A stretch of 57,312 bases of DNA from Candidatus Nitrosopumilus sp. (GCA_029864335.1 JAOTTS010000014.1:1-57312); one strand, 5' to 3'. Counted from the stretch's first letter, positions 1 to 57,312 are shown. Numbers and translations are program-made. Notes: generated from the letters alone by a model not told the origin.

Positions 1-2
1 GA

Positions 3-1400
3 TTATCTTCTTCCAAACTTCTTTCTCTTTTTATTTGAATCTGGTCTTTCATATTTTGAACTACCCTCTTCTCTTCTTCTATCTCCACCTTCTCTTCTTC
101 TATCTCCACCTTCTCTTCTTCTATCTTCACCTTCTCTTCTTCTATCTCCACCTTCTCTTCTTCTATCTCCACCTTCTCTTCTTCTATCTCCACCTTCTCT
201 TCTTCTATCTCCACCTTCTCTTCTTCTATCTCCAAAATTTCCTCCTTCACGTCTAAATGATTGAGATTTTCTGATGTCTTTTTCAGTTGGATTTTCGTAC
301 TTTTTACCAATCTCATCAACTCTGATGTTGAGTTTTTCAAGGAGTGTTTGGTTTAGTCCTTCACCGTAGACATCAACTCTTGCAGCAATGACTGCCTTGG
401 CAGCAACTGCTCGGGCAATTTTTCCTCTTTGCCATCTAGGAGCAGCATGAACCATTGCATGTTGGAATAACAATCCGTGTTTTGGTGGTTGAGATCCTGT
501 CTTTAATGATCTAAACAATGCTTTTTCAGCTCCTAGTACTTGTATTGTACTAGCAGGAAGTGAAGCTAATCTTTTGAGACTTCCTGCTCTTCCTAAAATT
601 CTTGCACCTACTGCACTACCAAGAATTGCTGAAAGGTTTGGCGCAATTTCTTGCATCGCAGTTTCAACATGCTCTTCAAGTTTTTTACGTAATTCATGAA
701 AGTCTAAAATTTGTTTTGCAATTGATTGTACTATATCTAAATTAACATCAGAAATATTTCCCCCTCTACTTTTTGAAGAAATTAAGGATAACATTTCAAC
801 TTTTGATTCTGGAAACCCTGCATCTTCAAAAACTTGTTTTGTTAATGATTCTCGTTTTCCAGCAAGTACGATTTGTGCATATCCGTTAATGCTATCAATT
901 ATGTTATCTAATTCAGGAAAATGTAATCCATACCATTCTCGAAGTCTTGAACTTAGACCATTTGCAATCTTGTCTATTTCGTCTAATGAATTGATTGCTT
1001 GAATAATGTGAAGATCTGGACTTTCAGAAACTTCGGTAACTTTAGATGATGATAATCCTAAAGCAAACTCTCTTAGTTTTCCTAATGTGTCCTGTAAATT
1101 AGAAGCAAATCCTGAATCTACAATAATCTGTGGTTTTGTTGCTTGAATGTTATCTAATTCTGAGGATTCCATCAAATAACAATCAATTGAATATTTTTTT
1201 AAAATTGCAAGTAATGATTCATCACTCACAGAAACTCCTCTTTGAATTGAAGCTAGATAATTGATTAATTCATTTAGTTTTGATTCTTTATTTTTTACTA
1301 AGAGATATTCTTTAACTGGATTTGAGAATGGAAATGCTTTTTCGAGATTCTCTTCATTGAAAACTGAAATTCCCAATTCTGTTAATATCACAGAATACAT
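3..1400 (-). CDS. nop5: Nop5/Nop56 C/D-box RNP core protein
   Basis: Archaeal Nop5, 465 aa. It bridges L7Ae-bound C/D box guide RNA and fibrillarin in the 2'-O-methylation RNP. The Nop domain is clear at residues 250-345 (GSAVGARILGRAG at 261-273, then KALFRSLKTG and PPKHGLLFQH). Residues 120-250 fit the coiled-coil region. The C-terminus (about 390-446) is eight tandem copies of a seven-residue Arg-rich unit (GDRRREG, one copy EDRRREG), followed by a basic KKRKKFGRR tail. The repeat lies outside the conserved core and may bind RNA. Start ATG lies about 27 nt from a TATA-like palindrome shared with pyrD. Fibrillarin, the usual partner, would lie beyond the window edge if present. Confidence 0.95.
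   Translation of the reverse strand: MYSVILTELGISVFNEENLEKAFPFSNPVKEYLLVKNKESKLNELINYLASIQRGVSVSDESLLAILKKYSIDCYLMESSELDNIQATKPQIIVDSGFASNLQDTLGKLREFALGLSSSKVTEVSESPDLHIIQAINSLDEIDKIANGLSSRLREWYGLHFPELDNIIDSINGYAQIVLAGKRESLTKQVFEDAGFPESKVEMLSLISSKSRGGNISDVNLDIVQSIAKQILDFHELRKKLEEHVETAMQEIAPNLSAILGSAVGARILGRAGSLKRLASLPASTIQVLGAEKALFRSLKTGSQPPKHGLLFQHAMVHAAPRWQRGKIARAVAAKAVIAARVDVYGEGLNQTLLEKLNIRVDEIGKKYENPTEKDIRKSQSFRREGGNFGDRRREGGDRRREGGDRRREGGDRRREGGDRRREGEDRRREGGDRRREGGDRRREEGSSKYERPDSNKKRKKFGRR
68..235. repeat. 21-bp tandem repeat, eight copies, inside nop5
   Basis: Eight near-identical 21-bp units, each encoding GDRRREG in the nop5 tail. One unit differs by a single base that turns Gly into Glu. 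The units are nearly identical at the DNA level as well, so the array is young or kept homogeneous by slippage; copy number may vary between strains. Confidence 0.9.
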
Positions 1401-1419
1401 GACTAGTTGATTCTAAATC

Positions 1420-1434
1420 ACCTTTAAAAAAGGT
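1420..1434. promoter_or_regulatory. palindromic TATA region between nop5 and pyrD
   Basis: ACCTTTAAAAAAGGT is a perfect palindrome with 6-bp arms and a 3-bp centre. Its centre is about 27 nt from the nop5 ATG on the minus strand, the normal archaeal TATA distance for a leaderless transcript. It is about 17 nt from the pyrD GTG, which is short for the plus direction. Bidirectional use is an inference. Confidence 0.5.
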
Positions 1435-1443
1435 ACCAGAATC

Positions 1444-2397
1444 GTGAATCAATTATTATATTCGAAACTAAGTTCATTATTCAAAGTGGAATCCAGTCTT
1501 ACAACTTCCATAGGCCAAATTCAATTAGATAGACCTGTAATGCTGGCATCTGGAATTTTAGGTATATCATTGGATGTTTTTAATCGATTATATCGCTCAG
1601 GTGTAGGTGCAGTTGTAACTAAATCTCTTAGTACGGAACCATGGGAAGGCTATCCAAATCCAACTATCTTCAGTGTAAAAGGTGGTGGCTGGATAAATGC
1701 CGTAGGTCTCTCAAATCCTGGCGCTCCAAATTTTGCTAAAATGATTGAACCTAATCAAGAAGTTCCAATAGTAATTAGTTTAGTAGGTTCAATTCCTGAA
1801 GATTTTGAAATGATGATAAAACAGTTTGAAAATTGTAAAATTACCGCATACGAACTAAATCTGTCCTGTCCTCATGTTGCCAAAGTTGGTTTAGAAGTTG
1901 GTGATGATCCAGAATTAGTTAGAAAAATTGTAACTATTGCAAAAAATACCACTGATGTACCTATAATTGCAAAAGTAGGTTTAGGTACCACTCATTATCT
2001 AAACACTGTAAGTACTGCAATAGATTCTGGAATTGATGCAATAACTGCAATCAATACAATTCGAGCAATGGCCATAGATGTTGAAACTCAACGACCAATT
2101 CTTAGTAATAAGTTTGGAGGATTATCTGGAACTCCAATCAAACCAATTGCATTGAGATGTGTATATGAGATTTCTTCAAAACATGATATTCCAATAATTG
2201 GATGTGGTGGTGTTTCTGCATGGGAGGATGCCGTAGAATTTTTCTTAGCAGGTGCTTCTGCAATTCAAATTGGTAGTGCAGTAGGCGATAATTGGATTGA
2301 TGTTTTTAATGAAATCAATAATGGAATATTACAATACATGAAAAGAAAAAATTATTCTTCAATAAAGGATATGGTAGGTCTTGCAAAGAAATCATAA
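1444..2397 (+). CDS. pyrD: dihydroorotate dehydrogenase catalytic subunit
   Basis: Oxidises dihydroorotate to orotate in pyrimidine synthesis; FMN-dependent TIM barrel, class 1B type. Seen: PVMLASGILG near residue 31, NAVGLSNPG near 85, NLSCP at 139-143 (the catalytic Cys expected for class 1), AKVGLG near 175, GCGGVSAWEDA and GASAIQIGSA near the C-terminus. Length of 317 aa is normal. The start is GTG; a second in-frame GTG lies 42 nt downstream, so the N-terminus is uncertain. The end overlaps pyrK by 17 nt, which fits a coupled two-subunit enzyme. Confidence 0.93.
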   Translation: MNQLLYSKLSSLFKVESSLTTSIGQIQLDRPVMLASGILGISLDVFNRLYRSGVGAVVTKSLSTEPWEGYPNPTIFSVKGGGWINAVGLSNPGAPNFAKMIEPNQEVPIVISLVGSIPEDFEMMIKQFENCKITAYELNLSCPHVAKVGLEVGDDPELVRKIVTIAKNTTDVPIIAKVGLGTTHYLNTVSTAIDSGIDAITAINTIRAMAIDVETQRPILSNKFGGLSGTPIKPIALRCVYEISSKHDIPIIGCGGVSAWEDAVEFFLAGASAIQIGSAVGDNWIDVFNEINNGILQYMKRKNYSSIKDMVGLAKKS

Positions 2398-3193
2398 CCA
2401 CACAACAATTGTTACAATTGAAAAAGTAATTGATGAAACACCTACTGTTCGAACTTTGGTTTTTTCAGATAATGTAATGTCAAATGTTCTTCCTGGACAA
2501 TTTGCAATGGTTTGGATTCCTGGAATTAATGAATTGCCAATGAGTGTAATGATTTCTAAAGAACCTGGAAAGGCAGCATTCACTGTTAGAAAACACGGTC
2601 CAGCTTCAACTGGTTTGTTTAACGTTAAAGAAGGGCAACAAATTGGAATTCGTGGTCCGTATGGAAATTCATTTGATCTTAAAGAAGGAAAACTTTTGTT
2701 AGTTGGTGGTGGAACCGGTCTTGTTCCAATGATACGATTACTTTCTTTTGTAAAACCAGCAGATGATGTTACTGTTCTGATAGGTGCAAAATCAAAAGAT
2801 GAAGTATTCTTTGAAGACTTGGCAAATAACATGTTGGAAAATAATCCTCACAAAGTAATAGTTTCAACTGATGATGGAAGTTATGGCGAAAAAGGATTTG
2901 TCACTGATTTAGTTGAAAAACTTGTTAATGAATCTCATTTTGATGGCGTGTATGCATGTGGACCTGAAATAATGATGTATAAAACTATGCAATCAGCTCA
3001 TTCTAGGAATATGTTTGTTCAAGCCAGTCTTGAGAGAATGATGAAATGTGGTGTTGGGATTTGTGGAAGCTGCTGTGTTGGCGAAGATCTGGTTTGTAGG
3101 GATGGAACCGTCTTTGATGGAGATCATCTTTCTTCAAACAAGGAATTTGGTCATTTTTACAGAAATAAGGCCGGAATTTTAGAAAAATATTGA
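2381..3193 (+). CDS. pyrK: dihydroorotate dehydrogenase electron-transfer subunit
   Basis: FAD and [2Fe-2S] subunit that passes electrons from PyrD to NAD+. The order is a ferredoxin-reductase FAD domain (RGPYGNSFDL near 91), a pyridine nucleotide site (GGGTGLVP at 109-116), and a C-terminal iron-sulfur cluster with Cys 223, 228, 231 and 239 (CGVGICGSC and VCRDG). All four expected cluster cysteines are present. The start is TTG inside the pyrD 3' end. Normal length for the family. Confidence 0.92.
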   Translation: MQRNHNHTTIVTIEKVIDETPTVRTLVFSDNVMSNVLPGQFAMVWIPGINELPMSVMISKEPGKAAFTVRKHGPASTGLFNVKEGQQIGIRGPYGNSFDLKEGKLLLVGGGTGLVPMIRLLSFVKPADDVTVLIGAKSKDEVFFEDLANNMLENNPHKVIVSTDDGSYGEKGFVTDLVEKLVNESHFDGVYACGPEIMMYKTMQSAHSRNMFVQASLERMMKCGVGICGSCCVGEDLVCRDGTVFDGDHLSSNKEFGHFYRNKAGILEKY

Positions 3194-3208
3194 TTTTTAC
3201 TAGCAAGG

Positions 3209-3218
3209 TTTAAAATAA
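3209..3218 (+). promoter_or_regulatory. TATA box of the radical SAM gene
   Basis: TTTAAAATAA centred about 23 nt before the ATG at 3236, with no Shine-Dalgarno site between. This fits a leaderless archaeal transcript. Confidence 0.55.
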
Positions 3219-3235
3219 ATCACAAAATCATTTCC

Positions 3236-4969
3236 ATGACGGATATGGGAACTCCAAAAATTGTTTTAACTGCAGATAGAACTTTGATGTCCCCTTATCG
3301 AGGACTCTCACTGGCAACCTTTTTTGGATGTGCACCAGCCATTGACCCTAATCGAGATAAAAACAGTTTTTGGTACAAAATACTTGGAAACCAAGTAACT
3401 CCAAAAATTCTATTTGATTTTATTTGTAATTATATTCCTCATACAAATGGTGTTGCAAACTATGCGCCATATGGTTTGAGAAAATTAGAAGCCGGTTTAC
3501 TCCGAGATGGATTTAGTAGACAAGATGTAGTTGTTGCACATCCTGATCACATTGAGCAATTCATTGGTCCTCAAACTGAAGTTGTTGGGACATATGAAAT
3601 GGATCCTCTTGGCATGGGTCCTGTAACTATGACATTTACTTATGGTAGAAAACAAACATCCTATGATGAATTTTACAATACCGAATTACATCATAGAATC
3701 AAAGCTGCTAAATTAAAAACTGGAAGTAAAGCCAAAGTAATTTCTGGTGCATCAGGAACTTGGCAATACAATTATGATCCAGAAAAAATTGAAGAATTTG
3801 GAATCTATGCAATTCTGGAAGGAGAATTGGGTGGAATAGCACCTGAAATTGATGGCCATGCTGGAAGATTCTTCAACTATTTGATTAATGGTGACTTTGA
3901 AAATATGGATCCTTTCAGAAAGAAAAGTGACTTTAAAGTTAACATTAAAGAATTTGAAAGAAATGGCAAAAAAGTCCATGGACGATTTGTTAATTTCTGG
4001 GATAGACCTGAACTTGAAGAAATTCCTGACATTGTAGAACCAAGTATGCATGGAATGGTTGAGGTAATGCGTGGTTGTGGTAGAGGTTGTAAATTCTGTG
4101 ACGTTACATTAAGATCATTAAGATATTATTCTCCTGAAAAAGTCAAAAGAGAAATCGAAGTTAACATAAAGAAAGGTGGTTCTAAATCTGCATGGATTCA
4201 CAGTGATGATATTTTCGTTTATGGAATGGATCCTAGGACTGCAAAAGGAATGGAACCAAATAGAGAAGCACTAGAAGAATTATTCACAGCTATCATGTCA
4301 ACCGGTGTTGAACACACAAACCCAACACACGGTACTTTGGCAGGAGCTATTGCTGATGAAAAATTAATTCCAAATCTTTCTAAAATTATCAAAGCGGGCC
4401 CTGATAACATGATTGGTGTCCAAGCTGGATTTGAAACAGGAAGTCTTAGATTAATTGGTAAATATGCTGATAGAAAACTTGCACCATATTCTCCTGATGA
4501 ATGGCACTGGGTTGTAAAAGAAGGTGTCAAGACATTAAATCAAGACTATTGGATTCCTGCTTTCACATTAATCATGGGGCTTGACAATGATGAAACTCCT
4601 GAAGACTCTTGGGAGACAATTCGTTTACTTAGCGAACTGGAAAATGAGCAACCTGATTCTATGTTTACAGCAACTGCACTAACCTTTGTTCCTATTGGGT
4701 TATTAGAAAAATCTGATTTCTTTAACATAGGAAATGAAATGACTCCTGCTCAACTAGGTGTCCTTTACAAAACTTGGCAGCACAATTTCAAATATGGTAT
4801 TCAAAAATTCATGACCAAGACCGGTTCAAAAGGTCCTCAAAGATACTTCTTTAATGCTATTGCAAGATCTCTTGGTGGTGTTCCTCTTGGTGCCATGGAA
4901 AGATATGCCCGTAGAAAGAGTAGAGAACACGAAAAAGTAATTGATACTGTTAAAGCCAAGTACTGGTAG
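3236..4969 (+). CDS. radical SAM protein, thaumarchaeal conserved type
   Basis: 577-aa radical SAM enzyme of unknown substrate. The CxxxCxxC cluster that binds [4Fe-4S] is at about residues 280-287 (MRGCGRGCKFC), unusually far from the N-terminus, so some 270 residues precede the radical SAM barrel. Later motifs include IHSDDIF and GVQAGFETGS, the latter matching the SAM-binding strands of Elp3/MiaB-type barrels. It stands alone between pyrK and eS30 with its own TATA box. Architecture resembles the B12-binding/radical SAM group, but I see no clear B12 DxHxxG motif. Function not assigned. Confidence 0.85.
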   Translation: MTDMGTPKIVLTADRTLMSPYRGLSLATFFGCAPAIDPNRDKNSFWYKILGNQVTPKILFDFICNYIPHTNGVANYAPYGLRKLEAGLLRDGFSRQDVVVAHPDHIEQFIGPQTEVVGTYEMDPLGMGPVTMTFTYGRKQTSYDEFYNTELHHRIKAAKLKTGSKAKVISGASGTWQYNYDPEKIEEFGIYAILEGELGGIAPEIDGHAGRFFNYLINGDFENMDPFRKKSDFKVNIKEFERNGKKVHGRFVNFWDRPELEEIPDIVEPSMHGMVEVMRGCGRGCKFCDVTLRSLRYYSPEKVKREIEVNIKKGGSKSAWIHSDDIFVYGMDPRTAKGMEPNREALEELFTAIMSTGVEHTNPTHGTLAGAIADEKLIPNLSKIIKAGPDNMIGVQAGFETGSLRLIGKYADRKLAPYSPDEWHWVVKEGVKTLNQDYWIPAFTLIMGLDNDETPEDSWETIRLLSELENEQPDSMFTATALTFVPIGLLEKSDFFNIGNEMTPAQLGVLYKTWQHNFKYGIQKFMTKTGSKGPQRYFFNAIARSLGGVPLGAMERYARRKSREHEKVIDTVKAKYW

Positions 4970-5009
4970 TCATACAAATACATAAATTCACTAATTCTTA
5001 TTCACAATT

Positions 5010-5192
5010 ATGGCAACACACGGTTCACTTACCAAAGCAGGTAAAGTAAGAGGACAAACTCCTAAAGTAGAAGGAAGAAAAATCGTAGGCGATAGTTCCA
5101 GTGTTGCAAACAAAGGTAATTTCAAAAAGAGATTCGTTCTAGGACGATTTCCTGGTCAAAATAAGCCTGGACAAAGAAGAAAGAGACGATAG
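5010..5192 (+). CDS. rps30e: 30S ribosomal protein eS30
   Basis: 60-aa small-subunit protein. The N-terminal HGSLTKAGKVRGQTPKVE is the signature of eS30, and the C-terminus is basic (GQNKPGQRRKRR). In eukaryotes it is made as a fusion with a ubiquitin-like domain; here it stands alone, as in other archaea. A weak TATA-like ATAAATT lies 22-28 nt upstream. Confidence 0.93.
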   Translation: MATHGSLTKAGKVRGQTPKVEGRKIVGDSSSVANKGNFKKRFVLGRFPGQNKPGQRRKRR

Positions 5193-5321
5193 TCAATTCT
5201 TGTTAAAATTTTCTCATTTTACGATCTATTTCTAAAACAGGTTCCCTTAACATTTTCCACATCATCAATGGCTTTAATCAAATCAAGCATTGATCTGCTG
5301 AATTTATAATTTGTTTCTAAC

Positions 5322-5344
5322 GGTTCTGTAAAGTTGGTGGCTCA
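5322..5344 (+). repeat. left terminal inverted repeat
   Basis: 23 bp starting GGTTCTGTAAAGTTGG and ending GGCTCA, identical to the reverse complement of 7677-7699. Confidence 0.9.
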
Positions 5345-5361
5345 CGGTTCTAAATCTTCTT

Positions 5362-5383
5362 CCTGTCAAAAATAGGCTCATTT
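5362..5383 (+). repeat. left subterminal inverted block
   Basis: CCTGTCAAAAATAGG followed by CTCATTT. It matches the reverse complement of 7638-7659 at 21 of 22 positions and sits exactly 17 bp inside the terminal repeat, as at the other end. CCTGT and ATAGG can pair as a small hairpin with a G-U wobble. Possibly a transposase or accessory binding site. Confidence 0.75.
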
Positions 5384-5401
5384 TTGCTATTCAAAAATGA
5401 A

Positions 5402-5581
5402 TCACCTGAGACGTAATATCTCAGGATAGTATTGCTCACCATTGATGTTTCCTGTTGCTCTGCGATGATAGTAACCGTATTCCTTGTCTCTAAACAGTCC
5501 GTCTATGAATTTCTCAACCGAAACACTTAGATCTTGGTTTGATGCAATATCCATAGTTGGTTTGTATTTTTTCGAATGCAT
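5402..5581 (-). CDS. hypothetical 59-aa ORF within the element
   Basis: ATG-started ORF reading MHSKKYKPTMDIASNQDLSV onward and ending YYPEILRLR. It lies between the transposase and the left end, on the same strand as the transposase and 42 bp downstream of it. Soluble, mixed charge, rich in Tyr, no known domain recognised. It could be an IS accessory protein or chance coding space. Confidence 0.4.
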   Translation of the reverse strand: MHSKKYKPTMDIASNQDLSVSVEKFIDGLFRDKEYGYYHRRATGNINGEQYYPEILRLR

Positions 5582-5623
5582 GGTAACTTTGAGAAAGTCT
5601 AACCAACTATTAACTTCTAATTG

Positions 5624-6755
5624 TCAACTTGATCGCACCCAGACTTTAGCGTTTTGAATTATTGTCTTCCATTTGTCGTTTCCTTCAACTATAATTCCAC
5701 AGGCTTCAGCAGGTGTTGTGTTTAGTGTCATGTGTTCTCGTATGTAGTTGTGATAGATTTGATAACCGTCAAAGAATATCGAGTCCTGTTTCTTGATTCC
5801 TCTCATCACTTTTTCCCTGTCCCTGAACTCACCGTTGAATCTTTCCTGTTGGTTGTTGTTCATGTCACCTTTTAGGTGAATGTGTCTTATGTGAACTGAT
5901 GTGTTTCTGTTGTTTGTCCTAAATTCTTTCTTATGTGCAATGTTGTAACTTCCCAGACCGTCAGTAATCATTACTTTTGGAATTTTGTTTGTAGCTGTTT
6001 TAGCTTCCTTGTATAGTCCTGTTGCATCATGTCCTTCCTTTCTGTCAGACACTTCCTTTGCTATCCAGTAGCGAGTCTCATCATCACACAGTGCAAAGAG
6101 ATACTTCATGTTTCCCTTTACCTTGGTGTAGACCTCATCTGCTCTCCATGTATCGCTAACTTGTGGTGTGATTTTGTCCAGATGCTCTTTCATTATTGCA
6201 ATGTATTTCCTTATCCAGTTGTGGATAGTCTGATGTGATACTGTAATTCCTTGTAATTTAATGAATTTCTGTACGCTTCTCAGGGATTCGCCTGTATAGT
6301 TGCATGGCTGATGTGATGATTTTAGGACTGGCTTTCATTCCCTCAAATCCTAAATTGAAGCTAAACCATTTTGTGCAGTCATTGCAGAAATATCTTTGAA
6401 TGGAATAGTTCTTGTTCTTTCTAATACCGTGCTTTACAAAATTTTCAGAAGTGCATTTAGGACATACTGTAACGTTTAGTTCAGGTATTGTTACCTTATT
6501 ACTTTCTCGTACCTCATTTCTGTATTTTATTGAAAACTCTACGCCATGAATGTGTTTACAGCATATTTTTCGGAATGTATGGTCTGGACAGGTACACACA
6601 AAGCCTGACTCTGTGCCTATGACATCATACTTTCTCTTGGAAGTTTGGGATTTTACGGTGTAATGATGGTCATTTAGGCGTAAAATCTGAACATTGGGAT
6701 TCTCAAATATCTTCTTTCCAGCGTCAATCCTGTTACATTTATTATCTGATTTCAT
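5624..6755 (-). pseudogene. IS6/IS240-type DDE transposase, frameshifted
   Basis: Two ORFs give one transposase. The upstream part (6755 to 6258, 165 aa) has a SWIM zinc finger (CTCPDHTFRKICCKHIHG) and a zinc ribbon (CPKC then CNDC). The downstream part carries the catalytic core: WRADEVYTKVKG (first Asp), MITDGLGSY (second Asp) and QERFNGEFRDREKVMRG (Glu). Between them the reading shifts at about 6292-6300. Reading the other frame gives YTGESLRSVQKFIKLQGI, the expected HTH continuing straight into the second ORF. Loss of one 5-bp CTATA copy, or gain of one base, would explain it. Programmed frameshifting is possible but I see no slippery-site-plus-structure support. Confidence 0.8.
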
Positions 6756-6758
6756 TAG

Positions 6759-6810
6759 GTATCTATTGATATATTATATCAATACTATTATAAAGATACC
6801 TATTGATATC
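6759..6810. promoter_or_regulatory. operator-like palindrome and repeats between transposase and RHH gene
   Basis: TTGATATATTATATCAA (6766-6782) is a perfect 17-bp palindrome with 8-bp arms. CTATTGATAT occurs at 6763-6772 and again at 6800-6809. The block covers the TATA regions of both divergent genes (TTATAAAG at 6788-6795 for the plus-strand gene). This is the geometry expected for an RHH autorepressor controlling itself and the transposase. Binding is inferred. Confidence 0.6.
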
Positions 6811-6819
6811 ACATAGTAT

Positions 6820-6954
6820 ATGGCTATGAAGCGAATATTGGTATCCGTACCTGTTGAGATGGAAAAAGCTTTGGAAAAGGAACGAAAAGAGAGAATGTTA
6901 GAGACCGTACCTGAGACTATCAGAGTTATTCTTAGTGAGTATCTAAGGAAGTAA
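6820..6954 (+). CDS. ribbon-helix-helix (CopG/Arc-like) regulator, 44 aa
   Basis: Encodes a 44-aa peptide beginning MAMKRILVSVPVEMEKALEK and ending IRVILSEYLRK. This is the RHH pattern: a short beta strand (RILVSVP), helix 1 (EMEKALEKERKER) and helix 2 (PETIRVILSEYL). Such proteins dimerise and bind palindromic operators. It is divergent from the transposase across a palindrome and overlaps the end of the convergent membrane-protein gene by 23 bp. Likely controls element expression. A second ATG lies two codons in. Confidence 0.7.
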   Translation: MAMKRILVSVPVEMEKALEKERKERMLETVPETIRVILSEYLRK

Positions 6955-7597
6955 ATATTACATCATCTTTGGTTATTGGGACAGGTTGTGTCTTGATTTT
7001 GATTAGAAAATGTTTTTCCTCAACTTTGGAATTGTAGCGTATGTGAAATACTACTCGTAAGTTATAGTACCTGTTACCTTTTTTATCATCAATAAGAATA
7101 TCTTCGTTAGAGTAACCTTCATCCCATTCTTTTTTAATTGTGGACTGCATGCCAAATGACATGCCATCCAACCCTACATAGGATTCCAAGGGGAGTTCTG
7201 CATACCCTTCTGAGTATTTTGTAAACAAATCCATGGTTCTTCTTTTCTCATTACCATTAATCCAATCAAGTGGAAACATACATTTAGGAAGTGGTATTTT
7301 ATGGAATGGTTTTTCATTCATTCCAGTATATCTTGCAGAGATGGAGCAGTCCTTTGCCAAGGATTTCCCAGTGTTTTTTACAGTTATAGAAAACCGAATG
7401 TTAATCTTGTCTTTGGTTGTGTCAATGTGAGTGTTAGGTATGATTTTGATTTTCGGTCTCTGAATCCATTTCCATAATGGGTGTGCCGTCATTTCATACA
7501 CAGTGAGCACCAAAATCGATACTGTTACTGCAAAAAGTGTCCACGTGTTTTCGTTGAAAGTTTTTAGAATTTGCTCTATCTCTATACCCTCTATCAT
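6932..7597 (-). CDS. membrane-anchored hypothetical cargo protein
   Basis: 221 aa. One N-terminal membrane segment at about residues 17-35 (TLFAVTVSILVLTVYEM) is followed by a soluble, beta-rich domain starting IKIIPNTHIDTT. A stretch with SITVKNTGKSLAKDCSI resembles a CARDB/Ig-like fold, which would place the domain outside or on the membrane face. No catalytic motif is seen. It lies inside the IS6-like element, between the RHH gene and the right end, so it looks like cargo. Function unknown. Confidence 0.65.
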   Translation of the reverse strand: MIEGIEIEQILKTFNENTWTLFAVTVSILVLTVYEMTAHPLWKWIQRPKIKIIPNTHIDTTKDKINIRFSITVKNTGKSLAKDCSISARYTGMNEKPFHKIPLPKCMFPLDWINGNEKRRTMDLFTKYSEGYAELPLESYVGLDGMSFGMQSTIKKEWDEGYSNEDILIDDKKGNRYYNLRVVFHIRYNSKVEEKHFLIKIKTQPVPITKDDVIFTSLDTH

Positions 7598-7637
7598 AAC
7601 TCATTAATTCTGATAAAAGTGTAGTATTATACTGATC

Positions 7638-7659
7638 AAATGAGCCTGTTTTTGACAGG
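7638..7659 (-). repeat. right subterminal inverted block
   Basis: On the minus strand CCTGTCAAAAACAGG then CTCATTT. It is itself a hairpin (CCTGT/ACAGG, five pairs). Counterpart of 5362-5383. Confidence 0.75.
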
Positions 7660-7676
7660 GTAAAGAAAGTCACCTA

Positions 7677-7699
7677 TGAGCCACCAACTTTACAGAACC
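7677..7699 (-). repeat. right terminal inverted repeat
   Basis: 23 bp, exact reverse complement of 5322-5344. Its outer edge is about 12 bp before the radA TATA box. Confidence 0.9.
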
Positions 7700-7711
7700 C
7701 TAAAACAACAC

Positions 7712-7720
7712 TTTTATAAA
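7712..7720 (+). promoter_or_regulatory. radA TATA box
   Basis: TTTTATAAA about 24-30 nt before the radA ATG. The mobile element ends 12 bp upstream, so any native control site further upstream has been separated. Confidence 0.6.
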
Positions 7721-7743
7721 GTACTGGTACCGTATCATACGGT

Positions 7744-8859
7744 ATGGTAGAAGATTTAAGATTAGATAGTTTAGAGGGCGTAGGTCCTGTAACTACAAGA
7801 AAATTATCCGATGCAGGTGTCCACAACGTCATGGATCTCATCGTCAGAGGCCCTGTAGAAATTGCAGACATAACTGGAATGGAAAAGGACACTGCTGAAA
7901 AAATTGTCAATAAAGCCCGACAACATCTTGTTGATGGTGGATTAATTGCCAGTCATTTTACAAGTGCAACTGAAATTTATAAACATCGACAAAGTATTGG
8001 TAAAATTACAACTGGTACAAACTGTCTTGATACATTATTTGATGGTGGTATTGAGACTCAGGCCTTGACAGAAGTCTATGGTGAATTTGGTTGTGGTAAA
8101 ACACAATTTGCACATACAATGTCTGTGATGGTTCAAAAAACCAAAGAAGAAGGTGGCCTTGAAGGAAGTGTTTTGTACATTGATACTGAAAATACTTTCA
8201 GACCTGAAAGAATTGTATCTATTGCAAAAGCTCATGACATGGATCCAGAAAAAGTTCTAGATAACATCATAGTTGCACGTGCATATAACAGCTCACACCA
8301 AATATTAATTTTAGAAGAAGCCGGTCCGGTAATTGAAGAAAACAATGTTAAACTAATTGTTGCAGATTCTGCAGTTGGATTGTTCCGTGCTGAATATCTT
8401 GGAAGAGGAACATTGTCAGTTAGACAACAAAAACTAAATCACTTTGTTCATTTGCTGTCTAGAATTGCAGAAACATACAACTGTGCTGCAATTGCAACCA
8501 ACCAAGTTATGGCATCACCTGATGTCTTCTTTGGAGATCCAACACGACCAATTGGTGGAAACGTAGTTGCACATACAAGTACCTATAGAATCTACTTTAA
8601 GAAATCAGGTAAGAAACGAATTGCTAGAATGGTGGATAGTCCTCACCACCCTGAAGAGGAAGTAATCTTTGCTCTAGGCGAAGCAGGTGTCATAGATCCT
8701 GAAGACGCTGATAAAAAGATAAAAAAGACTACCAAAAAAGCAACCAAAGCAGCAAAAGAGCCTGAGGTAGAAACTACAATAGAAGCACCTGAGGTAGAGA
8801 CTATTGTGGAATCCACAATAGATGATGAACCAAAAGATTCAGAACCAATTGAAGAGTAA
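7744..8859 (+). CDS. radA: DNA repair and recombination protein RadA
   Basis: Archaeal RecA/Rad51 recombinase that forms filaments on single-stranded DNA and drives strand exchange. N-terminal helix-hairpin-helix domain (LEGVGPVTTRKL, residues 10-21), polymerisation region near HFTSATEIYKHR, Walker A GEFGCGKTQ (113-121), Walker B LIVADS (204-209), L1/L2 loops (LGRGTLSVRQQKLNHF and PTRPIGGNVVAHTSTYRI). The core ends near residue 320 at GEAGVIDPEDA. About 50 extra residues follow: a Lys/Ala-rich stretch, then an acidic tail with PEVET repeated. The tail is not part of the usual fold. Confidence 0.96.
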   Translation: MVEDLRLDSLEGVGPVTTRKLSDAGVHNVMDLIVRGPVEIADITGMEKDTAEKIVNKARQHLVDGGLIASHFTSATEIYKHRQSIGKITTGTNCLDTLFDGGIETQALTEVYGEFGCGKTQFAHTMSVMVQKTKEEGGLEGSVLYIDTENTFRPERIVSIAKAHDMDPEKVLDNIIVARAYNSSHQILILEEAGPVIEENNVKLIVADSAVGLFRAEYLGRGTLSVRQQKLNHFVHLLSRIAETYNCAAIATNQVMASPDVFFGDPTRPIGGNVVAHTSTYRIYFKKSGKKRIARMVDSPHHPEEEVIFALGEAGVIDPEDADKKIKKTTKKATKAAKEPEVETTIEAPEVETIVESTIDDEPKDSEPIEE

Positions 8860-8886
8860 TTCTTCTTTTTTCTCTTCATCTCTTTT
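8859..8886 (+). terminator. T-rich terminator after radA
   Basis: TTCTTCTTTTTTCTC and then CTCTTTTTG follow the radA stop without a hairpin. Such pyrimidine/T runs are the usual archaeal termination signal. Confidence 0.4.
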
Positions 8887-8917
8887 TGAATTTTCTTATT
8901 TTCTACACTATTGATTA

Positions 8918-8927
8918 AATTATAATA
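8918..8927 (+). promoter_or_regulatory. rlmN TATA box
   Basis: AATTATAATA centred about 27 nt before the rlmN ATG; no Shine-Dalgarno site, so a leaderless transcript is likely. Confidence 0.5.
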
Positions 8928-8950
8928 TCATTTGAGACTATCAATACATA

Positions 8951-10006
8951 ATGACAGATCTCTATCGATTACTTCCAGAAGAGATGGAACAATTAGTGAT
9001 TGACATGGGTTATCCAAGATATCGTGCAGATCAAATTCTACTTCCATTATATTACAAATTTCCTAAAGATATTAACGACATACCACAACTCCCAAAAAAA
9101 TTAAGAGAAGATCTGGCTGAAGCTGGATATACAATTGGTTCTGCAAAAGAAACTCATAGAGTTGTAAGTGAGGATGGAGAGACAACTAAACTTTTACTTA
9201 ATCTAAACAATGACAATGCTGTAGAAACAGTTCTGATGCAATATCCTTCATCCAAGATTGGAGGTCATCCACGATCAACAATTTGTGTTTCTACTCAAAT
9301 TGGTTGTGCCATGGGATGTGTATTTTGTGCAACAGGACAGATGGGTTTCAAAACAAATCTTACTGCAGAACATATTGTATCTCAAGTAATTCATTTTGCA
9401 GAAATTTTGGAGAAACGAGGCGAACATGTAACAAATTTGGTATTTATGGGAATGGGTGAGCCAATGGCAAACTATGATGAAATGATTAGGGCCATACGAA
9501 TTTTAACACATGATAGAGGATTTGGACTTGGTCAACGACACATAACAATTTCCACAATAGGTATTGTATCTGGAATCGATAAACTTGCAGAAGAAAATTT
9601 ACAAATTGGTCTTGCCATATCGCTTCATTCCCCAAACAACAAATTAAGAAAAGAACTTGTTCCAACCGCGGGACCAAATTCAGTTGAAGATATTATTGAG
9701 GCTGGTAGACGTTATTTCAAAAAAACTGGAAGACGTGTAACATTTGAATACGCTCTGATGGAAGGAATCAATGACTCTCCTGAAATTGCAGAAGAACTAT
9801 CTGTGCTTTTGAAAGGTAATAGATCTCATGTCAATCTAATTCCAATTAATCCAACTGCAGGGGATTTTAGACGACCATCAAAAAAAAGAGTTCTTGAATT
9901 TGAACGAATTTTATCTGATGCCGGCGTAAATTGTACCATACGAGTGGAAAAAGGAACTGAGATCTCAGCTGCATGTGGGCAACTCAGAACCGATGTTATT
10001 GGCTAA
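8951..10006 (+). CDS. rlmN: RlmN-type 23S rRNA A2503 C2-methyltransferase
   Basis: Radical SAM methylase of adenine 2503 in 23S rRNA; in bacteria it also modifies A37 of some tRNAs. The cluster Cys are C119, C123 and C126 (CAMGCVFC). The methyl-carrying catalytic Cys near the C-terminus is C342 in AACGQLR. Also seen: QYPSS before the barrel, VFMGMGEPMANYDE, TISTIGIVSGI, ISLHSPNN and LIPINPT, all family signatures. 351 aa, full length. RlmN is mainly bacterial, so an archaeal copy suggests old transfer, but base composition does not stand out here. Confidence 0.92.
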   Translation: MTDLYRLLPEEMEQLVIDMGYPRYRADQILLPLYYKFPKDINDIPQLPKKLREDLAEAGYTIGSAKETHRVVSEDGETTKLLLNLNNDNAVETVLMQYPSSKIGGHPRSTICVSTQIGCAMGCVFCATGQMGFKTNLTAEHIVSQVIHFAEILEKRGEHVTNLVFMGMGEPMANYDEMIRAIRILTHDRGFGLGQRHITISTIGIVSGIDKLAEENLQIGLAISLHSPNNKLRKELVPTAGPNSVEDIIEAGRRYFKKTGRRVTFEYALMEGINDSPEIAEELSVLLKGNRSHVNLIPINPTAGDFRRPSKKRVLEFERILSDAGVNCTIRVEKGTEISAACGQLRTDVIG

Positions 10007-10030
10007 TTTTCACTAAATTTTGTTCTAAGT

Positions 10031-10039
10031 CTTAAAATA
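10031..10039 (+). promoter_or_regulatory. TATA box of the eL21 operon
   Basis: CTTAAAATA about 27 nt before ATG 10064. This spacing favours 10064 over an upstream start as the eL21 start. Confidence 0.5.
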
Positions 10040-10063
10040 GGGCTTTTGGAGATTTTACACTTA

Positions 10064-10363
10064 ATGGCAACTAAGAAATCTCATGGTCGTTCACATGGAT
10101 TTAAACACAAATCCAGATCTGTTATGAAGAAAAAGTCTCCTAGAGGAGTCTCATTCTTGTTACGTGAATACCAAGAAGGTCAACAAGCACTTGTCATTAT
10201 TGATCCTAGACAGCACAAAGGATTGCCACACAGAAGATACCACGGCAAAGTAGGTGTCATTACAAATGTTGGCAGACGTGCAATCACACTTGATGTGAAA
10301 TTAGGTGATAAATCGAAAACCTTAATCACTAGATTGGATCACATAAAACCATTCGGTGTATAA
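10064..10363 (+). CDS. rpl21e: 50S ribosomal protein eL21
   Basis: 99 aa beginning MATKKSHGRSHGFKHKSRS. The motif DPRQHKGLPHRRYHGKVG in the second half is diagnostic of eL21. An in-frame start 18 nt upstream would add MEILHL, which is not family-like, and the TATA distance supports ATG 10064. First gene of the conserved archaeal cluster with rpoF, DUF655 and ksgA; one base separates its stop from the rpoF ATG. Confidence 0.95.
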   Translation: MATKKSHGRSHGFKHKSRSVMKKKSPRGVSFLLREYQEGQQALVIIDPRQHKGLPHRRYHGKVGVITNVGRRAITLDVKLGDKSKTLITRLDHIKPFGV

Positions 10364-10364
10364 T

Positions 10365-10691
10365 ATGGAAGAAGTACAAAAGAAACAAGCAATTTCACTT
10401 TCAGAAGTTAAAGAAATCTTAGGTAAAGTTGATCCTGAAGATATGGACCAAATCCAACGATGGACCTATGATTATGTTTCAAAATTTGCATCAATTGAAT
10501 CAAAAGATGCAAAAGAAATGAAAAAACAACTCATCAAAGAATGTGAATTAACAGAAGACGAAGCTGTTGAAATTGTTAACATTAGACCTACAAGTTTAGC
10601 TGAACTACGTTCATTTACATTCGGTTGGAAAAAACTAATTCTTGCTGAAACTCTAGAAAAAATGCTCAAGATAATCAAGGGGCAATCATAA
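10365..10691 (+). CDS. rpoF: DNA-directed RNA polymerase subunit F (Rpb4-like)
   Basis: 108 aa, mostly helical. With RpoE it forms the stalk of archaeal RNA polymerase. The HRDC-like C-terminal half contains the family motif EAVEIVNIRPTSLAEL. I start it at ATG 10365 (MEEVQKKQ), immediately after the eL21 stop, rather than at the GTG at 10356. The eL21-rpoF-DUF655 order is a known archaeal neighbourhood and supports the call. Confidence 0.93.
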   Translation: MEEVQKKQAISLSEVKEILGKVDPEDMDQIQRWTYDYVSKFASIESKDAKEMKKQLIKECELTEDEAVEIVNIRPTSLAELRSFTFGWKKLILAETLEKMLKIIKGQS

Positions 10692-10711
10692 GTTTTTCGG
10701 AGAATTTTATT

Positions 10712-11278
10712 TTGTATAGGGCACAATCCTCACCTAGAAAATATGAGGAACATGCATATGTTCTTGATTTTAATTCTAGAGGGAAATCATCAACAGTACG
10801 AGGACGAGAAGGAATTATTGTTACTGCAATCGGAGAAGATCGTCTTACTCTTTTAGAAGTTCTTGGAATTCCAAATTCTACATTTGAAATAGGTGAAAAA
10901 ATCTACATCGGAAAAGATGGAAGAACCAAAGTTCTATCTGTTTTAGGAAAAATGGAATATGAAAAAATCTCGTCATCTGCACAAAGTGAATTACCAACGA
11001 TTGTGGAAAACATTGTAACTAATAATGAATCCAAATTTGTAGAATACCTAAACAAAGCACAACCATTAACACCACGAATTCATGCCCTTGAATTAATTCC
11101 TGGAATTGGAAAGACCTACATGAAAACAATGCTAGAAGAACGAGAAAAGAAAAAGTTTGAAAGTTATGCTGATTTACAAGAAAGAGTTGGATTCAAAGAA
11201 CCAATTAAACACATTTCAGAACGAATCATGGATGAAATCACTGGTGAAAGCAGAATGAATCTCTTTGTTAAGAGATGA
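10712..11278 (+). CDS. DUF655 family nucleic-acid-binding protein
   Basis: 188 aa. N-terminal beta-rich part begins YRAQSSPRKYEEHAYVLDF; the C-terminal part has a helix-hairpin-helix (ALELIPGIGKTYMKTMLEER). The family is a fixed neighbour of eL21, rpoF and ksgA in archaea and is thought to bind RNA or DNA; its biochemical role is not settled. TTG start preceded by GGAG about ten bases upstream. Overlaps ksgA by four bases, so the two are translationally linked. Confidence 0.88.
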   Translation: MYRAQSSPRKYEEHAYVLDFNSRGKSSTVRGREGIIVTAIGEDRLTLLEVLGIPNSTFEIGEKIYIGKDGRTKVLSVLGKMEYEKISSSAQSELPTIVENIVTNNESKFVEYLNKAQPLTPRIHALELIPGIGKTYMKTMLEEREKKKFESYADLQERVGFKEPIKHISERIMDEITGESRMNLFVKR

Positions 11279-11982
11279 TAAAACGAAAACGATTAGGACA
11301 ACACTTTCTCAACTCAAATTCAATAGCAAAATCCATTGTTTCTGAGGCTAAAATTACAAAAAATGATGTTGTTTTTGAATTGGGAACCGGATTGGGTATC
11401 CTAACTCCATTGCTATGTGAGAAAGCAAACAAGGTAATCTCAGTTGATGTAGATGAGCAGCTAATTGAAAAGGTAAAATCCTCATTCTCAAACATTGATA
11501 ATTTAATTTTAAAATCAGGTGATGGTTTTAAGATAAAAGATTCCTTTTCGATTTTTGTCTCAAATCTTCCATATTCTAAGAGTAAAGAAACAATAGAATG
11601 GCTTGCCAAATCTTCTTTCTCACATGGAGTGATAATGGTTCAAAAAGAATTTGCCGAGAAATTACTTGCAAAATCCTCAAAAAAACGTAGAGCCATAAGT
11701 GTGATATCTGATCATGCATTTGAAATTAAGATTCTCTCTAATGTGGGAAAAAACAATTTTTCACCTCCTCCAAAAATTGACTCTGTGATTTTAAAAATAG
11801 TAAAAAAAAATATCATGAACAAAAATCTAATCCAAACAATCAACAAAATTTTTTCATATAGAAGGAAAACTGTCACAAATATTTTAAAACAATTCAACAA
11901 AGAAAGTCTAATAGATAAAAGAGTGGATGATCTTTCTGGAGATGAAATAATTAATCTTGCAAACCAAATTCTTGAAAAATGA
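11275..11982 (+). CDS. ksgA: 16S rRNA dimethyladenosine transferase (KsgA/Dim1)
   Basis: Dimethylates the two adjacent adenines in helix 45 of 16S rRNA during 30S assembly. GQHFL at residues 8-12, SAM loop FELGTGLGIL (34-43), acidic SVDVDEQL (56-63), and catalytic NLPY (97-100). The C-terminal helical domain is short (235 aa against about 270 usual), with SYRRKT near the end. ATG overlaps the previous stop. Confidence 0.93.
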   Translation: MIKRKRLGQHFLNSNSIAKSIVSEAKITKNDVVFELGTGLGILTPLLCEKANKVISVDVDEQLIEKVKSSFSNIDNLILKSGDGFKIKDSFSIFVSNLPYSKSKETIEWLAKSSFSHGVIMVQKEFAEKLLAKSSKKRRAISVISDHAFEIKILSNVGKNNFSPPPKIDSVILKIVKKNIMNKNLIQTINKIFSYRRKTVTNILKQFNKESLIDKRVDDLSGDEIINLANQILEK

Positions 11983-12502
11983 AGAGTACCCTCCTTCTGA
12001 GGATACTTTTTTCATAGTGACTAATATTGAAAATGAAAAAGGAAATTTTGCCTTAGATATTGGAAGTGGTTCTGGATATCTGACAAAATTACTTTCTGAG
12101 AATTTTACTTTTGTAGTTGGAACTGACATTAATTATGAAGTCTTAAAAGATCAAACTTACAAAACAAAAAACCTTGTTTGCTGTAGTGGCTCTGATGCAT
12201 TAAAAATAAAATTTGATTTTATTGTATGTAATCTCCCTTATCTTGCAACTGATGAAATATTGGATATGGCAACAGATGGTGGAGCAGAGGGATTTGATAT
12301 TCCAAAAAAAATCTTTGATTCTGTAATTAACAATATTGCAAAAAATGGGAAATTTGTATTTGTGACTTCTTCGTTATCAAACTATCCAAAATTAATCGAT
12401 TATGTTCAGAAATTGGGATTGAAAACACGAATTATGGCAAAAAAGAAACTTTTCTTTGAGGAATTAATTCTAGTAGAGGCTACAAACCAACTATTTCCTT
12501 AG
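11957..12502 (+). CDS. HemK2/Mtq2-like methyltransferase
   Basis: Class I SAM methyltransferase, 181 aa. YPPSEDTFFI near the N-terminus and DIGSGSGYLT (34-43) are typical of the archaeal HemK2 group. The catalytic (N/D)PPY appears as NLPY (92-95). Characterised archaeal and eukaryotic relatives work with Trm112 and methylate the Gln of the GGQ motif in release factor 1, and other targets. Starts at TTG 11957 or, with a more usual short leader, TTG 11972, inside the ksgA 3' end. Overlaps the convergent dehydrogenase by 12 bp. Confidence 0.85.
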   Translation: MQTKFLKNEEYPPSEDTFFIVTNIENEKGNFALDIGSGSGYLTKLLSENFTFVVGTDINYEVLKDQTYKTKNLVCCSGSDALKIKFDFIVCNLPYLATDEILDMATDGGAEGFDIPKKIFDSVINNIAKNGKFVFVTSSLSNYPKLIDYVQKLGLKTRIMAKKKLFFEELILVEATNQLFP

Positions 12503-13522
12503 TTTTTCTTTTGCATATGTGGTAATTGCATCTGTCATTTGTGTAGTTGATGCATTACCCCCGATGTCCCAAGTTACTGTTTTTCCCTCATTAATCACTT
12601 GATAAGTTGCATCAAAGATTGCATCCCTGATTTCTTTTTCACCCAGATATTCTGCCATCCAAGCTCCTGATAGAATAGTTGCAGTGGGATTTACTTTATT
12701 TTGTCCTGCAAATTGTGGAGCACTTCCATGTGCTGCTTCAAACATTGCAAAATTATCTCCCATGTTTGCAGAATAAATTAATCCAATAGATCCTACTAAT
12801 CCTGAAGCTAATTCTGAAATAATATCCATAAACAAATTAGTACTTACAAGAACTGCTCCGTTAAACTGTTCTGGAGCTACCACCATTTGCTGCGCCATAT
12901 TATCAATGTAAATCTCTGATAACTCTACATCTGTTCCTTCAACTGCATTTTGGGCAGAACTCCAAAAAATTCCGTCTGTCTCTTTTAGAATATTTCTTTT
13001 AGTAATTGCAACCATTTTTTTCATATTGTATTGTTTTGCCCATTTCATTGCAGAATTTAGAAATCTGTCACAACCCTGTCTTGTAATTTTTCTAATTGCA
13101 ATTGCTGCATCATCTGTAATTTTTACTTCAACACCAGTGTACAACCCTTCAGTTGCTTCTCTAAAACATACACAGTCTAATTTTCTGTTTGGAGTTAACC
13201 TATCATAAGTTTTAGTTGGTCTAATGTTGGAATATAATTCAAATTTTTGACGCAGAGTGACTGCTACACTTCTTGGGGCTCCAGGAACTGGAATTGTTGT
13301 AGTTGGTCCCTTAAAACATGCATCAGATTCTTCTAAAATCCTAATTGTCTCATCAGGAATGTACGATTTGTCTTTTCTTCCATTTTTATCCCACTGCTCA
13401 GAGCCTGCCTCACAGAGGATAATCTCTGATTGGATATTGCATTCTTTCAAAACTTTGAGCATTGACTCTACTACTTCAGGGCCAATACCGTCTCCTTTCA
13501 TTACTGCTGCTTTTTTACTCAA
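12491..13522 (-). CDS. isocitrate/isopropylmalate dehydrogenase family (probably isocitrate DH)
   Basis: 343 aa beta-decarboxylating dehydrogenase. Seen: MKGDGIGPEVV (8-18), substrate loop SVAVTLRQKFELYSNIRPTK, FREATEGLYTGVE, KRNILKETDGIFW, IDNMAQQMV, TNLFMDIISE, EAAHGSAP and NPTATILSGAWM. Short-form length is like homoisocitrate/isopropylmalate and NAD-isocitrate enzymes. Ammonia-oxidising archaea use an isocitrate dehydrogenase to make 2-oxoglutarate, so that is my preferred reading; cofactor and exact substrate cannot be fixed by eye. A TATA-like GAATTAAATAATA lies about 27 nt upstream on the minus strand. Confidence 0.85.
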   Translation of the reverse strand: MSKKAAVMKGDGIGPEVVESMLKVLKECNIQSEIILCEAGSEQWDKNGRKDKSYIPDETIRILEESDACFKGPTTTIPVPGAPRSVAVTLRQKFELYSNIRPTKTYDRLTPNRKLDCVCFREATEGLYTGVEVKITDDAAIAIRKITRQGCDRFLNSAMKWAKQYNMKKMVAITKRNILKETDGIFWSSAQNAVEGTDVELSEIYIDNMAQQMVVAPEQFNGAVLVSTNLFMDIISELASGLVGSIGLIYSANMGDNFAMFEAAHGSAPQFAGQNKVNPTATILSGAWMAEYLGEKEIRDAIFDATYQVINEGKTVTWDIGGNASTTQMTDAITTYAKEKLRK

Positions 13523-13633
13523 AACTGAATGATTTTGAGGAGTTTATTATTTAATTCTACCTTGCATTTGAATTATCCTCTACATATTTTCTATAGAGAT
13601 GATTTAATATCTAATTTATCAAAGTACTCTCAA

Positions 13634-14379
13634 ATGCAGATGTTCAAATCTCTGATCTACATGTTGACTCTCAATTTTTACAAGACAAATTTGATATTCT
13701 AGTTGCTGAGGTAAATGAACTAAATCCTGAAGTGATTGTAATTACTGGTGATTTGACAAATGAAGGATTGATGAAAGAATATGAACAATGCAAATCTATG
13801 TTAGAAAAATTCAATACAAAAAAAATTATTACAATTAGTGGAAATCATGATTATAGAAATAAGGGTTATCTCTTATTCAAAAAATTCTTTCCTTTTGAAT
13901 CTGTAAATGAATTAGATGACGATGTTGTTTTAGTTACAGTTGGAACTGCTAGACCTGACAGAAATGAAGGTGAAGTAGGTTACAGACAAAATTTGTGGTT
14001 GGAGAGAACTATGAAAAAATACAAAGATAAAGTAAAGATTGTTGCAATGCATCATCATTTAATTGCAATTCCTGACACTGGCTCTGATCAACGAACTGTT
14101 GTTGATGCAGGAGATGTGCTACGAACTATTTTGGATACAAAAGTTGACGTAGTTTTATGTGGACACAAACATAGACCATGGGCTTGGAATTTTAGAACTT
14201 TGACTGTAGTAAATGCTGGAACTGCCACATCTGAGCGTGTTCGTGGTTTCTTTGAAAACACCTACAACATTCTGACTATCACTGACAAAAAAGTTCACGT
14301 GGATCTAAAAATAGTAGGTGGAAAAAGACTACCAATTGACGAAATCGTGAATAATTATGGCCAATTTACCGACGAGTGA
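13634..14379 (+). CDS. calcineurin-like metallophosphoesterase, start region frameshifted
   Basis: Cyclic-nucleotide phosphodiesterase-like (Icc) fold. The in-frame ORF from GTG 13732 starts at VIVITGDLT and lacks the first metal motif. Upstream, the same frame reads VQISDLHVDSQFLQDKF, which holds the missing DxH, but has no start codon before a stop. The best ATG (13634, about 30 nt after TATA-like ATTTAATATC) is one base out of frame: ATGCAGATGTTC would become MQIVQISDLH if one T were added after 13641. The other metal motifs are intact: GDLT, GNHD, MHHH and GHKH. Likely a natural or sequencing single-base deletion. Substrate unknown. Confidence 0.75.
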
Positions 14380-14413
14380 ATTTATTTACAGAAATCATCA
14401 TAACTTCTAGGAA

Positions 14414-14653
14414 TTACCTGCGTGTCATTTTACGACCCAAAAATGCAATAATCCAACCAATCACTATTAATCCACTTCCAAATACAATGTTCCATTGATA
14501 ATATTTTACGTACTCCTCTTCAAATCTAGGATCCTCTAGAAATTGTTCTTGTGGAATGTCAGTAAGATATAGTGCCCAGAATGAAAACCCGACAAACAAT
14601 GCACCTAATGCAAAAAATGCAATCATGATGTATTTTGGAGCTCCACGAATCAC
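14414..14653 (-). CDS. small two-helix membrane protein
   Basis: 79 aa with hydrophobic helices at about residues 8-30 (YIMIAFFALGALFVGFSF) and 55-71 (IVFGSGLIVIGWIIAFLG), joined by an acidic loop rich in Glu and Tyr. Basic C-terminus GRKMTRR suggests it faces the cytoplasm. No known family recognised. Confidence 0.65.
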   Translation of the reverse strand: MIRGAPKYIMIAFFALGALFVGFSFWALYLTDIPQEQFLEDPRFEEEYVKYYQWNIVFGSGLIVIGWIIAFLGRKMTRR

Positions 14654-14715
14654 ACATGCAAATCTGAAATGCTCTATATGGATGATGTCCTTAAATTCTA
14701 AATTAATATTGATAT

Positions 14716-14847
14716 CTAATCTTTTGATTTTTCATATTCTTCGTCTTGTTCATACCCTTCTTTGAGTTCAATCTGATGATCCTCTTCCTTCATTTCATCT
14801 TGTTCTAGTTTTTTCCACTTCTTTGTTTCTTCACTATTTTCAGACAT
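14716..14847 (-). CDS. small highly charged hypothetical protein, 43 aa
   Basis: MSENSEETKKWKKLEQDEMK opens a 43-aa peptide made almost entirely of Glu, Lys, Asp and Gln, ending EEYEKSKD. Probably helical or disordered. It sits upstream of the two-helix membrane protein on the same strand and may be co-transcribed. No function can be proposed. Confidence 0.45.
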   Translation of the reverse strand: MSENSEETKKWKKLEQDEMKEEDHQIELKEGYEQDEEYEKSKD

Positions 14848-15008
14848 GAATTATTCTACATAATATTATATATTAACAGAGTTATAATTCTCAATTTTGA
14901 TATTCTTATTTTAATCCTATTTAGTTTGAATCTAGACTATGATTTCATACCTGATAATTTAATCAAATTTTAAACTAGTTTTAAAATGAAAGAAAGTAGG
15001 TTCAAAAA

Positions 15009-15113
15009 ATGATGAACAAAAAATGTTTTTGTAAATGTGGATGTAAACGAAAAATATGGAATGTTTACTATGATACTTGTATCTTTTGTCTACTCGGGGA
15101 CCACAAAAATTAA
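15009..15113 (+). CDS. cysteine-rich mini-protein, 34 aa
   Basis: MMNKKCFCKCGCKRKIWNVY opens the peptide; a CxxC pair (CIFC) follows. Six Cys in 34 residues suggest a small zinc knuckle. A TATA-like TTTTAAAAT lies 20-28 nt upstream, the usual leaderless spacing, which supports expression. Function unknown. Confidence 0.5.
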   Translation: MMNKKCFCKCGCKRKIWNVYYDTCIFCLLGDHKN

Positions 15114-15240
15114 TTTTTAACATAATTTTAAAGATATTCTATTAAGTCGTTTATAGATGTGATTCGAAGATATTCTGCAAATTCTTTCTGAGAATCAAAA
15201 ACATTTTTAATAAAACAGAAATTCAAATTGATTAAGCAGA

Positions 15241-16407
15241 ATGATTACGGATACAATTTATGAACACCTAAGAGACATACAATCTTTTAAAATAAAATCC
15301 CTAATTTCCAAAGCCACAACAATTGAACCATCAGACATACTTTCAAGTGTTATAGGTAAAATTTTAAAAAATAATGCATATGATGTTTTTTATCATAATG
15401 GGAAATCAACTCTTTCAACTAACATTCGAATACTCCTAAACGCCAAAAACATCACAACAATGAAGGTTGAACCATTCCTTTATTCTATTCCATTTCTAAC
15501 TCCAAATGACTCAATTCAAAAAGCTGCAAATATTATCGCTCATTATAGAATTCGTGAAGTACCCGTAGTTCATAAAAATAAGATTGTAGGTGTAGTTACT
15601 GCAAAACGAATCTTGAAGCTTCTTTCAACTAAAGATAATAGGTGGATTAAAGCCAATTTGATCTACACTCAGAATCCCATAACGATCTCTTCGGAGGAAT
15701 CACTCAGTAATGCGAGGAGAATTATGACTTCAAAAAAATTGGATCATTTGCCTGTGATGAACAAAGGAAAAATCAAACAAGTTCTCACATCAGCACATAT
15801 TCTAGAATATGTCTTACCGCGAGAAAGTCAAGGAAGAAAATCAAGAGGTATGCAGACCCTTCACAAACTAGAATCTACAATTGGAAATATTGGAAGTCCT
15901 CGAATTCCTCAATGTGGTCCTCATGATGATCTCAATAAGATTGCTAGTTCTATGCTAAAAACAGACGCCTCCTGCTGTTTAGTTAATTTTTGGGGCAATC
16001 TTCAAGGAATCATCACCTTTAGAGATATTCTTGAGTTATTAGCATCAAAAATAGAAACACCAATTCCATTATACATAGTTGGATTGCCTGAGGATCAGAA
16101 AAATGTTAATTTGATTAGCAAAAAATTTGAGAATACTCTTAAAAGATTACAAAAAGTGTATTCAGAAATTTACGAAGCTAAAGTTTCAATCAAACAACAA
16201 AGAACTGGAAGTAAAAAAGAAGGAAAGTATGAAGTATCCATAATGATTACAACGCCTCACCATGCTCCTTTAATTCATAATTCAATTGGATTTGATCTAA
16301 GTGAAGTTTTAGAGGAATTAAGCCAAAAATTACTAAAGACATTATCCAAACGTGCTAAAAGACGTTCTAAAACAAGTATTAGAAAAATAGGATTACCTAT
16401 ATTCTAG
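15241..16407 (+). CDS. four-CBS-domain protein with HPF-like C-terminus
   Basis: 388 aa. Two CBS pairs: the first about residues 12-130 (VPVVHKNKIVGVVTAKRIL), the second about 135-265 (LPVMNKGKIKQVL, NLQGIITFRDIL). CBS pairs bind adenosyl ligands and sense energy state. Residues about 275-388 are different: IPLYIVGLPEDQKN, then SIKQQRTGSKKEGKYEVSI and GFDLSEVLEELSQKLLKTL with a basic end. This beta-alpha pattern resembles S30AE/HPF ribosome-hibernation domains. Together with two universal stress proteins just downstream, a role in energy-stress control of ribosomes is plausible but inferred. Confidence 0.75.
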   Translation: MITDTIYEHLRDIQSFKIKSLISKATTIEPSDILSSVIGKILKNNAYDVFYHNGKSTLSTNIRILLNAKNITTMKVEPFLYSIPFLTPNDSIQKAANIIAHYRIREVPVVHKNKIVGVVTAKRILKLLSTKDNRWIKANLIYTQNPITISSEESLSNARRIMTSKKLDHLPVMNKGKIKQVLTSAHILEYVLPRESQGRKSRGMQTLHKLESTIGNIGSPRIPQCGPHDDLNKIASSMLKTDASCCLVNFWGNLQGIITFRDILELLASKIETPIPLYIVGLPEDQKNVNLISKKFENTLKRLQKVYSEIYEAKVSIKQQRTGSKKEGKYEVSIMITTPHHAPLIHNSIGFDLSEVLEELSQKLLKTLSKRAKRRSKTSIRKIGLPIF

Positions 16408-16483
16408 TTATGAATGGTAGTAAATCCATAAAGAAAAGACAACGATTGGAATTAATAGTAAGCAAATTTAATTTGTAATCATA

Positions 16484-16918
16484 ATGGATTTCAAAAATAT
16501 TCTGGTAGCGTATGATTCTTCAAGCTTTTCAAACAGGGCTTTTAAAAGCGCTTTAGATGTTGCAGAGTCCAACAAAAGCAAAATCACAATAACTACTGTC
16601 ATTACCGGCGTATACCAACCCTCTATAGGATTTACAATGAAATACAGCGAGAAAATGCTGGAAAAATATACAAAAACTCTCCAAAAAACCTTTTCAAATT
16701 TGGAATCTGCAGCAAAGAAAAAGAACATTGAGATTTCATTAAAAATTTTGCAAGATCCATCCGTATCAAAAGCAATCGTAAACTATGTTAACTTACACAA
16801 ATTTGATCTAGTGGTGATAGGTTCTCATGGTAGAACCGGTCTGAACAAGATGATTCTGGGCAGTGTTGCAAGTAGCGTTACACAAAAAGTAAAATGTCCG
16901 ATAATGGTGGTTAAGTAG
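16484..16918 (+). CDS. universal stress protein (UspA family), copy 1
   Basis: 144 aa Rossmann-like fold. N-terminal ILVAYDSSSFSNRAFKSAL and the ATP-binding C-terminal motif GSHGRTGLNKMILGSVASSV (G-2x-G-9x-G-S) mark an ATP-binding Usp. IMVVK ends the last strand. Four bases separate it from a second Usp gene. About 75 bp downstream of the CBS gene. Confidence 0.92.
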   Translation: MDFKNILVAYDSSSFSNRAFKSALDVAESNKSKITITTVITGVYQPSIGFTMKYSEKMLEKYTKTLQKTFSNLESAAKKKNIEISLKILQDPSVSKAIVNYVNLHKFDLVVIGSHGRTGLNKMILGSVASSVTQKVKCPIMVVK

Positions 16919-16922
16919 AGAA

Positions 16923-17357
16923 ATGACAATAACAAAAATTCTAGTGCCAATAGATGGATCGACACATTCACTAAAAGCATTTAGAACCGCACTTGATATT
17001 GCAAAAAACAATAATGCCAAAATCAATGTCTTAACATGTTTAGAAAAAGAGGATGTTGGTGCATGGTACATTGATAAAAGAACAAACAAAAAGATAATGA
17101 GTGATGCAAAAATTTTTGCAAAAGACTTTCTTTCAAAATTGGAAAAGCCTGCAAAAGATGCAAACGTTCCAATTTCGTTAAATATCCTTGAAACAAAATC
17201 TACCTCAAATCAGATAATTAAATTTTCAAATTTAAACAAAATAGATCTAATTGTTATTGGTTCTCACGGCAGAGGTGGCTTTAACAAATTTCTTTTGGGT
17301 AGTGTAAGCAATAAGGTAAGTCAGATAGCCAAATGCCCAGTAATGATTGTAAAATAA
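16923..17357 (+). CDS. universal stress protein (UspA family), copy 2
   Basis: 144 aa, paralogous to the preceding gene and clearly from tandem duplication. ILVPIDGSTHSLKAFRTAL at the N-terminus; ATP motif GSHGRGGFNKFLLGSVSNKV near the end; closes with CPVMIVK. Likely one transcript with copy 1. Confidence 0.92.
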   Translation: MTITKILVPIDGSTHSLKAFRTALDIAKNNNAKINVLTCLEKEDVGAWYIDKRTNKKIMSDAKIFAKDFLSKLEKPAKDANVPISLNILETKSTSNQIIKFSNLNKIDLIVIGSHGRGGFNKFLLGSVSNKVSQIAKCPVMIVK

Positions 17358-17359
17358 CG

Positions 17360-17505
17360 GTGATTCCTGCATTGAGAACTTGTAAAAAATGTGATATTCC
17401 AATGAACATCAAAAATCCACAAAAAAAGAGCCGAGGTAATGAACAAAAAATATACCAACTGAATATCATTGTCCAAAATGTGATCATTTAGAGTATAATG
17501 AGTGA
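17360..17505 (+). pseudogene. small zinc-ribbon protein, frameshifted
   Basis: GTG-started frame gives IPALRTCKKCDIPMNIKNPQ, with the first CxxC. After a run of six A (17445-17450) another frame gives EYHCPKCDHLEYNE and a stop. One extra A joins them into a 48-aa zinc ribbon with two CxxC pairs. Begins three bases after the second Usp gene. The disruption may be real or a sequence error. Confidence 0.5.
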
Positions 17506-17648
17506 GACTGAAAATTCTCAAGAAAGGGTTTAGATTCTAACTCTTGTTTTCACTATAACCTACCACGAATTGATCCTAGACGGGTAATGATACAAATAAT
17601 GCCAAACAAAGTTTGACTTATTTACAGATTAAATCTAGGCATCTTTGT

Positions 17649-17735
17649 GCGGGGGTCGCCTAGCCTGGTAGGGCGTAGGATTGCTAATCCTATGTCCGCA
17701 AGGACACGGGGGTTCAAATCCCCCTCCCCGCGCCA
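17649..17735 (+). tRNA. tRNA-Ser(GCT)
   Basis: Cloverleaf: acceptor GCGGGGG/TCCCCGC with one G-U pair, anticodon loop TTGCTAA on stem TAGGA/TCCTA, long class II variable arm (TGTCC/GGACA with GCAA loop), T arm GGGGG TTCAAAT CCCCC, discriminator G. CCA is encoded. A TATA-like AGATTAAATC lies about 24 nt upstream. No intron. Confidence 0.95.
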
Positions 17736-17771
17736 TTAAAACTTAATAGACCGATTTAGCAAGTTTTTGCG

Positions 17772-17933
17772 ATGGGACGAAGAAAAACACAAAAAATTAT
17801 TCGCACTGGCCCAAAAAACGCAACTACTGGAATGTGTCCTGTTTGTAAAACAATTGGCAAAGTATTCCTTCTAGGTCCACCTGGAGAGGAGAGAGGAAAA
17901 TGTGAAAAATGTCGCCAAGAATTTGAATTATAG
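17772..17933 (+). CDS. small zinc-ribbon protein, 53 aa
   Basis: MGRRKTQKIIRTGPKNATTG followed by MCPVCKTIGKVFLLG and CEKCRQEFEL. Two CxxC pairs make a rubredoxin-like or Zn-ribbon fold, with a basic N-terminal arm as in small RNA- or ribosome-binding proteins. Starts 37 bp after tRNA-Ser; TATA-like CTTAAT about 27 nt upstream. Function unknown. Confidence 0.7.
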   Translation: MGRRKTQKIIRTGPKNATTGMCPVCKTIGKVFLLGPPGEERGKCEKCRQEFEL

Positions 17934-18006
17934 TTCAAAAATCTAACCTCTCCATCAAAATATTTACCCATAACTTTTTAAGACAATTTTTTCTTGATAG
18001 ATAATC

Positions 18007-18177
18007 ATGAGTTCAGAAGCTGAAACCATCTATGAGCGAGTTGCAAAACTTGAAGATGAAATTGCATTACTTAGAAGCGAAGTAGATATTCTCAAAAAAG
18101 CATTGAGAAATAAAATTGCTCGTCATGAAATATCTATGATTAAGAAAGGTAATGATATAGATTCAATTATTGATTAA
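18007..18177 (+). CDS. short coiled-coil protein, 56 aa
   Basis: MSSEAETIYERVAKLEDEIA then LLRSEVDILKKALRNKIA. Heptads with Leu/Ile/Val at a and d positions run for about 35 residues, so a dimeric coiled coil is likely. TATA-like CTTTTTAAG about 27 nt upstream. The stop overlaps the end of the convergent SirB1 gene by four bases. No family recognised. Confidence 0.65.
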   Translation: MSSEAETIYERVAKLEDEIALLRSEVDILKKALRNKIARHEISMIKKGNDIDSIID

Positions 18178-18992
18178 TTTTTTGATTTTATACTTCTAAT
18201 TAATTCTAAAATAAAATCTACATCTTCTCCATTTGGATAAATTTCTAAATATTTATTCAAATATTTCAATGCAGATTCAAAATTTAACATTCTTTCTTCT
18301 AAAATTCCTTTGTCTCTAATGTCTTCTGGGGATTCAGGTTCTAATGCTAACACCATATTGACACATCGTAATGCCTTGTCATAAACAAATGATTGCACAT
18401 AGGAGTTTTTTAAATTACGAGTCATTCTAACAAGAATTTGTTCAGGTTTTATTTCATCTAGATATTCTGGTTGAAATTCTAATTCTCCTCCAAAATTAAC
18501 ATCTAAAATTTCTTGTAAGTCATCTATATCTACAAGGCGGCCATCATAGAACGGATCTAAAATCATTTCTTCATTATATTTTACTAATATGTGGCCTGGA
18601 AATCCAACTATCTTAAGATCTAACCCTACAAATTTTGCAATTTCTACGTAAAGAATTGATAGTGTGATTGGAATTCCTGATTTTTTATCTATTACTTCAT
18701 TTAGGAAATTATTTTTTGGATTATAATAATCATCATCATCTCCACTGAACCCTAAATTTTCAAAGAGATGCTCATTTAACATTGAAATTAGATATGTTGG
18801 ATTTTTAACATCATTGATTGACTCTTTAAGAGACATTCCTATTTTACTAATTTTTTTGATGTAGTCGTCTACATTTAGATCAGAGTATTCTAGAATCTGA
18901 GCAAATTTTAGACATTTTTCTACCAAGTTAAAATTTGGATTTTTTACAAATGCAAACCATTCTGCAACTAATGGATCAAATTTTTCTTCCAA
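18174..18992 (-). CDS. SirB1-family transglutaminase-like/TPR protein
   Basis: 272 aa. Central NNFLNEVIDKKSGIPITLSI, GFPGHILVKY and ILDPFYDGRLV are hallmarks of the SirB1 group, a transglutaminase-like fold. The C-terminal 80 residues form TPR-like helices (YDKALRCVNMVLALEPESPE, FESALKYLNKYLEIYP). Bacterial relatives lie near release-factor and PrmC genes; the activity is unproven and the catalytic Cys of true transglutaminases is not evident. Starts five bases after the upstream gene on the same strand. Confidence 0.85.
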   Translation of the reverse strand: MEEKFDPLVAEWFAFVKNPNFNLVEKCLKFAQILEYSDLNVDDYIKKISKIGMSLKESINDVKNPTYLISMLNEHLFENLGFSGDDDDYYNPKNNFLNEVIDKKSGIPITLSILYVEIAKFVGLDLKIVGFPGHILVKYNEEMILDPFYDGRLVDIDDLQEILDVNFGGELEFQPEYLDEIKPEQILVRMTRNLKNSYVQSFVYDKALRCVNMVLALEPESPEDIRDKGILEERMLNFESALKYLNKYLEIYPNGEDVDFILELIRSIKSKN

Positions 18993-18997
18993 TGATA

Positions 18998-20206
18998 TTA
19001 ACTCAGTTTTTTTAAGTATAATTGAGGATCTTTTAACTCTCTTGTATTTGGAGGAATTTCAATCATTTTTTTAAAGGTATCCTTGCCTAATTTTTCATAA
19101 ATTGCTTTAGTGAAATCCCTTCCCATGCTCTTTCTTACTTGGTATGATGAAAAATCAGTTCCCATAAATGTCGTGAAATAATTCTGAAAGTCTTGATCTT
19201 CTTTTAGAATATTCTCAATTGCAAAGCCTGCCATTCCTTCCATTGTAGTAAATGCTGCATGGTGCTGTTGAATTGGAACTAACCATCTTTTGTAAATGTC
19301 TAGTAGTTGTGGAATTGATTCTCCAATCTTTGGATCAATTTCTACATGTGTGAATGTCATAACATCTGGTCCAATTTGTTCAATTAAGAAATGATCTGGA
19401 TTCAAAAAGAAAAATAGGTTTGCTTTTTTCGCAAATGGAAAATCATCTGGAACTGCTTGTAGCTGACAATATTCTGAAAGTTTGTTTACAATTTCATTAT
19501 CTAATGATAAAATAATTCCTGCTAGTTCTTCGTTTATTCTGTTTACCTCCATTGCAGCATTCTTGTTTATTTGGTGCAAATTTCCCTGAGCTGAATGAAT
19601 CAATTCTTCAAGTACTGTCATCTTTACTGCACCAAGATAGCCTGAATTCACATTTTCAAATCTTGACTCGTATGGTTCTCCTTGTTTGTGCAGAATAATT
19701 TGTGGATATCTTGATAAAATGAATTTGTTTAGATAAATTACTGAATCAAGGTAATCGCCATATGTCGTTGTAATTTTAGAAATATATTGAATTGCGTATG
19801 TTGAATATACCAAATATTTTTCAGTGTTTTCTTTCATGAGTTCTGCAATATTCTTTAGATCTTCTTTTGCAACTGCGTTGAATAATTTTATGACAAATTC
19901 TTTTGATTCTGAATCTGCAAATACTTTATCCCCTTTCAATCTCTTCAAATCTTCTAATTCTGGAAATTTTAACTGAAGATCATTTGGAACTTTGACTCCT
20001 AAAAAGTCTTCTACTTTTTCCTTGAAAATAGGGAATATTTCCTTTGCAATCTCTTCTAGTTCTCTGAATTGTACTTTTCCTGCAATGTCTTCTTTGGCTT
20101 TGATTGCAAGCTGCATGATTTCTCTTTCTTCATCAATCTCAACTGATAATTGACCAAATAAAGCCTCAGCAAACTCTTCAAATTCTCCCAATTTGCATAA
20201 AATCAA
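18998..20206 (-). CDS. conserved hypothetical protein, 402 aa
   Basis: Large soluble, largely helical protein with no family I can name. Two stretches could form a metal site: VLEELIHSAQGNLHQINK (an ExxxH-like pattern) and IQQHHAAFTTMEGMAGF, which recall degenerate zincin peptidases, but no HExxH is present. Same strand as SirB1, five bases apart, so likely one operon. The TTG at 20206 gives MILCKLGEF; TTG 20191 sits at a better distance from an upstream TATA-like TGTTAAATG. Confidence 0.7.
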   Translation of the reverse strand: MILCKLGEFEEFAEALFGQLSVEIDEEREIMQLAIKAKEDIAGKVQFRELEEIAKEIFPIFKEKVEDFLGVKVPNDLQLKFPELEDLKRLKGDKVFADSESKEFVIKLFNAVAKEDLKNIAELMKENTEKYLVYSTYAIQYISKITTTYGDYLDSVIYLNKFILSRYPQIILHKQGEPYESRFENVNSGYLGAVKMTVLEELIHSAQGNLHQINKNAAMEVNRINEELAGIILSLDNEIVNKLSEYCQLQAVPDDFPFAKKANLFFFLNPDHFLIEQIGPDVMTFTHVEIDPKIGESIPQLLDIYKRWLVPIQQHHAAFTTMEGMAGFAIENILKEDQDFQNYFTTFMGTDFSSYQVRKSMGRDFTKAIYEKLGKDTFKKMIEIPPNTRELKDPQLYLKKLS

Positions 20207-20282
20207 AAAATACTACATTTAACATTATCTTGATTTTGACATCAAAGAAATTATTAATTCATGATTCTTTGACCTAACAGAA

Positions 20283-21152
20283 ATGCTAGAATCTACTCCT
20301 GAATTCTTAAGATGTGTCAGATGTGGTTCTAAACTTGAATTAGATGCATTTAAAATTAAAAAAGAAATTGAAGAAGGAATTTTAGAATGCAAAAAATGCA
20401 AACTTGTATTCCCAATTATTGAAAAAATTCCTATTCTTTGGGATGATTTTTCTAATTATCTCTCCAATCGGAAAATTTTGAGTGGTAAAATCTATCAATT
20501 AGGAATCACTGAAAAAATGAAAAGTTTTTTGAAATCATCCTTGTCCAAAATTGTTTTTGTTAATGATAGAACTTCCCTTGAAGAAAGATGGTCAAAAATA
20601 TATCAAAACAGTAGGCATTCAAAATTCTATTCTTTAATAAAAAATAATCTCGAATCCTTACCAAAATCTAATCTTGTATTAGAACATGGTTGCTCAATTG
20701 GAATTGTGACTTCGTTTCTTGCTGATTCTAACAAAATGGTTTTTGGAATTGACAAATCATTTACTGCATTAAGATTTGCTAAAGAAATCAACAAAAATAA
20801 TCTTGATTATATTGTAGCTGATTCACTGTCTCCTATATTTGCAAAATTGCAATTTAATCTGGTAATTGCGCTAAATATTTTAGAATTAGTAGAACCTTTA
20901 GAATTATTAAAACATGTATCAAAACAAATCTCTTCAGGTTATTTTGTAATCTCTGATCCATATGATTTTGATAGGGGTGCAAATTCTGTAAGAAAACCCT
21001 TGGATGAATCTCAATTACGCACAAATTTAGAGAAATTTGGATTCAAAATTTCTACCAAAACAAAAAATCCATCTCACATCCCATGGAATTTAAAACTCAA
21101 TCCACGTACAACACTAAACTATAAAGTAGATTTGATAATTGGGAAAAAATAA
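20283..21152 (+). CDS. class I methyltransferase with Trm112-like zinc domain
   Basis: 289 aa. Residues 8-55 form a Trm112/UPF0434-like zinc ribbon (RCVRCGSKLELD, LECKKCKLVFPIIEKIPIL). The second half is a SAM Rossmann fold: VLEHGCSIGIVTSFLA with FGIDKSF, and a divergent ALNILELVEPLELL where the catalytic strand lies. The usual GxGxG is reduced to HGCSIG, so SAM binding is likely but weakly supported. Substrate unknown. Single gene, divergent from the 402-aa gene. Confidence 0.75.
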   Translation: MLESTPEFLRCVRCGSKLELDAFKIKKEIEEGILECKKCKLVFPIIEKIPILWDDFSNYLSNRKILSGKIYQLGITEKMKSFLKSSLSKIVFVNDRTSLEERWSKIYQNSRHSKFYSLIKNNLESLPKSNLVLEHGCSIGIVTSFLADSNKMVFGIDKSFTALRFAKEINKNNLDYIVADSLSPIFAKLQFNLVIALNILELVEPLELLKHVSKQISSGYFVISDPYDFDRGANSVRKPLDESQLRTNLEKFGFKISTKTKNPSHIPWNLKLNPRTTLNYKVDLIIGKK

Positions 21153-21157
21153 AATCT

Positions 21158-21634
21158 TTAAATCAAATCCCTCCAAATCCCTTGAAACTCATCACTAGCA
21201 ACCACTGTCACAATTTTGATCTTACCTAGTGGAATAAGATCTTGCCTTTTGTCATAGTATGCAAATTCTCCTTCCTTATCAGGATAAATTGTGATTATGT
21301 CTTGTTGTCCTGGTTCTAGTAGATCTGTTTGAACATTAAAGTTCTCGATGTAAAGTCTATGATTTGTTGTTCCATTATTAATTACAGTAAGTACGTATGC
21401 AAATGATGTACGTGAAAGTAATGTAGGATTAACATCTCCTGCAACTCCTTTTATTGCTCTAATCTGAGCTTTTCCATCAATATCTTCAAAGATTACAGTA
21501 TGCTCTACCTTTTCTGGCCAGAAAATTGCTACATGTCTGACATTTCCCTGTCCAATGAATCCTACAATTACTGCCAATGTGATCATCCCGCCTATCAAGG
21601 CCACAATTATCAAAATTTTATCATTTGATTGCAA
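21158..21634 (-). CDS. membrane-anchored cupredoxin-like protein without copper ligands
   Basis: 158 aa. N-terminal membrane anchor at residues 6-29 (ILIIVALIGGMITLAVIVGF), then an extracellular beta domain. YVLTVINNGTTNHRLYIENF and LLEPGQQDIITIYPDKEGEF follow the cupredoxin strand pattern, but the Cys and paired His for copper are absent. It may be structural or a partner of copper proteins that are abundant in these archaea. TTG start; TATA-like TCTTTAAGG about 30 nt upstream. Confidence 0.65.
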   Translation of the reverse strand: MQSNDKILIIVALIGGMITLAVIVGFIGQGNVRHVAIFWPEKVEHTVIFEDIDGKAQIRAIKGVAGDVNPTLLSRTSFAYVLTVINNGTTNHRLYIENFNVQTDLLEPGQQDIITIYPDKEGEFAYYDKRQDLIPLGKIKIVTVVASDEFQGIWRDLI

Positions 21635-21749
21635 TATTGTATTGCTTTGTTTTTTCTCCTTAAAGAAACTAGATGGTTATTCTCAATTAAAAATTTGGAA
21701 AAAGAAAAACCATATAATTTAAGAATCACTATAGAGTAGATTTTCTATC

Positions 21750-22001
21750 TTGGTTCATTACTTTATCAATAAAATAAAGCGTGTATCCAGTAGACCTTCC
21801 AAATGTGTGAATTGTGGTGGATTGGAGATAAAAGATGATGCAGTTTTAGCTACAATTGGTCCATCTGAAGCAAATGCTGACTATGTTCCATCAGTTCTAT
21901 GTCTTTCCTGTGAAACTTTGATGGTAATCACTACCCACTCAGAATTAGTTGTTGGAATCCATCATTCAGTAGGAAATCAGGTTTCTATGCGTGGTTCTTA
22001 A
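21750..22001 (+). CDS. zinc-ribbon hypothetical protein, 83 aa
   Basis: CVNCGG near residue 19 and CLSCETLMV near 51 form a two-CxxC zinc site; the rest is beta-rich with a His-containing end (THSELVVGIHHSVG). The start is TTG; TATA-like CATATAATTTAAG lies about 30 nt before it, which supports TTG 21750 as a leaderless start. No family recognised. Confidence 0.65.
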   Translation: MVHYFINKIKRVSSRPSKCVNCGGLEIKDDAVLATIGPSEANADYVPSVLCLSCETLMVITTHSELVVGIHHSVGNQVSMRGS

Positions 22002-22072
22002 AACGAACGTCGGAATTATCCTCATCGATAGTAATTGTTCTAATAATAAATAAAAAACAAAGTTTCAAAAGA

Positions 22073-22150
22073 TTATTTCTTTTTTGAAGCCTTTGCTTTT
22101 GTTGTTTTAGCTTTTGATGTTTTAGCTGCTGCTTTTTTCTTGACTGCCAT
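22073..22150 (-). CDS. 25-aa Lys/Ala-rich basic peptide
   Basis: MAVKKKAAAKTSKAKTTKAK and then ASKKK. About 44% Lys with Ala, Thr and Ser, like histone H1 tails or ribosomal protein extensions. A standalone ORF with ATG and stop on the minus strand; could bind nucleic acid. The A-rich composition means a chance ORF cannot be excluded. Confidence 0.4.
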   Translation of the reverse strand: MAVKKKAAAKTSKAKTTKAKASKKK

Positions 22151-22292
22151 ATAATGAAAGTTATTTTGGTAGAATTTCTACTAGTGAAATTAAAAAAAAT
22201 ACACAAAATGGGTATTCTTTGGAATACAATTTACTAGTAAAATTCTATAAAAAAGAACAACAATGAAATAGTAAAATCATGTATCATAATAC

Positions 22293-22592
22293 ATGGCATC
22301 TATCATCGTAATTCCTATAATCATCGTCGCAATTGTAGGGCTGTCAGGATATCTTGCTTACCGATTTTTAATTTATGATTTGTATTGTAAAAGATCTGTA
22401 AATCAAACACTTCTAAAATACAATATCAAAAAAACTCCTTTTCAAATTATTAAGGAATATTATCATAACAAAGGAGAACAAATCTCTCATAAGGAAATTC
22501 AACTACTAGAAAAAAATTATAGGCAAAATGAACCAGAACAATTTCTCGCAATGTATGATGCAATAAGGGATAAATCAAAAAACAAAGAATAG
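22293..22592 (+). CDS. single-pass membrane protein, 99 aa
   Basis: N-terminal membrane helix at residues 3-29 (IIVIPIIIVAIVGLSGYLAY), then a charged helical domain of 70 residues ending RDKSKNKE. Convergent with the prohibitin gene, 15 bp between stops. No family recognised. Confidence 0.6.
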   Translation: MASIIVIPIIIVAIVGLSGYLAYRFLIYDLYCKRSVNQTLLKYNIKKTPFQIIKEYYHNKGEQISHKEIQLLEKNYRQNEPEQFLAMYDAIRDKSKNKE

Positions 22593-22607
22593 TTTTCTCT
22601 AAATGAT

Positions 22608-23435
22608 TTAAGGCTTAACTGGAATTTGAATAAATGGTGTTCCACCTTCACCAACTACGAGTGGTAGTTTTCCATCCCATGCTTGCGTCTTTAACCAATC
22701 TAAATAGTTTGGATTCTCAGCTAACGCTTTATTGATAATTGCTATAGCTTCTGCCTCACCTTTGGCTTCTGCAATGTTTGCATTTGCTAAACCTATAGCA
22801 TTTGCCTCAGTTTGTCTGGCCTCGACTTCAATTCTTCTCAAGTCATTTTCTGCTCTCAGAGCATTTTGTTCTGCTTCTACTTTAGATTCAATTGCCTGAG
22901 CAAATAATGGCGAGAACTCAAAGTCTGTAATTGAAATTACATCCGTAACTACTTCAAACTGATTTAATCTCTCTCTAATTGCAACTTCGATGTCTTGTTT
23001 AACAAGAGGTCTCTTTGTAATTAACTCTTCAGCATTGTAATTTGCAGTGACTTGTTTTACTGTTTCTTCAATTGCTGGTTGAATAACTCTATTTTCATAA
23101 TCAAGACCTAAATTCTTGTATAATCTATGTACTGCTTCTTTATCTGGATGATAGTTTACTGTTACAGTTGTTTCTACTGTTTGCAGATCTCTTGATGCAC
23201 TACGAGCATCACTTGCATACTTTAGTGTACGAACTTCAATGTTGACAACTTCATCTTGGAATGGAATCACAAAATGTAATCCTTCGTCAAGTGGAGGCTG
23301 TGTAAGATCAACTGCATTCCAATGTAATAAAACTCCTCTGTGACCAGCATCAACAATTTTTACAGAAGCTGTTGCTACTACTCCAATAATTATAAGAAGA
23401 ACAATTGCTACTGCAACACCTTTTGCTGCATTCAT
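22608..23435 (-). CDS. prohibitin/SPFH (band 7) membrane protein
   Basis: Starting at ATG 23435 the protein opens MNAAKGVAVAIVLLIIIGVV, the usual N-terminal membrane helix, then the SPFH domain (VDAGHRGVLLHW, GLHFVIPFQDEV, VNYHPDKEAVHRLYKNLG, EAEQNALRAEND) and an Ala/Glu-rich coiled coil. Such proteins form ring scaffolds that organise membrane proteases or domains. The frame stays open upstream to a TTG at 23546, which would add 37 residues; I prefer 23435 because the added part precedes the membrane helix and is not family-like. Confidence 0.88.
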   Translation of the reverse strand: MNAAKGVAVAIVLLIIIGVVATASVKIVDAGHRGVLLHWNAVDLTQPPLDEGLHFVIPFQDEVVNIEVRTLKYASDARSASRDLQTVETTVTVNYHPDKEAVHRLYKNLGLDYENRVIQPAIEETVKQVTANYNAEELITKRPLVKQDIEVAIRERLNQFEVVTDVISITDFEFSPLFAQAIESKVEAEQNALRAENDLRRIEVEARQTEANAIGLANANIAEAKGEAEAIAIINKALAENPNYLDWLKTQAWDGKLPLVVGEGGTPFIQIPVKP

Positions 23436-23575
23436 ATTCACATTAACTTTAGGTGATTGATATCTTGACAATACTAATTGTGTTCTATAGCTACTATTAT
23501 ACCAATCATATTCTGTTTTGGCATTAGAATTATAGTCAGTCAACAAATTTATGACATGTAATAATATTGCAATTA

Positions 23576-23983
23576 ATGGAAGATCCTAATTTTTCATGGA
23601 TTTATTTGATAATTTTCTTGGCAATTCCACTAGCAAGAATAATTCCTAGATTATTGGCTAAAAGAGGAATTGGAATTAATCTATCCAAAACAATCAAAGA
23701 AAGACAATATCTTCCAGGTTTTGACAATTTTCCCCAAAATCCTTCAATGGAATCTTCAAAACCTCAAACAAAATCAATGCTAGTTTTAGGCGAATTAAAC
23801 AGAGGAACGAAAAACTTTGAAAATATTCAAAAAAACACAGGAATTGATAACCAAGAACTTGAATTAATCTTGGAAGATTTAGAAAATAATGGAATGCTAA
23901 AAGTACATCAAAAACAAGGATTATTTGGTCTCAAAACTGAATTACTCCTCACAGATAAGGGGTTTAAGGAATACTATTCTTAG
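23576..23983 (+). CDS. membrane-anchored winged-helix protein
   Basis: One membrane helix near residues 6-25 (FSWIYLIIFLAIPLARIIP), a linker, then a C-terminal winged helix of about 70 residues (MLVLGELNRGTKNFENIQKN, LELILEDLENNGMLKV, LTDKGFKEYYS). It may be a membrane-tethered regulator. ATG 23576 is preferred over the TTG three codons before. Divergent from prohibitin. Confidence 0.65.
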   Translation: MEDPNFSWIYLIIFLAIPLARIIPRLLAKRGIGINLSKTIKERQYLPGFDNFPQNPSMESSKPQTKSMLVLGELNRGTKNFENIQKNTGIDNQELELILEDLENNGMLKVHQKQGLFGLKTELLLTDKGFKEYYS

Positions 23984-24001
23984 AAATACCAATCATAGTC
24001 A

Positions 24002-24011
24002 GTTTAAATTA
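24002..24011 (+). promoter_or_regulatory. TATA box upstream of tfb
   Basis: GTTTAAATTA lies about 25 nt before an ATG at 24032 that opens a 13-codon ORF, and about 60 nt before the TTG that starts the main tfb frame. Confidence 0.45.
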
Positions 24012-24066
24012 GCGAGAAGTGGTAACTCTACATGATTCACATTGGTGGAAAAATAGGTGAATTTGT

Positions 24067-24972
24067 TTGGTAAGTTCAAATCAAAACTCTAGTTGTATGC
24101 GATGTGGAAAAAATTCCATGCTAACTGATGATACTACCGGTGAACAATTTTGCTCAAAATGTGGATATGTTGTCTCTGAAAAAACCCAAGAATCAGGTCC
24201 TGAATGGAGATCGTTTCAAAAAGATGGAGGTGCAGATCCTGCAAGAACTGGTGCTCCATCATCACTTCTAATGCATGATATGGGACTATCCACTGTTATC
24301 AATCCCTTAAACAAGGACGCTTCAGGAAAACCCCTTTCTACATCAATGAAGAGTACTATTGAGCGTCTTAGAACTTGGGATAACCGAAGTCAAGTTCACG
24401 AACCTGTTGATAGAAACTTGAGACAAGCTCTTGGTGAATTAACTAGATTAAAAGACAAGATTGCAATTTCTGCAAACGTTCTTGAAAAAGCAGCTTATAT
24501 TTACCGAAAGGCATTGGAGAAAAAACTTGTCCGTGGTAGATCTATTTCTGCAATGATTGCTGCTTCTCTTTATGCTGCATGCCGAGATACTGCAACACCT
24601 AGAACACTAAAAGATGTTGCAGATGCTGCAAATGTAAAACGAAAAGATATTGCAAGATGTTATAGATTATTACATTATGAATTAGAACTAAAGATGCCTG
24701 TTGTTGATTCAGTTCAATGTATTGCAAGAATTTCAAGTAAACTCGATATTACAGAAAAAACAAAACGATTTGCAATTAAGGTGCTCAAAGAGGCCCAAGA
24801 ACGTGAAGAATCAGCTGGAAAAGATCCAATGGGTCTTGCAGCATCAGCATTGTACTTGTCATGTGTACATAATGGTGCATCTGTAACTCAAAGAGATATT
24901 GCAGAAGCTGCTGGTGTAACAGAAGTTACCATAAGAAATCGATATAAGGGATTGAAGGCTAGCCATTCATAA
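24067..24972 (+). CDS. tfb: transcription initiation factor IIB (TFB)
   Basis: 301 aa general factor that bridges TBP and RNA polymerase. Zinc ribbon CMRCGKN...FCSKCGYVV (residues 10-32), B-reader segment GPEWRSFQKDG, then two cyclin folds (about 105-200 and 205-300; RGRSISAMIAASLYAACRD and DPMGLAASALYLSC). All core parts are intact. The main frame opens at TTG 24067. A TATA box sits at leaderless distance from ATG 24032, whose frame runs MIHIGGKIGEFVW and stops across the TTG. Either a short upstream ORF or one missing T in the TTT at 24066-24068. Confidence 0.95.
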   Translation: MVSSNQNSSCMRCGKNSMLTDDTTGEQFCSKCGYVVSEKTQESGPEWRSFQKDGGADPARTGAPSSLLMHDMGLSTVINPLNKDASGKPLSTSMKSTIERLRTWDNRSQVHEPVDRNLRQALGELTRLKDKIAISANVLEKAAYIYRKALEKKLVRGRSISAMIAASLYAACRDTATPRTLKDVADAANVKRKDIARCYRLLHYELELKMPVVDSVQCIARISSKLDITEKTKRFAIKVLKEAQEREESAGKDPMGLAASALYLSCVHNGASVTQRDIAEAAGVTEVTIRNRYKGLKASHS

Positions 24973-25059
24973 TTATTTTTGAAAAAACAAAAAAATCAAC
25001 TCTGGATCGATACTAATTTTCACACGACACTTAATCCCTGCACAAATTACTACTCTTTT

Positions 25060-25161
25060 ATGGATTGCAAGAAAGGATTTATTCATAATTTTGCATATTT
25101 CTTAATTCTCGACACTAGACGATGCATCAATTGTGGTCTTGATGAAAAAAATATCTCATAA
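25060..25161 (+). CDS. possible 33-aa CxxC peptide
   Basis: MDCKKGFIHNFAYFLILDTR then RCINCGLDEKNIS. One CxxC pair and a short hydrophobic stretch. The frame stays open upstream to TTG 24979, just after tfb, but that part looks non-coding. Weak call. Confidence 0.25.
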   Translation: MDCKKGFIHNFAYFLILDTRRCINCGLDEKNIS

Positions 25162-25234
25162 ACATTGTAAATAATTTTAAAAAATACACTCTAGTAAAAA
25201 ATAGAATTTTGCACATAAATTAGTGCAAACATTT

Positions 25235-25405
25235 TTAGCTTTTCAGCATTATTAGTGCTGTATATTGGACTTTGTTAACTGACAATACAACAGCTATCAA
25301 CTTTATGTCTTCAACTTCTCGATCTTGAATACATGAATTAATCAGACTATCAAGTTCGGATTTTGTTTCAGACTGTACTATTTCTACTTTGATTGTTTTG
25401 GACAT
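25235..25405 (-). CDS. small Cse60-like protein, 56 aa
   Basis: MSKTIKVEIVQSETKSELDS, INSCIQDREVEDIKLIAVVL and NKVQYTALIMLKS. The strand-helix-strand-strand pattern with VEDIKL resembles the Cse60/DUF2758 small proteins, whose role is unknown. Follows a 45-aa ORF by five bases on the same strand. Confidence 0.5.
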   Translation of the reverse strand: MSKTIKVEIVQSETKSELDSLINSCIQDREVEDIKLIAVVLSVNKVQYTALIMLKS

Positions 25406-25410
25406 GTTGA

Positions 25411-25548
25411 TTATTTGTATGTCTTAAGAATCTCTGCGTTGAATCTTTGGAATTTTTTTAAATTATGAATTTTTTCCTTGATTATCATAATTGTATTGTG
25501 TATTCCAAATTCTAGATTTGGTACAAATGCTGGAAATGTTTCAATCAT
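25411..25548 (-). CDS. hypothetical 45-aa protein
   Basis: MIETFPAFVPNLEFGIHNTI then MIIKEKIHNLKKFQRFNAEI and LKTYK. Probably an amphipathic helical peptide. Five bases before the Cse60-like gene, suggesting a two-gene unit of tiny proteins. No family recognised. Confidence 0.4.
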   Translation of the reverse strand: MIETFPAFVPNLEFGIHNTIMIIKEKIHNLKKFQRFNAEILKTYK

Positions 25549-25679
25549 ACTGTTTTCACCTTCTAAGATGACTAGACTCAAATGTATAATTAAACTAGAT
25601 ATGAATTGACCATACTCTGAATATCATCAACTATTTTCTCGTTTATTATTTCCAAAACTCCAATTCATTTAGAAGAAAA

Positions 25680-25973
25680 ATGACTTACATTGCAAGCAAG
25701 TGTCCTTACTGTGATAATAGAAAACAAATAACAGCAAATAGAACAACTTGGTTAATCCATCTTTCAGGTCATAGGGAAGAAATCATTGAGCACCTTACTG
25801 ATACATCTGAATACTGCGAATTCTGTTCATATCCTGAACTGCATGCAAACAAAAAATATGCTTCCTCACATTACAGATGGGCTCATCAAAAAAGTACATT
25901 AGTTAACTGTGCCTTAGACAGGCTTGAAAAACAAATACTCGTCAAATCCCTGTCGGAGAACTGGTGTCTCTAG
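25680..25973 (+). CDS. zinc-finger protein, 97 aa
   Basis: Two zinc-finger-like modules: CPYCDNRKQITANRTTWLIH with HLSGH, and CEFCSYPELHANKKYASSH with YRWAH. This CxxC...HxxxH layout is C2H2-like. Probably DNA- or RNA-binding. The 3' end overlaps the degraded kinase on the other strand by 60 bp. Confidence 0.65.
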   Translation: MTYIASKCPYCDNRKQITANRTTWLIHLSGHREEIIEHLTDTSEYCEFCSYPELHANKKYASSHYRWAHQKSTLVNCALDRLEKQILVKSLSENWCL

Positions 25974-26321
25974 CTCATTGATCTGTTTGTAAATTACTGC
26001 TAGGGGAAATGGTTCCCGCCTAGCTCCATGCCTCTTTTCAAGTAATGCTCTGGATGTATTCATGAAAATTCCTCTTACTTTGGCATTGTATTTTTTTGCA
26101 AGTTCTATGTATTTTTTTCATATAGCTTCTGTAAGATTTGTATCATCAATTACAATGTTTTTTCCTTGAATGAGACAATTTTCTATGTATTCTAGTTCTT
26201 TTTTTCTATTATAATCAAAAAATGATAAAGAAATTCGCTTATGATCAAAATTTGATTTAATGTAAGTGGTTTTACCGCTTAATGCAACCCCGATCATCAA
26301 GACATAATCTACCTGGGACAC
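25914..26321 (-). pseudogene. polynucleotide-kinase-like P-loop protein with internal stop
   Basis: Walker A LMIGVALSGKTTYI and IVIDDTNLTEAI match small T4 Pnk-like (AAA_33) kinases. A TGA at 26118-26120 stops the frame after 67 codons, yet the same frame continues KKYIELAKKYNAKVRGIFMN, RALLEKRHGARREPFP and LRQGFDEYLFFKPV, the expected second half, for 67 more. AGA to TGA is a one-base change, so this is a recent nonsense mutation or a sequence error. GTG start. Confidence 0.65.
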
Positions 26322-26373
26322 ATTGCTTTTATAGTGAAAATGTGGTTGAAAAATTATTTATTGAAAATGATTT

Positions 26374-27876
26374 TTAATTTTTAGATATTTTGGTTCCAAC
26401 TTGTAATCTGATTTTTGAATCATAATTTACTTTAGCTGCTGATTTTATAATCACATCTATCAAATTTGCATTTTTCATAATATCTTTTTTTAATGATCTC
26501 TTTAATTTTGAAATTGTAATGTTCCTATTTTTTGCCAAAATCTCACCAAAACCATCCTCATTACCAAATACCATGTCTGAAATCAATGCTACTCTAATTT
26601 GCCCATTACTTTTAGATTCTTTTAAAAAATCTAAAGTATTTTTGGAAAATTGTAAAATTTTTCCTTTTCCAATTTGGCTATACGCATGTTTTAAAAATAA
26701 CATGCATTCTTTTTTACTAAATTCAGTTACAATGATGGAACCTTTTTGTTTCATTACAAATGTGTCGAATAAATCTCTCTCACTTAGTTTTTCAAAGAAC
26801 TTTCTATCTCCTCTAAAATGTCCTGAATTTATCAAAGATATGTCTGATTTTGTATAATCCTTTAAACAGTCTGTCACAAAGTTTCCGAAATTTGTAGTGC
26901 CCTTTCTTAATGACATCTCAGTAGCATCTAGAACCACTTCTTTAGGAAATATCTTGATAATTCTGTTTGGTGGTAGTTTGTTTTTATTTTTTAATTTTTT
27001 AAACCATGATTCAATTTTTTTTTCTATTTTCTTTGATGGCACAATTTTTTGATACTCTTTTGAACTTAGAATTAACAGTTTTTTTCTCAAATCCTCGTTT
27101 TGAACATTCATCATTTCTTTATCGAAGGAAATTATTTGAATTGTTCTTGCATTTGATTGACCCTTTACAAGCATACATCTATCTGATTTAGAATTGTAAG
27201 AAACCAGTTTGTTATGATCGTGACCTCCTAAAATTATTGATAAAAACGGCCAATTTTTTTTAAGAATTTTCTTGAATTTTAAATCTTCAACATCTCCCAT
27301 GTGAGATAGAACTAATAATAATTTGATCTGTGGAAATTTTTCTTTTATTTCATGGAGAATTTTTAAGTAATTTTTAATTTTAAATCCATTTTCTGTTGCC
27401 TTATTTGCTGTCATTTTACCTGCAATTCCCACTAGTGCAATCTTGGGAAATTTTTTAGGCCATATATCATACTGTAAAATATTTTCTGCAATTTCTTTTG
27501 GTGCTTGTAAATTTGTAATTATATATTTGAACTTGGATTCTTTAATTCTTTTTTTTAATATTTTCAAACCTCCGTCAAAATCATGATTTCCCAAAGTACA
27601 ATAATTTAATTCACACTCATTTAGAATATCGATCATTTGTTTTCCCTTGAAATGATTGCTTAGAAAAGAAGGAAATAGAAAATCCCCACTATGTACAAAT
27701 AATATGTCATTTCCTTGATTTTTCAATAATATCTCTAATATTCTAAAAATTCTAGCAAATCCTGGTATCTCAATTTCTTTTCCATTTTTTGATTCTTTTA
27801 GAAAATATGTATCTGTAATGTGAATAATTACTAGTTTTTTTGTAGTTTGTGGAGTGTTTTTTAGAATATTTTTCAC
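26374..27876 (-). CDS. 5'-nucleotidase/UshA-like metallophosphoesterase, variant metal site
   Basis: 500 aa with the two-domain 5'-nucleotidase layout: metallophosphoesterase domain (IIHITDTYF, HSGDFLF, LGNHDFDGG, SHMGDVED, GGHDHNK) and a C-terminal substrate domain (FGNFVTDCLKDYTKSDISLINSGHFRG). The first motif should be DxH but reads D-T-Y, so one metal ligand is replaced. No signal peptide, and the sequence is very Lys-rich (many KK pairs), so it is probably cytoplasmic, unlike UshA. Natural substrate unknown. Confidence 0.82.
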   Translation of the reverse strand: MKNILKNTPQTTKKLVIIHITDTYFLKESKNGKEIEIPGFARIFRILEILLKNQGNDILFVHSGDFLFPSFLSNHFKGKQMIDILNECELNYCTLGNHDFDGGLKILKKRIKESKFKYIITNLQAPKEIAENILQYDIWPKKFPKIALVGIAGKMTANKATENGFKIKNYLKILHEIKEKFPQIKLLLVLSHMGDVEDLKFKKILKKNWPFLSIILGGHDHNKLVSYNSKSDRCMLVKGQSNARTIQIISFDKEMMNVQNEDLRKKLLILSSKEYQKIVPSKKIEKKIESWFKKLKNKNKLPPNRIIKIFPKEVVLDATEMSLRKGTTNFGNFVTDCLKDYTKSDISLINSGHFRGDRKFFEKLSERDLFDTFVMKQKGSIIVTEFSKKECMLFLKHAYSQIGKGKILQFSKNTLDFLKESKSNGQIRVALISDMVFGNEDGFGEILAKNRNITISKLKRSLKKDIMKNANLIDVIIKSAAKVNYDSKIRLQVGTKISKN

Positions 27877-27999
27877 ATTTTATAGCCAATTCAGTTTAGT
27901 ATAAGTTAATTTTCATTGAGATGGAAATTTTCTATTAAAATGCAGTTTGTTTATTTGAATCAAACTTAATTTCTTAATCTCTTTGTGTTAACCCAATTC

Positions 28000-28392
28000 A
28001 TGAAGCCTAATGTGATAATAATCGATGATGATCAAGAGACTGCAGAAATCATGTCAGACCTTCTCAGTCTTCGCTCCATTGAGGTTTTAGCAATGGGATA
28101 TAATGGATTAGTAGTTGAATTGTACCAAAAACATTCCCCTGACGTTGTTATGATGGATTATTGGATGCCTGAATTTGATGGATTGAATGGACTCAAAGGT
28201 ATTTGTAATATTGATTCTGATGCTAAAGTGATAATATTTACCTGTAGTCCAGATCATGAATGTAGCAAGGAACTGTTTGAAATAAAACCATCTGCAATTA
28301 TTCAAAAACCATTTGATACCAATAAACTAGTTGCATTAATTGACAAGATTTCATTAGGTGATTCTGTTAAACTCGATGCCAAATCACAATGA
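28000..28392 (+). CDS. stand-alone response-regulator receiver domain
   Basis: 130 aa CheY-like fold from ATG 28000 (MKPNVIIIDDDQETAEIM). Acidic pocket IIDDD, phospho-acceptor Asp in VVMMDYWMP, switch residue in IIFTCS, and Lys in IIQKPF are all present, so it should be phosphorylatable. No output domain. A leader of five codons from an upstream TTG is unlikely. No histidine kinase lies nearby in the window. Confidence 0.88.
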   Translation: MKPNVIIIDDDQETAEIMSDLLSLRSIEVLAMGYNGLVVELYQKHSPDVVMMDYWMPEFDGLNGLKGICNIDSDAKVIIFTCSPDHECSKELFEIKPSAIIQKPFDTNKLVALIDKISLGDSVKLDAKSQ

Positions 28393-28517
28393 ATCTTAAA
28401 TATTTTCAAAAATAGGGAGTAGCAATTTGTCAAAAAATTATTAAATGAAAATTGATCTGATGTAAACAACAAATTAATCATATATTCATTAATGGTAAAT
28501 ATTTCAAAAACATATTC

Positions 28518-31172
28518 ATGAAATTTTGTTCTAATTGTGATACCAAACTCTTACAAAATTTTCAAGATGTTGGCGGTCCATGGGTTTGTCCAAAATGCAA
28601 TCCTGAAAAAGTAATTTCAAGAAAGCCGACTTATGGGATAAATTATTCTGGCAACACAAAACCCTGCTCCAAAGGATGTGGTGCTCAAATCTATTGGGAT
28701 GATGAATTCAAATCAGACAGTGGAAAATTCATTCCAATTGATTCACGAACAGATGAGCCCCACAGATGTGATGGGCCTACAGAATCTGAATCATACTACC
28801 CTGATGAAATAAAAAAATACGCCAAACAAAAAGGGAACAAACCTGAACCAAAAATTCCTTTACCTGCAGAAATTTTATTTGATATTAATAAAATCCCAAA
28901 ATCTCTAGTTGATGATGACGGGATAATCCGTGAGTTAGTTCAAGGTCACAAAGAAGAGTCCTTGGGAATAATTCACTATGAGAATATACTCTCACCAGAA
29001 CCTGAAAAGATTCCAGTTCAGAGTCTAAAAGATGTATTATCTGAAAATATTCTAAAAGGAATTGAAAAATATAGATTCTCAGGATTACTTCCTTTTCAAG
29101 AAGAGTCAATTCGCTCAATTTTGAAGGGAAATAATTCTATAATCTCTGCACCAACTGGCTCTGGAAAAACTGAAGCATTTTGTATTCCCATATTGGAAAA
29201 GATCTCTCAAGAAGAACAACCAGGAGTTTTTGCATTATTTGTGTATCCTCTTAATGCACTAATTGATGATCAGGTATCAAAGATATCACAGCTTATTGAT
29301 AGGTGTGGATTGAAAAGTAAAGTTGCAGTTTACTCAATTCATGGAGGCCAAAGTTCTGAATACAAAGACATGATAATTTCAGATGCCAGCAAAAAATCAC
29401 TTATAATTGCAACAAACTTTGATTTTATCAATTACCATCTAATATTACAAGACAAAAAATGGAATGAATTATTCAAAAATGCAAAAATAATTGTAATGGA
29501 TGAGGCTCATTCTTACAACAGCTTTCATGGATCAAATGTCTATCATGTATTAAATAGAATGAGACGATACATGGAAAAAATTCAATTCATTGGTTCTTCA
29601 GCTACACTAGATAATTCAAAAGAATTTTTTTCAAACATGTTTGATTTACCTCAAGATTCATTTTCATACATCAAAAGTAAGATTCGACGAAAACACAACA
29701 TGCACATGTTTTTCATTATGCCAAGAAAGTATGGCCAGAGAACAACTATGGAGATGATAGCATCAATTTGCTATAGAAATAAATCTACACAGTTGATCTT
29801 TAGCAATTCCCATAATGATTCAGAATTTCTTGCATCAAACGTAGAAGAAGCAAATAATGGAATACGAATTCAGATTCATCGAGGTGGACTAGATCAAAAT
29901 AACAGAAAACTATACGAATCTCAGATGAAAGCAGGAGAATTAGATGCATTATCTTGTACGCCTACATTGGAGCTTGGAATAGATATTGGTCATGTGGATG
30001 TGGTAATCTCTGCATTCAAAAATGAGTATGACTCTTTTGTACAAAGAATTGGACGTGCTGGCCGTATGGGACAAAAATCCTACGCTATTTGTGTGTTTGA
30101 TCCTGATGATGCTGCTTGTCATTACTTTGCACGGCATATTGATGATTATCTATCACAAAACCATGTTATTCAAATAAACAAGAAAAATCCAATTATTTCA
30201 GACAAACACAAAGAATCAATTGAAGTTGAAAAAGAGGCTACAATTGAATCTGATAAATCCCAATTTTTTGATTTTGCAAATAGTATCAATTTACGAGGAA
30301 CTTCAGGTGAGATTGCAATATACTACAATTCTAAAAAAATTGGAACTCGTGGTGTACCTGTAGGGTATTATCAACTACATCAAAATGCAATTTATCACTT
30401 TAACAAACAAAACTATGAGGTAACCTCCCTGATAAAATCACAAAATGGCGCAAGAGCATATCTGAAGAGAACATATGAAAAACAAAAAAGAACAATCCCA
30501 ATTGTTAGAACTTCCATTCTTCAGACATCTGAAAGAAATGCCATACATCGAGAAATTACTGTAAAATCTAAAAAAATTTTATTGCGGTATGGTGTAATTG
30601 AGCTTAGTAAAACCATTACGGGATATGTTAAAGGAAACTATAACGACTCATCAGAAAACTTTGAAACTCACAATGGAACCAGTATTTCATCTTGGAGGAA
30701 TTTTAATTGGAAATCAAAACATTCCTCAGTAAGTATCACAATACCGCCAGAGTTTATTTTAAAATTAAACTCTGAGTCAAAAAGCCAGATTGCAGCAGAT
30801 TCTCGAATTCATACAATTACACATGTGCTTATTAATGCTGCAAAAATTATCACAAAATCTGAATCAAATGATATTGATGCATATTATGAAAATGGCGTAA
30901 TCTATCTTTATGATAATTCTTCTGATGGATTCAATGGGTGCAGCAAAATAATCTATGATGATTTTGAAAAAATTCTTAATACTTGCTATTTGCTGCTTCG
31001 TGATTGCGATTGTCCAGTAGACCCTAAACAAAAAAAATTAGTCAAACAAGGTGAGAAATGGGGTGGATGTCCAAAATGTACTTTTACAACAAATTATTGT
31101 GTTACAAAAAATAAAGATCTGTCAAAAAATAATGCAAAAGAGTTTTTTTCTATTTTTTCTAAGTCTATCTAA
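28518..31172 (+). CDS. DEAD/DEAH helicase with C-terminal DUF1998-type zinc domain (MrfA/Hrq1-like)
   Basis: 884-aa superfamily 2 helicase. N-terminal Cys clusters (CSNCDTKLLQ, WVCPKC, CSKGCGAQIYW) precede the motor. Motifs: Q-like LPFQEESI, Walker A SAPTGSGKTEAF (about 211), Ia VYPLNALIDDQ, II MDEAHSY (about 328), III SSATLD, IV LIFSNSHND, V CTPTLELGIDIG, VI VQRIGRAGRMGQ. The C-terminus has DCDCPVD...GCPKCTFTTNYC, the four-Cys DUF1998 signature. Family members MrfA (YprA) and Hrq1 act in DNA crosslink repair. A paralog lies at 38.1-40.6 kb. Its role here is inferred. Confidence 0.88.
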   Translation: MKFCSNCDTKLLQNFQDVGGPWVCPKCNPEKVISRKPTYGINYSGNTKPCSKGCGAQIYWDDEFKSDSGKFIPIDSRTDEPHRCDGPTESESYYPDEIKKYAKQKGNKPEPKIPLPAEILFDINKIPKSLVDDDGIIRELVQGHKEESLGIIHYENILSPEPEKIPVQSLKDVLSENILKGIEKYRFSGLLPFQEESIRSILKGNNSIISAPTGSGKTEAFCIPILEKISQEEQPGVFALFVYPLNALIDDQVSKISQLIDRCGLKSKVAVYSIHGGQSSEYKDMIISDASKKSLIIATNFDFINYHLILQDKKWNELFKNAKIIVMDEAHSYNSFHGSNVYHVLNRMRRYMEKIQFIGSSATLDNSKEFFSNMFDLPQDSFSYIKSKIRRKHNMHMFFIMPRKYGQRTTMEMIASICYRNKSTQLIFSNSHNDSEFLASNVEEANNGIRIQIHRGGLDQNNRKLYESQMKAGELDALSCTPTLELGIDIGHVDVVISAFKNEYDSFVQRIGRAGRMGQKSYAICVFDPDDAACHYFARHIDDYLSQNHVIQINKKNPIISDKHKESIEVEKEATIESDKSQFFDFANSINLRGTSGEIAIYYNSKKIGTRGVPVGYYQLHQNAIYHFNKQNYEVTSLIKSQNGARAYLKRTYEKQKRTIPIVRTSILQTSERNAIHREITVKSKKILLRYGVIELSKTITGYVKGNYNDSSENFETHNGTSISSWRNFNWKSKHSSVSITIPPEFILKLNSESKSQIAADSRIHTITHVLINAAKIITKSESNDIDAYYENGVIYLYDNSSDGFNGCSKIIYDDFEKILNTCYLLLRDCDCPVDPKQKKLVKQGEKWGGCPKCTFTTNYCVTKNKDLSKNNAKEFFSIFSKSI

Positions 31173-31242
31173 TTTTCAAAGCATTCTGTTGTAATTAAAT
31201 AATAAACAATCTTGGAATTTGAGACCAAAAAAGACTAGTTAG

Positions 31243-31302
31243 ATGTCGCATCCTCATTATCCAAAAAAGGCATACCACAAGTCAAAGGGTATTAAGATAT
31301 AA
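31243..31302 (+). CDS. possible 19-aa micro-ORF
   Basis: MSHPHYPKKAYHKSKGIKI, basic and aromatic. First of a chain of very short ORFs that leads into the secreted protein at 31645. Weak on its own. Confidence 0.25.
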   Translation: MSHPHYPKKAYHKSKGIKI

Positions 31303-31313
31303 TTCTCAACATA

Positions 31314-31460
31314 ATGTATGTCATGTCAGCTGTAATTCAATACAAGTATTATCCAATGCAGACAAACTGGTTGAAACTGGGTTTTTGGCCTCACGTTCAA
31401 CCAGGAAAACTGACTGGTTTGGGGTCTGGTCATATTGGGTTGGATTTTTCAAGAGGATGA
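31314..31460 (+). CDS. hypothetical 48-aa protein
   Basis: MYVMSAVIQYKYYPMQTNWL then KLGFWPHVQPGKLTGLGSGH and IGLDFSRG. Rich in aromatic residues and Gly, with little charge. TATA-like AAGATATAA (31294-31302) is about 25 nt before the internal ATG 31323, so the protein may start there (MSAVIQYKYY). Seven bases before the next small ORF. No family recognised. Confidence 0.5.
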   Translation: MYVMSAVIQYKYYPMQTNWLKLGFWPHVQPGKLTGLGSGHIGLDFSRG

Positions 31461-31466
31461 CGAATA

Positions 31467-31595
31467 ATGTTTGAAATTATTGAACCAACATTAGCTATTC
31501 TGGAATACAAACTATATCCATACATATCAAAACTAAGTCGTTTTAGAAAGAAAACTACGGTATTTGATGATGACTTACTAGGTGTAAACAAATGA
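31467..31595 (+). CDS. hypothetical 42-aa protein
   Basis: MFEIIEPTLAILEYKLYPYI then SKLSRFRKKTTVFDDDLLGV and NK. An amphipathic or membrane-touching helix followed by a charged tail. Its stop overlaps the ATG of a 17-codon ORF (ATGA), a classic coupling arrangement. Confidence 0.45.
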   Translation: MFEIIEPTLAILEYKLYPYISKLSRFRKKTTVFDDDLLGVNK

Positions 31596-31645
31596 TTGAT
31601 CAATTCATAGATCTCTTAAGTATCATAATTACAGGAAAACAATAA
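31592..31645 (+). CDS. possible 17-aa coupling micro-ORF
   Basis: MIDQFIDLLSIIITGKQ. It begins in an ATGA overlap with the 42-aa ORF and ends in a TAATG overlap with the secreted protein gene, so it connects the two by stop/start junctions on both sides. The peptide is hydrophobic. It may work as a coupling leader rather than a product. Confidence 0.35.
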   Translation: MIDQFIDLLSIIITGKQ

Positions 31646-32310
31646 TGGCAAACAAAACCCTTTTTGTAGTATTTTTCACTATCTCTATATTATTGCTAGG
31701 TTTGATGGCAGGACCATCGAATATGGTTCAATCTGCTGATGCGTTAAAGGGACAAGGTGTTTCCACAGCAAAATACGGTTCTGGTACAAAGGGAATAGTA
31801 TGTGGAGACAAATTGTGTTCTGAAATAAAAACAGAAGTAAAGAAGAAAGAAGAAAAGAAAGAACAAGTTAAGATAGAAAAAAAAGAGTCTGAAAAAAAGA
31901 AAGTAGAAGACAAAGCAATGTCTGAAAAATCAAGATATGATGAATTATCATTACCTCCAAGAACAATAAAGACTGGAACCATTACCTCTACACAAGATCC
32001 AGGACTAGGACATGAAAATCATCAATTAGCTATGATATTGCCACCACGAATTCCAGCATATTTTGGAACTTTGGGATTTTCAGCATCTGAAAATGTACAA
32101 TTAGTAGCATTGCATGGTCCATTACAACCAGGACAAGAACCACGTGGACAAGCCACATGGTCTCCTGATGGAAAAACTGTGTATGCACTAAGCATTATAG
32201 ATCGAGATAGTTCAATGGGTACTTGGCAGGTTACTGCAAATGCTATAGCCCTTCACACCATGAATGACACCCCATTCACTGTGAGTTATTCTGTTGCAGT
32301 AGGGCAATGA
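31645..32310 (+). CDS. secreted protein with charged linker and beta-rich domain
   Basis: 221 aa. Signal peptide: MANKTLF then a 16-residue hydrophobic core (VVFFTISILLLGLMAG) and a likely cleavage near QSADALKG. Two Cys (CGDKLC) could form a disulfide. Residues about 62-95 are a Lys/Glu-rich linker (KKKEEKKEQVKIEKKE). The C-terminal domain (LAMILPPRIPAYFGTLGFSA to SYSVAVGQ) is beta-rich. Surface or pseudoperiplasmic location is likely. Function unknown. Confidence 0.7.
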   Translation: MANKTLFVVFFTISILLLGLMAGPSNMVQSADALKGQGVSTAKYGSGTKGIVCGDKLCSEIKTEVKKKEEKKEQVKIEKKESEKKKVEDKAMSEKSRYDELSLPPRTIKTGTITSTQDPGLGHENHQLAMILPPRIPAYFGTLGFSASENVQLVALHGPLQPGQEPRGQATWSPDGKTVYALSIIDRDSSMGTWQVTANAIALHTMNDTPFTVSYSVAVGQ

Positions 32311-32347
32311 TTTCTAGATTATACTTATTTAATTAGAATTCTGTATC

Positions 32348-33079
32348 ATGACGATGAATAAACCCCTGTTTGCAATCCCTTTATTGCTTCTCTTAACGTT
32401 AGGTGTGTCTTTTGCATATGCTGAATCACTAATTCCAGATTGGATAAAAAACACTGCTTTATGGTACGGTCAAAATAAAATTTCTGAACAAGAATATTTA
32501 GAGTCACTTCGATATTTAATTAATAACAAAATCCTATTTTTAGATGAACAAGAAAAAAATAAAGCTATTGATCCTACAATTACAACAAATGAAGTTAGCA
32601 TAACAAACCCCAGAATTAATCAATGCTCAATATTATATCAATCATACAAAAATATTGGAAAACCTCAATTTCTCTCAAAATTCCAACATGTTAATTACAT
32701 CAATATATGTGTCAAACTTTATCAAGATCCAATATGGAATTATCAAGGTGATGATAGGATAGAAAAGTTAAACGAAAAATTCATTGAATTTGAACAGAAA
32801 ATTAAAGAGACAAAGCTAAAATTATCTTATGAACCAAGTGTAAAGATACTATCTACAACAAAGATTGGTGAGGGAAAGTTTGACGTAAAATTTAATGTCT
32901 GCGCAGGTGATAAAAAAATTGATAAGGCCAAAGTCCTTGTTAAATCAGCAATAGAGTCAATTCAAGTAGGTACTAACAAAGACATTCCTGAAAATGTTTG
33001 TAGAACATATGTGACACAAATTCATGCAAACAACGTTGCAAATATACAAATTACAATACTGGAGCAAATTTTAGAATAG
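32348..33079 (+). CDS. secreted thaumarchaeal protein with IPxWIK-type module
   Basis: 243 aa. Signal peptide (NKPLFAIPLLLLLTLGVSFAYA), then SLIPDWIKNTALWYGQNKIS with EQEYLESLRYLINNKIL, the module found in many exported thaumarchaeal proteins. The mature part has four Cys (CSILYQS, CVKLYQ, CAGDKK, CRTY) that may form disulfides. ATG 32348; a second ATG lies two codons later. Function unknown. Confidence 0.75.
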   Translation: MTMNKPLFAIPLLLLLTLGVSFAYAESLIPDWIKNTALWYGQNKISEQEYLESLRYLINNKILFLDEQEKNKAIDPTITTNEVSITNPRINQCSILYQSYKNIGKPQFLSKFQHVNYINICVKLYQDPIWNYQGDDRIEKLNEKFIEFEQKIKETKLKLSYEPSVKILSTTKIGEGKFDVKFNVCAGDKKIDKAKVLVKSAIESIQVGTNKDIPENVCRTYVTQIHANNVANIQITILEQILE

Positions 33080-33127
33080 TCAAAACATTAAATCAAAATT
33101 TGATTTAACAAATATAATTCTTAAATT

Positions 33128-33535
33128 ATGATGGTAGTTGATGGTGATGATACGTTACCTGATGTTGGTGCTGTCTTTACACTAAGCGATGAGCCCGGAC
33201 TCTGGATGAAGACCCTCAATGCAGGAATTGGAGATGACCTTGATGAGGCATTAGAGTCTCTTGGGGCACTTCCTGAGGGAACTGCAAGGGCTGGAACTGG
33301 ATTCCCATTGGATTATCTTGGCACGGCACTTGGCTCTGGATTTGATGATTCTCAAGGACGATCTTTAGCTGTGATCGATCCTGGTGAGACTGTACTGTTT
33401 AACATGAAAGACTCTCAGACAAAGCATACCATTACCACTCTGGTCTATCCAACAAGTACGTCCAAAATTATCCCCATGTTAGTGGTACAATCCCATTCGT
33501 TTGGACCTTTGGAATGTTCAAAAAGTCCAAAATAA
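33128..33535 (+). pseudogene. fragment of a cupredoxin/multicopper-type secreted protein
   Basis: 135 aa without a signal peptide. TLSDEPGLWMKTLNAGIGDD, LGALPEGTARAGTGFPL and SLAVIDPGETVLFNMKDSQT then KHTITTLVYPT read as the N-terminal part of a copper-type domain; the His in KHTITT fits a copper ligand. The C-terminus ends abruptly without the remaining ligands. Codon use is more GC-rich than its neighbours. It abuts the integrated-element remnant, so truncation by that element is likely. Homology call is moderate. Confidence 0.45.
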
Positions 33536-33575
33536 AAAAAGGTCATACACCGACAAAGAGTATTGTGGATTTAGT

Positions 33576-34690
33576 TTAATACTCTAAAACCCAATTATGG
33601 TGTTGAATTGATGGTTTGATTTGTTCACCTGTATCATCGTTAATCATATTGCTAAATCCCACAATGCAGAAATTTGATGGCTTTATCTGAGAATAGTAAT
33701 CCTTCCCTTCATTGAAATCTCTAATTCGATTTAGAACTATTGGTGTTGATATGCCAAGTTTCTGAATTGCATACTTGTTGTCATATTTTTCATACAGTTT
33801 CTCGATTGTTGTTTTTTTGTATTCTAGATCAAGAATATCTTTCCAGATTTGAATATGCCAAGATACATGTTTTTTGTCATCATAGTTTGATAGTGGGTCT
33901 AACAAATGCCCAAGTCCATGTGCAGAATATTTCTGTTCATCAATTATTATCTCTCCAGTCTTTTCATCTATGGTATAAAGACAATATCTTTTTGCAGATA
34001 TTCCATAAAACCAGACGTTTGATTTTTCTAACTTGAAAATATCTGCATCAAAATTATAGGGATTTAAATCTACAAAGAAACTTTGTACCTCTGTAGTATG
34101 TTGAGGTGGAATTGCCATAGAATCAGTATCATAATATGCATGAGTTACACCATGTCTTGCCAATAAGACTTCAGTTGCTGCAAGCAATAACCTTGAAGCA
34201 GACGTTATTGATACTGCAATTATTGGGTTGAACATGAATCCTGGTCTTTCAACTTTGTCTTTCTTTTGTTGAAAATTCACAAGACCATGCACATCAACAG
34301 GTATTTGATTTCTGTCTAACGTGGTAATCTCCACAAATATTCCATAACTGATTGCATTTGTTATGATCTTGACTACCTGTTGTTTTCTGTCATGATATTT
34401 GTATTCTGAACTATCTTCGTCATATCTGTCACGTTTTTCCTGTATCTGTTTTCTATACTGAATAAGTTCCTTAAACAAGTCCTGAGTGTATGGGTCTATC
34501 TTGATACCATGAATGTCAATTTCCTTCAGACCCTTTTGCGGAGTACCTGCAACAAACTTTAGTGCCTTGAGAATCTTCGGAGTTTTTCCAGTGTATAGTT
34601 TTGAGGCTATGATGTCGGCTAAACTGTACCAAAGAGGAATCTTGGAGGTTACCGAAGATATACCGATATTCCATGCAAGTTTGCACCATA
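33576..34690 (-). pseudogene. truncated family B DNA polymerase of an integrated element
   Basis: The open frame runs from the stop at 33576 back to about 34690 with no credible start. Seen: PLWYSLADIIASKLYTGKTP, motif B QQVVKIITNAISYGIF, and motif C YYDTDSMAI with both catalytic Asp, then a thumb-like end. The exonuclease domain and motif A are missing. At about 34670-34690 it runs straight into an integrase fragment in another frame, so a deletion has fused the two genes. A short TTG-started product (from 34478) could still be made but would lack key parts. Confidence 0.75.
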
Positions 34691-35282
34691 TTTATCAAAT
34701 TTTACGTGTTTTATCTGTAAGCTAAGAATCTCTCCAGGTCTGGTTCCGCCTTCATAATGACAATCAATTAGGGCCCTGTCTCTTGCATTCTCCCCACAGA
34801 CATGTAATAGTCTGGAAATATCATCTTCAGTTAACAGGTCTTCACGAATTATTTTGTCTTTGACTTTTTTCATTCTGACTTGAGTAGTCTCTGGCGGATC
34901 TCCGACTTCAGAAAACTCTCTCGAGCCAAGCTTCATCCATCTAATGAAAATTTTGAGAACCTTTTTGTGATCATAAGAATAGTTTGTCTCCTTTCCTGAT
35001 TCATCCGCATGTCTTTGCATTATCTCGTAAACTAGTTTCTCAATATCATTTTTTGTAATATCTTTCCAGTCTTTTTGTAATAGTCTGGATAATCCAAGTA
35101 ATGTTCTGAGATGCTTTTGTCTTGTTGCAATGGCTATTGATTGCCTAAACCATCTCCATCTCATATTGAGTTATTAATTCAACATTGGCTTTAGATAATT
35201 CTGACTCGATCTGTCTTTTTACCCATTTTGTCCTTGACTCGTAATCATGAATTCCTTTCTTCTTGATGGTCTTTAGGCTCAC
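34649..35282 (-). pseudogene. tyrosine recombinase (integrase), frameshifted and truncated
   Basis: Starts at GTG 35282 (MSLKTIKKKGIHDYESRTKW), about 24 nt after a TATA-like CAATTTAAAG that lies next to the tRNA 3' end. The frame ends at EMEMV*; after removing one T at 35147-35149 it continues RQSIAIATRQKHLRTLLGLS, then a SAM-like N-domain and the catalytic-domain start with the first Arg (CHYEGGTRPGEILSLQIKHV). It breaks off after KYGAN, so the HxxR and Tyr parts are lost. Remnant of an element that used the neighbouring tRNA-Met gene. Confidence 0.75.
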
Positions 35283-35324
35283 GGAGTAGTATACGGCAGG
35301 AGGGGCTTTAAATTGATTTATGTG

Positions 35325-35439
35325 TGCCGGGGGCGAGTTTCGAACTCGCGACCTCCAGATTATGAGTATTGCCTTAGTTGGAGAACCGTTAGAGATTACC
35401 AAGCGAACTGGCACTCTAACCAGGCTGAGCTACCCCGGC
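35325..35439 (-). tRNA. tRNA-Met(CAT), elongator type, with a 40-nt intron
   Basis: Minus strand. Acceptor GCCGGGG/CCCCGGC, D arm GCTC/GAGT, T arm GCGAG TTCGAAA CTCGC, discriminator A, CCA not encoded. The anticodon arm closes only if 40 nt are removed between positions 30 and 31: CCAG joined to ACTCATAATCTGG gives loop CTCATAA with anticodon CAT. The intron begins TTCGCTTGG and ends AAGGCAAT. This is not the canonical 37/38 site. The mature sequence looks like archaeal elongator tRNA-Met; tRNA-Ile2 (also CAT in the gene) is the alternative. Confidence 0.88.
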
Positions 35440-35512
35440 ATACTATATGCATATAAATTTGGGAAATTAAATGATTCTAAAATATGTATAATTAATTATT
35501 AGATGTATGTTT

Positions 35513-37183
35513 TTATTTTAAATCATTCCACTTTACATTTTCATTTTTGACCCAAAGGAATTTCTTTTGTAATGCAGATGTGTACAATTTCTCCCATTCA
35601 GCACCTACTTCATCAGTCCATGCCTTGAATACACGAGGATCGATGTAATTTCTCAATGATGTTCCAATGTTGTAATCTTTGGTTTTTTCAGACAAGTCAA
35701 TTTGCAATTCTAATTTCTGTAATCTTTCTTTGTGTTTTTTCTTTTGTTTTTTGATTTGTTCATTTAGTGTCTTAATTCGTTTTTCTTTACTCTTCTTTTG
35801 GGCATCTGTCTTTGGTTGTGATGTTTCTACTTTTTTGAGTATCTCTCCAGTCTTCTTCCAAGATTCCTCCTTTTCTATCTTTTTGAGAGTATCTCGTTTC
35901 TTTTCCAATGATTGCTCAAATGTCTTTGGAATTGTTCTTTTATGATTACACATCATAGCTGCTTCAAGGTTTGCCAATTTTGCATGGTATAGTTTCTCAG
36001 TTGCAGTCTTTCCTTTCATGTTGTCATGATCTACAAGATAGTTTTTGACAACTGTTGTAGCAAGATATGTTCTGAATACCTTAGCAGTTAGACCCTTGAC
36101 AATACTGGAATAATATGCATTGACATGTCTTGAGGTGATGTCATCAAAAATCTCATCTTTTGCTTTTTTCTTTTCAACTAATTTTTTTAGATTTTCTTGA
36201 AATTGTTTATCATATCCTTCTGCCACTATTGTCTCTTGCCATCTGACACTATCTTTACCTAGAAAATCAAACTTAATTGTATTACCTGATATTTTGATGT
36301 GCTCTTTTCTAAGAGTGGTGGCACCTACGGTGTCTGCCTCGTCTGGATCTTTTTCATCTCCTACCCTCATAGCAGTTCTATAAATTAAATAACAAGCAGT
36401 TGCAATTCTGCTGATTTTTGGATCCTTACTCTTCATATCTTTTACAATTCTATCTTTAATTTTGTCAATCTCTTTTGCAAGCTTTACAGCTTTTTCGTAC
36501 TTTTCCTTATCTCTGTCTTGTTTTAGTCCTGCAGTATCTGCAAGCCATACGTATTTTCTTTTTTGTGTAAGAAAATCCATCCAGCTTGCTAACCACATAG
36601 AGTCCTTATCATGAATAATCTTGCCCCATTTACCTTCAGGTACTTTGGCTTCTTTGCCAAGATTTAATGTGACGTCTTTTGCAGTAACTCTAGGCTTCCA
36701 TCTTCCTCTCAGTGGATGTTCTCCTCTTCCAATGAAGATTCCAGGTGGTTCTGCCATGTAATTTCCAACTTCAACTTCCTTTCCATCCATGATGGCAATT
36801 CCATATTTTACTTTCAATTTTTCACGCAGCTCTTTCCTTTTGACAGCAAGTGATTTTTTCTCCTCCTTTGTCATCATCTCTTTAAGATCTTTTTCTTTGT
36901 CAACTACTTTGTATGCATTTGAAAAATCAATGTCTTCATATGATATTTTTTTAAATTTTGAATCTAGAGTTTTAACAAAATCTACTGTAAAGTTTTTTTG
37001 AAAAACTTTGTCTTGAACATATGATGTGTCTTTCTTTTTTGCCCACTGGTATATCATTTCTTCTTGATTTAGATCAAGTGGTACATTTTCATCTTTGATC
37101 TTAATTGTGATACCTTGAGCCTCATATTCTGGAGGGAATAGGATTCCATTATGTTGTAGCATTTTCCATTTCATTTTTTTCAC
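35513..37183 (-). CDS. DNA topoisomerase IB (eukaryote-type)
   Basis: 556 aa. Relaxes supercoils through a 3'-phosphotyrosine. N-terminal core starts WKMLQHNGILFPPEYEAQG; FIGRGEHPLRGRWK and RVGDEKDPDEADTVGATTLR (with a catalytic Arg), then KDSVRWQ, ITSRHVNAYY, KVFRTYLATTV (second Arg) and SHRxxP-equivalent CNHKRTIPKTF (catalytic His). A Lys-rich coiled-coil linker follows, then the Tyr in TSLRNYIDPRVF near residue 515. Topoisomerase IB of this type is a marker of Thaumarchaeota among archaea. All catalytic residues are present. Confidence 0.95.
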   Translation of the reverse strand: MKKMKWKMLQHNGILFPPEYEAQGITIKIKDENVPLDLNQEEMIYQWAKKKDTSYVQDKVFQKNFTVDFVKTLDSKFKKISYEDIDFSNAYKVVDKEKDLKEMMTKEEKKSLAVKRKELREKLKVKYGIAIMDGKEVEVGNYMAEPPGIFIGRGEHPLRGRWKPRVTAKDVTLNLGKEAKVPEGKWGKIIHDKDSMWLASWMDFLTQKRKYVWLADTAGLKQDRDKEKYEKAVKLAKEIDKIKDRIVKDMKSKDPKISRIATACYLIYRTAMRVGDEKDPDEADTVGATTLRKEHIKISGNTIKFDFLGKDSVRWQETIVAEGYDKQFQENLKKLVEKKKAKDEIFDDITSRHVNAYYSSIVKGLTAKVFRTYLATTVVKNYLVDHDNMKGKTATEKLYHAKLANLEAAMMCNHKRTIPKTFEQSLEKKRDTLKKIEKEESWKKTGEILKKVETSQPKTDAQKKSKEKRIKTLNEQIKKQKKKHKERLQKLELQIDLSEKTKDYNIGTSLRNYIDPRVFKAWTDEVGAEWEKLYTSALQKKFLWVKNENVKWNDLK

Positions 37184-37250
37184 TTTAAAATTGCGGACTT
37201 TGACAAAAACTTATTCTATATCTATATCAATTTAACGTACAAGTACTATT

Positions 37251-38081
37251 TCATCCTGGAAATAGCTCTTTGCTCAGGTATTTCTCGAATTCTAGGTCTG
37301 TTTTCATCTTTTTTGCTTCCATAAACATGGCAGCATCAGTTCCTACAATGTATCTAGGCAGCATCTCATCGTCATGAATTGCTTTCATTATTACTTTGGC
37401 AACTTCAGATGGCGGCGTTCCCATTTGTACCATCATCTTTAATCCTGAAAGAATGTGATCAGTGAGCTCTTTGTATTTGGGGTCTGTCTTTGAATCTGGA
37501 ATCTTCATTGATTCAAAAAAGTTTGTTTTGATCACTCCTGGTTCAATTAAAGTAGTCTTTATTCCAAACTGCCCCAGCTCATATCGTAGACATTCACCTA
37601 GCCCTTCAAGAGCAAATTTTGAACTGATATATGCTGGAGATCCTGGCAAACCCATTCTTCCTGCAACTGAACTAATGTTTATGATAATTCCTGACTTTTG
37701 TTTTCTCATTATTGGGGCAACTTCTTGAATTATTCTAACGATGCTAAAGAAATTAGTTTCAAACTGTTTTCTAAAATCATTAACTGATACATCTTCTGTA
37801 CATCCAAATTGACCATATCCTGCATTGTTTACTAAAACATCCATTCTTCCCCAATCTGAAATTATTTTCTTTATTGCAGAAACTATTGATTCTTCTTTGT
37901 CAACATCTAATTGTATAATTTCAATTGAAAGATTTTCCTTTTTTGCAGCCTGCTCTAACTCCCCTGCTTTTTTTGTATCTCTCATACTTGCAAAAGTTTT
38001 GTATCCGTCTCTTGCAAGTGCTAATGTTGCTTCTAATCCAATACCTGAAGAACTACCTGTAACAAGAGCTACTTTTTCCAT
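37251..38081 (-). CDS. short-chain dehydrogenase/reductase
   Basis: 276 aa classical SDR. Cofactor motif VTGSSSGIGLEA (7-18), NNAGYGQFG (about 87-95), catalytic Ser in INISSVAG, YxxxK as YISSKFALEG, and LIEPGVIKTNFF. The residue after the first strand pattern (SMRDTKK) suggests NADP(H). C-terminal extension is typical of oxidoreductases acting on lipid or retinol-like substrates, but the substrate cannot be told. TATA-like region between this gene and the helicase is not clear. Confidence 0.9.
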   Translation of the reverse strand: MEKVALVTGSSSGIGLEATLALARDGYKTFASMRDTKKAGELEQAAKKENLSIEIIQLDVDKEESIVSAIKKIISDWGRMDVLVNNAGYGQFGCTEDVSVNDFRKQFETNFFSIVRIIQEVAPIMRKQKSGIIINISSVAGRMGLPGSPAYISSKFALEGLGECLRYELGQFGIKTTLIEPGVIKTNFFESMKIPDSKTDPKYKELTDHILSGLKMMVQMGTPPSEVAKVIMKAIHDDEMLPRYIVGTDAAMFMEAKKMKTDLEFEKYLSKELFPG

Positions 38082-38123
38082 ATTACTGCTATATTTTTGG
38101 TCTATTTATCCCATTTTGATTTG

Positions 38124-40634
38124 TTATACTAATGGCCTATCTCCTTCAATAGGGTCTATCAGTTCTGTTTTTTCTCCTTTGTTAATTCTCTCAAGAATTT
38201 CCAATGCTGAATATTTGTGAAGAAATTCATTATTGTTTCCACATCTATATGAGAATGTACATCGTGGGCATCCTGATTCATTTTTACAAGGACATTCTTT
38301 TATGATGTACATACTTCTCTTAAGGGCTTTTTCAAATCTGTCGTACAATGCTTTACTGGCACCGCTTCCACCAATGGCTCCATCATAGATAAAAATCAAG
38401 CCTGAAGTACCTAAGGATATCCCACCCAAGTCTTGAGAAACTCCTCCTGTTATCATGTTGCTTCCTTCAATTACAACATGTTCTGTTGCATGATATCCGC
38501 TGGCTTCTGCATAATCTTCATCTTCTGCTTTCTCTATAACTTTGAGAGGTCTTGGTGCATGAAAGACAATTCCTTTGGTTACAAAATCATACTCTAATGG
38601 TGTATCCAGTATCATTTTTTCCCCTTGAGTAATTTCTTGCCCTAACTCTATGTTGACATATCCAAAAACTTTCTTTTTAATATGTAATTTACAAAATGCA
38701 ACTTCTACTCCATTTGCAATTCTTTTCTCAAAAACGGTTTCTATTGTTGGCCATTCTTCTGTTAGTGACTTTGTATAATATGGATAATCTCTTGAAATTC
38801 TTTCCAGTCTTGCAATATTTTTTTTAGGATAATCAAATTCTTTTACCTTATAACGAATACCTGCCAAAAAATAGATTGCGTCTTTGTGTAATTCTTCTAA
38901 TGCAATTGGTAAAACTCTATCTCCGACTTTTCTATCTGATAGGAATATATCAATAGATTTGCCTATTCCTCGGATACTATATTCATTTAACATGGAATTT
39001 ATTTTATCAAAATTGGGAACAATTCTGTTGTTAAATATTTTTAGATTTTCTTTGATAATATGATTCTCAATAATTTCTTGGTGTTCTTTTAATTCGTGTT
39101 TAGATATTGGTCTATCGCATGCCATTGCTAATACTTGAAATTCTTCTACAAATGGATTCTTTGGATCGATGTATGTTTTTTCAATATCTTCAAAATAATC
39201 CTCAGGGTGATTTTTGTAGTATTGAGATATGGGATCATTTCCTAATGCTAAAAATGCATATCCTCTTTGCCCTTTTCTTGTAGCCCTCCCGATTCTTTGG
39301 ATTAACCTATTTACTGGAATGGTAGACGATATGACACAATCGACATTTCCTACATCTATACCTAATTCAAGCGTGGGAGTACAAGAAATAGCTTGTAATT
39401 TGTCCTCTTTGAATTGCCTCTCTACTGCAGTTCTATAGTTTACCATTAATCCTGCTCGATGAACTTTGATGTTGACTTTTTGCTTCTTTGCTTGTATTGC
39501 TAAAAGCTCCGAGTTTAGATGAGAGTTATTAAACACCATGGTCTTGTGATTTTTTTCTGTCAGTTTCTTTGTCAGTTCCACCATGAGCTTTCTTTGAGTT
39601 CTAAGTGATGGAAATAGCATTACAAAATCTGTTTGACCTTTTTTTCCAGAACCGTGAATGATTTGCATTTTTTCTCCAAACAATTGCTCGCAGAATTTTT
39701 TTGCGTCATCTAATGTAGCAGATGCTGCAACAAATTGTAATTTGTTACTGCAAATTCTTTTGAGTCTTTTTATGATGTAATGTACATTAGAACCAAAAAT
39801 TCCCGAATACACATGCGCTTCATCTACAATTAAAATTCTAGTAGAAGACAATAATGATGAAAATTTTGTCTGATGCCACATATGGTAATGTAACACATCA
39901 AAATTTGTAACTAAAATCTGAGGGGGTTTATCAACAATGTCTCTTCTCTCTGGAACTTTGGTATCTCCATCAAAAACTTTGACATCGACTCCAATCTTTT
40001 CTGTAAATTTTTGAATTTTTGGGAACTGATCTCGTGCTAAAGCTTTTGTTGGATAAACAAAAATTGCAAAGACATTTTTCTCATTTGCTTCTTTTTTGAT
40101 TCTTTGAATTACTGGAATCAAAAATGCTTCTGTTTTCCCAGATGCAGTTGGTGCCTCAATGACAATATTTTCTCCAAATATGATTTCTTGAATTGCCTCT
40201 TCTTGAAATTTGTAAAATTGTTCAATCTTTAATTCTTTGAGATGTTCAATGATGGATTCATCTAATCCTATTTCTTCAATTTTAGAGCCCATTTTAGGCT
40301 CAGGGTTCTTCAAAACTTTGTATTGTGAAATATAGTCTTTCTTTGAAAATAGAATTTCTTCTGTAATTTTATCTGGTTTGTTATTTCCTATCATCCCCTT
40401 GATTTCATTTTCTGCTCTGATGATTCCTTCATCTTTTAGCCCTTCTGATAGTCCAACGCCAGTAACTAAACCCTGATCAAAACGTGAGAGGAATTCAAGG
40501 AATACCTCGTCAATGTTTTTTGAAAATTCTATCAGATCTTCTATACCACATTTTCCACAAGAAACATGCATTTTCTTATTAAATGTTTTTTGTATCTCTA
40601 TCTTTGATTTACATTTTGGACATGAGAATTTCAA
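38124..40634 (-). CDS. DEAD/DEAH helicase with DUF1998-type zinc domain, second copy
   Basis: 836 aa, same architecture as the gene at 28.5 kb. N-terminal zinc ribbon FSCPKCKSKIEIQ...VSCGKCGIEDL, Walker A EAPTASGKTEAF (about 162), Ia VYPTKALARDQ, II VDEAHVYSG (about 270), ASATLDD, VFNNSHLNSE, CTPTLELGIDVG, IQRIGRATRKGQ. C-terminal metal site CPCKNESGCPRCTFSYRCG. Compared with the first copy it has a longer middle domain and a clearer DUF1998 block (YHATEHVVIEG, GLIFIYDGAIGGSG). Closest to the YprA/MrfA and Hrq1 group implicated in crosslink repair. Confidence 0.9.
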   Translation of the reverse strand: MKFSCPKCKSKIEIQKTFNKKMHVSCGKCGIEDLIEFSKNIDEVFLEFLSRFDQGLVTGVGLSEGLKDEGIIRAENEIKGMIGNNKPDKITEEILFSKKDYISQYKVLKNPEPKMGSKIEEIGLDESIIEHLKELKIEQFYKFQEEAIQEIIFGENIVIEAPTASGKTEAFLIPVIQRIKKEANEKNVFAIFVYPTKALARDQFPKIQKFTEKIGVDVKVFDGDTKVPERRDIVDKPPQILVTNFDVLHYHMWHQTKFSSLLSSTRILIVDEAHVYSGIFGSNVHYIIKRLKRICSNKLQFVAASATLDDAKKFCEQLFGEKMQIIHGSGKKGQTDFVMLFPSLRTQRKLMVELTKKLTEKNHKTMVFNNSHLNSELLAIQAKKQKVNIKVHRAGLMVNYRTAVERQFKEDKLQAISCTPTLELGIDVGNVDCVISSTIPVNRLIQRIGRATRKGQRGYAFLALGNDPISQYYKNHPEDYFEDIEKTYIDPKNPFVEEFQVLAMACDRPISKHELKEHQEIIENHIIKENLKIFNNRIVPNFDKINSMLNEYSIRGIGKSIDIFLSDRKVGDRVLPIALEELHKDAIYFLAGIRYKVKEFDYPKKNIARLERISRDYPYYTKSLTEEWPTIETVFEKRIANGVEVAFCKLHIKKKVFGYVNIELGQEITQGEKMILDTPLEYDFVTKGIVFHAPRPLKVIEKAEDEDYAEASGYHATEHVVIEGSNMITGGVSQDLGGISLGTSGLIFIYDGAIGGSGASKALYDRFEKALKRSMYIIKECPCKNESGCPRCTFSYRCGNNNEFLHKYSALEILERINKGEKTELIDPIEGDRPLV

Positions 40635-40692
40635 GATCTACTTGATTGTTCTTACTTGGTGATTTATTGTTTAATCATAACTAAAGACCCAT

Positions 40693-40705
40693 GACATTAT
40701 AAAGC
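40693..40705 (+). promoter_or_regulatory. TATA box of the DNA methyltransferase gene
   Basis: GACATTATAAAGC about 27 nt before ATG 40730, which supports that start over the TTG at 40718. Confidence 0.5.
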
Positions 40706-40729
40706 TATGAAATAGTCTTGAATTTAAAA

Positions 40730-41506
40730 ATGAAAAAAATTGAAATTAACAAAATTTACAATCTGAATTGTATTGAAGGGATGAATTTAATTCCTAAAAA
40801 TAATATTGATCTTGTTATTACTGATCCTCCATTTGCAATAAATTTTAAGGCAAAAAAAACAAATTACAACAGAACTTTATCCCGAGTATTATCAGGTTAT
40901 AATGAAATCAAACCTGAAGATTACTATCATTTTACATTTGCATGGATGAGTGAGGTTTTTCGAATTTTAAAGGATTCTGGAAGTATGTATGTTTTTTCTG
41001 GATGGAATAATCTTAAAGATATTCTACGGGCATTAGATGATGTTGGATTTACCACCATAAATCACATAATCTGGAAATATCAATTTGGAGTAGTCACGAA
41101 AAAAAAATTCGTTACCTCCCACTATCATTGTCTTTATGTCTGCAAAGATGACAAGAAACGAAAATTCTTTCCATTCACTAGATTTCAAAAAGACGACAAA
41201 ACAAAAGATGGACGGAGTCTTCATTATAAAGACAAAGAAGATGTGTGGGATATCAAAAGAGAGTATTGGACTGGAGATGAAAAAACTCCTACCAAACTTC
41301 CTTCTGAGTTAATCAAAAAATTATTGGAATACTCTAGTGAAAAAAAAGATATTGTGTTTGATCCATTCCTTGGCTCAGGACAAGTTGCAGTAGTAAGTAA
41401 ATCTCTAAATCGACGTTTTCTAGGTTTTGAAATTGTTCCTGATTACTATAAATTTGCCAAAAAACGACTTGATAAAAACATGTACCGAATCAAAAACTCA
41501 AATTAA
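40730..41506 (+). CDS. DNA N6-adenine or N4-cytosine methyltransferase (beta class)
   Basis: 258 aa from ATG 40730 (MKKIEINKIYNLNCIEGM). Catalytic motif IV TDPPFAINFK comes first (about residue 31), and SAM motif I FDPFLGSGQVAV is near the C-terminus (about 211), the order of beta-class enzymes. DPPF would fit either N6-A or N4-C methylation. No restriction endonuclease gene is adjacent, so it may be an orphan or regulatory methylase. Divergent from the helicase. Confidence 0.9.
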   Translation: MKKIEINKIYNLNCIEGMNLIPKNNIDLVITDPPFAINFKAKKTNYNRTLSRVLSGYNEIKPEDYYHFTFAWMSEVFRILKDSGSMYVFSGWNNLKDILRALDDVGFTTINHIIWKYQFGVVTKKKFVTSHYHCLYVCKDDKKRKFFPFTRFQKDDKTKDGRSLHYKDKEDVWDIKREYWTGDEKTPTKLPSELIKKLLEYSSEKKDIVFDPFLGSGQVAVVSKSLNRRFLGFEIVPDYYKFAKKRLDKNMYRIKNSN

Positions 41507-41851
41507 TTATTTCTTTTCTACCTCATCGATTCTTTTTTGCCCTATTTTATCTGAGATGCTTTTTCGAAGTTCCTCATCTGTCTTACCTTCTACTTTAACC
41601 CCTGCAGATCTTGCAATCATTTCTAACTTTTCTCTTTCTGTTTCCACAGGTCCTGAGATTTTTGGTGATTCTTCAGTAACCTCTTTCATATGGTCTTGGA
41701 TTTCATTTTTTGCCTTATTGTATTCATTTACTGCTTTTCCTAGTTTTCTAGCAGCTCCTGGAAGTCTACCCGTTCCAAAAATCAACACAAGTGCCACAAA
41801 AATTATGATTAGCCATTCACTTCCTCCTACATTTAGTGAATGTTCCAGCAT
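41507..41851 (-). CDS. tatA: twin-arginine translocase subunit TatA
   Basis: 114 aa. Short N-terminal part, membrane helix EWLIIIFVALVLIFGTGRLP with the FG-x-LP hinge, then the amphipathic helix AARKLGKAVNEYNKAKNEIQ and a charged tail. Exports folded proteins with RR signals. Stop is adjacent to the convergent methyltransferase stop. TatC is not in the window. Confidence 0.92.
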   Translation of the reverse strand: MLEHSLNVGGSEWLIIIFVALVLIFGTGRLPGAARKLGKAVNEYNKAKNEIQDHMKEVTEESPKISGPVETEREKLEMIARSAGVKVEGKTDEELRKSISDKIGQKRIDEVEKK

Positions 41852-41981
41852 ATTCTGATTTACTAAAATTTGAAATTAAACGTAATGTTGAAGATTTATG
41901 CCTAAAAATCCGATCTTCCTAATGAATATCATATATGAGAAGCACTTATTGATTTAAATAAATTCAAAACTGATGACTTTT

Positions 41982-42296
41982 ATGAAAAAAGTTGAAGCAA
42001 TCATTCAATCTAGTGCCAAAGATGCAGTAGTTGCTGCAATCAAAAAAGTTGGTGTTGGTGGTGTAACTATTCATCAAGTTCAAGGTCAAGGTGCACAAGA
42101 TCCTCCTCTTGTTGGGCAATATTTCAGCAGAGATATGATAATCTGTGTTGTGGATGATCCTAAACTAGATGATGTGATAAATGCAATTGCAAATGTTGCA
42201 TGTACTGGAACTAAAGGCGATGGTAAAGTCTTCGTTACAGACGTTTGTGATGCACTTGATATCTGCACCAAAAAACGTGGAACAATGGATATCTAA
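41982..42296 (+). CDS. P-II family nitrogen regulator, atypical T-loop
   Basis: 104 aa from ATG 41982 (MKKVEAIIQSSAKDAVVAAI). The TATA GATTTAAATA is 27 nt before this ATG and only 18 nt before the ATG at 41973, so I choose 41982. GVGGVTIHQVQGQG opens the T-loop, which then reads AQDPPLVGQYF and is shorter than in GlnB/GlnK, with no Tyr at the uridylylation position. C-loop TGTKGDGKVFVTDV is intact, so ATP/2-oxoglutarate sensing is plausible. No amtB is adjacent. Target unknown. Confidence 0.88.
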   Translation: MKKVEAIIQSSAKDAVVAAIKKVGVGGVTIHQVQGQGAQDPPLVGQYFSRDMIICVVDDPKLDDVINAIANVACTGTKGDGKVFVTDVCDALDICTKKRGTMDI

Positions 42297-43447
42297 TTCA
42301 AAACTCTTTGGGGTTCTAGTTTATTTCTAGATATTATTGCAAATACTGCAACTCCAATTCCTATTATACAAAATAAGACGTATGGTGTTTCATTTCCAAA
42401 TGATTGCGATATTGGACCACCAATAGTTGGCCCTATTGCCCAACCCATTCCAAAAATTGTTTCATAAGCTCCAATTATTTTTCCTGAAATTACTTTTCTA
42501 GTTTTACTCAAAATTATTTCCAATGTAAGTGGGAAGAAAATACTGAATCCAAATCCCATCAAAACTAATGCAATACCAAAAGTAATGATTGAATCTGCAA
42601 AAATTGATATTGCTAGACCCATTGAAACTGCAATTGTTACTGCAATCAGAATTTGACTGGTATTTCTTGCAAATTTTCCTGCTAGTGCAAGAGATACAAC
42701 TCGTGATATCCCAAAAACAAAATACAGCAATAAAATATCAGTTGCAGTCATACCTCTGTCATTTAGAAATGCAGGATAAATCGTAAGAATTATTCCAAAT
42801 GATGATGTACAAAAAATCAACAATATTATGACTTCTGGAAATTTCTTCATCTCTTTAATCGACGAAAAGGAAAATCCTTCATGATGATTTCTGACACTTT
42901 TTCTTGAGACTAAAAGTGAAGTAATTATTCCAGCAGCCAGAATAAATGCTGCAATTTGGAATAGAATTCTATATGTGATGTCTAGACCTTCTAGGAATAC
43001 TGTTCCAAGTAAGGGTCCTACCATAAATCCAATTACAAAAAACATTGTAAACCAAGAGATATTTCTGACTCTGTTTTTCTCAGTACTTTCGTTAGATATT
43101 ATGGACTCACATGGTGGCCAAAAAAATGCGTGAGCTATTCCTGTCATTATCCTAAATCCCATTATTTCTGGAACCGATTGTGCAATTGATAGAAGATAGA
43201 TGGATGCAGAATTGATAGCAGCCCCTAATGCAAGCAAATACCCATTGTTAATTCTATCAAGAAGAATTCCTACAAACAATGGAATGAACATGTAGGGAAT
43301 GAAATTTGTTAATCCGATCAATCCAAGCTCGGAATATGTTGCACCAATGACGTTCTTTGCAAATACTGGTAAGATTGGGCCATGAAGTCCATATGAAATC
43401 CCTATGATTAGCCCCGTGATGTTAACTAGTATCAGAACTCTGTTCAT
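42293..43447 (-). CDS. major facilitator superfamily transporter
   Basis: 384 aa, about twelve hydrophobic segments. First helices VLILVNITGLIIGISYGLHG; the family A motif region appears as GILLDRINNGYL. Central charged loop SRKSVRNHHEGFSFSSIKEM separates the halves. Resembles drug/sugar antiporter-type MFS; substrate unknown. Overlaps the upstream methyltransferase by four bases and the P-II 3' end by four bases. Confidence 0.9.
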   Translation of the reverse strand: MNRVLILVNITGLIIGISYGLHGPILPVFAKNVIGATYSELGLIGLTNFIPYMFIPLFVGILLDRINNGYLLALGAAINSASIYLLSIAQSVPEIMGFRIMTGIAHAFFWPPCESIISNESTEKNRVRNISWFTMFFVIGFMVGPLLGTVFLEGLDITYRILFQIAAFILAAGIITSLLVSRKSVRNHHEGFSFSSIKEMKKFPEVIILLIFCTSSFGIILTIYPAFLNDRGMTATDILLLYFVFGISRVVSLALAGKFARNTSQILIAVTIAVSMGLAISIFADSIITFGIALVLMGFGFSIFFPLTLEIILSKTRKVISGKIIGAYETIFGMGWAIGPTIGGPISQSFGNETPYVLFCIIGIGVAVFAIISRNKLEPQRVLN

Positions 43448-44133
43448 TTGTATGCGGCAACCATTATTGCCCCGCCCATAAGATCTTTCTCAAATTCAAC
43501 TCTGGAAAATTTTTCTAGTAATAATCCTTCAAGCTTTTTGTTTGCAGGCCATCTTTTGAATGTCCCATACAATGTTCCAAACTTTAATCCTAATCTTCCT
43601 CCTGCAATAAACGCAAGAATTGGTAGAACACATCGAAGATAAAATGAAACTCCTGCTCTGATGAATGCTTCGTCTGGTTTTCCTAAATCTACAATTACAA
43701 ACCTCCCATCTTTTTTTAACACTCTGTGAATTTCAGAAATTGCAATTCTCAAATTAATTGCATCTCTTAATGAATATCCACACAAAACCGCATCAAATTC
43801 TTCATCTCTAAATGGGATGTGCTCAAAAACTCCATTTGCCATATCAGGCGATTTATCAAAATGACTACCTGTGTTTTTTAGCATAGGGACAAGAGGATCA
43901 TAAAGTGTAATTGAAATTTTTCCATCAGTTAATTTCAAAGCAGTCTTTGACATGTTGCCAAAACCAGAACCTGCATCAAGAATCTTATTTCCCGGAAACA
44001 CTCTGCCTGTTATTCCTCGATTTCTATGTTTATCATCTTTTCCCAACGAGATGATGGAATTTACTTTGTCATAAACTGGAATAATTTCTCGAAGTACTTC
44101 CATTACTTCACCCCAATAACTTCCTAAACCCAT
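43444..44133 (-). CDS. UbiE/MenG-like methyltransferase
   Basis: 229 aa. IPVYDKVNSIISLGKDDKHR resembles the UbiE N-terminal signature; SAM motif ILDAGSGFGNMSKTAL (about 50-65), YDPLVPML, DAVLCGYSLRDAINL and RVLKKDGRFVIVDLGKP follow. UbiE-type enzymes methylate menaquinone or ubiquinone precursors; thaumarchaea carry menaquinones, so that role is possible. Co-transcribed with the MFS gene (four-base overlap). Confidence 0.85.
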   Translation of the reverse strand: MGLGSYWGEVMEVLREIIPVYDKVNSIISLGKDDKHRNRGITGRVFPGNKILDAGSGFGNMSKTALKLTDGKISITLYDPLVPMLKNTGSHFDKSPDMANGVFEHIPFRDEEFDAVLCGYSLRDAINLRIAISEIHRVLKKDGRFVIVDLGKPDEAFIRAGVSFYLRCVLPILAFIAGGRLGLKFGTLYGTFKRWPANKKLEGLLLEKFSRVEFEKDLMGGAIMVAAYK

Positions 44134-44182
44134 ATCTATCGTCTCAGTATGCTAGGTTGAATAGTTTTCAAATCTAAAACTT

Positions 44183-44905
44183 CTATTGAGTATCAAACTT
44201 TGATGCGTTTTTAGAATAATTTTCCAAGTCTGATTCAGAAATTTTCTCAAAAACTTTTGATTCTGATGTTATCTTTGCCATCTTTACATTATTTGCTCCA
44301 CTTTTTTGGTCTGACTTTAGATTAATTGCTGCAATAGCTAATGATGCTGCATCCTCCAAACTCATGTCTTCTTTGTAGAATTTTTCCAAAAACTCATTGA
44401 CATCTTCTGCACCCGCACCAATTGCAACTGCTGAATATTGTAAATAAGTTCCACTTGGATCTGTGACATAGATTGATTCCCCTTTCTGATCAATTCCTGC
44501 GATGATCATAGAGACTCCATTTGGACGTACTCCACCGTATTGTGTAAATTGATGTGCTTGATCAGCTAAATGTTTGGCAACCGTTGCAACTTCAACTGAT
44601 TCGTCATAAGTCATTCTGTTTCCCTGTGAAAAGAATCTTGCACTATCTACTTGAACACGTGCATCTGGGATGTATCCAGCTGCTGCAACTCCAATATGAT
44701 AATCTACCTGAAAAATTTTCTGCGTAATATTTTTAGTTTGTAATGGACGTGGTTTTTCTTCTACTGCTAAGATGACTCCTTCTTTACTAAGAATACCAAT
44801 TGCTATAGTGCCTCTTTTTACGGTCTCAATTGCATATTCAACTTGGTAAATTCTACCATCTGGAGAATACATGGTTGGAGTCATATCGTAACCACGTGAT
44901 GCCAT
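44183..44905 (-). CDS. psmA: proteasome subunit alpha
   Basis: 240 aa from the second Met (MASRGYDMTPTMYSPDGRIY), since the upstream Met adds only one residue. The N-terminal gate segment and YSPDGRIYQVEYAIETVKRG are the alpha-subunit signature. GYDxT-like gate and RPNGVSMIIAG are intact. Alpha rings form the gate of the 20S core and bind the ATPase. Complete. Confidence 0.96.
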   Translation of the reverse strand: MASRGYDMTPTMYSPDGRIYQVEYAIETVKRGTIAIGILSKEGVILAVEEKPRPLQTKNITQKIFQVDYHIGVAAAGYIPDARVQVDSARFFSQGNRMTYDESVEVATVAKHLADQAHQFTQYGGVRPNGVSMIIAGIDQKGESIYVTDPSGTYLQYSAVAIGAGAEDVNEFLEKFYKEDMSLEDAASLAIAAINLKSDQKSGANNVKMAKITSESKVFEKISESDLENYSKNASKFDTQ

Positions 44906-45014
44906 CATGTTATCACGAGTTCATCCTCAGTCAATTTAAGGGTAATTGTATTGCCTGAATGTGGAAAAGATCTGGAAATAGGGTTTTAAGCAAAATTTTC
45001 TATATTCTTAGTAG

Positions 45015-45398
45015 ATGACAAATCAACTCCTAGAATTCAAAGAAATTATTAGATCAAGACAAGTTTCTCAACAAAGAAAAACTGACAAGCAGACCCGAAA
45101 ATTACTACTTTACTTATTTACAAGCACCAGGGGAGGATTCACCCGATTACGGATAATCATACATCTACTTGACAAGCCATGCAATATACACCAATTAGCA
45201 CAAACACTTGATCTTGATTACAAGGCAGTTCAACATCATATGAAGGTGCTTGAGAAAAATAATATGGTTTCAAAAATTGGTGAAAAATACGGTGCGATTT
45301 TTCATCTCTCAAACTTCCTTGAACTGAATATTCGTACTTTAGAGGAAGCAATAGACAAGCTAGATAGAAAAATGAATCAGAAAAAAGTTTACATGTAA
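45015..45398 (+). CDS. winged-helix transcriptional regulator
   Basis: 127 aa. A basic N-terminal arm (RSRQVSQQRKTDKQTRKLLL), then an ArsR/MarR-like winged helix: TRLRIIIHLLDKPCNIHQLA, DYKAVQHHMKVLEKNNMV (recognition helix) and IGEKYGAIFHLSNF (wing). Short C-terminal helix for dimerisation. TATA-like TTTTAAGC about 30 nt upstream. Located between psmA and glutamate dehydrogenase; target unknown. Confidence 0.8.
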   Translation: MTNQLLEFKEIIRSRQVSQQRKTDKQTRKLLLYLFTSTRGGFTRLRIIIHLLDKPCNIHQLAQTLDLDYKAVQHHMKVLEKNNMVSKIGEKYGAIFHLSNFLELNIRTLEEAIDKLDRKMNQKKVYM

Positions 45399-45433
45399 TT
45401 TTATCATTTAGCGATCTGAAATTTCGAATGAAA

Positions 45434-45446
45434 CTTAATATAATAT
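45434..45446 (+). promoter_or_regulatory. TATA box of glutamate dehydrogenase gene
   Basis: CTTAATATAATAT centred about 27 nt before the TTG start at 45468; supports a leaderless TTG start. Confidence 0.5.
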
Positions 45447-45467
45447 GATTAATTTGTAAAAATCATC

Positions 45468-46742
45468 TTGATCAAGAATGATCCTTTTGTAAACGCAACA
45501 AAGCAAGTTAATGATGCTTGTGATCTTCTTGAAATTAAAGATCAAGGATTGCGTGAATATCTCGCAATGCCAAATAGAGTTTTGAGAGTAAAAATTCCAG
45601 TAAAGATGGATAATGGAAAAATTAGAATTTTCACAGGTTTTAGAAGTCAACACAATAATGACAGAGGTCCATACAAAGGAGGTATCCGTTACTTTAACCC
45701 AGAAGGTGGGGTTGATTACATGGAACGTGAAGTTATGGCACTTTCATCATGGATGACTTGGAAATGTGCTATTGTTGATATTCCGTTAGGTGGAGGAAAA
45801 GGCGGTGTCTATGTTAATCCTAAAACTGAAAAAATTAGTGAAGATGAACTAGAACGCCTAACACGAGGATTTGCATTTAAAATATTTGAAGTAATTGGAC
45901 CTGGAAAAGATATTCCAGCTCCTGATGTTTACACAACTGGAAAAGAAATGACCCAAATCATGGACACTTATAGTAAACTAGCTGGTAACATATATTCTCC
46001 AGGAGTCATTACTGGAAAACCAATCTCTATGGGTGGTTCACTTGCAAGAAATGTTGCCACTGGTTTAGGTGCAGCATACACAGTAAGAGAAGCTGCAAAA
46101 GCAATTAAACTAAATCTAAAAGGCGCAAAAGTTGTTTTGCAGGGATTTGGAAATGCATCAACATTTGCTGGTGAATATCTTGAAAAAATGGGTGCAAAAA
46201 TAATTGGTGTTAGTGATTCTAAAGGATCCATCTCAATTCCAAATAGTGCAAAAGTTAGTAAAATCATAGAGTATAAACAAAAACATGGCTCTGTTGTTGG
46301 ATTTCCAGGAAGCAAAAAAATCACAACTGAAGAATTACTTACTACAAAATGTGAAATTCTAGTTCCAGGCGCACTTGAAAATCAAATCAATGCAAAGATT
46401 GCAAGGAATCTCAACTGTAAAATTATTGCAGAAGCTGCAAATGGTCCAACATTACCTGAAGCAGATCCAATTATCTATGAGAAGAAAATTTTAGTAATTC
46501 CAGATATTTTGGCAAATTCTGGTGGTGTATGTATCTCATATCTTGAATGGGTTCAAAATAACATGGGATACTATTGGACCTTTGATGAAGTTGCAAATAA
46601 GATGGAAAAAAATATCACTAAAGGATTCAAAGATGCATATGAAATGTCAAAGAAACACAAAGTTGACATGAGAAAGGCTACTATGGCTTTGGCTGTTCAA
46701 AGAGTAGTTGATGCATTTAACGAAAGAGGAATCTGGCCTTAA
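45468..46742 (+). CDS. gdhA: glutamate dehydrogenase
   Basis: 424 aa Glu/Leu/Phe/Val dehydrogenase family. It interconverts glutamate and 2-oxoglutarate plus ammonium and is a main ammonium-assimilation route. GPYKGGIRYF, catalytic Lys in WKCAIVDIPLGGGKGG, PAPDVYTTGKEM, GKPISMGGSLARNVATGLG, nucleotide loop LQGFGNASTFAGEYL, and the closing WVQNNMGYYWT. TTG start at leaderless distance from TATA. Confidence 0.95.
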   Translation: MIKNDPFVNATKQVNDACDLLEIKDQGLREYLAMPNRVLRVKIPVKMDNGKIRIFTGFRSQHNNDRGPYKGGIRYFNPEGGVDYMEREVMALSSWMTWKCAIVDIPLGGGKGGVYVNPKTEKISEDELERLTRGFAFKIFEVIGPGKDIPAPDVYTTGKEMTQIMDTYSKLAGNIYSPGVITGKPISMGGSLARNVATGLGAAYTVREAAKAIKLNLKGAKVVLQGFGNASTFAGEYLEKMGAKIIGVSDSKGSISIPNSAKVSKIIEYKQKHGSVVGFPGSKKITTEELLTTKCEILVPGALENQINAKIARNLNCKIIAEAANGPTLPEADPIIYEKKILVIPDILANSGGVCISYLEWVQNNMGYYWTFDEVANKMEKNITKGFKDAYEMSKKHKVDMRKATMALAVQRVVDAFNERGIWP

Positions 46743-46744
46743 TC

Positions 46745-47122
46745 TTAAACTAGAAAAGATTCATAACAAACCAGTTGTTCAATAAACATAATTTTTCCTT
46801 TTGTAATTAATCTGAGTTTTCTTTTGTAAGAAAGATCAACATTTGTTCTTCTTTGTAATAATTGAATTGTTTTACCAGTTAGATATCTTCCTTTTTTATC
46901 TCTGTCAAAAAGTATTATGATGTTTTCAAACTTTGCAGCATAATCTGTAAAGTCTATCATCCCTTTAAACTTGTGAAATTCTAAAACTTTTCCAGAATAA
47001 CCCAATTTTCTTAATGCATTACCATCTCTTTTTCCTTCAACAACAACTACACTTTCTGTCTTTGAGTTTAATTGAAAAACAAAATTCTTTAACTCTACAA
47101 TTTCTTGTTCAGAAACTAACAT
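46745..47122 (-). CDS. Toprim-domain protein
   Basis: 125 aa. SVVVVEGKRDGNALRKLGYS carries the Toprim Glu, and IIILFDRDKKGRYLTGKTIQ the DxD-type acidic motif (here DRDKKG). The domain coordinates Mg2+ in primases, topoisomerases and RNases such as M5. As a single-domain archaeal protein it resembles the UPF0292 group; partner and substrate are unknown. Two bases from the convergent gdhA stop. Confidence 0.85.
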   Translation of the reverse strand: MLVSEQEIVELKNFVFQLNSKTESVVVVEGKRDGNALRKLGYSGKVLEFHKFKGMIDFTDYAAKFENIIILFDRDKKGRYLTGKTIQLLQRRTNVDLSYKRKLRLITKGKIMFIEQLVCYESFLV

Positions 47123-47171
47123 AATATCTAACTTGTTTTAACATATTAAGCACTTTTGTAAATAGAAAACA

Positions 47172-47855
47172 ATGTCTGATGTTTTACTAATAAAAAATTC
47201 TAGAATTGAGGATTCAGGATATCTAGGTGAACTTCTCAAAGAAGATGGATTTAATATTACATCCATTAATGCAAAACACGAAGAACTTCCTGAGAAAAAA
47301 TTTTCACTAGCTGTAATTTTAGGTGCCCGTGAAAGCGCAAATGATTATTTACCCTATCTAAAGGCAGAACAAAAACTTATCAAAAATTATGTGGCAGAAA
47401 ATATTCCTGTTTTAGGAATATGCTTGGGTTCTCAACTAATTGCAAAAACTTTTGGTGCTAAAGTATATCCAGGACCTATAAAAGAAATTGGATTTTACAA
47501 TGACTTGAAAATTTTAGATGACTCTTCATTTTTTTCTGGTTTCAAAAATCCATTCACTGTATTTCATTGGCATGATGATACCTTTGATTTGCCTAAAGAT
47601 GCTATTAGATTAGCCTCATCTGAGCATTATCTTAATCAGGCATTTCAGTACAAAAGTGCAATCGGATTACAATTTCATTTGGAGGTAAATGAGGAGATGG
47701 TTAACTTGTGGCTAGATAATACGGAGCAAAAATTACAAAAAATCTCATATATTGATCCAAAAAAAATTCGCTCAGATATTGTTGAAAATATTTCAACTGT
47801 AAAATCAAATATGAACAATTTTTACAACAATTTCAAAACATCATTCAACCTTTGA
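47172..47855 (+). CDS. class I glutamine amidotransferase-like protein
   Basis: 227 aa. Nucleophile elbow GICLGSQLIAKTFGAKV with Cys, and the catalytic His-x-Glu as QFHLEVNEEM; an oxyanion loop is ILGARESANDY. Similar to stand-alone GMP-synthase-like GATases that release ammonia or cleave gamma-glutamyl bonds. There is no synthase partner beside it. Divergent from the Toprim gene. Confidence 0.9.
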   Translation: MSDVLLIKNSRIEDSGYLGELLKEDGFNITSINAKHEELPEKKFSLAVILGARESANDYLPYLKAEQKLIKNYVAENIPVLGICLGSQLIAKTFGAKVYPGPIKEIGFYNDLKILDDSSFFSGFKNPFTVFHWHDDTFDLPKDAIRLASSEHYLNQAFQYKSAIGLQFHLEVNEEMVNLWLDNTEQKLQKISYIDPKKIRSDIVENISTVKSNMNNFYNNFKTSFNL

Positions 47856-47897
47856 CCAAAGTTTAATATACTTAGATTTGATTTCATCGATTGAAAG

Positions 47898-50018
47898 ATG
47901 TCTGAAGTGAAGAAAATTTTTGAGGAAACCATTCAAACCGATCATAAAGTTATCACTGAAGAACTATCGAAATCAATTCTCAAAACTTATGGCGTTACAG
48001 TTCCACCTTATGCATTAGCAACATCTGCTGAAGATGCAGCAAAACAAGCAAAGAAGATTGGCTTTCCACTTGTAATGAAAGTTGTATCACCACAAATTTT
48101 ACACAAGACAGATGTTGGTGGAGTTAAAGTTGGATTAGATAATGTAGCCGATGTCAAAAAAACATTCAATGACATGTATGGTCGTTTATCTAAGAAAAAA
48201 GGAGTTGATGTAAAAGGAATTCTTTTGGAGAAGATGGTTCCAAAAGGAGGAGTCGAACTAATAGTTGGTATACAAAATGATCCCCAATTTGGCCCAATGC
48301 TTATGGCTGGATTAGGAGGAATAATGACTGAAGTTTTCAAAGATGTTGCATTTAGAATGCTTCCAATTACCACATCTGATGCAAAATCAATGCTAAATGA
48401 ACTAAAAGGCTCAAAACTCCTCAAAGGATTCCGTGGGAGTACTCCAATTGACATAAACATGGTTGCAAAAGCACTTGTACAAATTGGAAAGATGGGAATT
48501 GATAATGCAGATTATATTAACAGTATTGACTTTAATCCCGTAATCGTATATCCTAAATCCTACTTTGTAGTAGATGCAAAAATCATTCTGAATAATGAAT
48601 TAAAAAAGAATTCGATCTCTAAGGCAAAACCAAACATTACATCAATGGAGTCATTCTTTACTCCAAAGTCTGTTGCACTAGTTGGTGCATCTGCAACACC
48701 AGGAAAGATTGGTAATTCTGTATTAGATGCGCTTGGAAAACAAGATTACAAAGGTAAAGTGTATCCGATTAATCCTAAACAAGAGTCAATTCTTGGAATC
48801 AAATGTTATCCATCATTAGATGCAATAACAGAAAAAGTTGATCTGGTTGTTGTTTGTGTTGATCTTGCAGCATGTGGACCAATTATGAAGACTTGTGCAA
48901 AGAAAGGAATTCATAATGTTGTAATAGTTTCTGGTGGAGGTAAAGAGCTTGGTGGTGACAGGGCTGCAATGGAAGCTGAAATAAGAGAATTATCTCTAAA
49001 ACACAAAATCCGTGTAGTTGGTCCTAATTGTATTGGAATGTTTAATGCAGCAAATAGACTTGATTGCGCATTCCAAGGACAAGAAAGAATGGTACGTTCA
49101 AAATTAGGAGACGTTGCATTTTTCTCACAAAGTGGAACCATGGGAATTAGTATGTTAGAAAGTGCTGATGTGTTTGGGTTATCCAAGATGATCAGTTTTG
49201 GTAATCGTTCTGATGTTGATGAAGCAGATATGATATGGTATGCTGCAAATGATCCTCAAACTAAAGTAATTGGATTATACGTTGAAGGATTTGGTGATGG
49301 TAGAAAATTCATCAATACTGCCAAACGTGTAATGAAAGAGAAGAAGAAACCAATCGTAATTTGGAAGAGTGGAAGAACTGCTGCAGGTGCAAAACAAGCT
49401 GCATCACATACAGGTTCTCTTGGTGGTTCAAATGCAATGATTATGGGTGCATTCAAACAAGCAGGAATTATTTCAGTTGACAGTTATCAAGAACTAGTTG
49501 GAGTCTTAAAGGCACTATCCTGGCAACCCCCTGCAAAGGGCAGTCGTGTTGCTATGACTAGTAATGGTGCTGGTCCAATGATTGGTGGAATTGATCAATT
49601 AGAAAGATTAGGTCTTACAATAGGAAAGTTGTCACCAAAACTTCTCAAAAAAATAAAGGATCGTTTCCCACCAACTGTTCCTATTCATAATGGTAATCCG
49701 GCAGATGTAGGTGGTGGTGCAACTGCAGATGACTATAGATTTGTCATTGAACAATTCTTAGAAGAAAATAATATTGATATTGCTATGCCATGGTTTGTCT
49801 TCCAAGATGATCCACTTGAAGAAACAATTGTCGGTTATCTAGATGATCTCTCAAAGAAAAAGAAGAAACCAATTCTTGCTGGCGGTAATGGTGGTCCATA
49901 TACTGAAAAAATGATTAAATTGATTGAGAAACACAATGTTCCAGTTTACCAAGACCTTAGAACTTGGGTTGCAGCCGCATCTGCATTATCTCAATGGGGC
50001 AAAGTACGCGGAAAATAG
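47898..50018 (+). CDS. ADP-forming acyl-CoA synthetase, probable 3-hydroxypropionyl-CoA synthetase
   Basis: 706 aa, NDP-forming acyl-CoA synthetase with fused subunits. ATP-grasp domain first (about 15-230: [36 protein letters not shown]), then CoA-binding Rossmann domain (about 250-350: [19 protein letters not shown]) and ligase domains with catalytic His in [10 protein letters not shown] (about 502). In Nitrosopumilus maritimus two such enzymes serve the HP/HB cycle; the one next to a crotonase gene is the 3-hydroxypropionyl-CoA synthetase, and that neighbour is present here. Making ADP rather than AMP lowers the cost of the cycle. TATA TTTAATATA about 30 nt upstream. Confidence 0.88.
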
Positions 50019-50029
50019 AGAACATTTAA

Positions 50030-50815
<786 letters not shown>

Positions 50816-50849
50816 TTATTTCCAACTTCCTTCTTATTTTATTCCACTC

Positions 50850-50880
50850 AAAAAATAGAGTTATAGTTTTTTCAACTCTA
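50850..50880 (-). terminator. hairpin plus T-run after the cupredoxin gene
   Basis: On the minus strand TAGAGTT, an 11-nt loop, AACTCTA, then six T. The stem is 7 bp and perfect and overlaps the cupredoxin stop codon. It looks like an intrinsic terminator, and lies between convergent genes. Confidence 0.5.
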
Positions 50881-51237
50881 CTTTACAGTAACTGAACCAA
50901 CTCTCCATGGATGAAATGAACAATAGTAATTGTATACTCCAGGTTCTTCAAATGTGAATTCGAATTTATCACCTGTGTTTAGTGGAGGACTGTTAAACCA
51001 GTCAATTACATTCCCAGATACATCTAGACTTTGAATGTTATGTGGAACAGAGTCATCATTAACCCATGAAACTGTTGTTCCTGAACTGATTTCTAGATTC
51101 AGTGGCAAGTAAAATCCTTCATTTTGGTAATTTCTGATTATATTGTAATTTTTATTCCGTTTTGTTTCAACAATACACTGTCTTGCAATGCAATCATATT
51201 TGTTATATTCAATTTCTACTTTTTTTAGTGTATGCAA
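50878..51237 (-). CDS. plastocyanin-like cupredoxin without signal peptide
   Basis: 119 aa. Copper ligands His in DDSVPHNIQS, Cys and His in YYCSFHPWRVG are present. The position usually held by Met after HPW is Arg here, so the axial ligand is changed. Relatives in these archaea are exported, but this frame has a stop two codons before its TTG and begins KKVEIEYNKYDCIARQC, with no hydrophobic leader. It could be cytoplasmic or truncated. The start overlaps the divergent regulator start by six bases. Confidence 0.75.
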   Translation of the reverse strand: MHTLKKVEIEYNKYDCIARQCIVETKRNKNYNIIRNYQNEGFYLPLNLEISSGTTVSWVNDDSVPHNIQSLDVSGNVIDWFNSPPLNTGDKFEFTFEEPGVYNYYCSFHPWRVGSVTVK

Positions 51238-51573
51238 GAATTAATTCAATCTCAAAAAATAGTAGATGATGAAAGAAAGCAGGTCATTTTAGAAATACTT
51301 GCTGATAAATACTGTAAACAAATTCTACATAATACTTTAGAAAAACCGAAATCTGCCATGGAAATTTCTAATGAAAAACAGATTCCAATCAGTACTGTGT
51401 ATAGAAGACTACAAACTCTATATGATGCAAAATTACTGGCAATTTCTGGTTCAATAAATCAGGATGGGAAAAAATATTTTCTATACAAAAGTAAGGTAAA
51501 ATCCATTTCTCTAAAGTGTGATTTGGAAGTTACAGTAGTTGAACTAATTCCAAACATATCCCGTGCGAATTAA
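51232..51573 (+). CDS. winged-helix regulator divergent from cupredoxin
   Basis: 113 aa ArsR-like winged helix: VILEILADKYCKQILHNTLE, SAMEISNEKQIPISTVYRRL (HTH), QTLYDAKLLAI and a wing DGKKYFLYKSK. Two Cys (KYCKQ and KCDLE) could sense metal but do not form the ArsR CxC site. The start codon overlaps the start of the cupredoxin gene, so the two promoters must lie inside each other's coding sequence. Regulation of the neighbour is likely but inferred. Confidence 0.75.
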   Translation: MQELIQSQKIVDDERKQVILEILADKYCKQILHNTLEKPKSAMEISNEKQIPISTVYRRLQTLYDAKLLAISGSINQDGKKYFLYKSKVKSISLKCDLEVTVVELIPNISRAN

Positions 51574-51603
51574 TTTTCTAGAATTTTTGTTGAGGCAAAA
51601 ATT

Positions 51604-52205
51604 TTGGAAAAAAATTAACATCAAAACGACAAACTCACACAGCAAAAAAGGAATTTACAAGAAGCATCACATATAGACTCCCAGAAAAACTTGTAACTGA
51701 ATTAGAAACAGAGTCAACACAGAAAGGAATCTCTCAAAATGTCTTGGTCAGACAAATTCTTGAAAAATATATTCAATGGTATAGATTCTCCAGTAAAATT
51801 GGAATGATTCCAGTTCCGAAAGATATCTTAGAATCTTTAGGAGCAGAGTTAGATGAAAAAGATATTGATGAAATAATTACTTTGATGTTTCCTGTGATTA
51901 AAGACACTGTCCTGTTTATCAAAGGAGGATATGATTTGAAAAGATGTATCGAAACACTTGAAGATTACATGCGAGCATCTGGAATGAATTCTGATCATAG
52001 AGTTGAGGGTGACATGCACATATTTTTAATTCAACATGAGTTGGGAATAAAATGGTCTGTATTCACAGAACAACTATTAACTCATGTTTTTAGAAATTTC
52101 TTGCCTGAGAAAGAATTGCGATTTCAAACCACTGAGACAACGGTGATTTTGTCTATCTCTTTAGGTTCTGGTTTTGATGAACATGATTATCATACAGATC
52201 ATTAG
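51604..52205 (+). CDS. ribbon-helix-helix regulator, start region frameshifted
   Basis: The clean frame runs from TTG 51744 (153 aa), but the same frame upstream reads KEFTRSITYRLPEKLVTELE and QKGISQNVLVRQILEKYIQW, a complete RHH domain with no start codon. TTG 51604 lies about 30 nt after TATA-like TTAATTTT; adding one A to the seven-A run at 51608-51614 would join it as a 200-aa protein. The C-terminal 130 residues (SSKIGMIPVPKDILESLGAE onward) are an unknown alpha/beta domain that may bind a ligand. Probable regulator; one-base deletion is real or an error. Confidence 0.6.
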
Positions 52206-52264
52206 AAAAATATGGAAAAAATCTGATTAATTCCTGAATTACTAGTGTGTTGGGTGGGAAAAGC

Positions 52265-52276
52265 TTATTATAATTT
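52265..52276 (+). promoter_or_regulatory. TATA box of the IscA-type gene
   Basis: TTATTATAATTT about 27 nt before ATG 52298; favours that start over 52289. Confidence 0.45.
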
Positions 52277-52297
52277 GAAGCGGCTTTTTTGTTTATA

Positions 52298-52648
52298 ATG
52301 GCAACTGAGCAAACACAAAAAATGATCACAGTGAGTGCAAAAGCAGCTGAAAAGATCAAAGAATTCATGAAAGAAGAAGCAGAATCACCTGAATATCTTC
52401 GAGTATATGTTCAAGGTGGCGGTTGTTCTGGTCTATCTTATGGAATGGGCTTTGAAAAGGCACCAGAAGAAGATGACATCGTCATGGAAGAAAATGGAGT
52501 AAAACTCCTAGTTGACAGTTACAGTGTTGACCATCTACAAGGTGCAAACGTAGACTATATTGAAAGTCTAATGGGTTCTGGATTTAAAATCAATAATCCA
52601 AACGTTACAAAATCTTGTTCATGTGGTCACTCATTTAGTACTGAATAA
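52298..52648 (+). CDS. HesB/IscA-family iron-sulfur assembly protein
   Basis: 116 aa from ATG 52298 (MATEQTQKMITVSAKAAEKI). The three conserved Cys are present: QGGGCSGLSYGMGFE and SCSCGHSF. A-type carriers pass [4Fe-4S] or [2Fe-2S] clusters to targets; many radical SAM and ferredoxin-type proteins in this window would need them. Single gene. Confidence 0.92.
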   Translation: MATEQTQKMITVSAKAAEKIKEFMKEEAESPEYLRVYVQGGGCSGLSYGMGFEKAPEEDDIVMEENGVKLLVDSYSVDHLQGANVDYIESLMGSGFKINNPNVTKSCSCGHSFSTE

Positions 52649-52788
52649 ACAACTATCATTATTTTTCATTTTTAGATTTTCTTAGCATTTGCTATGCTTA
52701 TTCATTTATTGAAAAATTTCATATCTTGCTACAATTTTTTGCGATACCCTCATATATCGAAGGTAGAAACCAAAATTATGATAATAAA

Positions 52789-52796
52789 GGAGATGA
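52789..52796 (+). promoter_or_regulatory. Shine-Dalgarno site of dnaG
   Basis: GGAGATGA, seven of eight matches to GGAGGTGA, with 7 nt to ATG 52804. Most genes here lack such a site, so dnaG is transcribed with a 5' leader; TATA-like CATATATCG lies further up at about 52751. Confidence 0.6.
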
Positions 52797-52803
52797 ATAA
52801 TTT

Positions 52804-53946
52804 ATGCCTCAATCAGGAATTGTCAAATATCATGTTAAACTTTCCTATGAAGTTGATGGGCTCGTTGAAAGAGCAGATATAATCGGCGCCATCTTTGGCC
52901 AAACAGAAGGACTGTTGGGTCCAGAGATGAATCTGAATGAACTGCAACGAGTTTCTAAAGTAGGACGTATTGAAGTTAATACAAAATCTACTGCAAATAC
53001 TACTGCTGGTGATGCCTTGATCCCAATGAGCACTGATATTGATACATGTGCATTAATTGCTGCAGGGATAGAAAGCATTGACAAAGTAGGACCATTTGAT
53101 TGTAAATTTAGATTAGAAGCAATTGATGATGTACGAGCTGCAAAGAAAGATGATATTGTAAGACGTGCAAAAGAAATCAAGCAAAAATGGGCTACTAAAA
53201 CTGTTAGCGAAGGAGAAACAATGCTAAATGATGTTCATCAGGGTGATGCTGGAAAACTAGCTACTTATGGACCATCAAAATTAACATGTAGTTCTGGTGT
53301 CTTTGATTCTAATTGGGTAATACTAGTAGAAGGAAGAGCAGATGTAATCAATCTCCTAAGAGCAGGATATGATAATGTTTTAGCAATTGAAGGTGCAAAA
53401 ATTGATGAATCCATCAAAGAACTATGTAATAATAAGGACACGATAGTTGCATTCCTTGATGGAGATAGATCAGGCGGATTCATTCTCAAAGAACTCAAAT
53501 CTGTTGTTACTTTAGATTATGAATTACAAGCAGATACTGGTGTTGAAGTTGAAGAACTAACCCCACAAAGAATTGATGAAATTCTAAGACCAATTGCAGA
53601 TGAAATTAAGTCTGGAAAACCAGCTCCTGCTCTCAAAAATGAAGATGATAAACCTCTTGCAGATGTTGCATCAAAGGTTTTTCCAAATCTGAATGAAACC
53701 CTTGAAGTAGTTGCATTAGACAGTGATCAAAATGAAGTTTTCAAAGTTCCAATCAGTGAAGTAGTAAGCAAACTATCATCACAATCTGGAATCAAATATC
53801 TTCTACTAGATGGAATAATTACCCAGAGACTTTTGGAAGGCGCCAAAAATGCAGGTGTTGAATGTGTTGTTGGTCACAGAGTTGCTAAACTTTCCAACTC
53901 TGATGGAATGATACTAAAAACATTCGGTGACTTGGGCGTATCTTAG
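52804..53946 (+). CDS. dnaG: archaeal DnaG-like primase
   Basis: 380 aa. Toprim domain: VILVEGRADVINLLRAGYDN (about 171-190) and AFLDGDRSGGF (about 216). N-terminal part (KYHVKLSYEVDGLVERADII) and GPFDCKFRLEAIDDVRAAKK match the archaeal DnaG group, which lacks the bacterial zinc-binding domain. Archaeal DnaG has primase activity in vitro and associates with the exosome, so an RNA-decay role is likely. Shine-Dalgarno-led start. Confidence 0.94.
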   Translation: MPQSGIVKYHVKLSYEVDGLVERADIIGAIFGQTEGLLGPEMNLNELQRVSKVGRIEVNTKSTANTTAGDALIPMSTDIDTCALIAAGIESIDKVGPFDCKFRLEAIDDVRAAKKDDIVRRAKEIKQKWATKTVSEGETMLNDVHQGDAGKLATYGPSKLTCSSGVFDSNWVILVEGRADVINLLRAGYDNVLAIEGAKIDESIKELCNNKDTIVAFLDGDRSGGFILKELKSVVTLDYELQADTGVEVEELTPQRIDEILRPIADEIKSGKPAPALKNEDDKPLADVASKVFPNLNETLEVVALDSDQNEVFKVPISEVVSKLSSQSGIKYLLLDGIITQRLLEGAKNAGVECVVGHRVAKLSNSDGMILKTFGDLGVS

Positions 53947-53954
53947 GAAACTAG

Positions 53955-54638
53955 ATGACTGAACTAAAAATTCAGCACATCTTAACACTCTCATATCTAT
54001 TATACAAAGGTGCAAAACATAACTATGTCACTATAACGACTTCTTCTCTTGGAAAAAATATTAAAAAATCTCAACAAGCTGCATCAAAACACCTCTTAGA
54101 ATTAGAACAAAATCAATTCATAGAGAGAATAATTAGTGGTCGCAACATTTCTGTAAAAATTACTCCTAAAGGTTTCAGTGAAATGGTAAAACTCTCTGCA
54201 ATACTGCGAAAAAGTTTGGATTCTTCACCATCTCACGTTAAACTAAAAGGAACTTTAGTTTCTGGAATGGGTGAAGGTGCATACTATATGGGATTAAAAG
54301 GATATACAAAACAATTCCAATCTAAAATTGGATATGTTCCATTCCCTGGAACTCTTAATGTGAGATTAGATCAAAAAATCCATCAAGAAACAATTAAACA
54401 ATTTGAAACTTTGAATGGGGTAAAAATTAAGAGCTTCTCGGATGGGAAGAGAACATATGGGTGGGTAAAATGTTTTCCAGGTAAATTAAACAATTCAGCA
54501 AATTGTGAATTAATTATACTTGAGCGAACACATCATGATGATTCAATTATTGAATTAATCTCAAAATCCTGTTTGAGAAAAACTGCAAAACTTAAAGATG
54601 GGTCAAAAATTTCAATTAAAATTCAAATTAATTCCTAG
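53955..54638 (+). CDS. ribK: CTP-dependent riboflavin kinase with N-terminal HTH
   Basis: 227 aa. Residues about 10-85 form a winged helix (SLGKNIKKSQQAASKHLLEL). The DUF120/RibK domain follows: GTLVSGMGEGAYYMGLKGY, GYVPFPGTLNVRL and CELIILERTHH. Archaeal RibK phosphorylates riboflavin to FMN with CTP. The HTH fusion suggests self-regulation (RbkR-type). Eight bases after dnaG; overlaps ribL by four bases at the convergent ends. Confidence 0.92.
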   Translation: MTELKIQHILTLSYLLYKGAKHNYVTITTSSLGKNIKKSQQAASKHLLELEQNQFIERIISGRNISVKITPKGFSEMVKLSAILRKSLDSSPSHVKLKGTLVSGMGEGAYYMGLKGYTKQFQSKIGYVPFPGTLNVRLDQKIHQETIKQFETLNGVKIKSFSDGKRTYGWVKCFPGKLNNSANCELIILERTHHDDSIIELISKSCLRKTAKLKDGSKISIKIQINS

Positions 54639-55252
54639 ATTCCGTGAATAGATTCACCATACTCTTTTTCAATTTTAGAGCTAGAGCTATCTGGAATAGG
54701 GGACTGTAATCTTGCAACTTTTGCGTCAAGCTTAATTTTTTTACATCCTTCGGTGATGAATTTCTCTTGATGAATCTGATCATAACCCAATGCAATAATT
54801 TCTGGCCTTACAAGATTAACTGTCTTGAAAATATCATCTTCTTTTCCAATTAGACAGAGATCCACCATTGATAGTGAATTTACCAATTCCTGTCTCTGTT
54901 CTTGGCTGTGAATAGGATTTCTCTTTTTCATCTTTACTGCTGTGTTGTCTGTTGCCACAACTACTACTAGTACATCACCTAATGCCTTTGCTGCATTTAG
55001 GGTGTAGATGTGGCCTGGATGAATAATGTCAAAAACTCCACCCGCTAATACTACTCGCAATGAGCTTCGACCTATTTCTGTAAGTGTATTTCTATCCTCA
55101 TTTACAAATTGGTTTTTTATCAATTCATCAATCTTTGAATTTACCATATCTTCTGATAACATACTTTTTTTCTTAATTGTCTGCGTTAATGGTCTCCCAT
55201 CAATTTGAGATACATACATGACTGAAAGAATTAATTTTTCACTTTGATCCAA
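54635..55252 (-). CDS. ribL: archaeal FAD synthetase with N-terminal extension
   Basis: 205 aa. Cytidylyltransferase-type nucleotidyl transferase: LAGGVFDIIHPGHIYTLNAA (HxGH motif), VATDNTAVKMKKRNPIHSQE and IALGYDQIHQE. It matches RibL, which makes FAD from FMN. About 60 residues before the catalytic domain look like a winged helix (LILSVMYVSQIDGRPLTQTI), unusual for RibL proper. Convergent with ribK, the preceding enzyme in the FAD pathway. Confidence 0.88.
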   Translation of the reverse strand: MDQSEKLILSVMYVSQIDGRPLTQTIKKKSMLSEDMVNSKIDELIKNQFVNEDRNTLTEIGRSSLRVVLAGGVFDIIHPGHIYTLNAAKALGDVLVVVVATDNTAVKMKKRNPIHSQEQRQELVNSLSMVDLCLIGKEDDIFKTVNLVRPEIIALGYDQIHQEKFITEGCKKIKLDAKVARLQSPIPDSSSSKIEKEYGESIHGI

Positions 55253-55296
55253 TGTTTTTTCTACTTTTGACCCTCTCTTTAATTCATCGCTAAAAA

Positions 55297-56334
55297 TTAC
55301 ATCTTTGGATCAAGACCTTTGGCCAATCTTAATGCATCAACTAGGCCATCTGCGTACCCGATACTCAAAATTGCTACCTCATCTTGACCATCTTCTAGAA
55401 ATTTCTCTGCATCTTTAATGTATAATTCTGCATTTTCTAAAATCACTTGAAATTCTTTTTGATCTTTATAATGAGGCTCAATTTCTTCTAATGCTTCTCT
55501 GATCATTGGAACATATTTTTCCATCATTTGAATTGAAATTTTCTTTGTCTTTTCAGAATTGTCAAATGGCTTATCAATACATTTACCTAAAATCTTCAAT
55601 GCATCTGATTCTGTAAAATGTAATCTCCCTGGAATTATTACAGTATGTGGTGGTTTTCCAAAATCTTTTTTCTTTAAACTAGAAATTTTTCCTGACATAA
55701 TTAATTGATCTTTGAATCCTATTCTTGATGCAACTATTGCATAACTATCTAAACTAATGACATTCCTTTTTTGTCCTTTCTCTGTTTCTAACAATCCGTT
55801 TAGTGCATCTTTCGGACCTAAGAAAAAACCCTTGTCTTGATTATATTCTAAAAGAAGAACTGTGTGATTACCTTCAATAATGTTTTTGTAAATTACATAA
55901 TATGGAGTTGTAAGTGATTTCATTTCACTCATTATTGTAGCAATTCTTCCAACTTTGTAAAAATGTAAACCACATTCTCCAATCATTGAAGTAAGAGATG
56001 ATGAAGCATGAATAGAATATGTTTTAATTTTTTCTTCAATTGCTCTTATTCTTAATTCGATGTGTGTTGTTGCAATGTATGGATCTCCGTATGAGAGTAA
56101 AACAACTTTCTTTTTCTTTGCATTTTTTAGAATCTCATTTCCATCTTCAACAAGCCATCTTTTTGCTGGTTTGAATTCTCCTTTTGTCGCATTTTTGATT
56201 TTAATCAAATCTGATTTTCCAATTGGACTGGTAAATTGTTCCAAGTATACAATATTTGCCTTTGATAAAACATCTAGTGCCTCAATGGGAATTGATTTGA
56301 ATCCCGAAATTCCTAAACCTACAAACCAAAGCAT
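55297..56334 (-). CDS. dphB: diphthine synthase fused to a DUF357 domain
   Basis: 345 aa. Residues 1-260 are DphB: MLWFVGLGISGFKSIPIEAL, VVLLSYGDPYIATTHIELRI and HASSSLTSMIGECGLHFYKV. It methylates the modified His of elongation factor 2 in diphthamide synthesis. Residues about 265-345 (MEKYVPMIREALEEIEPHYK, AILSIGYADGLVDALRLAKG) form a helical DUF357 domain, which is usually separate. Its start shares one base with the upstream stop. Confidence 0.9.
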   Translation of the reverse strand: MLWFVGLGISGFKSIPIEALDVLSKANIVYLEQFTSPIGKSDLIKIKNATKGEFKPAKRWLVEDGNEILKNAKKKKVVLLSYGDPYIATTHIELRIRAIEEKIKTYSIHASSSLTSMIGECGLHFYKVGRIATIMSEMKSLTTPYYVIYKNIIEGNHTVLLLEYNQDKGFFLGPKDALNGLLETEKGQKRNVISLDSYAIVASRIGFKDQLIMSGKISSLKKKDFGKPPHTVIIPGRLHFTESDALKILGKCIDKPFDNSEKTKKISIQMMEKYVPMIREALEEIEPHYKDQKEFQVILENAELYIKDAEKFLEDGQDEVAILSIGYADGLVDALRLAKGLDPKM

Positions 56335-57312
56335 TACTGCATCTTTCTATCATGAAGTCTTTTTAAATGCTGTAGAGTTTTCTTAAAGATTTCTATTCCC
56401 TTTAGGTACTCTTCAATGGATACTTTTTCATCAATTGTATGTGCCTCATGGGGATCTCCTGGACCATATGTGACAACAGGAATTGCCCATTGATTTCCTA
56501 AAACATTCATGTCGCCAGTGCCTGTTTTTCTGATTAGTGTTGCTCTTGATTGTGTTTCTTCTAGAATGCCTAATGTCAATGCTCTAACTAGTGGTGAATT
56601 ATGAGGTGCCTCAAATGGTTCTGTCTCATCAAGAATTGAATAAAATGCTTCTACCTGCCTTTTTTGAGAAATTTCTTTAACTAACGTTGCAATCTTTTGT
56701 TCAATTGTTTTACAATTCATGTCTACTGGAATTCTAATATCGAAAGTTGTTTCACATTCCTTTGGTGTAATGTTATGACTAGTACCTCCTCTAATTTCGG
56801 TCATTGATGAAGTTAACAACATTCCTTTGGATCTATCTTCTTGATTTTCTTCTAATCTTTCTTTGAGTTCTCTTGCAAAAATCATTGATTCATGAATGGC
56901 ATTTTTTGAAAGCCATGGTGCACTTGCATGTGAACTATCATCTACGCTAATTTTGAGATTAATGGCTAATCTCCCTTTGTATGCAATTGTTACTTGGTTA
57001 ATCCCACTGGGCTCCCCAAAAATTGCATAATCAATTCCCATTTCTTTTTTAACGAGATTTTTGATCCCTGTTGCGTTTCCTTCTTCATCAACAGCTCCGA
57101 CAAAAATTATAGTTCCATTGTTATTTTGAATTGATGCTGCTGCAAATAACATTGCCATCAATGGTGCTTTTGCATCTGATGCCCCTCTTCCATAAAGCGA
57201 ATCTCCTTCTTTTCGAACTTTGACTTTTCCTGGTACCACATCCATGTGACCACATAACATTATTTTTGGAGATCCTGTACCTTTCTTTGCAATAACATTT
57301 CCAACTTCATCA
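56334..57312 (-). CDS. lysK: LysK-type M20 deacetylase/hydrolase (5' end outside window)
   Basis: The frame is open to the window edge (DEVGNVIAKKGTGSPKIMLC precedes the first Met shown), so the N-terminus is missing. M20 metallopeptidase: GHMDVV (His, Asp), GRGASDAKAP (bridging Asp), VDEEGNATG (catalytic Glu pair), FGEPSG, and GDPHEAHTID with the last His. This group includes LysK, which releases lysine or ornithine from the carrier LysW. No LysW genes are in view, so the name rests on sequence features. Overlaps dphB by one base. Confidence 0.82.
   Translation of the reverse strand, partial: DEVGNVIAKKGTGSPKIMLCGHMDVVPGKVKVRKEGDSLYGRGASDAKAPLMAMLFAAASIQNNNGTIIFVGAVDEEGNATGIKNLVKKEMGIDYAIFGEPSGINQVTIAYKGRLAINLKISVDDSSHASAPWLSKNAIHESMIFARELKERLEENQEDRSKGMLLTSSMTEIRGGTSHNITPKECETTFDIRIPVDMNCKTIEQKIATLVKEISQKRQVEAFYSILDETEPFEAPHNSPLVRALTLGILEETQSRATLIRKTGTGDMNVLGNQWAIPVVTYGPGDPHEAHTIDEKVSIEEYLKGIEIFKKTLQHLKRLHDRKMQ

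Follow-up and report, generated by a model that had tools for sequence, protein, structure and literature searches.

Described members of the IS6 family are elements of ~0.8 kb with ends of 14-20 bp and one gene, which encodes a transposase of 210-250 amino acids, and they are associated with 8 bp duplications (PMC7986276). ISDsp3 of Dehalococcoides is the one passenger-carrying member named, and the long clostridial forms of clades h and i have a zinc finger (PMC7986276). The archaeal members that have been described have transposases of 211-231 amino acids and single repeats of ~14-18 bp (PMC6807381). In a survey from 2019, thaumarchaeal mobile elements are described as IS families, and composite transposons with passengers are stated not to have been detected in archaea (PMC6563490). 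The element analysed here lies at positions 5322-7699 of a 57,312 nt stretch of DNA from Candidatus Nitrosopumilus sp. (GCA_029864335.1, JAOTTS010000014.1:1-57312), referred to below as the window. A sequence-only reading had proposed that it may be an undescribed IS6 subgroup with its own control and cargo module. The core of this proposal stands, in that there is an IS6-related group with doubled ends, a candidate regulator of the ribbon-helix-helix (RHH) type and cargo; a role for a hairpin at the ends, a 59-residue ORF as a gene and RHH and membrane genes as constant contents are not supported. In other respects the proposal was too modest, as the broken transposase, the promoter targeting, the radA hotspot and the range of the cargo go beyond it. 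Judged from sequence, the window element is very probably an inactivated member of a family of cargo transposons, related to IS6, that is spread across archaea. Its features and those of its surroundings are collected in Table 1.

Table 1. Features of the window element and of the radA site in which it lies (Tnp, transposase).
Feature	Position	Strand	Basis or remark
rpS30e, host gene upstream of the insertion site	5010-5192	+	Pfam Ribosomal_S30, 5e-10
CTAAAACA, outer copy of the 8 bp target at the radA site	5232-5239	+	Same 8-mer as at 7700-7707
82 bp remnant, starting GGTTCCCTTAAC (resembles an element tip)	5240-5321		Probably left by an earlier occupant, judged by its position right after the target 8-mer
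Left outer end, 23 bp	5322-5344	+	23 of 23 identical to the right end, inverted
Left inner block (outer motif repeated in direct orientation)	5362-5383	+	
59-residue ORF, probably not a gene	5402-5581	-	No relative in the fetched loci
Transposase pseudogene (SWIM, zinc ribbon, HTH, IS240-type DDE)	5624-6755	-	Pfam and NCBIfam on the C-terminal frame; single intact ORF in relatives
5 bp deletion breaking the transposase frame	6294-6299	-	5 nt gap relative to L047, L048, L049 and L007
Tnp-RHH intergenic repeats, candidate RHH operator	6757-6812		13-mers TATCTATTGATAT (6760) and TACCTATTGATAT (6797) around a TATA-like sequence
RHH regulator, 44 residues	6820-6954	+	Pfam RHH_1 0.011 (weak, below cut-off); 66-91% identical in 17 relatives
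Passenger, 221 residues, with one TM segment near the N-terminus; overlaps RHH tail to tail	6932-7597	-	ORF and hydropathy
Right inner block	7638-7659	-	
Right outer end, 23 bp	7677-7699	-	23 of 23 identical to the left end, inverted
CTAAAACA, inner copy of the 8 bp target	7700-7707	+	
TTTATA, radA TATA box, 5 nt after the target 8-mer	7713-7718	+	Sequence; same geometry family-wide
radA, host gene with the targeted promoter	7744-8859	+	Pfam Rad51, 2.6e-88

The window copy has the perfect inverted ends that had been described for it (23 of 23 positions match); behind each, at a distance of exactly 17 bp, comes a second inverted block (21 of 22 match). The inverted repeats score 37, and the best pairs that arise by chance in this locus reach ~14; by their length and symmetry the repeats are far beyond chance. 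The outer motif reads TGTNAA-N4-6-GGCTCA and the inner block repeats it in direct orientation. Within the window copy alone the likeness between outer and inner parts is not significant, as 471 of 2000 and 192 of 2000 shuffles were equally good, and the repeat becomes evident only across the family, not from the window copy by itself. The small hairpin noticed earlier at the inner block (CCTGTCAAAAACAGG) does exist as a palindrome, but it is private to the window copy and the relatives keep the direct repeat; a hairpin function for this block was therefore rejected. No 8 bp duplication abuts the left end, where the sequence is TTTCTAAC, compared with CTAAAACA at the right. The partner of the latter is found 82 bp outward of the left end, and the 82 bp remnant between is probably left over from an earlier occupant of the radA site; it has no strong similarity to the other loci compared.

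The transposase of the window copy is split between two frames, one at 6258-6755 and the other with its end at 5624. Four relatives (L047, L048, L049 and L007) have five extra nucleotides at ~6294-6299 and an uninterrupted ORF of 370-380 amino acids. A programmed frameshift was considered and rejected, since the relatives have one ORF and the window copy has a 5 bp deletion. Because its transposase can no longer be made whole, the window copy would be immobile unless helped by another element. The C-terminal frame matches Pfam DDE_Tnp_IS240 (4.7e-15) and the NCBIfam IS6 model (65 bits). Intact relatives score 103.8-131.3 bits with the NCBIfam model, which has a cut-off of 125 bits, and their domain order is a SWIM-type motif (CxC...CKH), a four-cysteine zinc ribbon, an HTH and the D-D-E domain. 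Across the transposases tested the DDE_Tnp_IS240 domain is found at 5e-15 to 5e-16, with Asp208, Asp267 and Glu306 invariant. Bacterial plasmid IS6 proteins are 24-33% identical to the family transposase and none covers 80% of the protein; a Cetobacterium plasmid match is 27% identical. The transposase sequence had no match in the PDB, and a fold search with the AlphaFold2 model of the protein (pLDDT 80) returned only the general RNase H fold of integrases and transposases. The scan of archaeal and bacterial genomes gave 286 transposase relatives, the best 80 of which are mostly from Nitrososphaeria, Bathyarchaeota, Methanoperedens and Thermoplasmata; the few relatives that stand under bacterial or Asgard record titles may be binning errors. 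The genome of the window itself has a further related transposase locus (L002; G000:C49:77575-77753), with an N-terminal half that is ~51% identical.

Elements were delimited in these relatives by inverted-repeat searches around the transposases together with a perfect 8 bp duplication at the tips; most of the genomes compared are MAGs. This yielded 61 distinct elements with perfect 8 bp target duplications exactly at the doubled tips, enclosing the whole unit, and element lengths across the family range from 2.0 to 5.7 kb. In each end of the 61 elements one motif is present twice, in direct orientation. Its sequence varies by subgroup (GGCTCA, GGGACA, CGGGGTTT, CGTCGG and others), and the outer and inner copies co-vary. 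Local alignment of the outer and inner parts within an end gives a score of 9.3, against 5.4 for a shuffled inner part and 6.3 for the inner parts of other elements. The end's own pair lies above the shuffled mean in 117 of 122 ends, so that ends without the second block are at most uncommon, and it lies above all 50 shuffles in 58 ends. The outer-inner spacing peaks at 26-28 bp and at 35-38 bp, about one helical turn apart. We infer that the transposase binds both motif copies of an end cooperatively and on one face of the helix; the spacing between the two bound motifs could then differ by one helical turn.

The RHH gene is inside the window element, as had been proposed, with a weak score to Pfam RHH_1. 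An RHH gene divergent from the transposase was found at 34 loci across the order, in five families. It is better conserved than the transposase; in L055, for example, the RHH is 91% identical to that of the window and the C-terminal transposase is 36% identical. On the transposase tree the RHH is found in deep branches and is missing from one clade of 15 and from several single rows. Across the family the gap between the two genes contains tandem TATCTATTGGTAT-like repeats flanking a TATA-like sequence. The 13-mer repeat of the window copy is confined, within the element, to positions 6760 and 6797, and shuffled elements gave none. The RHH protein would bind these repeats and repress both the transposase and itself. 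Relatives of the RHH (56-64% identical) are also found apart from this transposase, in L112 (4334-4450), L113, L114, L118, L120 and L122-L124; the one in L112 adjoins a large protein with multiple TM segments that looks like a conjugation channel.

The membrane-protein ORF reported inside the window element was also confirmed. It has no convincing homologue in 330 genomes; L107 shows weak resemblance only (E = 0.02). A passenger of L195 was rejected as a homologue, as its 27% identity came from a forced multiple alignment and was gone in pairwise comparison. The structure model of the window passenger is unusable (pLDDT 35), and a defence or exclusion role at the membrane is a guess to which we would give a little less than an even chance. 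The 59-residue ORF had been listed among the genes of the element; it has no relative in any fetched locus, including the 79% identical element L047, and is probably not a gene. Within 120 bp of the RHH stop, 24 of the 33 loci with room have a convergent ORF of at least 100 residues, and 17 of the 24 overlap the RHH gene by 22 nt or less or sit within 8 nt of it; a few of those lying farther off may not be genuine. This tail-to-tail partner varies and is most often a membrane protein, like that of the window.

Collected from the 61 elements plus eight additional loci, the passenger ORFs of at least 110 residues number 134 and fall into 115 similarity clusters. Recognisable passengers include restriction-modification proteins (N6-methylase and specificity genes in L171, L221, L255 and L247), GmrSD-HNH (L219), AAA_15/OLD-type ATPases (L061 and L109), ParB-DUF488 (L248), and AbiV-type HEPN and proteasome-like proteins. 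Five proteins of passenger set A3 match the proteasome/Ntn-hydrolase family. Passengers of these kinds may pay their way, often as anti-virus genes, and the membrane protein of the window could be one such passenger. The cargo is not constant. Two elements with doubled ends, L065 (1970 bp) and one of those in L166 (2338 bp), carry the transposase and no other ORF of at least 90 residues, copies of a kind that the sequence-only reading had named as contrary evidence, and there is the clade that lacks the RHH; the RHH and membrane genes are thus not always inside.

The window element is inserted in the gap between rpS30e and radA, and the promoter layout beside it is CTAAAACA-acact-TTTATAA-radA. 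The radA flank was recovered from 71 of the 79 genomes of the genus. Vacant radA sites in relatives read ACGATCATTTT-CTAAAACA-ATACTCTTATAAAG (also given with ATAC as the last part). An element tip is present at exactly the same base of the site in 13 of the 30 closest genomes and the alignment runs into such a tip in five more, giving ~18 occupied sites among the 71. The occupants of the site, including those in other genera of the family, belong to differing transposase subgroups, lie in both orientations and carry different passengers, and they occur as single elements, as solo ends that have decayed, or in tandem. Occupancy of the radA site changes at least nine times on the transposase tree, and the insertions are therefore independent. 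In L166 (G239:C1:1779000-1789000) three family elements stand in tandem upstream of radA, with neighbours separated by the 8 bp target TCGAAACA. The radA sites of L140, L149, L146 and L160 (G186, G338, G253 and G327, respectively) hold remnants, single or doubled ends with no transposase, which look as if decay or deletion had left one end. The RHH-less elements at the radA sites of L133, L018 and L022 have a GTACCG-like sequence near one (left) end, resembling a palindrome in the radA promoter.

The same geometry is found at other sites. Among 80 de-duplicated flanks, with radA sites excluded, 26 have a TATA motif starting 5-6 nt from the duplication, where 1.6 are expected and the maximum in 2000 shuffles was 10; nine of the 26 cases come from the 26 flanks outside Nitrososphaeria. 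One common target 8-mer for all sites was ruled out, as the duplications differ; the TATA spacing is the shared feature. Insertions lie about 5-6 bp upstream of archaeal TATA boxes, and some promoters, that of radA among them, have been hit repeatedly. A gene start lies 22-70 nt downstream of 12 of 25 targeted TATA motifs, compared with 104 of 849 control intergenic TATA-like motifs (p = 2e-5). For half of the targeted motifs no gene is evident within 70 nt, and no tRNA genes were found as targets at the sites without a protein gene. The genes behind targeted TATA boxes include radA, tfb (twice), sufB (twice), a thermosome gene, alaS and a threonine-synthase-like gene. The positions between the target-site duplication (TSD) and the TATA motif are A-rich, like a BRE. 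At many sites a further element has its tip on the opposite side, which fits a target that is not destroyed when an element inserts.

These observations suggest that the promoter-bound TBP/TFB complex guides the choice of target. Elements would land just outside the TBP/TFB footprint, with the promoter still working, and the target would remain available after insertion, so that elements could accumulate in arrays. In its full form, in which the family uses the TBP/TFB initiation complex as a landing beacon, in a manner Ty3-like but independently evolved, and at this safe site builds up arrays of swappable, often anti-viral passengers upstream of housekeeping promoters, we consider this reading slightly likelier to be right than wrong. 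A short A+T motif at a fixed distance could also be read by a DNA-binding domain alone, and the transposase itself may thus recognize TATA-like or bendable DNA, with no part played by TBP and TFB; the half of the targeted sites without an evident gene within 70 nt also fits this. Such direct reading is a real possibility that we nevertheless doubt, as gene starts follow targeted TATA motifs four times more often than other intergenic ones (12 of 25 against 104 of 849), the identified targets are well known housekeeping promoters (RadA, TFB, SufB, thermosome and AlaRS) and the stretch between TSD and TATA is A-rich and BRE-like. It is very improbable that the radA hotspot and the TATA spacing reflect survivorship in harmless gaps or one inherited ancestral insertion. 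All known copies do come from viable genomes, in which intergenic sites are expected to survive, but survival is unable to fix a spacing to 1-2 nt, the radA sites of close relatives include vacant ones, and the elements at this site belong to different subgroups, vary in orientation, cargo and number, and are scattered over the transposase tree.

Two further explanations concern the content of the element. The RHH and membrane proteins might form an addiction (toxin-antitoxin) module that holds the element in place; RHH proteins are common antitoxins and the 3' ends of the two genes overlap. We regard this as unlikely: the genes are convergent and form no operon, the RHH is nearly constant while its partner switches to unrelated proteins, and the repeat motifs sit between the RHH and the transposase, away from the promoter of the passenger. 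We give hardly any credence to an ordinary IS6 element in which the RHH and membrane genes are chance neighbours caught between two ends, a reading that the family as a whole already contradicts. Transposase-only copies are known (L065 and one L166 element) and the transposases score near the NCBIfam IS6 cut-off, but the order of transposase, RHH and tail-to-tail passenger recurs in many species, the 8 bp duplications of relatives bracket the entire unit, and neither doubled ends nor a SWIM domain are reported for described archaeal IS6 members (PMC6807381).

With IS6/IS26 the family shares the DDE_Tnp_IS240 core, GGTTCTGT-like tips and the 8 bp target duplication (in the 61 family elements; in the window copy no duplication abuts the left end). 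It differs in its transposase of 370-380 residues with a SWIM and zinc-ribbon N-terminus, in having two direct motif copies per end instead of short single repeats, in its length of 2.0-5.7 kb with RHH and passengers, in its promoter targeting, and in that most of the delimited elements are still bordered by their duplication. The clostridial clades h and i likewise have a zinc-finger extension N-terminal to the HTH-DDE part (PMC7986276), represented in the family by a four-cysteine zinc ribbon plus a SWIM-type motif; these clades are bacterial, and a SWIM domain, cargo and doubled ends are not reported for them in PMC7986276. Doubled ends and promoter targeting set the family apart from the described IS6 members. 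Tn7-like ends have several transposase-binding repeats each, and the Ty3 targeting factor contains TBP and a relative of TFIIB. The family resembles Tn7-like elements in its repeated, putatively transposase-binding end motifs. It also shares with them safe-site targeting and defence-rich cargo (PMC8649781); Tn7-like elements have the multi-protein TnsA/TnsB/TnsC machinery and a 5 bp duplication, whereas the family has a single DDE gene and 8 bp. For Ty3, integration is confined to a narrow stretch upstream of genes transcribed by Pol III (PMC8632968), and insertion at a fixed distance or in a narrow window just upstream of a promoter is common to both, with a contact to TBP/TFB presumed here. 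Unlike the family, which consists of DNA transposons at archaeal TBP/TFB promoters, Ty3 is a retrotransposon that uses its integrase at Pol III genes.

No published account of the family was found in the freely accessible literature, and these IS6-related, promoter-targeting archaeal cargo transposons are apparently undescribed. They are transposons with diverse passengers, a kind that according to the 2019 survey had not been detected in archaea (PMC6563490), and are spread over Nitrososphaeria, Bathyarchaeota, Methanoperedens, Thermoplasmata and one Asgard record. The family offers a testable case of transcription-machinery-guided integration outside eukaryotes and a route to archaeal defence genes, by looking between doubled ends; it might also serve to insert genes safely into archaeal genomes. 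Other targets recur besides radA. The second is the promoter of a 128-residue conserved protein (MPKAGFKSITVSETVYDKF...) with no Pfam match (L063, L195, L208 and L028, the last compared by its promoter sequence alone). At the third (L062, L209, L213 and L216) the flanks are similar, TTTTTAA-atatacataaatacc, and the gene behind looks like one for a secreted or membrane protein.
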